A stretch of 64,000 nt of DNA, from contig FN649740.1 in the NCBI GenBank assembly GCA_000310025.1, positions 2,260,654 to 2,324,653 of the forward strand, given 5' to 3'. The notes under the pieces were generated by a model, which saw only the letters and a program-made list of their open reading frames with translations, was not told where the DNA came from and searched no databases. Both the position numbers and the translations under genes were made by a program. Below, in pieces: positions 1 to 64,000 of the stretch (the stretch's first letter is position 1; each line of letters starts with the position of its first letter). The DNA comes from Ectocarpus siliculosus. Its lineage: Eukaryota > Sar > Phaeophyceae > Ectocarpales > Ectocarpaceae.

Positions 1-826
1 AAAAAAAAAAGGTTTTTTCTTTTTAGAAAAGTTGGGAGGGGGAAACATTTAGTAAAACTAAAAAAGAATTGGCGGGGGGGGGAGTGGGAAAAGGAAAAAA
101 AGGGGGGTGGGGCAAAAGGAGAGCAATGGGGGGGGGGGGGGGGGCGTACTCATGTTTTCCACGCCTTACCGGTCAGACCATTGTCCACGTGTCCTCGGGA
201 GACTTCAGGGGGGGCTCTCATCAATATGACGAATGTGACGCTAAAGGCAGTGATTTTTCGGTTGGCCCGATCGACCACTCGTCGCTTTGGAGCCGTAGAA
301 CCACCGTTTGGTAGGCGGAACTATTGTCCGCCGCTCTTTCCCCCTCTCGGTCACATTACATGTTTACACCGACAATCTGGCTCATCTCTATTCCCGGTAC
401 TTGTAGGTTAGTCGGGGGGTTCCGGCGCCCCTAACCGGTCCTGTCGGGTATGCCATATCTGCAGCGAAAAAATCTGCTCGCTTGCAAAGCAACCACACAC
501 GCCTCCTTGTTTTCGGTCGCTGGCCAGCTGCGGTGACCTCGATTCTTACCTCGGTCGTTGCCCGCGGACGCTGACGTCTTTTCACTGGTCACCTGGTTAT
601 CGCGGTGGATAGGATAAAAATCTACCGGTAGGACGTGAACATGTATACACACACTACGTAGAAAGTGTAGCTTTATCCCACAACAAAAAGACTGACGTAT
701 TTTGATTATATTATCCCGCTGTAAGACTGGACTATTTCCAGTGGTCAGCTGCGGTCGATATAGGGGAGTCGCTGAAGAAGAACCAACACACAAATACACG
801 CCGACAATGCACAAACACGCGCGCAC
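1..826. other. Left edge, no confident gene
   Basis: The first 145 bases are A-rich and then G-rich homopolymer sequence, as often seen near a contig edge or a low-quality region. The rest has no recognisable domain. It should hold the 3' part of the WD40 gene read on the minus strand, but no further exon could be fixed. A strong minus-strand donor (GAG followed by GTAAGA) lies near 543-550, so a small exon is possible. A degenerate copy of the 45-bp interspersed repeat lies at 571-618. Confidence 0.5.
571..618 (+). repeat. 45-bp interspersed repeat, degenerate copy
   Basis: The stretch reads CACTGGTCACCTGGTTATCG followed by CGGTGGATA and an A-rich tail. It matches the better copies at 1664, 4743 and 46127. 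Confidence 0.5.
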
Positions 827-1022
827 CTGCAGAAGACCTCTGGAGGAAGTCCACGAAGCGACGTAGGGCTCGCCCATGCCCCACCGGACGCTCGACAACG
901 GCTGCGCCACGTACTTGCTCACCTGTTGATCGTTGTGCGTGATGGGTTTCAGTTGTTCTTCACTATTGGTTTGCTCGCAGTACGCACGAGAGGTTTACTC
1001 ACACTCCTCTCTCCCTCCCCCC

Positions 1023-1069
<47 letters not shown>

Positions 1070-3215
1070 ACTCTGCTCATATTGAAGAAAAGGAGGTTCA
1101 CTGCTACTGTTACACGTACGTGTGGTTCGTCTTGTTCAGGTTTGTATAGGTACAAACCAACGCAGGAGCTGTGTGAAAGAAATCGAGACCTGGTCCAACG
1201 ATCATGAGACAACCAAATGATGGATTGAGGCGAACAACGAGCCGGGTAATGTTGACACTTTCCGAATTCGGTGGGTGATGATAACGATGTGAACCGACCG
1301 ACTTTCATGCGATTAGACTACCTCAAAATATACTGGTTGTTTGATCCAACGCGCGAACGACGCCAAACTTGCGGAACACCCCCGACCCATTCATAGACTA
1401 GCCTAGGGGGAAGGGGGAAGGGGGAAGGGAAGAGTAGACCACCCGACAAAACCGGTTATAATGAGCCTTGTAACTTAATACTTTACAACCGATCAATTCT
1501 GTGCGAAGAAAACGCTTGGCCATGTGCACACGGGGAGTATCTTCCATGTCAAGCGCGCGCCGATCGCAGGGATACACCCGCGCCGGACATGTTTTCCATT
1601 CCGCGACACCCCCGACATCCCCAGAACCGTTCGCACGCACGCACACACACACACTGGCATCTCTGACGACTTTTCATTGGTCAGCCGGTCAGCGCGGTGC
1701 ACGCTAACAAAAATAAAGACACACACAACGAAAACATCGTACAGTCATTCTCGACAAGGAAGAAAGGGGAGGGGGGGGCTGCAAGAAAGAAAAAAAAAAC
1801 GAAACCGCCGGCTTACGAAACGGTGGCGAGAGACTTTTTCTTCCCCTCCTCCTTCATTCTCTCCGCGGCCTGCGGAAGCAGTGTGTAACCCCCGCCGGAA
1901 CACCGAAAACAACTCCTCCAAGGGGCACTGTACCGTACCGTACCGTACCTTCATCGTGGGAACGCCCGCCATGTCCCAGGGAAAGTTGAGCACGTGCACG
2001 TGCCCGTGGTCGCACCCCGAGACGATGTCCCTGGGAAGGGGCCCCGCAGTATGGATTGCACGCGCACGTTGTGCGCGGTACGTGATAAAAAAAAAGAAAG
2101 GCAAACGCCAGTACCGTTAGGAAGGGTTCGCGGAGGACGACCTACCACTAGGCTACGTGGGTGACATCCCATGGCTCGTACGCAAACCCGAAGCCTGTGC
2201 AGACACGGCCGGCTAATCCGAGAGAACGTGCCTGTGGGTGATGTACGGGCGGCTGAATGAAAACAGAGGTTTCGACCGAACAAATCAACGCACAGCGAGC
2301 GCGGCGCAATGAATGATGCCGCTGCGACCGAACCATTGTCCGCGCGCCCACCTCGAAACGGGGTTCACCCGAAAGTCCACGACGTTGCCCGAGTGCACGG
2401 GCAACGAATCAAACACGGCGCCCCCCCCGCCACCGCCACCGCCACCGCCGCCACCGCCGCCTCCGTTGGATCCCGCTCCTCCCTCCCGCCCGGCCCCGCT
2501 GCTCCCGCCCCCACCGGCCGCTGCCACAGCCGCCGCCGCCGCCGCTAGGGCTCTGACCCTCGGCGACCCGTTCCCTGGTGCTGCTGGTGTTGTTGGGGAT
2601 GTGTCGCTTGCGTCTGTCGGGGCCGTCGCGAAGCAGAACAGACCACCCTTGGCGTAGACAAGGGTGGCGCACTCGTCATCCAGGGGTTGGATAGCTCGGA
2701 CGGGTTGCATCCCCGTCGAGCTGTTTCGTTTTGGGTTTCCAACAAAAGCGGCGGCGGGGGACGGGGGACGGGGGACGGGGGACGGGGGGGGTTCGATGAG
2801 GAGAAAAAGGCGAGGACAAGTTGTAGTGTACGGGGCGTGACAGATCGAGAAAATCGATATTTGAGCGGTAGACACAATAATTCCGGAGTCTCACCGCGCC
2901 GCGACGATGCCCTTTTCTCCTTAAACAGAGCAGGCTGCGGCGAGCTGTGAGCCTCAAACAGAGACAGACGGCGCGCGGTCGACGTTTCCATCCAAACCTC
3001 ACCAACGGGTGCCACAACAACCGACCCCAGTCCCTGCTCACCACCATGACCGCACGCGCCAGCCGGCGGCGCCGCTACCAGCCCCGTCGCCGCCGGCACT
3101 GTTAGCATGGGCTCCTAGGGTCGCCCTGACGAAGTGGTTGCGCACGACGCCCGATGCCATCTGCTCGTTGAGGACGACATGGACGACGCCTCCGGAAACG
3201 AAGGGCTTCGAACAC
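827..3215 (-). CDS. WD40-repeat (beta-propeller) protein, partial
   Basis: At least three exons join in phase on the minus strand: 2720-2352, 2030-1949 and 922-827. The junction of the first two creates a good WD40 blade: a His-Ser-Gly start, then VVDFRVNP, then DIVSGCDHGHVHVLNF. The third exon adds a second blade-like stretch with SSVRWGMGEPYVASW. Donors are GTGGGC, GTACGG and GTGCGC. A further upstream coding stretch starts at 3215 (reading SKPFVSGGVVHVVLNEQ), but its donor and its link to 2720 are unresolved. The exon at 2720-2352 carries a low-complexity Gly/Ala insertion between beta strands. WD40 proteins act as scaffolds; the partner cannot be told. Both gene ends are missing, and the 3' end may lie outside the window. 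Confidence 0.55.
1027..1066. repeat. (CT)n microsatellite
   Basis: About 19 CT units lie in the intron between the last two seen exons of the WD40 gene. On the sense strand of that gene the repeat reads GA. Confidence 0.95.
1664..1727 (+). repeat. 45-bp interspersed repeat with A/(CA) tail
   Basis: The core reads TTTTCATTGGTCAGCCGGTC and continues AGCGCGGT..ACGCTAA, followed by an A-rich stretch and ACACACAC. It lies in an intron of the WD40 gene. Confidence 0.7.
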
Positions 3216-4160
3216 CTGCTCGGTTTATGCCGACGGCCAGCCGTGCAAAACGCAACAAGAAGAATGAAGTTTGCGTGCGTGTGTGTTGTGTGTGCGGCAA
3301 GCAGGTTGGTCTCCCTGGCGGGAAGTTGTAATTTTCGTTGATCTGCAGCAGGGCAAACTTCCTAAATACCGCACGATGGCGATCGAAACGAGTATCGTCT
3401 TCTTCATGTTAGTTGTTTGGACTACGGCCGGGCTTGTGCCGTGATTCACTACCAATTTATCCTGGAGCCTTATGTTCTATACGGAGTTATGCATTTATTG
3501 TGGTGTATCAAGAAAAAAAAAAGCTCCTGCACAATCCCTGCTCGTGTCTCAGATGTTGGTGGACTCGGTGCCTCGTTGGACACACATGATCAATTTATTG
3601 CTTTGCTTGGTTCCTTCTGGTGCGAGACATTGAAAAGAACGCCATAATCTGTACGGAACACCCGCAGACTCCGAGACATGCCCCCTCCCCCCCCCAATGA
3701 AATTCCTTCCGTCAAAATGTATCTCGTCCGGGCGTTGCGGCCTCGAGTTGTGGAACCTGCCTACAACACGGAGATGGCAAGCACCTGCCTGAAAATGGGG
3801 GCAAATTAGCCGTAGGTCTAGACTACATACGGGGCAGCCTTATGTACACCGCCATCGTCTGCGCGACCCTGTCTCTAGACTGTACGCAAGGAGGCCGAGG
3901 GGAAGTGGGGGGAGAGATGGAAGCTACGAGTAAGCTATTGTCCATTGTCGTGTGCGATCACCCTGCTCGTATTCAGGCTTTGGAAACCTACAATCCTCGC
4001 ATTTTGATATGCGTACTACAAGTATGCGTACCCTAGACCAGCATTTCCAAAAGTACATATTTCGGATAAAATCAGCGGTAAGATAACATGCGGGGTTCTC
4101 GGCGACAAGGACATACACACACACACACACACGCACACACACACACACACAGAGCTTCGC

Positions 4161-4661
4161 CTAAAGGCTTTTTATACCAATAGGATTCGGAGGCGGTTTA
4201 CCTTCGAGCTGGCTCGTTTTCTGTCCGTACGAACTCGTGATGTTTTCAAAAGTCATGGACTGCTTATTGATCAGTTTCCACCACGACCAATAGGTTGGGA
4301 TCTCGGTAGTAGTGCGGATAGGCACGACCAGGATGGAAATGAGGGGAATTCGTTTGGCAGAGATGAAGGAGGAGGAGAGGGAACGGGAGGTGGACAAGAC
4401 AGAGACCAAAACAGCAGTCGAGGAGGGAATCATGGCGTAGTAGAGAGCAAGAGCTTCGAGCCAGATGACCTTCCCCACCACAAACGACGCAGGGCCAGAG
4501 AAGAAATGTCGAAACGTTGCTGTCAAAACGACAATGAGAACGATGGAGGTGAAACCATGGAGGACGACGGTGAAAGCACTCCAAAACGAACTCGAGTGCA
4601 AGCTAGTAGCCTTCGTAGACGCGTGCAGTGTTCTTCTGTTGCTATATACCGTTTCTGTCAT
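4161..4661 (-). CDS. Hypothetical ORF with hydrophobic segments
   Basis: An uninterrupted frame of 166 codons starts at the ATG of 4661; upstream in-frame sequence stays open to 4754, inside a repeat copy. It holds two or three hydrophobic stretches (around residues 22-45, 55-75 and 105-125) that could span a membrane. I do not recognise a family. A faint likeness to the last membrane segments of ABC-2 type permeases is too weak to name it. It could equally be an exon fragment, a decayed gene or chance. Confidence 0.2.
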   Translation of the reverse strand: MTETVYSNRRTLHASTKATSLHSSSFWSAFTVVLHGFTSIVLIVVLTATFRHFFSGPASFVVGKVIWLEALALYYAMIPSSTAVLVSVLSTSRSLSSSFISAKRIPLISILVVPIRTTTEIPTYWSWWKLINKQSMTFENITSSYGQKTSQLEGKPPPNPIGIKSL

Positions 4662-4742
4662 TGATCCGGAGAATAGATTACTGTAGTCTCCCCCACGCCA
4701 CCCCCTCACGGGGTCCCAGTTAATGGCATTTACAAGTGTTTT

Positions 4743-4797
4743 GTGTTTTCTCATTGGTCAGCCGGTTAGCGCGGTCGATGCTTATAATAAAAAAAAA

Positions 4798-4807
<10 letters not shown>
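4743..4807 (+). repeat. 45-bp interspersed repeat with poly-A/(CA) tail
   Basis: The core reads TCATTGGTCAGCCGGTTAGC, then GCGGTCGATGCTTATAATA, then ten A residues and (CA)n, and it runs directly into a (GA)n tract. It is the best copy for defining the family. Confidence 0.75.

Positions 4808-4890
<83 letters not shown>
4808..4890. repeat. (GA)n microsatellite
   Basis: About 40 GA units follow the (CA)n end of the 45-bp repeat copy without a break, which suggests growth from the tail of that element. Confidence 0.95.
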
Positions 4891-4893
<3 letters not shown>

Positions 4894-7851
4894 GCGGAGG
4901 ATCCCGTTCGCGTGTGTCTTGAATGCTGGGTGTGATTCAAGAAAATCGTTGCTTTGACCGGGAAGATCCAGGCGGCACATCTATCCGAACCTCCAACGCA
5001 AGAGGTCGCTTTCGCACCTCCGGCTCATCACACGCACGCATATCGCGACTTAAAGAAGACAGCGAAGTATGGTCATCTCTCGCCAACACTCGCAACTTCG
5101 CCCAACTCTCCGATAAAACAACGGATAACAACCCGCCCTCTCGGATGCTGTCTCTTGCAAAGCAACAACAACAGATGTTCCTGCACAACCGGCAAGCGCC
5201 GTAGCTCCCTTTCGCCACTCTTTGTAAACAAGATAACTGTAGGTACATCATAGCTATTGCTGCGCGGCCGCGTGACACGCACACGAGTTACAATAGCATT
5301 TCCCGGTCATCGGCCATCACGCTTGTTGACGGGTAAACAATAATAACAACACCACCGCAAAGATTTCCCCCGAGCGTTTGAGGGGCGTTCGATACCCTCT
5401 ACACGACAACCTGAGACGGTAGGTAGTTAGACGAGGAGAGATTGGACGGGAAAAGTGGCAATTACAGTTCGTACAGCTGTATACTGGGGTCATCATGCAC
5501 GGAGGGTGAATCTACCCACCGCCGTCGAGAGAGGATCCGACAGCTGGTGACTACACCAATCTACGTCTTTGGGTGATGGTCGTGACGGGAAAAAGAGATG
5601 AAGAAAACGCATCTGATGTACACGTAGATACACATCCGAGCTCGCTGTGTGTGGCGCGATTGTTTCCGGGGGATCAAATCGGCGCTCGCCTGCCTCTCTT
5701 GGCAGGCGCCCAACGCGGCCTCATCATACACACAAAGCGAGGTCACACTTTTGTGGCGAATTAGTTCGTCGATGGAAGACCAAGAGAGCCGAGCAGGTGT
5801 AGCAATAGCAGCAGCACAGCCGCGTGCACGCCTCTGCTATCTACGGACCGTCGTTTCATCAGTACAAGTGTGGGTCGAGTCTTTTCTCCCACGCGCCATG
5901 TCTACGGCTGCTTTCAGCTCTCTCTCCGAACGCATTATCTCTCACCCTAAAGTTTGATGGAAGGATTGGATGGCTCCGGAAGCAAACCCAGAGCGCAGAT
6001 CGCACTCTATATCCGCTCTCAACGCCTCCGCCGGCATCCTCTCGCCGCGCTTTCCCCTCGCAGCCGACCCGCCTCCTCAGACAGAAGTTTTGTACGGTGG
6101 CCGCCGGCTGTTTTTGGTAGATGTGTGGCGTCCCCGCTCTCAAAAGCAGCTGATGATGGCAATGGACGCGCGGAGCTTTTCTTCCAGACACAAGGGGGTC
6201 GTGGAGAAATTGAAAATTGATTCCTTCGGGAAGGGAAGGAACTGGGGGGTGGGTGGGGTCTCTTGTCTGCAATACTTAGGAAGTCTCCGCGACATGAACA
6301 CGCTCAGGTTTCCCTGAGGCTCCCTCGCTTGTGCTGCTCTAGACGCACGTCGTGGCCCACGTCCTGGCATGTTGGCAACAGCTTGTCCCAGAACGTCACA
6401 AACGTGTCATACTTGTCTCAGAAAGTCGAATGCGCCGAACAAAAAGATGGGCCGCCTTTTGGGGAGAGGAAGAGATTAAGACCTTTGGTCAAACTGTCAA
6501 ATGCGCGGCAAAATGACACACAGCACCACCTATCGTATGGTGTTTCGATCGTATCATCCGTGCTCCAATCAATATCATGAGCTCATAATGTGTGCTTCGT
6601 CACTTGCTTACGTAGGTCTTCCTTGCCCGTGAGCCATTCTATCTTGACTGTACCGCAGTATGCTGTACTCGCCAATCAATCCGCGTGTGCTGGCTGTGAG
6701 GCATCATGTGCATAATATGTAGTCTACAGCATATAAGGCGTTCTACGCATCCATCTCCAAACATAATCATTTCAACATCGCGTCGCCGGTCCATGATCAG
6801 CAACTTGCCGGCGTTGCTTCACATTCAGCAGATCATAAGCACGAGCCAGGAATGTCATGTCAACCGCGCATGTGCATGTATGTGTCCCCGGGCGCACGCG
6901 AAACAAGATCATGACTGAAGAAAAAATGCGGCGCAATCATGTTGAAACCGTCACTTCCCGAGATGGTTTCAGACACAACCTCTCTCCTCGTCCTCATCGC
7001 TGTACTGGGTTCATGGATATACCAACACACATCAGCAATCTACAGCATCACAGGGTGGCGGTGGAAGTCTCTCCTTCACTTTGAGCTGTATACGAAGGAT
7101 CCAAGAGAGACCAGTGGCAAAACCAACGCCAGCAGCGAACTCTATACTCCCATCTCGCAGCAACTTCACCCATTCCTCCACTACTCGCAGCAGTCCCTTG
7201 CAGCGGATCGCGGCGGCTCAGGTAATAATGCGCAAGGCACGGCTTCTAGGGTTGCTGATCGTTTAAGCGTGAGGGAAACAGTAGTGTGCACGTGCCCCGG
7301 TCGTTTGTTCAACAATGTCCGCACACACGTACCGGTCAATACCACCTTGGTGTCACCCAAAGATCCAACCTAGACTACTGTACTGCATCAGTCTTCTGCT
7401 CGAGTCCTGTCTACGGAACACAACAAATTGCTCCCATCGAACGGCACCGATGCTATGGAGCTTGTGCTCTGTCGCTTAAGGGGTAGTGCTACCGCTGTAC
7501 AGCATTGCGAGGTCCGTTTTCCTCGCCCAATTGCCAAGGTCGGAGTGCCAATGGAAAGATATCCTGAGACACGTCGATCAGGAACCTTCCGCCAACGCTA
7601 CTAAACAGGATACCCCGTAGACCAATGTACTCGACGAGCGCCCAGGTGCCGTGTACTCGCTCCCCTCCCCCGCTGCGCCCCTTCTCACTGTGAGAATGGT
7701 CCGATGGTGAATGACACCATAACGTTGGGGATGGGGTCTCTGTGAGGGGAACGGGAAAGCGCTGAGCAGGGCAGAGTGATCATTTCTGGGCAGGACAGGT
7801 GATGATGGCTCTTTGTTTTCGTTCTCGTCACTCTGTGCGCGTGTATCAGGC

Positions 7852-10800
7852 ATGCCCCGGGCCATGGCGTCGAGTTCACCATCCCCTTCCAACGCGACCG
7901 TGCGTTCTACAAGTAAGCGACGGCAGCCAACCGAGATTAACTTCGCGGCACTTTCCCCGCCCGCTGGCAGTCTCAGCTCCGAAGGCGACGACGCCACCTC
8001 GGTGGGCTTCTCGGCGTGTAAGTAATTCACCACCATCCTTACCGGATCGCCTGGTTCTAGCTCTTGCTTGTACTGTAGCACGTTTTGATTGGCCACATCA
8101 GGTGCGAGTTCAACGATACTCGTATGCCAAGTTTGTGGTGAAGCATTCGTTCGTGCAGGTTGAGCACGAAACAACATACACATCCGCCCCAGGAACAACG
8201 TGGTCATTGCTAGGGCGTTTTACGCGGGACTAACAGGATGGAAGAGAGGCATTTTGTGTTTGATGCGGAGCAATGTACATTTTCACTAGTAATACACTTC
8301 GCTGACCCGCAACACACCTTTGTATAAAGAAGGACCTAAAAAACAAGCTACAACACGACGATGCCTCTTCTTCCCCACGATCAGCCGCAACCGAGGCGGC
8401 CCTCGCCCAGTGTGGGATGGACGCCTTCAACCTGCAGAACCCGACCGCCCCGCCGCTCTCGAGGGGGACCTCTACCGCGTCGTGGACGGCGCGGCACAGG
8501 CGAAAGCGGAGCGACTCCACGTCCTCTCTCGACGTTACGGGCCCTCGAGCACCCGGAAGCAATCAGCAGCAGCAGCAACAACAGCCTCAAGGGAAGGCCG
8601 CGAAGCCGCTGCCACCGTCCAAGCACGGCAGACCGAGGGGGATCCCAAACGACGTCAGGTCAGATATTGGTTAGGCTTTCCCTCTACCGTGGGCGATTTT
8701 TTTTGCCTGGGGGGTTCAGGTGGTAGCGTCAGGGTCGTGCGTAGCAGTGGCGGCTGTTGGTCGTCGACACACGGGCAACAATGAGCGATGACAGAGTTGA
8801 CCATTTGCTGAGTGTTCAGGCGGGACATATGACAACAAAATGCGCACGAAAAATAGAACCGCAAACCTTTCCCAAGTGCACCACGAAGACCACTGGCAAC
8901 GACCCTCTCTCGTCTTCGCTCGTAAGTGTTCCAAAATCCTCTTTTCTGCAAGCAACACGCTCAGCATACATACACATTCCACCCATCGCCCCCTAAACCG
9001 CCGCACGCAGTGGCAGCACCTACCCGTTCGTGAGGCAGCAAGCGGCAGGGCAAGGAACGGACGGGGCCGCCGCTCAGCGTGTCATCAAACCCCACCGGCC
9101 CGTGATGTCGCGGTACTGCCGGTACACCTTCTACTTGCGGGACGCGCTCGACACCGTCGACGCCGACGTGGACGGGGTCGGCGCGTGCTGCGGCCTATGC
9201 AGGTGAGGGGCCGGCGGCTGTTTTTTTATTGTCGGACTCGCGGAGGATCATATTTCGAAACAAAAGCTGTCGGTCGGCCTGTGAAGGATAACTTTGATTG
9301 GACAAGGCCCTGCTGCGATTCGGATGTCAACACGTGTCTGAGTGCCCTGCCCTGTTACGCTGGGGAGCTGCAGGCTCACTTGGCTGTCGAAATGCCTAAG
9401 AATTGGCGAATACGCACTTTCTCAAGGGCGTGTTTCGCTCCGCCTGCATCTATCTCTCTATCCCGACGGCGGTCAAGGCCAAAACCCAGCTAAAACCATG
9501 CCAGCCGCGCGAAGAACGACTCTCCGGCTCATTCGATAGTTGCGCTGCTGACCAGGCGGGTACTCCGACACCTGCAATAACCAGACCTTTATTGGTGTCG
9601 CCACAACCTCACCTAATGACCCTGCTACGCTTTTCTTTATTGTCGGCTTGAGAGTACAGTTGACCGTGCTTCTGAAAATCACCTTGATTCTCGTCGTGCA
9701 GGGCCCCGCCGCAGCTGCCGTGCCTCGCCTGGGTGTTCCCGTGCTGCGCTTACCCCGAGGAGCTGGAACAGGCCCGTCGTGAGTCTAGCTACTTTGTCAT
9801 TCGCGACACCTCGGTGGAATTCAACAACCCGAAGGTGGGTGCGTTCAGTGTGGCGGGGTTGCATGTTGTTGATGATGGCTATATTGATAGGTAGTCCAGA
9901 TAGAAGATCATTCGCAAACCACTTATCCCGTCGTGGCCCGACAGAGTGCCAAATGGGGAAACGAGATTTAAATGGAATCAACGACACGCCGTGGGAATGC
10001 ACCGAGGACCCAACAAGAGCTGCATTTCGGAACAACTTTCGCGAAGCGGGCCACCTCCTCCACCCCCCCACGCGCCGAAGAGCGAAACAGAGAGAACGAA
10101 ACTAGAACCGTGAAACACCATATTCAAGCGATGTCCTGTACCCGTCGCAGGGGGCGGCTCCAATAGGACCAGGAAGGTTACCCGTTGCCTTTTTTGACGG
10201 AGGAAATCCCCGCTAACATAGATTTACACGTAGTCACCTTTGGCGTCTACCTCTTATCCCGACCCCCTTCCCGTTCCGAACACGCCAATCTCTCACTCAC
10301 GCACTAACTCATTCACTCACGCACACCCACACCAAAATCCCGTAGCTGACCGCAATTCCATCGACTCTTCTACAGTGCTACCGCACCCAATCACCTCAAC
10401 CAATATTCACGAACAAGAACCCCCCCCAACCCACGACGAACTGTACGCAATACAAAGGTGGTCATGGGTTCCAGGCCGTCGGTGGCCAGGGTCGCGTCGG
10501 CCGACAGCGCGCACGGGAACGGGCAGTACAGCGGGGCCTGCGGATGCACCTTCCACGTCCGCGACGACGCCCGCGTGCTGTACTTCGACGACCCGACCCT
10601 GGAGGACATGACGCCGGTGTTCCCGGGGGGTGGCGGTTGTAGTCGCTTTTGCTGCGGGCGACGGCCGTCCACGGGGGCGAGGCTGATGGCCGAAGCTCGG
10701 CAGCTGCTGTGCGGCGGGCGGGGGCAGGCCGTGCGGGTGCAGAGCCGGGTCTGCTGCGGCGCCTGTGTCCGGGCGAGGGGGCTCCTGGGGCTGCCGTGCG

Positions 10801-11997
10801 TGCCGTCGTGCTGCGCGTGCGCGTGCCGGTCGGCGACGCTACGGTACGACATGCCGGCCAAGGTGGGTCTCAACACGAGAACAGCAGCAGCAATTTGATA
10901 CATCTATACATACGATGCTTGCGGCCGCGAAAACACGGAAAACACACGTCGTATGGGTGGTACTTGCACATGGGGGATTGCAGCATTTATCACCCCACCT
11001 TGCGGAGGTCAACAAAACTCATGAACAAAATAGCGTGTTCTAGTGTAAGTGTTATTCTTCTGGGGATGGGAAGCAACCATATGACACCTATTGATCGTCA
11101 CTCTCGGGGACGCTGCTTTCCTCCGGGACATGCGTCTTCTGGAAGAAAATAGAGTCGACCTGGGAGCCTAGGCTTTGCGTGGCGATGATCACTTTCATTT
11201 CTTCCCACCGCACGACAAGAAGATAATAACACTCTCAAGTCCATGTTGGGACATCAAAAGCGTAAAATCAAATCCTCGAAAGGTTCTTGCGTGTATGTAT
11301 TTCGTTGGCATCGAAGAGGCCGCGATCCATGACCCACCCCTTCCCCACAGAGGGGAGGGAACGAACACGGCCTATCTATCCTGTAGTCACGAGAAGTGGG
11401 TGGTCCTGAAACAGTTAGACCGTGCGCAGCAAATGTCGGGGAAGGAAACGTTTCTATCCGAAAGCCGTAGCGACCAGTATTCATACTTTTAGTCAGGAAA
11501 GTCGCGGTGAAACGGGAGGAATTGGAATAAGGAATTTTGGTTGTCGTCGGCGGGAATAAATGTGTTTCACCTTCACTATGCAAGGTTCTGACAGCTTCAC
11601 ACATGACGTGATTTCATCATTTTCACTCTTTTTGCAATTATTGTTTTATTATGTGTTTTTTCTGTGAAATCCCGCGAACCCCCTTGTCTGTTTTGTCTGG
11701 TTCACTAGCTCGTCAACACCAACAACATGATAGTTTCTCTACCCTGTTGTAGTGAACTCTGATAAGTACCTTGGCACGTACAATGCAATGCTGTCATGCT
11801 GACCGATTTTGTTGTGCCTCACTCATTCAAGCTGCGTGCTCGCGGCTCACGTGTGTGTTTGTGTGTGCGTGTGCATGTGTCACTCTCAGGACGCCGTGAC
11901 GGCCGCTACAAAGATTTGGCACGCGCGAAACAACGCTCTGACCAAGATGCGAGAGGTAGGCGAGGCCCAAGCGGCCGTGCCGTGCGGCCAGGCCTAA
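7852..11997 (+). CDS. Cysteine-rich protein of unknown function, six exons
   Basis: Six exons join with matching phase: 7852-8017 (a second ATG at 7864 is equally possible), 8385-8658, 9011-9202, 9702-9834, 10458-10862 and 11890-11997, giving 425 or 421 residues. Donors include GTAAGT, GTCAGA and GTGAGG. The first 150 residues are Ser/Pro-rich and probably disordered, with seven Gln in a row near residue 130. A compact part follows with paired cysteines: GACCGLC, then a hydrophobic CLAWVFPCC, then SSYFVIRDTSVEFNNP, later FHVRDDARVLYFDDP, and a Cys-rich LPCVPSCCACAC. The C-terminus is a basic helix ending in VPCGQA. The strand-like segments between Cys pairs recall protist membrane-associated proteins with a PH-like fold; that is an impression, not a family match. 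Exon 5 uses an AAG acceptor, its weakest junction. Confidence 0.6.
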
Positions 11998-13190
11998 AAA
12001 CGCAGCATGGCTGCGGCTGAAGACAAAAGCTCTTCGGCCTATGGAACACACACCTTCCTCATTAAGAGAGAGAGAAAAAGTGCCCGCAGTTTTCTGGTTG
12101 GCCAATTCTTTCGGCCGGAAATTTTCTTCGAAAGAAAATCATGGTCGACGGGTGACGACACTCACGCTCATGGGGCCGCCTTTCGGCGAAATTCAAAATC
12201 TGGATTTTTCCCGTGAGTGACAAATTGAGTTGGTTGATGGCAGCTTCCTCAATGAGTCACTCGCGAGAACCGCCAACCTCACTTTCTTGTGCCCTGGAGG
12301 AACGCATTTATTCATCATGGCCGCACCGATCCGTGCTTGTCTGGTGATGGTCAACCGTGCATTCCCACCCCTCGATGGGGAGATTTTATGTTGTACCCAC
12401 ACGACACGACAGATCGATGTCACCAACACCACCACTCACTGAGGTTGATGCTCGAGTAAATTCAAAGCCAAAAGCGAGAGAAAAAGATGTGTTGAAACGT
12501 GTCAACAAGGAGATGGCACGGTCGTTTTCGACTGCTACTGTGCCATCACAACCCTCCACCAGCAGCAGCAGTCATGGATGGTGCTACGTGGAGCAGACCA
12601 AGCTGCCCGTACATACCACGAGTGATAAAAACCCGCGCGCAGCTCATCACTGATGGAGGAGGCGTTTCAAGAGGGTTCACCCGAACCAAAAGCGGAACCC
12701 TTTTTTGGAACCTGCTCTCTGTCGCTTTTAATTCAAATTGGCTCCCTCATCACTCGAAGGGAGAGTTGCCAAATCAAGCTATCACACCGCTTGGGTGGGT
12801 TGAAGATCTCAAAATGATATCTTCCTCGCGTCTTATCTCGGGTTTCGTAGTATGGAGGCTGGTAGACAGCCAAACAGGGAGCTTTCTCTCTATTATTTTT
12901 TTCGGGAACACGCCTCTCCTCACTTTTTTCTAGGGTCGATGTATATAGCAGAGGAGTTTAGCGGGCCGGTCCCAGTTTGTTTTTCTCATCGATTGATGTG
13001 GTATCTATGATTTACCGTACTATCTATATATCTTTCTCATCGTCAATCAGTGACTGTGAAATCACGTTTAATTTACATGGTCCTGGTTGGACACCGGACG
13101 TTATTACCGAGTTGGGTAATTTATGTGCTATGTGAATACCACGATCGATGTGTTTTCCATCTCGCCTACGGATTCGGTTCTTGTTCATTG
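11998..13190. other. Repeat-bearing stretch before the gypsy remnant
   Basis: No gene is seen. The left copy of an inverted repeat pair lies at 12065-12400. From 12650 to 13190 the sequence is AT-richer and should correspond to the decayed 5' part (gag and protease) of the retroelement, but no gag zinc knuckle or protease motif was found. Confidence 0.5.
12065..12400 (+). repeat. Left arm of a diverged inverted repeat pair
   Basis: Two blocks (12065-12110 and 12293-12400) match the reverse complement of 16935-17290. Shared words include GAGAGAAAAAGTGCC, GGCCAATT, GAACGCATTT and GTCAACCGTGCAT. The pair encloses the gypsy remnant. Confidence 0.6.
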
Positions 13191-14038
13191 TTCCCGTTCA
13201 AGTTGACCGTTCCCCCCGGCAGTGAGCTAGTTACATCTCGTCCGTACCGAGTTAGTCCTCCGGTCGCGAAGCAAGTGGACGCGATTCTCGACCAGTATCT
13301 TGCTGCGGGTCTTATACAACACTCTACGTCTCCGTGCTCGAGTCCTTTGGTTGTTATACACAAGAAATCCGGTGGTGTTCGCATCACCGTAAACTATCGT
13401 AAGTTGAATAAACTATGTGCTCTTAGTTAGCTTCCGATTCCTAGAGTTGATGATACTCTGTGGACAAATTGTTGAAGGGAAATATTTATTCTCTCTTTGA
13501 CATGAAGTCTTCGTTCCATCAAATCACGGTTCATCGTGATACCATCCCTCTCACGGCGTTTGTTACGTCTTCTGGGCTGTTTAAGTGGTTGAAAATGCCT
13601 CACAGGGCAATGCCGCTGCTCCCGGATGGTTCTGTAAGGTCGTCAACGAAGTCATCAAAAATCTTCGAGGTGTTGCGTCGTATCTGGACGACCTCATTGT
13701 CTTTGATGAGACCCCGGCCGCTCATGTAGCGACCACTCGCTCTCTTTTCGAAAGATTGCGCAAGCACAATTAATTTGAAACTGACTCCTCCGAAAGCCAC
13801 TATTGGCGCCAAGGAAGCCGAGTTTCTTGGGCACACTATATCTCCGGACGGAGTTAGGCCAAATGGTGAAAAAGTTGTTGCTCCACCAAGAAGCCGATGC
13901 CCAAAGACATCCAAGCAGCTTCGAGCTTTGCTGGGTGGTTTGAGCTATTACCGGAAGTTTCTTCCACAGATGGCTAAGCGTATTCGCCCTCTTACGACTC
14001 TGCTTAAGAAGAATGTGAAGTTTGAGTTCACGGGTTGA

Positions 14039-14503
14039 ATGGAATCCGTCGTTCGCCAACTTCTCGAGGAACTGGCGAACCCTCCAGTTCTGGTGTATCC
14101 AGATTGGGATGCTGTATCCGACGGTTCGCGCCCTTTTCGCCTCTACTGTGACGCGAGTAAAGATGGGTTTGGTGGAACTTTGGAACAAGAGCAACCTGAT
14201 GGCTCTATTCGGCCTATCGTTTTCGTTAGCCGAGCTACTTTGGAGTCTGAGCGTCATTGGACTCCTCTGGATCTTGAAGCTGGCAGTATCATTTGGTGCA
14301 TCAAGCGCCTTCGCGGTTACCTATGGGGCACCCATTTCAAGATTTTCACGGATCACAAGTCCCTGGAACACCTTGCAAAGGTGGGGGAAAACAACGCTCG
14401 CGTTCAACGTTGGTTGGAGTCCGTCACGGCATACTCCTACACTCTTGAGTATCGCAAGGGTTCGTCTAACGGCAATGCTGACTTCCTTTTCGACTACCGA
14501 TAG
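14039..14503 (+). pseudogene. RNase H segment of the gypsy remnant
   Basis: This is the longest uninterrupted piece of the element, 154 codons. It has YCDASKDGFGG with the first catalytic Asp, the LESERHWTPLDLEAGSIIW stretch with the Glu, and FTDHKSLEHL with a further Asp, the usual gypsy RNase H layout. The piece ends in DFLFDYR where related elements continue as DxLSR. Confidence 0.85.
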
Positions 14504-14547
14504 AAGCTACCGAGCGTGACCGTTCTGGCCGCCAAGCCGGTGTTGGC

Positions 14548-15681
14548 TTGGGTGGGCTAGTCGTGTCCGCCCCGAGTTCAGTCTTGGGTGGGCTACCGCC
14601 TTCTTCAGCTGATTTTGCTGATGATTTTCGCGAGCACGGACCGCGCGCTAGTGTCGCTCATTCCGGAGTTCCCCCGGGCGTCTGGTCTGTTAGAGGTTTA
14701 ACCCCGACTGTTATCGGTGCTTCGGGCTCTACAACCGCTCGCAACCGCCCTCCCTTGGTCGCCTCGGATCGTTCTGCAGTTTCGACTGCTGCTGGTGTTT
14801 TTTCCGTACAGGATGCGACAGAGACACCCGCTATAGGCCCTGGTGCTTCATCCAGGCGTTCCCTGGATCCTACCGATCTAATTTCGACACGGACCCGTCG
14901 GCGAGCTGCTGCTGCCGCCGGTACTCCGCGCCCGGCTGCGGACTATGGCTTTTGCCAGCCGGAGGACTCGCTTCTCGAGCCGACTGTCCCTCAGTCTGTA
15001 GCTCGTGCGCCTCGCGCTCATCAATCTTCGGCTTCCTGGCCGGTAGATTCCGCCGCTTCGGCGCCACTGAGTCCAATTCCGGAGATGGCCGTTCGCTCAG
15101 ACCCGACACCGCCGACGCCCGCGTCTGGACCATTGCTTGGTTCGGTGCGTGTTCCGCCGGCTATTGATACCCCAGTGCTTTCGGGCGTGGAGCTCGATTT
15201 CCGCGAATCGGTTGAGCGTTTTTCCCATTCTGATTGGGCGCGAGAACAACGCGGTGAACCCGTGTGCGATGCCGCCATGCGCTACATCCTTCTAGGTCAA
15301 CCTCCCGAATCACCGCCTGGTTTTCTTGACCACCTTCCGTCACACCGTCTACCTTCGTTTTCGGACATCCGTGAACTGGCACATAAAGGCCGGTTGCACG
15401 TTGACGACGATGACGTAGTGCTTCTCGTTAAGAAGCCCACCACAACCACTTCTACCGCTTCCACGCGCCATGGCGGGCGTGCGGCACGTCTCCTCAACGA
15501 CGAACCTATTAGGGTTTTTTACGTCCCCATGTTGATGCGCCCATGGATCATGCAGGTCTGTCACGCTAATGCGCCTTGCCATCTTGGTGCAGCTCGTACG
15601 CTGTCTATGTTAGAGCGTTTCTACTGGTGGGTAGGCATGAGCGTCTGTACCAAATGGTGGATTCGCCATTGCCTCAAGTAA
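14548..15681 (+). pseudogene. Linker and integrase zinc-finger segment of the gypsy remnant
   Basis: The first 250 codons form a Pro/Ser/Ala-rich linker without a known domain. The end has the integrase finger: VCHANAPCHLGAARTLSML, then FYWWVGM and a Cys in RHCLK. The second Cys of the pair lies just past a one-base shift at about 15680. A stop and frame changes separate this from the integrase core. Confidence 0.75.
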
Positions 15682-15930
15682 GTGCCAAGCTCGTAAAACT
15701 TCCCGACAAACGGCCCGGTGGCCCATTTTAAGTTTGCCACCGCCGTGAGTGTCGATTATTTCGGCCCACTGCCGACTACCCCTAGAGGGGTAACACTTAC
15801 ATTCTGCTCTTCACCGACCGATTTAGTCGGCGTGCTGACATGTACGCCGTTACGGCTGCTGAGTTTACCGCTGAAGGTACTGCAGATATTTTAGTGAATC
15901 GGTATATATATCCCTTGGTGGGGTTGCCCC

Positions 15931-16347
15931 TTGAGTCTTTTATCAGACAATGGCCCACAATTTTGCTCGGAACTGTCACAAGCCGTTTACAAACGTCTCG
16001 CAGTTCGCAAAGTGGCCACCAGTTCGTACCATCCTAATGGAAATGGTGGTGTTAAGCGAGTTAACCATACTATGGCACAAATGCTCGCCATGGTCGTTAA
16101 CGAAAGGCAAGATGATTGGGATGTTCATCTCCCTCATGTAGTGTTTGCGTATGATAACTCTATTAGCGCGGCCACCGGTTTTTTAGCACCTAATGAGGTG
16201 CACATCAACCGTTTGCCTCGCCTTCCGATGACTGCCATCGAGCATTCTTATGCTCGTGGTCATCAAAGTTTGGATCGCAACCATCGTCAATATTGCGACC
16301 TCGCTGCTGATCGCCAACGCCGTGCATACATACGAGCTAGTACGTGA
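15931..16347 (+). pseudogene. Integrase core segment with Glu-to-Lys change
   Basis: The frame carries the second catalytic Asp in SDNGPQFCSEL, then YHPNGNGGVKRVNHTM, where active gypsy integrases have Glu before Arg. Here the codon is AAG. Downstream FAYDNSISAATGFLAPNEV matches the conserved end of the core. The first Asp lies in another frame upstream (SVDYFGPLP, near 15750). Confidence 0.8.
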
Positions 16348-16934
16348 GCAGCACAAGTTATCCGTTTCTCGGATCGAGCGTCGAAATTCCGCTCTCTCGG
16401 ATGCTTTGCACAAGCTTCCGACTTACACCATCGGCGATTGGGTTTGGATCTATAATACCGAATCTACCATTCGCTCCGGTGTTCGATCAGGCACCGACGA
16501 CAAGGTTCTCAAAGCGAAGTTATCAGGGGCTCAACATAACACCAGCGGTAGCTGGTGGCATATGATGATGATGCAGCACACCGGTGGTCGACCGTGCCAT
16601 CTGCTTTTTGAAGTGAGCCAACATAATTTTTTTCTTTTTCTGTCAGAAGTGTCAACCACGACGGTAGTGGCACCGTTGTCTGATGACAATATACTTTTTT
16701 TATCTGTTCGGTGATGACTGACAATTGCTGTGTGTCTGTATGGTGAAGACGCGAAAAAAAAAAACAATGTAGACAATACTTCTCCTGTCTGTGAGGATGT
16801 TGTTGTGGAGCGTGTGGCTGTTTTATGGTGACGATTGTTTCCCGTCAAGAAAGATTTGTCCCTACTGCCCGCCGTGTGTGTGTGTGTGCCTCTCTCTCTC
16901 TTTTTTCATAGACAGTCTGTCGTCTTCTTGTATT

Positions 16935-17290
16935 GTGTGGGTGTGCCACAAAAATATCACAAGAAAAGGGTCGGGGATGCACGGTTGACAATAATAAACC
17001 AACAACAAGCGAGCGGATCGATGCAGCCAGCAAACAAATGCGTTCGTCCAGGTCACACACGCGTGGGGTCGGCGCTTCCCCGATTGGATGATGGTGCTAA
17101 TATATCATCAATCAATCCATCCATCAGTCATCCACGGCAAATTGAATTTTTAGAATCTCCCCGAAAGGGAAGTGACCTCCCGACTGTGGCTGACAGCAGC
17201 GATCGACCACGGAATTTTCGCCGTTCCGCGGAACCTTCCTTTGAAAAATTGGCCAATCAGAAAACTGGGGCACTTTTTCTCTCTCTCTTT
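16935..17290 (-). repeat. Right arm of the inverted repeat pair
   Basis: Read on the minus strand it follows the same order of words as 12065-12400, with about 65-75 percent identity by eye and several indels. The two arms are 4.5 kb apart and flank the gypsy pol remnant. Confidence 0.6.
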
Positions 17291-18065
17291 TGCTTCACCG
17301 GACAGCCACCGACCGGGAGGTGGGGACGGCGTGATTTCTCTTGTTCTGTCCGAGTCGCTCGACTACCATCTACAGGATGGCCTCGATTAGTTTGTTTGGT
17401 GTATGCGTGCCATGTGAAGTTTTTTTCACCTGTTGATCTATTGTTCACCTTGTGAATTGAACCTGGGGCATAACTATAACGATACCCACGGAGGTGCAGG
17501 TGGAAGACTTCACTTTAGTTTTATGGGTGTTGGTACACTACACCTTTCCGGTCAAATGATTCACCTTTGATTTTGGCGCGGGAAAAGACAGTTAGTTTAG
17601 GACTGGGTGGGTCTCCATCCGCTAACGTTCGGGCGCTCTTTGTGCGTCCGAACGTACATGTTTCACGTTGTTCGTTTCACTCTTGCGTGAGTTTTTATTC
17701 GTGGCGTTACCACAGAGTTGGACGGAGTTATCCATGTACGTACGTGAATCAAAGAAGCATCTGCTGCATCGTGCAACACGTAAGGGAACATGAGTTTCAC
17801 ACAGCGGGCTCTCACGTGGTACAGAAACTATCCGTTTGCGTGCTACGGCGTTGCCTGATGCCGTTACAGCACCGGCTTCTTGAAGTAGAACCGGCAGGCA
17901 CGAGCACCTACACCGATGAATGGAAAATACCGTGTGCCCGCCGTTTGTGTCTTACAATAGTCGACCTTTTTGCTACGATCAAGTTGGCAGGTGGGTGAGA
18001 CGTCCGCCGCTTGCGCTTCTCTCTCGCCTTCACTCTCCAGTTTTCCCCACGACCCACGCCCCTCA

Positions 18066-18134
18066 CCCCATGCTCAATCCTCTCGAGGACGCGCGGTCAC
18101 ATGATCTAACAGGTAAGGCATGCAAAACATGAGC
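18066..18134 (+). repeat. Dispersed repeat shared with 42413-42490
   Basis: Both copies read ATGCTC..TCCTCTCGAGGACGCG and end with TAAGGCATGCAAAACAT. The reverse complement has a tRNA-like start (TTAGCGGTTAGA in the other copy), so a SINE-type origin is possible. Confidence 0.6.
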
Positions 18135-18828
18135 ATTCACAGCAAGCAACCGTACACCAAGGTTCCCGAACCTTCCCCCCCCGTCTACTACAGCAGTCTA
18201 CCCATACACACAAGCCACGCTCGGCCTAACATTACTCATCCAACGGAACGTATTGAAACACGGCCCTGCTGCAATCTCGTGTTGTCGAGTACGAAACGTA
18301 ACAAATCTCACACGAACGCAGCTTGGTATCGAGATGCCCAACGATTAAATCCGTAAAAACCGAAACAAAAAAGAAAAGAAGCAGTATTTCCGTGAATTCA
18401 TGTAACAGCCGTCCACATGTGGCTGCTATTTATGGTGTTTCGCATCTTTCCGTCTGACGGGAAGGCTCTACATCCGTGAGTCCGTCACTTTGCTTTCCTT
18501 CACGCCTGTCTCTCGACAACATAACGACCGAAGCGCAAGAGCAAAGCAACGACGACGAGAACGGCACAAAAAGAAGGCCATCTCTCGACGTGTACAGGCC
18601 TCTCCATCAGAGCCGAAAGACCTAGGCGAACTACATACTGAGTTCGTGGGACCCGACGACGAGGGGCCGCACGAAGGCGAACGGGCGTGCTCCACAACGC
18701 CACCTAATAAACCTACGGTCCTGATACTCTCCGTCCACCCACGGCAAAGGCCGAAAGACCGTTATGATTACCCATCTACCGCGATTCCCGTCTTCATCTG
18801 CCTCAGCGCCTGCTTTCCACGAACGACA

Positions 18829-18890
18829 CGGCATCACCTAGATAGAACCACACGGCATCACCTAGATAGAACCACACGGCAGCAAAGGTC
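18829..18890 (+). repeat. 24-bp tandem repeat, about 2.5 units
   Basis: Unit CACGGCATCACCTAGATAGA followed by ACCA, repeated directly. Confidence 0.85.
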
Positions 18891-19465
18891 AAGGAACCGG
18901 AACATGGTTTATGTACAACGTTCGCCCCACGCCCGCCCCTTGAGCGGCAAAAGGCCTGCCAACCAAGGCTGCCGCTCGCTGTACCTGTCAGTCTCTTTAT
19001 AAGCGCACGGCACCAACGCGTTGCTTGAAAGAATGTCGTCGTCTTGGCCAACGCACGCGCCAATGCGCACACAACGCCTGCGCCCGCGCTTGAAAAAGGC
19101 AACTTACCAAACACGCACCCATCGGCACCCTACGCTCTGTGATCTAATATTGACGCCCTACCCACCCTCATTGCGTCGATTTACCCGCCCGCCGTAAAAA
19201 CATCGGCAGGCCGACGCTAGCGCGACATGGTGCGACGAAGTCGCGGTGAAACTACGTGTAGTACTCGTATTTTCGGGCGGTGCAAACGACCAAATCCACC
19301 GAAGGCACAACTGTACACGCCCACCTCGATTGCCGCTTGTCGTCGCCGCGACTAGATGCCGAGATACTCCCCCCCCCCTGGTTCTATGAACATCAACACG
19401 AGGTAAACCTAAGGAACATGAAAAACCATATAGCACAATTGTTCTCCCGCCCGTTTGTCGGTGCT

Positions 19466-19467
<2 letters not shown>

Positions 19468-19505
<38 letters not shown>
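19468..19505. repeat. (CT)n microsatellite
   Basis: About 18 CT units downstream of the stop codon of the minus-strand bZIP-PAS gene. Confidence 0.95.
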
Positions 19506-19880
19506 GCTACCGGCGAGAGGAGAGGAACCCATCGGTACCGCTGCACGAGACGCTTCTATCTATCTCCTGTCCCCACTCGCAGCACTCATTGGCAGAGAGC
19601 ACCCAACACACGCACCCCGACCCCAAAACCCATACCAAACCAGGCAAGGAACCCCCCTTTTTTTGTAAACGAGCGACCAGCGGCATAGCCCGCCGTGATA
19701 GAAGGAGTTAGTTGCGTAGGGCGCACCGACACCGCGGACGGCGTGTACTCCCTACCCGCCGCCGCCGCCGCCGCTGCTCTTCTCGCCTTGCGCGGGCAGC
19801 ACTTCGAGAAACGCCTCCTTCCACTTCTTGTTGTTGTTCTTCCGGCTCCAAGACTTACGGGACGGAATTTCGCCGCCTGC

Positions 19881-22800
19881 CTAGAACGCTTCCACCGCCG
19901 GCAGGGTCGAGGAAGCGCAAGGGTTCTTGTTTTCAGAGGGGATGGCCGTGAGCATGCCGACGATGTGCGAGATCTCGCCGGGCTCGTCGCTCGACACCGG
20001 GTAGCACTGGAGGTGGTTGCGGAACAGCTCCCCCTGTGGGCGTACAGTAACCGTACCGTTGGGTGGGTGGGTGGGTGGGTGGGTGTGGTGTGACACGACA
20101 GCACAAACGGCAGAGGAAAAAGGGAAAATCAGGCGCTGATATTGAGTGGCGTACAAGCCGCCGTATGTTACGGATAAGTACCGTACGGCGCGGCACGGAA
20201 ACGTTCCATGGGGTGACACGACAGCATAAACGGCAGAGGAAGAAGGGAAAATCAGGCGCTGATATTGAGTGGCGTGCAAGCTGCCGTATGGTACGGATAA
20301 GTACCGTACGGCGCGGCACGGAAACGTTCCACGAGGTGACACGACAGCACAAACGACAGACGCAAGCAAAAGACTGTGACAAAAGGCCACACAGACACCG
20401 TACAAGCCGCGGAATAGAATGGTATGATACACTACGGTGCGGTACGGTAAGTTTCGATGTGGTGTGACACGACAGCACCAACGACAGAGACAGAAGACAC
20501 AAAAATCCGGCGCTGACATCGGTGTAAAAGCGGGTGAGCAGTTTTGCTCTGGCTGAGGCAGAGAGCGCCGACGTTCCCTCCATGTAACACACGCACGTAG
20601 ATAGATGGAACAGAAGGTATCGAACGTGCCAGCGGCAGCAGAAACATCAGCAACAACAACGGCGGTCGCGAAGTACCTTTTTGTTGTGGTTGGTCACCAC
20701 CATCGACGTCGCGTAGCCCTTCTGCGAAAGCTTGCACAGCTTGTCCACGCGCGTCATGTCCGTCTCAGGACCCTGCAGGATCGGTTGCGTTTCGCAGGAT
20801 GGATGGCGTTGATGCCAGCGAGCAATGCAATAAAACTGGATACATGCTTGCGCTCGTTCGTTCTAGATCGTGAGGTTAGGGTCAACACGCCTGTCATGTA
20901 GTGCGCAAGCTTTCAACACTCCGAACTAGCAAGAGCTTCAACAGGCTGGCAGCTGCTGGTCGTTCCGGACGATTACACATCAAGCTCTGGACGGGAACGC
21001 GGGATGTTGGTCATCGCCGTCATCCTTGTTTTCCGTCCTCAACACACACACACACCCTCTTTCTCCCCCTCATCACCATCGCCGATACTTCCCACGTTCG
21101 CACTGGCCGTGGCTCAACAATCATGACTTGATCCCGGTACCCAGTTCCCCATACCACTACCACCACTACCGCTGCTACGTCCACGCAACATTCCACGACC
21201 AGGGCTACTGCTGCTTGTACTTCCAAGCTCCATGAACACCAACACGGACCATGCCTCAACGATCGTGCCTAAATACCGGTGTCCGGTTCTCCATACCACC
21301 ACCACCACCACCACCACCACTTCCACGAAACATCTTACGACTACGACTGCCGCTGCTTCTACTCCCACGCCCCACGAACACCACACCACGGTGGTATTTC
21401 TCCGAGCACTATCATACGACACACCAGCAAAATATAAAAAAAGAAGAAAGGTGCAGGCACCTGCAGGATGGAGAGGCTCTTTCCCTCGCACTCCTCGAGC
21501 TCGAAGCCGCACAGCTCGGTCCACGCCTTGTTGACGTGAGTGATGCGGAACGGCCGCTAGGGAGAGGAGGGAAAAAAACGGGACAGGGTAAAGGACGGGA
21601 GGGGGAGCAGGGGACTTGCGGGTCATTGTGGATGGGAGGAGTCTTTCTTGAGACGAACATCCAGGGTGCGGCCGAAAAACACAAAGAAGATTGAATCGGA
21701 TCATTTTCATCACCGGGCGGGGGTGCAACCACCAAGACCCAATAGCCGTCGCGTGGACGCGTGTGGGTACAGCCCTTGGGCAGGGGGGGGGGGGGGGGGG
21801 GGCATGGGGGTCCTCACCGATAAACTACAAGACAGAAGAAGCACAGCAACAAACATGAGGACCTTGAAAATCGAACACCTGCTGTCCTACCCACGCCAAT
21901 ACACCCAGTGTTACCCCAGTAGAGGGTGGTTGCACTGCAGTATCATGCTCCACGCATTAAACGGCGTTGATAGAGAAAACCCCTCCATGTATTGTACAAA
22001 GACGGGAAGAACTGCTCTGGTGTGAGAGGGGGTGGGGTGGGGGGAACACCCCTCTTTCGTGCAATCCATCACACCATGTGATCATGGACAACCAGCCACC
22101 TCAATGGGCGGGATAGGGAGATATATTTTCCACACCATCAGGCCGCCACCACTATCTGTGCACGGAGGAGCAGAGGGGCGGCGAAAAATCACGGCCCGGG
22201 CGGACGACTCACCGCAGCCGTGGTGACAACGATGCGCGTCGTCTCGTCCTTGAGGGCGTTGTCGAGGGTGTTCGGCACCGGGGGGAAGTCCTCCTTTCCG
22301 CTCGCCAGCATCAGTTGCTGGTAGCACGAGATCGCATCAAACGTCATGTCCAGCTCCTCGATCTGTTCTCAAGCAACAAACAGCAACACGAATGAGCCGG
22401 CGCCGCCATAAGGGCACACAGTCGGACAAACACAATTACTTGTCGCCCACGAACAAAATAAGCAAGAAAAACATCGCGCGTAACTAAAATCAAACGCAGC
22501 ACAGTCTTCAAGACGCACATTCTTCGCCCCCCAAAAGCGAATTTGAATGTGACAGGTCAGACAACGCACCGACGGTCGGGGGTGGGAGGAAATTGTTACA
22601 GGACAGAAAACACGCCGACTTTGTCGAAACACGGCATCGTGAAGCCCGGTACTTTGCTCATGCAGGCTGACTGGACGAAAAACAGAAAAACAAAGAAGAG
22701 AACATCACAACACAACAGCAAAGAGACAGGAGAAGTAGATACAGTCGTAGAGGCAGCCGCGGCAGGCGAACATTGAAATCGACGGCGAAACGCGATTACA

Positions 22801-24104
22801 CAAGGAAGGGCGTCCTCCACTAACCTTGTTGGTGTCGCTGCTGAAGCGCACACGCACCATGCCGTTCACCTCCCACTCTCGCTTGGCCGCATGCTTGCTG
22901 TCATGTATGGGTCAGGGAGAGAGCAATAAAAAAAAAGACCACGTGACGGGCAATATACATCAGCAAAGGAGCAAAACGGACCACCATCGGCGGTTCAGGT
23001 AACAGTTAAGTTACCTTCAAGCTCCGACCCCTAGTTGCTACGGGTGGGGATAGCGCGTAGGACCGGTCGCCGGTGGTTTCAGGGTGCACAAGAGCGCCAA
23101 CCTGGTGCGTGTCCTCACGAACGTCTATTTAGTACACATACCTCCACAGAGAACGAAGTGCAAGCCTCAAGCCTCATTGTTATGTGTGTCGGTGTGCACA
23201 ATCATATATACGCTCACTGGCACCAAGACAACAACACCCAGTCGTGGACCTGATGAACGTATGCATAGACACCCTGCAAACCAGAGAATAGCCGCCTGAC
23301 TCGCAATCACCAATGAAAAGGCACTACCAATGTTATACTTCGTGTAGGAGCATGCTGTGAAATGTTCACTAAAACGTGCGTTGACCTTTGTAAAACACCC
23401 CTGTGCGTTTCCGCCTCTTCCTCCCCCACCCCCACCCTAAGCGCACCACCCATCTCTCAACCAAAACATAAACGACGCTTGCTACATTTGGTCTCATTCT
23501 CTTACACGGCGTCGAGCGTGCGCATGGTGAAGGAGCACATCAGGCCGTCCCGGCTGAAGAACGCGCCCCCCTCCTCGGCGTCCGAGGCCAGGGTAAACTT
23601 GATCGACACGGGGCTCTCGTTGCGGCGAGTCTTGACGCCGATGTTGTCCAGCAGGACGGAGAGGCTCTGGGTGTCGGAGATCATGCCTGTTGGAGTCCAG
23701 GAAGGACGCCGACCATGAATATCGGGGAAAGTGAAGAGGTGAACGTTTGGTTCCACCGCCTCTTCCTACAACAAAAATTCCTGAGCAGGCAAGCGCGACC
23801 AGTGCTACCAGGGCAACACGAATACGCCAAAGCACTGCAATTACCTTACCCCTGCCTCTTTGTCTCTCTCGCCAGCTACATCTACATCTCAACCACATAC
23901 TCCCCAACTCCGAATCCATCACAGTCCCTCTCCTCTACCAATATCTCTCTCCAACAATTTCTCGATTTCTCGCACTCTTTGTCTCCGCCAACCCCTCACA
24001 ACCACCTTTCTCTCACTGCTTTTCTCTCCAATTCGCCAACCCCTCACAAACCCCCTCCTCCCACCTCTCACCGTGGCCCCCTCTCTCCAATTAACCTTAC
24101 ACAC

Positions 24105-24189
<85 letters not shown>

Positions 24190-26804
24190 ACCGCCCACGC
24201 CGAGCAACACGCGGCGGTTGTTGACCACATCGGCGGGGTTGAAGGACCGGTACGGCGTGATCGGCATGGTCATCCGGAGGTCCGGCGACAGCACCTCCAG
24301 CCACGAGGCCTCGTCGGCGCAGCCATCCGCGCGGAGGTCGAACACCTGCGCGAGCGGCGGGGGGGCGTCGCGGAAGGATCTGGCTTTGTAAGGCAGCTAT
24401 TCAGATATAATATACTTCCAACCAAAACACAGTAAGACTAACCGTTCGGAGATGTAACCACAGTCGAAAGACACTTGTTTTTATTTCGTAAATATTCGAT
24501 CAGAAGAGAGACTGGCCGATCGAGAAAATACCTACAGCAGTAGTCGAGAGGAAGATTTGTTGTGCAGGGGCGAGAGGGAAGGCTGCCCTGGGGTAAATCG
24601 GACCATGCAGACGACGGCACAGCTTTAGTCTGACAAAATGACGTAGACGGGTCGTCCCAACATGGGTACCAGTACAGTAGCAGCAGGGTGCCAAGATCAG
24701 CAGGGGCAGCAACAACACCACTGCCAACAACAAGAGCAGCTACACCACAGGAGTGCGCACCAGAGAGAGAGAGGGAGAGAGCTTAGTCCTCCTACTGGTG
24801 TGTGGTGTGTGTGCGAGAACCATCCCGGCAAGTGGTCTTCCATCATCACCACCCAAATATTTCCCAAATGACTAGGTGTTGTGGGAGAAGTCAACCACCC
24901 ACCTTGCGTAACGCCTGGCAGCGAGCGGTGCGACAGTCTTTGAGCTTCTTGGCGGCCTCCTTCTCCCTCGCCACAGCCTCGGCCTGAAATCCCACAAGAC
25001 ACAACAGGAGAGGTCGACAGGCAAACACGAACGGAAATTGAGTACAAGTATGTAGATAAAGGCAAAAGGAAAAAGAAAGAGTGACAGCAACAACATATGC
25101 ATCGCCTTGACGAAAGCGGAGTAGTAGTAGTAGCCCAAAACACACACACAAAAAATCGAACGGAAAGAAACCTGTTGTTCACAAGTCCTCTCTCCCCTCT
25201 GATTCATGTACTGAGGGGGGGGGGGGGGTGCTGCTGTTTCCCTACAACAGAAAATGCTTCCTCCTTCCACGTGCACGACAAACCATTGGCCATCTCTCCT
25301 TCTCACCGATTCCTTTTCGAGCTGGTTGAGCTGCTGCTGCATCTTGTCCGCGCACTGCTTCTTGAGCTTCCGAGACTTGCGGGCCTGCCTGCGGTTGCGC
25401 TCCCTGTCCATGAGTTTCTTCTCGTCGACGCTGGAGGACGACTGCAGGCGCAAAAGGGAGAGGCAAGAAAAAAAGCGCGTCAAACATCGACGCGTTTCAG
25501 CAGCAAGACAACAAGTCTGTTGGGAGTATTCGGGAACACGAAACAGGGGAGGCCGCGGGGTCTCGGGGACAACGAAAAACAAACAGATGGACGGTGGAAG
25601 TGACGAGTCGAAGAGGTGCGCCACTTGGGTCACCAGCATCGATCATTTCTTGTCTCCGTTTGGCATATTTTCTTCTCTTTTTCGCACACATTTGGAAGAT
25701 TGGTGCGTCAATTGCGTCACGAGGATAGGAGACCAGGGAGAAATATGAGGATTTAAGAAAGAACGGGCGGGAAACTACGACAACACGTACTGGAGACACG
25801 TGAAAGAAGCATCAGACAAAAAAAAACGCAACCGTACCTGTGAAACGAAAGCACGGGGCAGAGGGGCATGCCTCACAAAATTCATTTCTCGAAGGAAAAT
25901 GGCATCACAGCCCCCTAAAGCAGTGTCTCTTCTCTCCCATGCCCAAGAGGTGGACTAATGAGGCCCTGACTGATCCTCGAGTTACGGTGCGAAGACATCC
26001 GGCAACAACTGGGGGCGAAACTACACTATCGCATGCGCCGACAGCACCAAGCAATTCTCATCAGTCATCGTTTGTCTCTTGTCCCTGGGCGCCGGGGAGA
26101 GGCGTAATGGCACAAGAAACCCCATCCGGATGGCTGAGACAAAACACCCAACAACCCCACCAAAAAGTAGGCGAAGTCATAGCATACAGAAACCCAACCC
26201 GTGCCTGGGAAAAAAACACCAAAACACCAACAACAGCAACAGCAGACAACAACACACGGCATTCACAAAACATTCCCGCCTTCCTCACCTCGGTCTCGGA
26301 GTGAGACGCAGCAGACGACGAGGAGTACGACGCGGAGCCGGAGTCAGCGGCATCGATCCGGCTTCTCTTGCTGGCGTGGTTCACGCTCTCCCACTGGTGC
26401 GAGAACAACAAAAAACACCACCATCCAACAAGAATTTACATCCATGACAATGGTGGTGTGCGGGCGAGGGAGTAAAGGCTAAGGGTTCGTCAAGGCGTCT
26501 CTTTTCGTGTGCGATAAACGCCTTCCAAGCTGACGCCGCGCGCTCCCGCTACGGCGAGCAGTGAGCTACAAATTGTCCCCCCATCTACAGAGAGAGAGAC
26601 AGGTTCGTCAAGTACAAAAATTACCAGAGAACATGTCTAATGGCAGGTAAAAAGAAGCCTTATCCATACCGTGGAGGGCATCCCCATGAAGCCTCCGTTC
26701 ATCATGGCGATGGTACGGGGAAGGTTGGCCATGGCCACGTCGTTGTACAAGCCAGCGGTGGCGACGTCACCGCCGTACACTCCGAAGGAGCCCATCATGT
26801 CCAT
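19881..26804 (-). CDS. bZIP-PAS transcription factor, eleven exons, 469 aa
   Basis: Eleven exons join in phase: 26804-26670, 26393-26289, 25441-25307, 24983-24903, 24396-24192, 23686-23506, 22897-22825, 22362-22213, 21556-21461, 20772-20677 and 20033-19881, with a TAG stop at 19881-19883. Residues 1-80 are Gly/Met- and Ser-rich. A bZIP basic region (NRRQARKSRKLKKQ, matching N-x7-R) lies near residues 95-110, followed by a short zipper. A middle part (residues 155-320, including TPYRSFNPADVVNNRR) is not in a family I can name. The C-terminal PAS domain (about 345-450) contains VNKAWTELCGF and LQGPETD. The layout resembles aureochromes and the bZIP-PAS factors of stramenopiles; the LOV Cys is Leu, so light sensing through a Cys adduct is not expected. 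A nuclear DNA-binding regulator is inferred. The open frame extends upstream (SPEKKARFGDTHT before the Met), so an earlier exon is possible. Confidence 0.8.
20059..20088 (+). repeat. (GGGT)n microsatellite
   Basis: Six to seven GGGT units lie just inside the last intron of the bZIP-PAS gene. Confidence 0.9.
20090..20540 (+). repeat. Tandem repeat of about 125 bp, 3.5 units, intronic
   Basis: Units start at 20090, 20213, 20336 and 20464 with GTGACACGACAGCA. The first two are nearly identical (GGCGCTGATATTGAGTGGCG inside); the third is diverged and the fourth partial. It lies in the last intron of the bZIP-PAS gene. Confidence 0.85.
21114..21400 (+). repeat. Direct duplication of about 142 bp, intronic
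   Basis: Two units start at TCAACAATC (21114) and TCAACGATC (21256). Both run through CCATACCAC, a CCA-rich stretch and CACGAACACC or CATGAACACC. They lie between the PAS exons 20772 and 21461. Confidence 0.75.
24109..24184. repeat. (CT)n microsatellite next to a splice donor
   Basis: About 38 CT units lie seven bases past the donor (GTGAGATA) of the exon 24396-24192; on the sense strand this reads GA. Confidence 0.95.
25307..25441 (-). CDS. bZIP exon
   Basis: These 45 codons, phase 0 at both ends, hold the DNA-binding basic region. Asn and Arg of the N-x7-R signature are in NRRQARKSR. Leucines and other hydrophobic residues recur in the following QQQLNQLEKE and continue into the exon at 24983-24903, where charged and Ala residues weaken the zipper. 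The exon starts after a GCAG acceptor and ends at GTGAGA. Confidence 0.85.
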
Positions 26805-28387
26805 GGTGTGCGTGTCGCCAAAACGTGCTTTTTTTTCCGGTGAGGCAGGTCTGAGGAGAAGGAGGAACATGAATCAGCAGCAGCAAAAGCAGCAGTCAGC
26901 ATTTGCTGTTGCAAATCGCAGGACAACAAACACACACAGATCGATAGACAGAGAGAGATCGGCAAACATATATGACGTATATATAGAGAGAAAGAGGAGG
27001 GAAAGAGAGAGAGTCCCCACGCATGTTGTCGTGCGAAGCCGACAACATTTCACACCAAGGGCAATACGCCCTGCTTTCGGTTTGGTTCCGGCTTCGAGAT
27101 TTGACTTTGCCAAGACTTAGGGACGGAACCGTGGGTACCGAGCATCCTTCATTCTCGATGCTGCATGAGGGCGTTGGGCAGCGGCGGCGGGAGTGTACTC
27201 ATGGCCGTGCATGCCGTAGTTGTTAGACCATTGACCTTGCATCCCAATAAAGCCGGATCCGAGCACGCCGGGTTCTCACCGGACCAGGTTCGGTACCAAG
27301 CGCCGTGATGAATTCCGCGAGATGGGGGGGCGGGGTGGTGGGATAGAGAAGGAACCTACCGGTAGTGGATAAGTGGAAGAGTGCATCCCCGGGAAGCCCG
27401 GGAGCCTTCCGCGTAGGTCGTGCCCTGCGTGCTTTTTTCATTCTTCGACCCGAATGGTACGAAAGAGGAGGTTCCCAACGTGGAGGCATACAGAAGCCGA
27501 TAGTGCAATGTCTTGATTTTAGCTTCTACACAATTTGTACTTGAAAAAACAACAACCGCAACAACTGCTCTGTATTCACTTCTTTTGGGAGTGCAAGTGG
27601 GTGAAGCAACTGCTGAGTCACTCCCAAAACCACATGCACCGCGCATTACACTCTTCTACATCAACCCGGACAGGGGTTTCTTACTTCTACCCCGGCTATA
27701 CCCTGTTCCGAACCGTCTCTCTGAGCTTTGAATAGCTGTTGAAGGTGCCGGTTGGCATGTTGGAACGTTTGTCAACTGCGCCGACCTGTTGATTGCCGCA
27801 ATGTACTTGACAGTTTTGGACGTATGAGCCCGTCTGGACTTGCGGCACGTGCCAGAGTGATTGGGAGCCACTGTCGTCTCTCACTTCTCCGTCTCTACTT
27901 CCTTCTTCTGATGGCAAAACCCTGGTACAACGTTATCATAGCGCATCCCTACCGACTGCTGGGCAGCCAAAGGCTAACCGGCCTGTACGTCCTACCAACA
28001 CCCCCCCCCCCCCTTGGGAGGATTACTGTACATATAATGTTGAAAATCTCCAGGGCCGCCTCTCTGTTCATGATACGTATAAATAGTCCTACAAGCAGTA
28101 TCAACTCGGGCGTTCCTTTCCTGTTTTACGTGGAAGAACCTGGCGGGATCACACCGGAAAGTGTTTGTGTGTATGTGTTTCTTCCAGTACATCTGCCCCC
28201 GGGGGTGGTTCAGTTGGTAGTCTCGTCAATATCCATATCTGACTGTCCATGGGTACACAGCTGGGTACACAGTTGTACAGCAGTAGTGGGCCCTGTGTAG
28301 TGCCGGTATGTATGTGTCCAGAGGTTTTACCGGCACAAAACCGGGCCACCGACACTAGCGAGAACAGGGATATATAGTTTTACAGGA
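26805..28387. other. Stretch upstream of the bZIP-PAS gene
   Basis: No gene is assigned. It should contain the promoter and perhaps a first exon of the minus-strand bZIP-PAS gene. It includes a dispersed repeat (27191-27322) and a run of C at 28000-28013. No TATA-like or other promoter element could be supported. Confidence 0.4.
27191..27322 (+). repeat. Dispersed 130-bp repeat, copy 1
   Basis: The stretch matches 60823-60982. Shared words are GCATGCCGTAGT, GACCATTGACCT, AAAGCCGG and GAGCACGCCGGGTTCTCACC. Confidence 0.8.
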
Positions 28388-29963
28388 GTGGACACTCGTG
28401 CCCACAGAGACGTGACTGTACCGGACTGTGGTACTATGCTGTTCGTCGTGCGCCGCCTCCAGGAGCTGGGGCGGAGAAAGAAAAAACCGCTCTACATGTG
28501 CTTCGTCGACTTGAATAAGGCGTATGATTCGGTGGACCGAGACATGCATTGGAAGGTGCTGGCCAGGGCCGGGATTCCCGCGAAGCTAATCAAAGTCATC
28601 CGCCAATTCCGCGATGGAATGCGGGCCCGGGTGCGCATGGACGACGGAAAACTATCGGACTGGTTCTTCGTCACATAGGGCGTGCGACAAGGATGTGTGC
28701 TATCCCCACTGCTGTTCGACATCTTCTTCGCCGAGGTCCTCGAGGTCGTCGTTATCCGATTCAGCGAGGATGATGTTCTGCGGAACCTGGTGTGCTTGGA
28801 GGAGGGGAAGACGGAAGCGGGGGGGGGGGCGGGAGGAGACACCCCTTGACCGAGTACGGAGGGCAGTATGGGGGATGCTGTATACCGATGATGCCGGCGT
28901 CGTATCGAGGTCTGCAGAAGGACTGGCGAGAATGATGACCATCATCGTTGAGGTGTTCGGAGAGTTCGGGCTAACGGTGTCGGAGAAGAAGACGGAGACA
29001 CTCCTGATGCGCGCGAAGGACAAGTCGACTACAACATCACAGCCCCCCCCGCCTCCACCACTGACCATCGAAGCCGCGGGACAGAAATACGCCCAGACGA
29101 CCGAGTTCCGGTACCTCGGTGGCCTCGTCAACGAACATGGCCACCTCACCCGGAATATCAACTACAGGAGCAGAGGAGCGTGGGCGTGCCTCAGGCGATA
29201 TGGCCAGGAGCTCTTCGACAGACCGAAAGCGCCATTCCGACTCAAGATCCGCCTCCTCCAGGCGGAGGCGATGGAGGCACTGCTGTACGGCTTCATGACA
29301 TGGTCACCACTCAGCGGCCACTACCAGACGCTGCGGTCGATACACCACCGACTGCTCCTTCGAGTTATCGGGTACAAGCGCAAGAAAGACACCTACCGGC
29401 AGCTCTCGTACGCCCAGACGCTGAAGAGGGTCGGATGCCAGAGCGTTGAAGCCACGATCCGACAACGACGCCAACTGTTCGCGGGAGCACTGGCAAGGCA
29501 GCCGGACGGGCGAATCCCGAAACGACTGATGTTCGGCGAGCTGGCGGGGGGGGGAGAAGCCACGTAGGGGGGGACAGGAACAGAACTGCCCGAAGTGTGT
29601 GCTCGACGACCTGAAGGCATTCGGGGCCGACCACGGATCTACGAAAACCGATCCATGTTGTCTCGGAATCCCGGTACCGAAAGACACGGCACCGAAGTTA
29701 AGGTGGACGGAAGCCGCGAAGGTGGAGGGGGGAGTACCCTGGCATGCGGCGGTGCTGCAGGGAGCTGAGAGGTTCATGACCTCCTGGCACAAGAAGGAAG
29801 AAGAGGCCAGCCGACAACGAGCGCTCAAACGAAACCACAAGCCAACAACCAATGGGGCGGAAGGAGGCAGGAGACGGACGAGACGGCGAGGGAAGAAAGC
29901 AAACGAGAAGAGACGGACCGAGTGGCGCGATACGTGCCGGATTGAATTTTTTCTAGCCAATTC
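28388..29963 (+). mobile_element. Non-LTR retrotransposon remnant (LINE-type reverse transcriptase)
   Basis: The reading starts inside the fingers of a reverse transcriptase and follows LINE motifs: CFVDLNKAYDSVDR, GVRQGCVLSPLLFD, the catalytic box YTDDAG (28881-28898), GLTVSEKKTETLLM and TTEFRYLGGLVNEHG. A Lys/Arg-rich tail ends near 29963. The endonuclease and the first part of the reverse transcriptase are missing, so the copy is 5'-truncated. Three lesions break the frame: TAG at 28676-28678 in place of a usual Gln codon, a shift at the G-run near 28820-28828 and a shift at the G-run near 29547-29556. T-rich sequence follows at 30100-30220. The catalytic box has Thr where most LINEs have Ala. 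Confidence 0.9.
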
Positions 29964-31881
29964 CCCCCCCCCAAACGCTGCACCGTTGCACCAATCCCCC
30001 GGTTAGTGATGACGTACCATTACAATGTATCGCTGGTTGGTGGCCATGTTTGCGTGTTTGCTTGTTCGTTAGTGGTCTCTCCACCCGTGTGCCTTGTTCT
30101 GCCTCTTATTTCTTGTTATTTTCGGCCTGGTCCCTTTTTGTCCTCGCTCTTTTTCATTCTATTTTCATTTTATTTTTCTCTTTTTTCTCTTTTTCTCTCT
30201 TTTTTTCTCTATTTTTCTGTGCCAGATGGCCTTGTCTCTGCTTGCGTTGTGAAGTACCAAGATTGAACCAAGGGGGTGCACCTCTTTCTCTCCGGCCCAT
30301 GGTAGATAGTGACTCCTAGTCTCAGTTGATACCTCGCATAGCGCGCAGAGGGAGTGGAGGATTCCAGAATATCTGTCGTTGATTTCTTTTGACTTGCGGA
30401 CCCCTCGGGGCCAGTTTATTTGAGTGTACCTTTTCAGGGTAAGTTAGCCTGTGACCACGGGAATCGACCGCGTCGAGTGTTGGATCAGTACGGACATACG
30501 AAGGTACTGGGTAGAGAGAGATCGGAACGGTTTTTAATGTGAAGACAACAACAACAACAAAAACAACAATTACTATTCGACCGGCACTATAGAGGGCCCA
30601 CTACTGACAGTGGTATCGGATCTCTCTCCAGTGCAAAGAACGAAAACACCGCCGCGTCCATACCTTGGCGTGGGGAGGGCGTACACCGTTCGTCGGCAAG
30701 TAAACAAAAAACTGAGGGTGGAAGGGACTGGTGCGCCCTTCTCTCCTTGAAATACGCAGGCAAGGGGGAAAGGGTGGAGAAAAACGAAAAGAGAGAGCAA
30801 GGACAACACCACAATTTCAGAGTGCTTGCTTGGCTCCTGCTTGACCCTGTCCGGTGCATGAAAATGCAATATCGCTGCAGTGTGCACTGATCGGGGAGTG
30901 GCAGAATAGAAAAACAGGTTGGTCATACGCAACACCATGGATTCATGGGGAACTCATCCCGGTCGGTCTCATTATCTTCGGATAGAGATGACTTGCACGT
31001 CGTCCAAAACCACAAAAAATAATATCACGAAGTGAAGGGCAAAAACAAACAATTCCATTCGTTCGGTTTGTTATAAATGCATGTTGAGAATGTATGCGTA
31101 TATATACAACATGCATACATACCACACTCGACCGGGTGCTATGTAGTGCGCCTCGCTTGGTGTGTCTCTTGGTCTTCATCCACATTGCGGCCTGGACGAG
31201 GGTAGGACTACTAAGGTGTTGTTGTTGTTGTCTTCATATCGGGAAAAACACAGAAAGACTATGTACTACGATAGGTATGTACCCGTTCGAGATACATACC
31301 CGCAGAAGTCGAACGGGATGTGTTGGGAGTCTTTTCAGCGAGTGGAGGAAAACCGGCTGGGTACTGGACATATTTCGAGTCTGTTGTAGCCCCATACAGC
31401 AGTACTGCTGTGGTACACTGATGATTTATATCAGTGAAAGCTGCTGGGGCTACGCATATCATACGTGTGCACAAAAACATATGTACCAGACTATACAAGG
31501 TCTCCAGGCTCGGGCGCCAGGCGCCCTCGCCTTCAGCTCAGTACTACGCTGAAAGGAAAGGGCGGTGGGTGAAGACTGTGCACAGCATACCAAGGGCACG
31601 AAGCTGGAAAAGACGTTCACCTGTATATGGCACTACTGTAGTGTAGAGGCTACAGCAGCACCTGCAATACCACCGCATGTCGTTGGGCAGTACTACAGAA
31701 GAAGACAAAAACAAACTTGCAGCTCACGGTGTGCATGCAATGCATGTGACGTTCGAAAACTCAAAGCAAAGGCCAAATTATTTTGGATAAAAAAGCTGTG
31801 GCGTACCACAACAAACAAGCAACAAAAAAATAACCCCAACTTCCTTCCTACTTCCTACAGCAGCAGACCTACCTGTACTAA
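29964..31881. other. Intergenic stretch, no gene seen
   Basis: T-rich sequence at 30100-30220 follows the LINE remnant. A repeat copy at 31615-31880 is related to 32962-33190. No open frame here has recognisable domains. Confidence 0.5.
31615..31880 (+). repeat. Direct repeat, copy 1
   Basis: It matches 32962-33190 with indels: AATACCAC, AGTACTACAGAAGA or AGTATTACAGAAGA, AACAAACTTGCAG, TTCGAAAACTCAAAGCA, TGGCGTACCACA and CCTTCCTAC. It abuts the terminal-inverted-repeat element. Confidence 0.7.
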
Positions 31882-32678
31882 GGGTCGGTCTTAACGAAGA
31901 AATCAGATCTCGAAATCACATTCACATTTGGTTATAAGACCGGAAGATCCACAGAACTCGTTCGTTGATTGGCTGAAATGTTATGGAACCCGTCGAATCT
32001 TCAGGACTTATAACAGGACGACCCAAAACCAAATCGGGACTAGAAAAAAGGTGAAATGATTTAATCGGATCCCGATTTGGGTGAACAGCGTCCATAGTTG
32101 CGGGACCACGGTCTACTCGCATACACGGCGCGTGCCCACCTACCCCCATCCACACGAACTCCATCCACCGCCGAGCCCAGAGGAAAGAAAGAGCGCACAA
32201 AGCCAACCCAAAGGGAGGGTGACTGCGCATCGTTGTTGCACGTGACTGGTCCCGAAAAAAACCGTGTGTGGGATGTGTTGGTCTGTGGGGCAATCTCCCG
32301 TGGGTTGTCGAACTTCAAATGCACAGACGAATTGGCGGCTTTCCGTCGGACGAGGGTCGATTCAAAGTGTCACATGCATAGACATCGTGTCAGAACCGCA
32401 CAGAGGCCATGTACGCGTTTGGTGTGTGCTTCTCGGGAGCGATAGCTCCCCATGTGGTGTGGCCACGTCATAGCAGTACGTCACAACAGCAATCTGGCAG
32501 TTGGCAAGCGGCGGACCTCTCGGGTTGTTCGTGGTGGACTGGAGAGATTCGTTTCCATTTGGCAGATCTGCCGTTAAGACACACAGGCCATTCCTGTCCG
32601 GATTTGGGTAGATCCGACTCTTGCATTCTTATATCGAAATGTGATTTCGAGATCTGATTTCTTCGTTAAGACCGACCC
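31882..32678. mobile_element. TIR element with TAA target duplication (PIF/Harbinger-like MITE)
   Basis: The ends are perfect inverted repeats of 41 bp (31882-31922 and 32638-32678), starting GGGTCGGTCTTAACGAAGAA. TAA stands directly outside both ends (31879-31881 and 32679-32681), a 3-bp target site duplication. A GGG start with a T-A-A/T-W-A duplication is typical of PIF/Harbinger transposons. The 715-bp interior has no frame with transposase motifs, so it is probably a non-autonomous derivative. The identical arms suggest recent movement. Confidence 0.85.
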
Positions 32679-32961
32679 TAATGCAACCTCGCCTCAGACT
32701 ATGTATTATGCAGACCAACAAAGAATTCCACGAAAAGGTCACGCTTTCACGCTCTATACCGATTAACTTCTGACTAACTTCAAGGAAATATCCACTAAAT
32801 GCGTGTGGTATCCACGAAATGTGCATACATGGTGGTATGACGACTAAAACTTGATCTATTTGTGTATATCTACCGTTCACCTGTGAAAGACAGGCAGGGG
32901 TATGATGTATACTTGTAGTGGCACACTGCACAACAAACGTACATAAACTCTCTACCGTTCA

Positions 32962-33190
32962 CCTGTATACGGTAGAGTGTATAGGCTACGGCAACATCTT
33001 CAATACCACTGTACAGCGTCGTTGACAGTATTACAGAAGACAAACAAACTTGCAGTTTTCCGTGAGATGTGCATGCATGTTCGAGAACTCAAAGCACAAG
33101 CCAGCTTTGGCGTACCACACCAATAAAATTAACTAACCCTGTTCAATTCCTTCCTACAGCAGCAGCAGCAGTAGACCTGTACTTGCCACT
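32962..33190 (+). repeat. Direct repeat, copy 2
   Basis: This is the counterpart of 31615-31880, without the inserted TIR element. Confidence 0.7.
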
Positions 33191-33540
33191 TGGCGGGTGT
33201 GTGTGTATTTTAGGCATGATGTATACGTTGCCGTGTGCACATGCGTCAAGACACACGATGCACGTAGGGACTTCGAAGTAATTACTTCAGTTACCGTTGC
33301 TTACGCTAGAGAAGGTGACGACAGCAGTCTGTCGATATCTAGTTGACACCAAGCGGCACAATTTACAATAAAATCCGCCGTCGGTGCTACATGTAACGAC
33401 AACAACGTGCGTGGTGGTCGGTCATGGTTTATGAGTTGGCGTACGTTCTCCCAAATCTCGTCCAATGAGCTTCGTGATTTCTTGGAGGTGACAGTCCCTA
33501 CCGTAGACGCCCCCGGATGCAGGAGATTTAGTCGTACTTC

Positions 33541-33905
33541 ACGGTGCTGTAACTCGGCTCGCCCTTGGACTCTAGAGCTCGCGACAGGGGCGCTGTGATC
33601 GTGAGAGTGGCACGCCCACGTCGGCGAAGACGCCCGAAAAAAATGTTTAAACCCCATTTAAAAACAATTAAAACCGATTTACCGCACGGCAACGTCTTGC
33701 TCAATGACTGAAAGAGTGGTTGCGGGCATTACCGTGCTGTAACTCTACTCGCCTTTGGAGTTTCGAGCTCGCGACAGGGGCGCTGTGATCCAGAGACTGG
33801 CCCGCTGCAGCGGGCAACAGCCGGCGACAAAAAAAAGTCTCAAGGCGACCGCGAACTGATGCACCGAAAAAAAACGTCTTGCTTTTAGACTGCAACAATG
33901 GTTGA
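33541..33905 (+). repeat. Direct duplication of about 190 bp
   Basis: Units start at 33541 (ACGGTGCTGTAACTC) and 33731 (ACCGTGCTGTAACTC). Both contain GAGCTCGCGACAGGGGCGCT and end near AACGTCTTGCT and AATGGTT-like sequence. Confidence 0.75.
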
Positions 33906-35514
33906 ACTCTTGCGTCACAGGCTTCCGACATAATTGTAGTGAAGTCTGTATGTATAGGTAATCTAGAGGAAACATGAATACAAGCACAGAAAGGCTACCC
34001 CTTCGAGATAAAACCACATAAATAACCACATAACCACAGCCCGAACGGGATGTGAAAGAATGGTATATGCATCCCTTTTTTGAATCGTCATACACGGACC
34101 AAAGAGAAAAAAAACGCTATGAATCCATCACTAATCTGTGCTCAGAATAGAGATGGTTTCGTTGTGTCATATCAAGAAAAAAATAAAAAAAATAAAAATG
34201 GTTGTGTCCTTTCGCCTCTCCTGGCCGGTCGGATCACAGAAACACGGAAACGGCAGAGCTGTGTGCAATACTACTGAGGCAACCTCCCCTCTTGCAAGAC
34301 GACTGCTGGGACAACCACAACATCAACATGATCTCCGACGGAGGGAGGGGGGGGGCACCCTGCGTGTTTTGTACACCGCGCTGTTGCAAGGTAAAACCTT
34401 GATATTCTTGGCCGTTGTTTGCAACTTGAAGCACTTTTGTAAATCCCCCGCGTTTCGAGGATGGAGCGGGATGACAGCAGCAAACGACCAGATGGGTGTC
34501 ATCGCCCGGAATCCCCCACATGAGAACAGAGAAGTGGGATTGTAGAAACACGAACATGCGCCCTCGGAGGTCGGCACCGGGGGATAAACCTAGGCGGGAG
34601 GAACAAGGGGGTCGAATCCGGCAGAAAACCACGCCACGCTGCACCAACCGCGCTCGCGGTTGAGGACGATAGGGCGAACCGTGAAGGGAGGATCATGGTC
34701 CGCCCCGTGAGGCTGCGGTCCAAGATGGTACAGACCAAAAAATGTGCGTTCAAGCCCCCCCTCAAGCAAAAACCGGGGTTGCTTCTGCGATACACAGCGA
34801 CCATAAGATGAGTCCTAACACCCTTTCGCCCCGGCGTGTCTCCCCTTTTATCTGCTGCCCCGATGGACACTCCTGCTGCCAACAAGACAACAAGACATCA
34901 TGAGCTTTTTCACCTTCTGCTGCCTGGTGTGGCTGCTGCCGTGTGTGGTTTATCGGTCTCTCGATTATCTCTGTCTCTCCCTCTCTCTCTCTCTCTCTCT
35001 TCTTGAAGGCGCGCGCCCCTTCCTCGGCACTATTCTCCCAAGCAAGTCGCCGTCACGCCGTGCGACTCTCCCTTTGCTAGTTGTGATATCCAGGAAAGCA
35101 GCCCATTCCTTACGCCTCTGTTAGCGCCACTTGTTCGTTCTCGTTCGTCTCCGCAGCTGTGTGTGTCACCCCCGGGAAGGGACGCAGATGAGCCAAACCG
35201 GAACACGGGGTACCCAAAATCTCGGATACCATCCCCTCCGAGCCGTGGGGCCCCTAGGATTTGGGCGGCGGTGGAGCAGAGGGAGGAGAGATTTTTTGCA
35301 CTACTGCTGTCGCCGCGAACTCTCGAACGCAAGCGTAAAAAGAAAGCATATCTAGTATGAAATGTTGGTATCGAAGTACGAAGTACGTATCAAGCAACAG
35401 CCTGAGCCCTGTGTGGGTAAGGTGAAGCGAAACCAACTGTGTAACAACAAATGAATCAACCACCACGCAGCCAGTTGCCAAGGTGTACTACGAACGTACG
35501 TACGTAGAGTCTAT

Positions 35515-35630
35515 ATGAATCCATTGCAAATCTGTCTCAGACTCTTTTTTTTTTTTTCTTAATATGACACAACGAAACCATCTCTCTCTATCATAGAAAA
35601 GAGTCTGAGACAGATTAGCAATGGATTCAT
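35515..35630. repeat. Snap-back hairpin element (MITE-like)
   Basis: Arms of 34 bp at 35515-35548 and 35597-35630 are inverted copies with one mismatch, starting ATGAATCCATTGC and ending GACTCTTTT. The 48-base loop holds a T-run and ATGACACAACGAAACCATCT. The loop sequence recurs inverted at 35702-35750, and arm plus loop words recur at 34118-34180. Confidence 0.8.
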
Positions 35631-38175
35631 AGCGTCAGAAAGTACCTGTATGTCTACGATTTCCCAGACAGCATATTATATAGGGACATCTCCCCTGCGT
35701 TTCTATGATAGAGATGGTTTCGTTGTGTCATACATGTATTAAGAAAAAAAAAAAAAAAACATAATTGCCAGGATGAGGGAATCACGGGAGGAATGAATTT
35801 CGGACAAGGTCGGGTCATAACTTCTTTCTCCGTTCTTCGTGTGTTTCGGCACCCAATCAGGGCAAAAGCACCGGGGTTATTGGTGGTTGGGGAACAAAGA
35901 GAAACAAACCCGACGATGATGAATGAACTGTCCGGCTCCTTCACAGCTTCATTCGTCAGGGAAGTAGAGGGAAGTCTTCGAGTTCACACAACTCTCCGCA
36001 GGTTTATTCCTTCTCCATCTTCAAAATTTGTGTATGGTACGCTTGCTTGTCCTACTTCTCCTCAATAACTCGTGCATGCTTGTACCACTGTTTTCCACGC
36101 GAGCGAGCGGGCGAGATGGGGTGGGGGAAAGAGCTGATGCTGTAGACTACGTTACTTTCTTTTGTTTGTTGTTAGCGCTTGTTTCCCGGCACTCGCAGTA
36201 TCTACTTCATCATCGTGAGCGAAGAACCTGAATCATGTGGGTCAGTTCAATGCTCCCCCGATCAATTGTGGTTGCTGCCCTGAATGGCGATTTTTGGGGT
36301 TTCCAGGTGCTTGACTCCCCTTTGCCCCCTTAGAGCCGGGCTGATGGAAACACGCAACAAGGAAACGCCTGTGCTGGCCGAGGGGTAAGCGGAGCACAAG
36401 GCGCTATACCTCCGCGGTTCTACACGTTGTATGTCTACCGGACAACGATAGTGCTCCTGAGCACTGTCGTCACTACTGTAGTCGCAGTCGCATACAGCGT
36501 CCTATAGTACGTTCATCGTCGACAAAAAGAAATATATATGCATACGAGATCCTCGTGCACAGAAATAGAGCTGCCGCCATCACTTTTCGCAGCCACATTG
36601 CTATAAAAAAAACAATACCACAACAAACAACGTGTCTACCAAACCACCAGCAAAAGGCACACCGCCGGCTGGCAAAGAAAAAAAAACTCACCGTAGCATA
36701 CGAACAAGAGGAACGACAAGCTTTCTCATACTCACGAACTAAACAGGTTCATACACACGGTGACCTTCACCGAAGAAGCGCGCTTCTTGACGTGGTATCT
36801 CTACCCACGGATCCGAGGTGAACATTGCAAGAAACAAAACAAAACGGAGGACGAACTATTTAACAACAGCAGCACCCTTTTGGTTGGGATTATCGGTCGA
36901 CACCACGCCATTCTCACACCCGCCGCGTCCTCAAAACACCGGGGGACATGCAACAGCAGGAGAGGGGGGGGGGAGGGGGTTGACAGTGCGCTCTCATTCT
37001 GTGGCACTCGGCGTCGTCTGACATTTTGGTTGTTCATCGACTGTACATCTGGGCTCCCCAAAGACAAGAAGCAGCTAAATTGTGTCGTTACAAAACCACA
37101 ACGCAATCAGGGGGGGAGTTCTGTCGCCGTACAAGAGAGAAAACACGTGTTCGGGGATAAAAGGGGCGTGCAGGACGCCACTGTTAGCATTACAATTCAC
37201 CCACGCGCAGCGGCAACCAACAACAGGGGCCCTAAACAAGAACCACGCCCCTTTTCCCCCCACATACGGGCGGTCGCCCCGTCAACCGCTCAAACACGCA
37301 CGAATACAAGGGAAAGGCGACCCAAAACAACAACCTGTTTATAAGCCATCACGAGCCGTGCCGGTCGCAAGTAACAAAGGCAGGAGGACGCATTGACACC
37401 GACGAACGCACCAAATCAAAAAGACTGGTTGCAGGGAGGACATCGTCACGATTACAAAACACAGATATTTCTGGACACACGTGGGGTCAACTACAACAAC
37501 CGCTGCCCCCCCGCACGTCTGTGTTGCAACCGGAACCCAGAAAAACAAAACAAAACAAAACAACAACATACATACAATCACCGACGAAAGGTTGGGGGAT
37601 TCGACAAACAAAACGAACCTTCCATGTCGAGCATGTCGAGGGATGCAAGCACAGCGACAAGGACGAGAGTGGCAGGAGGCAAGCTCTGTTTTTCACGCCG
37701 CGCATCGCCCTGGCTCAAGCTTTCAGACCCAAGCGCGGAACGCAACTCAAGTCACATGCGTGCTGCCTGTCGGCGACATTTTACTGCTCCTCCGAGATGG
37801 CCACAAACAGTAGTTGTTGACGTAAACAAGAAGAAAACGGGCCCCGTCAAGGAAAAAAAAAAGAGGAGGTCAAATCGAGTCACTACGTAAACCAGAATTT
37901 TCCAATCGACCAAACCAACATCAATCCCACTTAAAGAGGAAGGGACCGGAAAAACTAAACACCTCCCTCATCAACCAGCATGAAGCATTGCATGCCTATC
38001 ACACGCGTTCTTTTGTCGCGCCCCACAACGCACGCGCTGTTTTGCGCAGCTGCATTCTAGCCGCACGCGCCTTGCACGACGAGAAAAATAACACCTTTTG
38101 TAATAGCAAAAAATTGTTTGGACTAGCCGTGGGGCAAAAAGTCTTCAAAGCTCCCAGGCCGGCACCGCGGCAGTT

Positions 38176-41100
38176 TTACTTGGGCAGCATAGACCTAGCC
38201 TGCTCGAAAACGAGCTCAGCCCGGTCGTGTTCCAGGCACGCACGCTCCGTCTCCAGCACCTGGGCAGGCGAAAGAGACGACATACACGCGGCGCAAGGTC
38301 GATCATCTTTTAACCGCATCCAACAACAGCAGTGGTGGGCCTGGTTGTAGCGACCCCATGTTCAGCGACATTGCCCCTGTCAGAGCGATGACAAAATCGT
38401 TTGGCACTACTGCACCCCGACTAATAGCCACTATACCGACAACAACGACCTGCCCTGAATAGGAAGCGCTACATTCCCTCCGGACACTGGGGGTATCGCA
38501 AATAAACCGGGTTTCTTCCCTGTAGTAGCGTTCGAGCCCCCCCCCCTCGGCTGATGAGTACCCCCCCCCCCTCCCCCACGGCTCGCGGCAGGGTATGAGA
38601 CAAGCACAGGTGTTTGGGGGTGTTCGGCAGAGTACGGATCAACAGGGCCTCCGACGGGGGGGGCGGGGGGCGGGGGGCGGGGGGGGATTACGTAGATGAT
38701 GACATGGACTTGATGGACATGACGCGCGGGGCCCCTCTTGCCTCCTAGTGTCCGTCACTCGTTAATGATACAAGGTCTTTAGACAACCTTTCTCTGACGA
38801 AGGTGCTGCACGCAAACACGTTGGTTGGCATCCGCTCGGCAAAATGGGATCACAGCGGTGTCGCAATCAAAAACCGCAGCTGTTGCTGCCATGGAGATAC
38901 TCGCCCCGCAAACCATACCAGCCTCCATCCGCCCGCGACGCGTTTCCGTCAAAAGGAAAGCACCTGAGCCGGACCACAATCATAACCTCGGCATGCATAC
39001 TAACGGTTGTTGTAATACTCAGCATGGTGTGTGCTTCGTCCCATCTAATCTCGCGCCAACCTACACGCCTTTCGGCGTACATGTTACTGAAGCAGCAGCC
39101 GGGCTCACACAGGAGCTTTTTCTATTTAGCAATTTGGTCTTAGTGCCCAATTTTTCCTCCTGCCGTGCTTGCTTGATGAGAAGGATTTTAGCCGTCCTTT
39201 ATCCCTCATCGATCACAAAAAGTGGGTGCACTCTCCAATGAATCGTTGCCCACTCCCCCGCGACCCTTTTTGTGCACTCCACAGAGAGAATCGAACCCAC
39301 AACCTGCTATTGTGTGATTCCATTCCAGAAAGAGAACCGAGCTCACAACCTGCCAAAATGTGGTTTCACTTCAGAGAGAGAATCGAACCCACAATCTGCT
39401 GCTGAAGAAGATCCTACCCACTGGACCACCGTGGCGACCGGTCTGTGGGTTTCAACGACAAGAAAAAAAGTACACATGCATATGAGCATAATAAAGTTGC
39501 TATCATGGTATAACTCAAAGAGGGATCTAACTCGACTTGATTTCTACAGCGGGGAGCGGACGTACTGCATGATGCTCGAGGGGGGACAACCAAAGAACTT
39601 ACTGACATGAGAAAATAACAAGAATTTTCTTTGACAACAACAACAACAACAACACAACAAAACTGACCTGGTCGAGCTCATCAAAGCAGTGCAGCTTCGC
39701 CTCCAACCGTTGAACTCTGCAAGCGGCCCGTGTGCAATACGATGCAAGTACAGTAGTTCCAAGGCGCAGGCAGCAAGCAACAACACACACGAACAGGGGC
39801 ATGCCGCGAACGGCGTTTCTGAGGTGCGGTGTAATCGCCGCCGGTTGGCGGGGACGGGACGGTAAGGGCGACCGGAGCATTCTTGAACATGGCAGCAGAC
39901 TGTCATCTACCTAGATCTCCGCCCCAAGAGACATCCTCCAAGGAAGGGAACCTGCAGCACTCTTGGACACGGCAGCAAAGCGTCGGTTGCATAGATGTCC
40001 TCCCCAAGAAACGTTCTCTTCCCGCCTTTTTTTCGTCTCCCAGAAAAACGAACACCCTTCTCTTCGTTTTCCGAGCAACCAACAACAACCGCAACAAAAC
40101 ATAACAGCACCACTGCTGTGAAACGAGGCAGTCTCACCCTCAACGCGGATAGACCGCCCGGAAAAACACGAGCTCGTGTCGGGGAGACCTCTCACAATCG
40201 CCCCGAGATTTCCCACAAAAACAGAGTTAGGGGCCAAACAAACACACACACACACACACACACACCAGCTGGTCAGCCGGTTACGGCGGTCGATGCTAAA
40301 GATCACACCAGCTGTCGGGAAGTATGTATGCCCTCCTAGCCTTTTCGGGAACAACAGCGGTGACGCGTCCTTGTCTGAAACTTGTCTAAACACACTGGTA
40401 GTTTCTGCGGGCATATTGTAGGTTGATTGATGTCTTTCCCGTGTGCATTACTGTTGACGTACTTCAGGCGTGCTAAATAGTGTTACGGAAGTTCCCCTCT
40501 TACGTAGCTAACCTTCCTCGCCACCGAAATCTCGCTTCATCTGGCGCACCACGTGGTAGCGTTTTGACCCCTCCCCTTTCTGGGCCATGAGACGACTAGA
40601 TTGGGGATGACGTATAAAGGCAGGCAAATATAAAATACTTGCAGGCCACGGAGAAGGCATTGTAGTCCCTTTTCCTGGCGTGGCCTTCATCGACTCCGAA
40701 CACAATCATCACATTATCCCCCCGGACAGATATTATTCAGTGATACAAAATGTTTTTGTGCAAGATTAAACGGGAGTTTCAGGAGGAAAATGAAAATAGG
40801 TACAGAAAGGACCGCACAACATTCGGAGCTCCCCCGACACAATACAAGTAGGACACCTCCCGACCAATATGGTGACATACCTGGCTTCGAGGAGGTCCGC
40901 GAGGAGCGCTTCTGTTCGCCGTTCCTCCTGCTCCGCCAAGCCGCGGGCCTGCAGCCCGGCCACCGAGAGCACCGCCGCCCGCGCGGCGGTCGCCAGCTCA
41001 AGCCCACCGGCGCTGCTGCTACCACTGGCACAGCCCCCAGCCGCTCGTGAACCCGGGGCACCAGCAGCAGCGACACGACCATCCTCTCCTGCCCCTGCCT

Positions 41101-44100
41101 CGCCGCCGTTCGCGGCGACGGGCGCCGTGTCCACTGCCGGTGGTTCTCCTGGGCGGCTTCTAGGTGCCGGCCCGGTTAAATCCTTCACGTCTGGCATCTC
41201 GACGTCACCGTCCTCCTCCCCTGGTCTGCTGCCGCTCCCTTCTACCGCCGCCGCTACCCCTGCTCTCTCTCCACCGCCGCTACCCCCGGTGGGCGGGAAA
41301 CCCCTATCTCTGTCTTGGTTCGCGGTGGCGGCAGCGGCGACGGCGTCGGCAGCCTCCGCGGCGGCGGACATCGCCGCCTTGAGCACCTCCGGGTGGACGC
41401 TAGAGACAAGCGCCGACGCGAGCACCAGCGCGGGCACCTCTGGGCCCAAATAGTCGGGTCTCTGTTGCTGCTGGTTCAGTCGATCGTGCAAGCCTCCTTG
41501 ATCGGGGGTGGTACCTGCGTCCTTGCGTTCGCCACTTGCTGCACCAGCACTGTTGCCGTTGCTACTACAGCCGCCAGCGGTTGCGGCCTGCTGGCCAGCA
41601 GCAGCAGCGCCCCCCCCGCCGCCCGCCCCCCCCGTCGAGCCCGCCGCCTCCTCGACTGTAGCCCCTGTCCCAGCGGAAGCCGCCGCCGGCACGGCCACCG
41701 GAGGCTTCTCGTTGCCCTGGACCACATCTTCGACGGCCAGGCTGAGAAACCGCTGCATGCACTCCGCGGGGGTCCGCCCTCCCGCGACCTGGCGCGCCAC
41801 GGCGTCCCACCGGTTCGGGTTCGCCACCGCCGCCTCCATCAGGAGAACCAGCTCCTCCCGGCGCCACTCCCTTTCGTCGACGCCGCCGCCGCCGCCGCCG
41901 GCCCCGGAGCCCAGGTCGGCCCGCTGCGGCGCCCGCCGCGCTCCCGCCTCCCCTCCCCCTTCTCCCCGCCCAAGCCCTCGTTCTGCGGTTGTCGTCGTTG
42001 GAGCAGCAGCACCAGCAGCAGAAGCGCCGCCCTGTCCGCCCGTCGTTGTTGCTGCTCGGCAGGGAGGGAGGAGCGGGTCCCGCGGACCGGGGTGTGTGTT
42101 TCCACAGGTGCGGGGCGGGGGGCGCTAGGGAGTAGGAAGCCGGGCGCTTACCGACGGTGCGGGTATTGAGGAGGCGGAAACGGTGGAGGAAGTCGTGTAT
42201 CCTACAAAAAACGCAAACGGACGGGGGGGGGGGTGGGGGGTAGGGGGCGCAGGGGAGGTTGGGGCGGATGGACGAGTGCCACAACACCAAACGTAATGGG
42301 CGAGCTCCAGAAAAAAAGCGAGAACATGCACAAGCAAGGACACCACCTCACGCTTCGAGAAAAAAAAGTGGGCAAACAATCGCGAATCTGATGACCCCCT
42401 CCCCCTCCCAAACAATGCTCCGTCCTCTCGAGGACGCGTGGAGAGGACGCGTGGTAAATAGTCTAACCGCTAAGGCATGCAAAACATAAGAGTACGCCCC
42501 CCCCCCCCCCTACTCTTGCCAATCAAAGGAAGAGGAGTATTGCTGTAGNNNNNNNNNNNNNNNNNNNNNNNNNNNNNNNNNNNNNNNNNNNNNNNNNNNN
42601 NNNNNNNNNNNNNNNNNNNNNNNNNNNNNNNNNNNNNNNNNNNNNNNNTCCTTCTTTTGGGGGGGGGGGGGGGGGGGGGGGGGGTAAAAATTTTAACCGT
42701 TAAGGCAAGGAAAAAAAAGGAGTCCCCCCCCCCCCCCCCCCCCCCTCCCAAACAATCGGAATTCGTGCTTACACAAGCTATGAATGTTGGTGTGAAAACT
42801 AACCCCCGCAAAGAGACGTCGCACACAATTTTCGTGCTGGTGGATGTCTACTTGATGTCGTTCGTACGTGTATGGGGTTCGACCCAACAACCCGTGCACC
42901 GCGCACGCATCCACGCGGTTGGCACGAGTCAATCGCGAGCAAAGAGCACATCGTCGCCCAGGACAGGTTTGCCCCCCATCTCCGGCTTTGCGACTATGCT
43001 GTGCCCACCACGCACCGTAAGATGGAGCAAGCATCACCGGCCAGCTTTCGCCGGCACTCCGTCCCCATCAGAAACGCCTGCCCATCCGGGTCGACCTCCA
43101 GCATGCGTTGGTACGACCGCACCATGTAGTTCCGAGACTGCATGTACATCTGTGTAAGGAGCGCGTTGCGGATAGAAAGTTTTCAGCATCAGCAGCGCGA
43201 GGCGGCAGTGTGTGTTGGGTCACGCACAAACATCACGTAGCGGAAACGGGAAAATGCGTTAACACACGCATGCAGTGACTTTGTCCCACAAACCCCAGGC
43301 CATCGAACAACCGACACAAGTGAGACAAGGCCGGTCGGCCCGTCGACACCCTCTCGAATAATGAGGCGCTACACACCGCCGCGCCAATGTACCAACCACT
43401 CGCGTCTCCCCTTCACAAAAAAAAGAGAAAAAAAACGTCGTAGCAACGTAGTACAGCAGTACCGACAAGAACACGAGCACTCTCTCGGGAGCCCATTCTT
43501 CCCCCCTCTGTCCTGTCCTGCGTTACACTCGTGAGGCCGACCCGGCTGCTCACCTCCGGCGTCTTGGACGCACTCCGGCCGGTGAAAAATTCCGGGAGCA
43601 TCCTCATCTCCAAGCCGCTCACGGCCTCAAAGTCAAAGAACGTCCGGGCCACCGGCAGCGCGTGGTCCGGACACGGGCTGGTGGTGCGTTTCTCTTCTCC
43701 CGCCCCTTCCTCCGCGCCCTTCCCCTTTCCCTTGTCTTCTCCCTCCGCAGCCTGCCTCTTGGTCTCCTTCCCAGCTTCGGGTCCCGGCCTCGCTCCTTCG
43801 CTGCTGCGCGCCTGGACCGCTGTTTTTCTGTCGCTGGTGGAGGAAGGCGATTCTCCTGCTCCCGCTGAAGGAGACGAAGAGGAGGAAGAAGAAGGCAGAT
43901 CGACCGCGGACGTTTTCGGCAGGGGCGGCGGCATGGCACCGGCAGCCTTGGATGGCGACGACGATGCCGCACCCGCTGCCGCCACGCCGTTCGGCTTTGT
44001 AGATCCACCCTCGGCCCCGACCCCCTCACCCCCTCCTGATGATTCCCCGGCGGCACCACCGCTGCCGCCGGCTTTCGGGGGGGGATCTTCTTTGCCTTGT

Positions 44101-44220
44101 CCATCGCCCTTGCTTCCCGCTATCTGCGGCTCGCTGCCGCCTGCTGATGCCCCTTCTTTTCCCGTTTCCCCCAGCCCGCTCTTCTCCTCGCCTTCGGCCT
44201 TGCCGCCGCCGTTCGGTCGC

Positions 44221-44254
<34 letters not shown>

Positions 44255-45593
44255 CGGCCGGTGTCACACCGTTCTCGGGCACTCCATCGACCCCCGCCGC
44301 TGCCGCCGCCGCCGCTGCCGCTGCCGGCGGGGAAGGGCTGCTCTCGGTTCTCCTGACACGCTTTATCTCCTGGGTGGCCAGGTCTTGCGACACGACCTCG
44401 CCCACCTTCGGGTCCTCCAGTGGCTTGGGCGTGTCCGGGCCTGGCCGCCGCGAGTCCCGCTCGCTTTCTTGAGCCCCGGCGCCGCCGGCCTCAATCACCA
44501 TGCTAGCGTCGCTCTCTCCTGGTGCGGACGGCAAAAATTGATCGTGCGGCAAGTCGGGTAAGGAGAGGCTTACATGCACGATACAGCCTTAGCGAGAACG
44601 ATAAAAGAACCGATGAATAGGTTTTAGTGCAGGCGTTCTAGTGCAACATTAACATTTACAAACTTGCGCGACGAATGTACACTTTGACATCCCAGCCTCT
44701 CAGTCGCAGGAGAGAGCGCCCATACCCCACCCTCCCGAAGGCTCATCTCTGTGCTATTGTACGTCTTAAAGCCGAAATATTCCTGAAGACACACCTGAGG
44801 CCTTCTCAACTGCCCCTGCGCTAGGGTCTTCTTCTGGCCCGTCTTCTCGACGGCGTTTCTTTGATTGGGCAGGGGTAGCGGCAGGTGGGTCGTCAATTTC
44901 CATCTCCGTTCCTGGCGCGGTCGTTCCTGCAGTCGCTTCTTTAGGGTCCTCAGTCGCTTCTTTCGATCCTTCAGTCGCTTCTTTCGACCCCTCCGTCGCT
45001 TCTTTTGGTCCCTCCGTCGCTTCTTTCGATCCCTCGGCCCCTTCTTTCGGTCCCTCGGCGCCTTCTTTCGGTCCCTCAGTCGCCTCTTTCGGTTCCTCCA
45101 TCCCTGTGGATCCCCCACTCGCTTCTTTCGGTCCCTCAGACGCTTGTTTGGATCCCTCCGTCGCTTCTTTCAATCCCTCGGCACCTTCTTTCGATCCCTC
45201 CGTCGCTTCTTGCGGTCCCTCGGTAGCTTCCGTCGATCCCTCAGCCGCATCTTGCGGTCCCTCAGTTGCTTCTTTCGGTCCCTCCATCACTTCTTTCGAT
45301 CCTTCAGCCGCATCTTTCGATCCCTCAGTCGCATCTTTCGATCCCTCAGCCGCATCTTTCGATCCCTCAGTCGCATCTTTCGATCCCTCAGCCGCATCTT
45401 TCGGTTCCTCAGTCGCATCTTTCGGTTCCTCAGCCGCATCTTTCGGTTCCTCAGTCGCTTCTTTCGATCCCGCAGCCGCATCTTTCGGTTCCTCAGTCGC
45501 TTTATTCGGTTCCTCCGTCGCTTCTTTCGGTCCCGCTGCCGCTTCTTTCGGCCCGGCCGTCAATTTTTCTGCCTTCTGGTTTGAGCGCGACAT
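38176..45593 (-). CDS. SWI3: SWI3/SMARCC-type SWI/SNF subunit, seven exons, 1083 aa
   Basis: Seven exons join in phase: 45593-44795, 44518-43554, 43149-43016, 42201-42152, 42051-40881, 39716-39668 and 38259-38176 (TAA stop). The N-terminal 250 residues carry about 30 seven-residue repeats and a KKRRRE nuclear signal. A disordered acidic part with Ala, Gln and Ser runs follows. SWIRM (about residues 545-650) shows LPEFFTGRSASKTPE, YMQSRNYMVRSYQ, ECRRKLAGDA and IHDFLHRFRLLN. SANT (about 710-760) shows EWRREELVLLMEA and RWDAVARQVAGGRTPAECMQ. The end is a coiled coil (AEQEERRTEALLADLLEARVQ, cut here as AEQEERRTEALLADLL, then LEAKLHCFDELD and ETERACLEHDRAEL). This order is that of SWI3/SMARCC, the core scaffold of SWI/SNF chromatin remodellers in the nucleus. 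No ZZ finger is seen between SWIRM and SANT. The start is uncertain: another ATG at 45638 is in frame. Confidence 0.88.
39283..39439 (-). repeat. tRNA-like SINE-type sequence
   Basis: On the minus strand the element starts GGTCGCCACGG at 39439, has an A-box-like TGGTCCAGTGGG (39428-39417) and a B box GGGTTCGATTC (39390-39380) at tRNA-like spacing. No 3' acceptor strand pairs with the 5' end, so it is not a tRNA gene. Two further copies of the B-box part follow at about 39329 and 39283. It lies in the last intron of the SWI3-type gene, in sense orientation. A related copy is at 49991-50070. Confidence 0.6.
40266..40301 (+). repeat. 45-bp interspersed repeat, copy in SWI3 intron
   Basis: The core is GCTGGTCAGCCGGTTACGGC followed by GGTCGATGCTAAA. 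A (CA)n tract precedes it, unlike the other copies, where the tract follows. Confidence 0.65.
41725..41873 (-). other. SANT (Myb-like) domain of the SWI3-type protein
   Basis: Three regularly spaced aromatic or hydrophobic positions are present: Trp in EREWRREELVLL, Trp in NRWDAVARQV and Phe in MQRFLSLAVED. The segment sits at the start of exon 5 after a Gly/Ala-rich linker, the usual position C-terminal to SWIRM. Confidence 0.88.
42413..42490 (+). repeat. Dispersed repeat shared with 18066-18134
   Basis: It has an internal duplication of GAGGACGCGTGG absent from the other copy and ends TAAGGCATGCAAAACATAAG. It borders the assembly gap. Confidence 0.6.
42549..42648. other. Assembly gap (100 N)
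   Basis: A run of 100 N, an arbitrary size. C-run and G-run sequence stands on both sides (42496-42510, 42659-42684 and 42724-42745), and a degenerate copy of the left-flank word (TTTTAACCGTTAAGGCAAGG) follows the gap. It is inside an intron, so the SWI3-type coding sequence is not interrupted. Confidence 0.98.
44219..44335 (-). repeat. Coding poly-Gln and poly-Ala tracts
   Basis: Ten consecutive CAG codons (about 44225-44255) encode Gln and are separated by GVTPAE-like sequence from a run of ten GCN codons for Ala. Both are in exon 2 of the SWI3-type gene and are likely to vary in length. Confidence 0.9.
44940..45570 (-). repeat. Coding minisatellite, about 30 units of 21 bp
   Basis: The repeat encodes seven-residue units of the type E-G-S-K-D/E-A-T/A. 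Nearly every unit keeps the frame; one unit near the middle has six residues. Codon variation between units is low (GATCCCTCAG and TTTCG recur on the plus strand). It forms most of exon 1 of the SWI3-type gene and would be a highly charged, probably helical or disordered tail. Confidence 0.9.
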
Positions 45594-46126
45594 CAGTCCG
45601 AACGTGTGGGCGGGGGGGAATCGCGGTTGTGTTACCATCACACGTGAAGAACACCGAACTCGCCAATTGTCGCGACAATCTTGCAAACGAGACGAATGGA
45701 CTGTAAAATCGTCCAAAGGTGCACGGACCACTTCAGGTCGTGAACGATGCCCCCCGTACACACAAGCCCGACGACTACTGACAGAAATCGTGGGCGCCGG
45801 GGGTGGGGGATTAAACCGTGTGCAGACGGACGGGAAGACACTGTCCCTCGCACGCACACGAAAACAGAAAAACAGCGTGCTTTACCAAGCTCAGCAGTTG
45901 TAATTTGGTGCGGCGTCCTTGGCGGCAGCCCAGGTTCTTGCCAGAAGATATGCTCGTAGGGTGTCTGAAATTTGCTTGTGGTGGCACAACGGTAACCGCC
46001 ACCTCTCGGCAGGAGTTTGAGAAGAACGGTAATGCCTGACTAGTCTCAAAGTCCATCGCAAGCACACGCATACACGCTCCCAGATCATGACCAATAGAAG
46101 CGTGTTGTGTTTTCAACCGCACTGAG

Positions 46127-46194
46127 ACTGACGTCTTCTCATTGGTCACCGGTTAGCGGTCGATGCTAATATCAAAACACACACCCACACAGAC
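46127..46194 (+). repeat. 45-bp interspersed repeat with (CA) tail
   Basis: The core reads TCTCATTGGTCACCGGTTAG and continues CGGTCGATGCTAATATC, followed by A-rich and CACACAC sequence. Confidence 0.7.
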
Positions 46195-46490
46195 AACATG
46201 GATAGATAGATGGATAGGTAGAGAGAGAGATAGACAGATAGAGAAAGAGAGAGAACAAGCAAGAAGCGCAGGGACGGACATACTACAGGCAAGCCCCAAT
46301 GGAGCAGAGGGAGGTCCGACAGAGAGCGGCCCACTCGTGGTGGTGTTGAGTTTTCTCTCGCTGTACTTCGAATCGGGAGGCCGGGCCATGCCACCCAAAC
46401 ACTCCTATGCACCATTCCCCCTGCCAGAGGACTCCAATGAGTACATTGAGAGCGATTTTGCGTTCTTCATCTCGCCGTAACACAACACAT

Positions 46491-46533
46491 ATTTTCGTTG
46501 GCCATCCGGTTGGCGCGGTCGACGACATATAAC
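46491..46533 (+). repeat. 45-bp interspersed repeat, degenerate
   Basis: TTTTCGTTGGCCATCCGGTT then GGCGCGGTCGACGACATATAA. It is about 300 bp from the previous copy and in the same orientation. Confidence 0.5.
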
Positions 46534-47993
46534 GAAGCACAGACCAATTGGGGCCGGCGGACTCGAACGACACGATTTAGAGGTTGCTTGCCCCGCTCTA
46601 AGATTGATGTCTAATTGTTGGCCAGCCTGCTGAACCCTAAACTTTGTCAAACCAAAGAAACATGCCTGGTGTCGATCGACGCCGCACCGATGCCTCATCC
46701 ACTTCGCAAATGTCATACTATTTCCGAGGCAGGCAAAATGGGGCGTTTTTGACTCAGAGAAACCCCCCAAGCACAAGAACACACAGCAGTATCTGCAGCG
46801 ACCAGATAGGCCGCCCAGTCGTCACGTTGGAAACCTCGAAAACGGCTCGAAAGGGGGTGAGTACTTGTATCGGTGAATATCCTTCTCGTTCTTTTTCAGA
46901 AAACATATGCATAGTACTTGGGCTGGCTTTATTCACAGAAGCCGAGGGGATGTGTTGAGAATTCTTTCAAAATGAATATTTTCTCCGTTCTGCATTGTAG
47001 CAGAATATTTAGCACAAAAAGCGCGTGCACACGGAGGGCAGAATTGGTGAGCTCTTCTTACAAAGAAAAAGGGGGGTGGGGTCGCCGTTCTGCTGCTGTG
47101 GTGTGTAACCGGGATATAGCCGGTGAGTCAGGTGTATGTGCAAGACCGTTATTTGAAAAAACGTGGCAAATGGAATCAACGGGAAAACATATCATGCACA
47201 AGTACGACTACACAAACAAATCAGCAAAGCCGTTTTTCTGTGTGAAAAGTCCATCAGTGCTCTCGGTAAATGCTACTGCTGATGGCGCGTGTGTGCAGTT
47301 GTCACGTGTAGATGTCATGTCACGTATGAAACAGACTTGTGTACATATGTATTGTAGGCGAGAGGAACAGAGGAAGCGACGCCAACAGCAGCAGCAGCAG
47401 CGTGTTTGCAGCACGCTTGGTGGCATCCGTGCACGCGTGATAACCACACTGCAGAGGCAAGCCGTGTACAGCAGTAGCGCGGGCAGCCAGCCCCCGCGTT
47501 GTAGCTTCGCTCAGCTGGCGCGGCCAAGCCTGCACAGCAGCAGTGCAGGCGCAGGCTGCGGAGGCGCCGTGGTGGTTCATGGTCGCGCCGTGAGCAAGAG
47601 CGAGACGATGTCGCTCGGGGAGAGCAACGTCCTCAGGCAGAGAGACGCCTGCTGTAAGATGAAGAGACCAGGGGGTTAAGCGCTGGGAATGAAACTGCCA
47701 CTAATTCACCGCGAACGTCGCTCCTTACGGTTCACCAAGCGTTTGCCAGGTTACGCACAAAACCAGAGGCTTCATCCGATAGACCACTACGGCAGCGGGG
47801 TTATGGGAGAGCGGCCCACTGATTGTACAAGTATCTGTGTGCACCCAGCACTGCTGTGTGTTCCTTTGAGCGTATGTATGCACACAACGAACGGTCCGTC
47901 TGATGAATGTTCGAAACACAAAGCAGAGGTATTGTTGCGCTCTGCGAGATGTAGGCCAGGACAACGACACTGCTCAAGAACTCCGCGACTTAC

Positions 47994-48314
47994 CTCCTCG
48001 TTTGAACCGCCCTTCTCCTGCCCCCTGTCATCATCGTCTCCGCCATGGCGCCGTTGTTGTTGTTGTCCTCCCTGCTGCCCCTCTTCTTCAGACATGGGGT
48101 CCCTGGTGGGGCTATTCATCTCGGAGTCCGTTGGCAAAGAGCTCCCTTGCTTGTCGTCGTTGCAGCCTGCTTCCGCTGGATAGGTGGCGCTGTCGGTGGT
48201 GTTGGCGGCGGCAGCAGCATCGGTTAGCGCTGTCGCCGCGACCCCCACTTCTGGCATCGCTCCAGATGTGGTGTGCGTAATCGCGCGCCAGATGTTGGAA
48301 AAAATCGTAGCTCT
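47994..48314 (-). CDS. Candidate exon, hydrophilic, unknown gene
   Basis: The stretch has an AACAG acceptor, 107 open codons and a strong donor (GAG followed by GTAAGT), phase 0 at both ends. The product is polar and acidic (MSEEEGQQGGQQQQRRHGG, then DDDDRGQEKG). No domain is recognised. A phase-0 acceptor inside the ORF of the first SWI3-type exon (CAG before AAGGCA, near 45580) would accept it, so it may be an earlier exon of that gene across a 2.4-kb intron. It may also belong to a separate gene: frames upstream to 48600 look coding but do not join cleanly. Confidence 0.35.
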
Positions 48315-49990
48315 CTGTTTTGTTGTGCGCGGTTCCCCGTCTCCACTCAACACGACTCTAACCTCTGCCCTGACGCCCTCTTCCTTCTTTCGCTACGCGT
48401 GAGCACGCTCGTCCTCGCATAAACTGCTGTTGCGATATCCTTTTGCCGCCTGATGACTTGCTCGGTCTCTGGGGCCCCCTGCTCTCTCCTGTGCTCCGCC
48501 TCTTCTTGCGGTCGCGCCATCCCCAAAACGCCTCCGAGGGAAACATAACCCCCCGCAACCGAAGATGAGCTCTGCACACGTCCGCCTGCTCCCTGCTACC
48601 TCCTGCTGCCGACAGACGCATTGCTGCAGTCCCTCTCTTTGTCCACTTGGCCGATCGAGCGTACCGTCGTCGCAAGGTGAGTGCACCATCTACTGATTTT
48701 AGAGATGAGGTCGAGGAAGAAGATGCACGCTTGGCAGAAATCCCATCCTGATCTGTGTTCTCCACACGGTGTATCAGTCGTTCCAAGACATGAAGCGAGA
48801 GACGTGATGTGTGTCGTTCTCCGCAAAAGATGTTCCCAAACAGCAGCGGACTACAGGTTTTGCACAGCAGGCAGTGTTGCCCCGAAAGACGCCGAGGAGA
48901 ACTATCCGTGTGCCACACCCCTCACGATGGGCCCCGGGTGTTTCGCTCACCTTGCCCCTCTGCCTCACATCCATCGTCACAATTTCGTTCTTGTGTGAGC
49001 GGGATGTGCCGAAACATTGAGTGAGGTCCGCGCGACGGTATTTTGCCTTTTCCAGCAGAGAAAAGAACACCGCCATCAAAATCTCCGTCTGCTGTCATCC
49101 GTTGATGGGAAAGAAGGAAAGCCCTTGTAGGGAGGAGAGACTCCCGCTGCTGCGATACCATGCCGTACTCATCCGCATTTCCTACCTTGGCAGTAAATTA
49201 CCCGAATCTGGAAGGTAGCGTCGAGGTTAAGGGTGCAGTGTTGTTGGTGTTGGATGTTCCTTTCGGGGTGTCTCTCTCTCTCTCCCTGCCGTTAGCATCG
49301 GTCGTTCGGCTCCCGTGAAGCCATTCCATTCTCTCTCTCCCCCTACACCTTGAGAGGGCCGTCTGATTATCTGGGAACTCGTGTACATGGCAAGCATGCC
49401 TAGCAGAGGGGTGTGTGCTGCTGCCATAGCGGTTACTGCGCGACCACCGCCGTTTGACTGTTTCGGGTCGTCTGGCCTGAATGCCAAGACAACGAACGCT
49501 ATTGTTACTTATTTACAGCACGTGCGTTTTCATCGAAAGTTCGCGGTCCTCCCCGCTGTTCTGCCCGTGCGGGTATACACATGCAGCTGTAAGATGGTGT
49601 GCATCGCGTGCTACCTGCTACCAAGAGCTGTTTATCTCCCACTATACCCTTACTCGAGAACTACAACAATGGCAGCATGCCAAACAGAGGTAGAGGCATT
49701 ACCACACGGTGTTGTGTAGATGTACAAGGCACACGCTTTCGCACATGTTCAGCGAATTGGCTCAAAATGTTTCCAGAAAACGTCTCGTCGGTTCAGGTTC
49801 TCGATGCAACCGTTAGTTGTTGCCAAGTGAAGTCACGTTTGCGTGATGGTGCAACGAACGAGCCTGTTGTGAAACGCTACTATTTGGGAGATGTTTACCA
49901 CTACTGACAGCAGAAGTGTGTTGCTCGAGGGTAAGAAGAGGCACTGAGGTATGTCCTGTAGGCAAGCCGACATTCCACTTGATCTCGTCC

Positions 49991-50075
49991 GGTCGCCCAT
50001 CTGGCTGGCCTAAGTAGGTGTGGTGGGTACAGCAGTACAGTCGGGTTGTGGGCTCGAATCTCTCTCTCGTCCGCA
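49991..50075 (+). repeat. tRNA-like SINE-type sequence, second copy
   Basis: It starts GGTCGCC, has an A-box-like TGGCCTAAGTAGG (50006-50018), a B-box-like GGGCTCGAATC (50050-50060) and the same tail TCTCTCTC as the copy at 39439. The spacing between boxes is about ten bases longer. Confidence 0.5.
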
Positions 50076-50966
50076 CTGCTGTAATTATTCGGTGGAAAGC
50101 GAGTACTTATCTATTTAATTCTCGGGTGGAAAACGAGTAGTCTATTTCGTTGATGAGTTTTCGCAGCAGTGAGAAGGGAGGGGACTTGCAGTGAGAAGTG
50201 AGAAGTGATAACTCGGTTCTACTATTTACATTGCTGAATCGTCAATCACCACTTTTTTGGCCACTTGTGGCAACGGGTATGGCTTATGAGCGCCGTCGTA
50301 TTAAATATCTCTACAACTGCTGCTTTTCAGCGGCCAACGCTAATCTTGTAGCTGCTTGTGTCTTAGCCCTTTCGCTGGTTCCCTCCCGGACCTGGCTTTC
50401 CGAATTATTATAGCCGATATTTTCGCGTGCATACATGGGACGGCCCTGCACAGGGCAGAAAGGAAAGCACGCAACTTCTAAAAAGCCCAATCGTTGCTAC
50501 TGCGCCTGCCCTTGGCGCCCCGCTCCCCTTCCCTCCCACCCCGCCTTTATTTTTTCGATCTTCTGTCGCGGTGCACCCGCTTGTCCTGCACGCACAACGC
50601 GGCTTTTGTCTTGCCAGAATTTGCTCGACGGACACAGAAGACTGGTAGCAACAGCTGCGGGGAACAGGAGCTCCTACACGACGGCGGCGTTATCTACAGG
50701 CGGCGGAGTCCACGGTTCCCTCTTAACAATCTCCGCCTGCGAGTCCACACCCCGGACCAGCTCGTCCTTTCGCCGCTGTGTTGCTCGTCCTCATACGCAC
50801 CGAGCCCGTCGGTGGTATTTATTCCTGGCCTTCTTTGCGCGCGACAAGGGTGGCCGGGGGCTTGTTTTGGCGTCGTCGTCGGGGGGACCGGCGCGCGCTG
50901 TGGGGTGGGGCGGGGTTGCGCACCTGTGGTGTTTTTTTTTTTAAGTAGCACAAGAAACGAAGCGAC

Positions 50967-64000
<13,034 letters not shown>

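Follow-up and report, generated by a model that had tools for sequence, protein, structure and literature searches.

A predicted bZIP-PAS factor with a LOV-related PAS domain lacking the photoactive cysteine in Ectocarpus siliculosus

A gene in a 64,000-nucleotide stretch of the Ectocarpus siliculosus genome (contig FN649740.1, forward-strand positions 2,260,654 to 2,324,653; hereafter, the window, whose own numbering is used throughout) probably encodes a stramenopile bZIP-PAS factor that combines a weak bZIP region, a conserved middle domain, and, at the C-terminus, a LOV-related PAS domain that lacks flavin photochemistry. Such a factor would most likely bind DNA as a dimer and would not respond to light, with the PAS domain acting as a module for dimerisation, for binding a partner, or for binding a ligand other than flavin; our confidence in any single one of these PAS roles is lower than in the reading as a whole.

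Gene structure and the bZIP region

The gene lies on the minus strand (26804..19881) and comprises 11 exons, separated by introns of 276 to 847 bases that are all of the GT-AG type. Its third-position GC content (GC3) is 0.90, versus 0.54 for the whole window. The predicted product has 452 residues (452 codons plus stop) in our re-derived model, in place of the 469 first reported. Exon 1 (26670..26804; residues 1 to 45) supplies the start codon, exon 2 (26289..26393; residues 46 to 80) a Ser-rich linker, and exon 3 (25307..25441; residues 81 to 125) the bZIP basic region, NRRQARKSR, together with the start of the zipper, whose coiled coil continues in exon 4 (24903..24983), where the heptad d sites are poor in Leu as judged by eye. 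The middle domain extends through exons 5 (24192..24345, with the motif MPITPYRSF), 6 (23506..23686), and 7 (22825..22897) into exon 8 (22213..22362), which also begins the PAS domain. The PAS core occupies exon 9 (21461..21556), up to GKSLSILQ, in which Leu takes the LOV Cys site; after intron 9 (20773..21460, phase 0, at LQ|GP), exon 10 (20677..20772) carries the domain from GPETD through NHNKK, and exon 11 (19881..20033) provides the final PAS strands and the stop codon.

The N-terminal bZIP region that had been proposed is present, although weakly. Its Pfam match (bZIP_2, E 0.29, 11.7 bits) stays below the cut-off of 22.3 bits, and a search of the PDB returned seven sequences at E ≤ 10, six of which are FosB/c-Fos bZIPs (best E 0.007). 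By profile-profile comparison (hhalign), the bZIP regions of the window gene and its paralog C25 matched those of three of the genome's own aureochromes over 34 columns (E 3e-7, probability 93). The zipper looks weak because its heptad d positions read, by eye, Met, Leu, Ala, Ala, Cys, and Ala. The bZIP-like exon of C25 is likewise below the Pfam cut-off (bZIP_1, E 0.0012).

Placement of the PAS domain

The PAS domain of the window gene matches Pfam PAS_9 at 29.1 bits (cut-off, 27), or at 31.8 bits when the domain is searched alone. Against the PDB, it retrieves 131 distinct sequences at E ≤ 1 (best E 1e-10), among them VfAUREO1 (3ue6) at E 5e-10, and we take the best 60 of these 131 matches to be LOV proteins, in part by their molecule names. 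The C25 PAS domain retrieves 130 sequences at E ≤ 0.001 (best E 3e-17), the best 60 of which are presumably LOV proteins on the same grounds. The PAS domain of a further paralog, C26, whose exons were joined by hand, had no PDB match at E ≤ 10, and LOV kinship is thus shown for two of the three bZIP-PAS genes. Two control PAS domains from the same genome behaved otherwise: most of the 31 sequences that one of them matched at E ≤ 10 were ARNT, the other had a sensory-box kinase as its best match (12 sequences), and neither matched a PDB chain named aureochrome or phototropin. Together, these matches place the window PAS domain within the LOV-related group, and the profile search that could have moved it outside left it inside.

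The domain and the LOV domain of L029, an aureochrome from the same genome, are 27% identical across 84 residues. Scans for PAS relatives gave 29 pattern matches in viral contigs and 15 in prokaryote genomes, none of which was confirmed, either as a PAS relative or as a relative of the diatom-type bZIP6/7-PAS or oomycete BZPc32 proteins; the patterns used did not include the LQGP stretch, which makes these scans insensitive to LOV domains.

Cys site and flavin pocket

In agreement with the original prediction, alignment places a Leu in the column of the adduct-forming LOV Cys. The alignment used for the pocket comparison has 15 rows, with the C24 1235-kb locus, the second Cys-LOV domain of L028, and the L036 domain kept outside it. 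Relative to VfAUREO1, the window PAS domain shows the changes N449>S, C450>L, R451>S, I466>L, R467>C, F494>L, F434>W, N425>F, and Q513>L, and it retains V416, T418, L453, Q454, V463, N482, N492, and G511. True LOV rows also carry I466>L and F494>L, N425 is variable among them, and one engineered-looking LOV row (8pky) has no Gln at position 513. The C25 domain reads Thr, Leu, and Lys at 449 to 451, has Ile 453, Leu 463, Asn 467, and Met 418, and retains Q454, N482, N492, and G511.

A Leu at the Cys site leaves no canonical adduct chemistry, and that the window PAS domain would lack Cys-adduct chemistry follows from the sequence. The change at Q513 by itself says little, since LOV domains without the active-site Gln are described as still able to signal in a passage of one report (PMC9098866). 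Natural LOV* domains, like the window PAS domain, are of LOV type without the adduct Cys: Yee et al. (2015; PMC4682037) asked that, besides lacking the Cys, they retain 9 or more of 10 further LOV residues, whereas of the nine residues named there the window domain keeps five (G59, L65, Q66, N94, and N104) and C25 four. Flavin binding is therefore unlikely, and the window domain is likely to be devoid of flavin.

The same work bears on a rival reading, in which the domain would be a Cys-less LOV that has kept its flavin and, by reduction of this flavin, detects light or redox state, as shown there for BAT-LOV*. The retained N482, N492, and Q454 and the signaling ability ascribed to Cys-less LOVs in that account (PMC4682037) favor it, but the five of nine named residues set against at least 9 of 10, and the Leu and Trp that would lie close to the ring, make it improbable. 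The retention of N482, N492, and Q454, in both the window gene and C25, nevertheless exceeds what a cofactor-free pocket needs, and, with the sub-threshold Pfam score of the bZIP region, it counts against the reading that we prefer, a bZIP-PAS factor whose PAS domain lacks flavin photochemistry.

Paralogs and the middle domain

A genome search with the PAS domain yielded 10 matches at E ≤ 1, located at the window gene, C25, C26, C14, and C456. C25 reads GQTLKAIQGPRTD inside one exon, with Leu at the Cys site, and C26 reads MFPFTLMN|GPAEANN, with Phe there; the missing Cys is thus a trait of all three genes rather than a recent loss in one. Exons for the bZIP region, the middle domain, and the PAS domain follow one another in C25 in the same order as in the window gene.

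About 170 residues, conserved in the paralogs, separate the bZIP region from the PAS domain. A genome search with this middle domain gave eight matches, at the window gene, C25, C26, and C21, and at E ≤ 1 no aureochrome locus was among them. Compared with Pfam at E ≤ 10, the domain matched no family, and its one PDB match was poor (E 1.3). The motif PITPYR[SW]F occurs in the window gene, C25, and C21, and the later part of the region in the window gene, C25, and C26 (window 22213..24345; L025, L026, and L027). The middle region may define a stramenopile domain.

Aureochromes and other LOV proteins of the genome

A composite LOV query produced 15 genome matches at E ≤ 0.1, which we assign to five loci of aureochrome type (C456, C2, C24 158 kb, C24 1235 kb, and C9), an array on C14, and the C25 paralog. 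Four of the five aureochrome-like loci were readable; each has Cys at the LOV site and a bZIP region upstream. The window gene resembles the aureochromes (VfAUREO1, 3ue6; in this genome L029, L030, L033, and L035) in placing a bZIP region ahead of a LOV-type PAS domain and in its LQGPETD turn, which had rightly been called conserved. It differs from them in having Leu in place of the photoactive Cys of GRNCRFLQ, in the loss of several flavin contacts, in its additional middle domain, and in its separate position in the tree.

Two features of these loci are recorded in their own right. The C14 array (C14:1824500-1838500; L028 and L036) encodes RGS together with repeated LOV-like domains and thereby resembles brown-algal helmchrome; of the four LOV-like domains read, two contain GRNCRFLQ and two GRNSKFLQ, with a natural Ser at the Cys site. 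Such an array and the aureochromes would fit a brown alga or a near relative. The aureochrome L029 (C456:388000-397900) has the Cys but a Gln at the N482 site, and its basic region reads NRVLA, as in AUREO2; Val-Leu is also what an excerpted account gives for the basic region of Saccharina AUREO2b (PMC9416419).

Descent of the bZIP-PAS genes

The phylogeny was built from 11 short rows: the three bZIP-PAS genes (window, C25, and C26) and eight LOV domains, five of them from aureochromes. Four of the 15 aligned rows stayed outside the tree, two as partial (AUR_C2 and HEL_b) and two as poorly alignable non-LOV PAS domains (PAS_L031 and PAS_L032). The three bZIP-PAS rows fall on one side of a branch with support of 100/98, and the five aureochromes group with 98/97; when C26 is removed, the window gene and C25 group with 99/96 and the aureochromes with 89/89. 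A clade of the window PAS domain with the aureochromes only is rejected (p-AU 0.0034; 0.0106 without C26), whereas a clade joining the aureochromes with all bZIP-PAS rows is not (p-AU 0.214; 0.233 without C26). The long branches of C26, the window gene, and HEL_a make these results provisional.

The original description of an aureochrome-like layout without the chemistry survives in its components (a bZIP region, a LOV-related PAS domain, and no photoactive Cys) but is not supported as an aureochrome that has lost its chemistry only: the Leu in C25, the other lost flavin contacts, the separate middle region, and the rejected clade indicate that the gene is not an aureochrome minus one residue.

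The window gene shares its phase-0 intron at LQ|GP with C26 and with the C9 aureochrome, whereas C25, C456, and the C24 158-kb locus lack it. CAG|G is a proto-splice site, and because the intron sits in it, independent gain is possible; the intron may be ancestral or may have arisen independently. The shared intron, the bZIP profile match, and the unrejected joint clade allow an origin of the bZIP-PAS factors and the aureochromes from one bZIP-PAS fusion, with the window gene retaining a light-blind condition that either preceded the aureochrome photoreceptor or existed alongside it as it arose; we entertain this only tentatively, as possible though doubtful.

The opposite course, in which an aureochrome ancestor shed its Cys and flavin and now serves as a dark heterodimer partner, comparable to flavin-free AUREO2, draws on the same three observations (the match of E 3e-7 to the genome's own aureochromes, the LQ|GP intron of C9, and p-AU values of 0.214 and 0.233) and on the statement that PtAUREO2 does not bind flavin, found in a portion of one study (PMC7670200). 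We give it little credence: the clade of the window PAS domain with the aureochromes is rejected in both data sets, the aureochrome loci have no match to the middle domain, the Cys is absent in all three paralogs, and the intron lies in a proto-splice site and is missing from three of the loci named above.

The exons on which the Leu depends (21556..21461 and 20772..20677) join as had been proposed, GKSLSILQ|GPETD, and in phase 0 the junction reads ...EECEGKSLSILQ|GPETDMTRV..., with a GT donor and a CAG acceptor. A 10-base direct repeat, ATCCTGCAGG, lies at both ends of intron 9 (21460..21469 and 20772..20781), so that the exact junction is ambiguous while the protein is unaffected; the repeat is a trace of intron gain or a product of chance. 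An error in the gene model, whereby another exon would supply a Cys at the LOV site, has next to no likelihood: the model is a DNA-only prediction and the repeat flanks the intron, but the splice sites are canonical, the frame is open, GC3 is high, and C25 has its Leu within a single exon from which the intron is absent. Upstream of the gene, on the plus strand (28301..29564), two open frames match RVT_1 with E values of 1e-4 and 3e-5, both below the cut-off, and are probably an old retroelement.

Relation to described bZIP-PAS factors

With both domains in one protein, albeit with a weak bZIP region, the window gene is a further, and largely ordinary, member of an already described bZIP-PAS class. 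The class is described in stramenopiles, non-photosynthetic ones included. It contains the diatom bZIP6-PAS and bZIP7-PAS and the oomycete BZPc32/PlBZP32 proteins, which we liken to the window gene by their published descriptions rather than by sequence. Parts of the oomycete report (PMC7273347) state that silencing of BZPc32/PlBZP32 raised sensitivity to oxidative stress, that its orthologs are conserved across oomycetes and algae, and that the PAS domain of PlBZP32 begins about 10 residues past the bZIP, versus about 170, with a conserved region, in the window gene. Extracts from work on diatoms mention that Nitzschia putrida has homologs of the Phaeodactylum tricornutum proteins bZIP6 and bZIP7 (PMC9054022), that Thalassiosira has four bZIP-PAS proteins, two of which keep a day-night rhythm under every iron condition (PMC6738920), and that P. 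tricornutum bZIP7 is rhythmic and depends on RITMO1 (PMC12018780). These portions of the diatom and oomycete accounts mention no middle domain and do not say which residue occupies the Cys site.

Stramenopile algae have the aureochromes as their light-driven transcription factors, and a related, light-blind bZIP-PAS group offers a comparison for the origin of this photoreceptor. The group would also be a candidate dark partner of the aureochromes.
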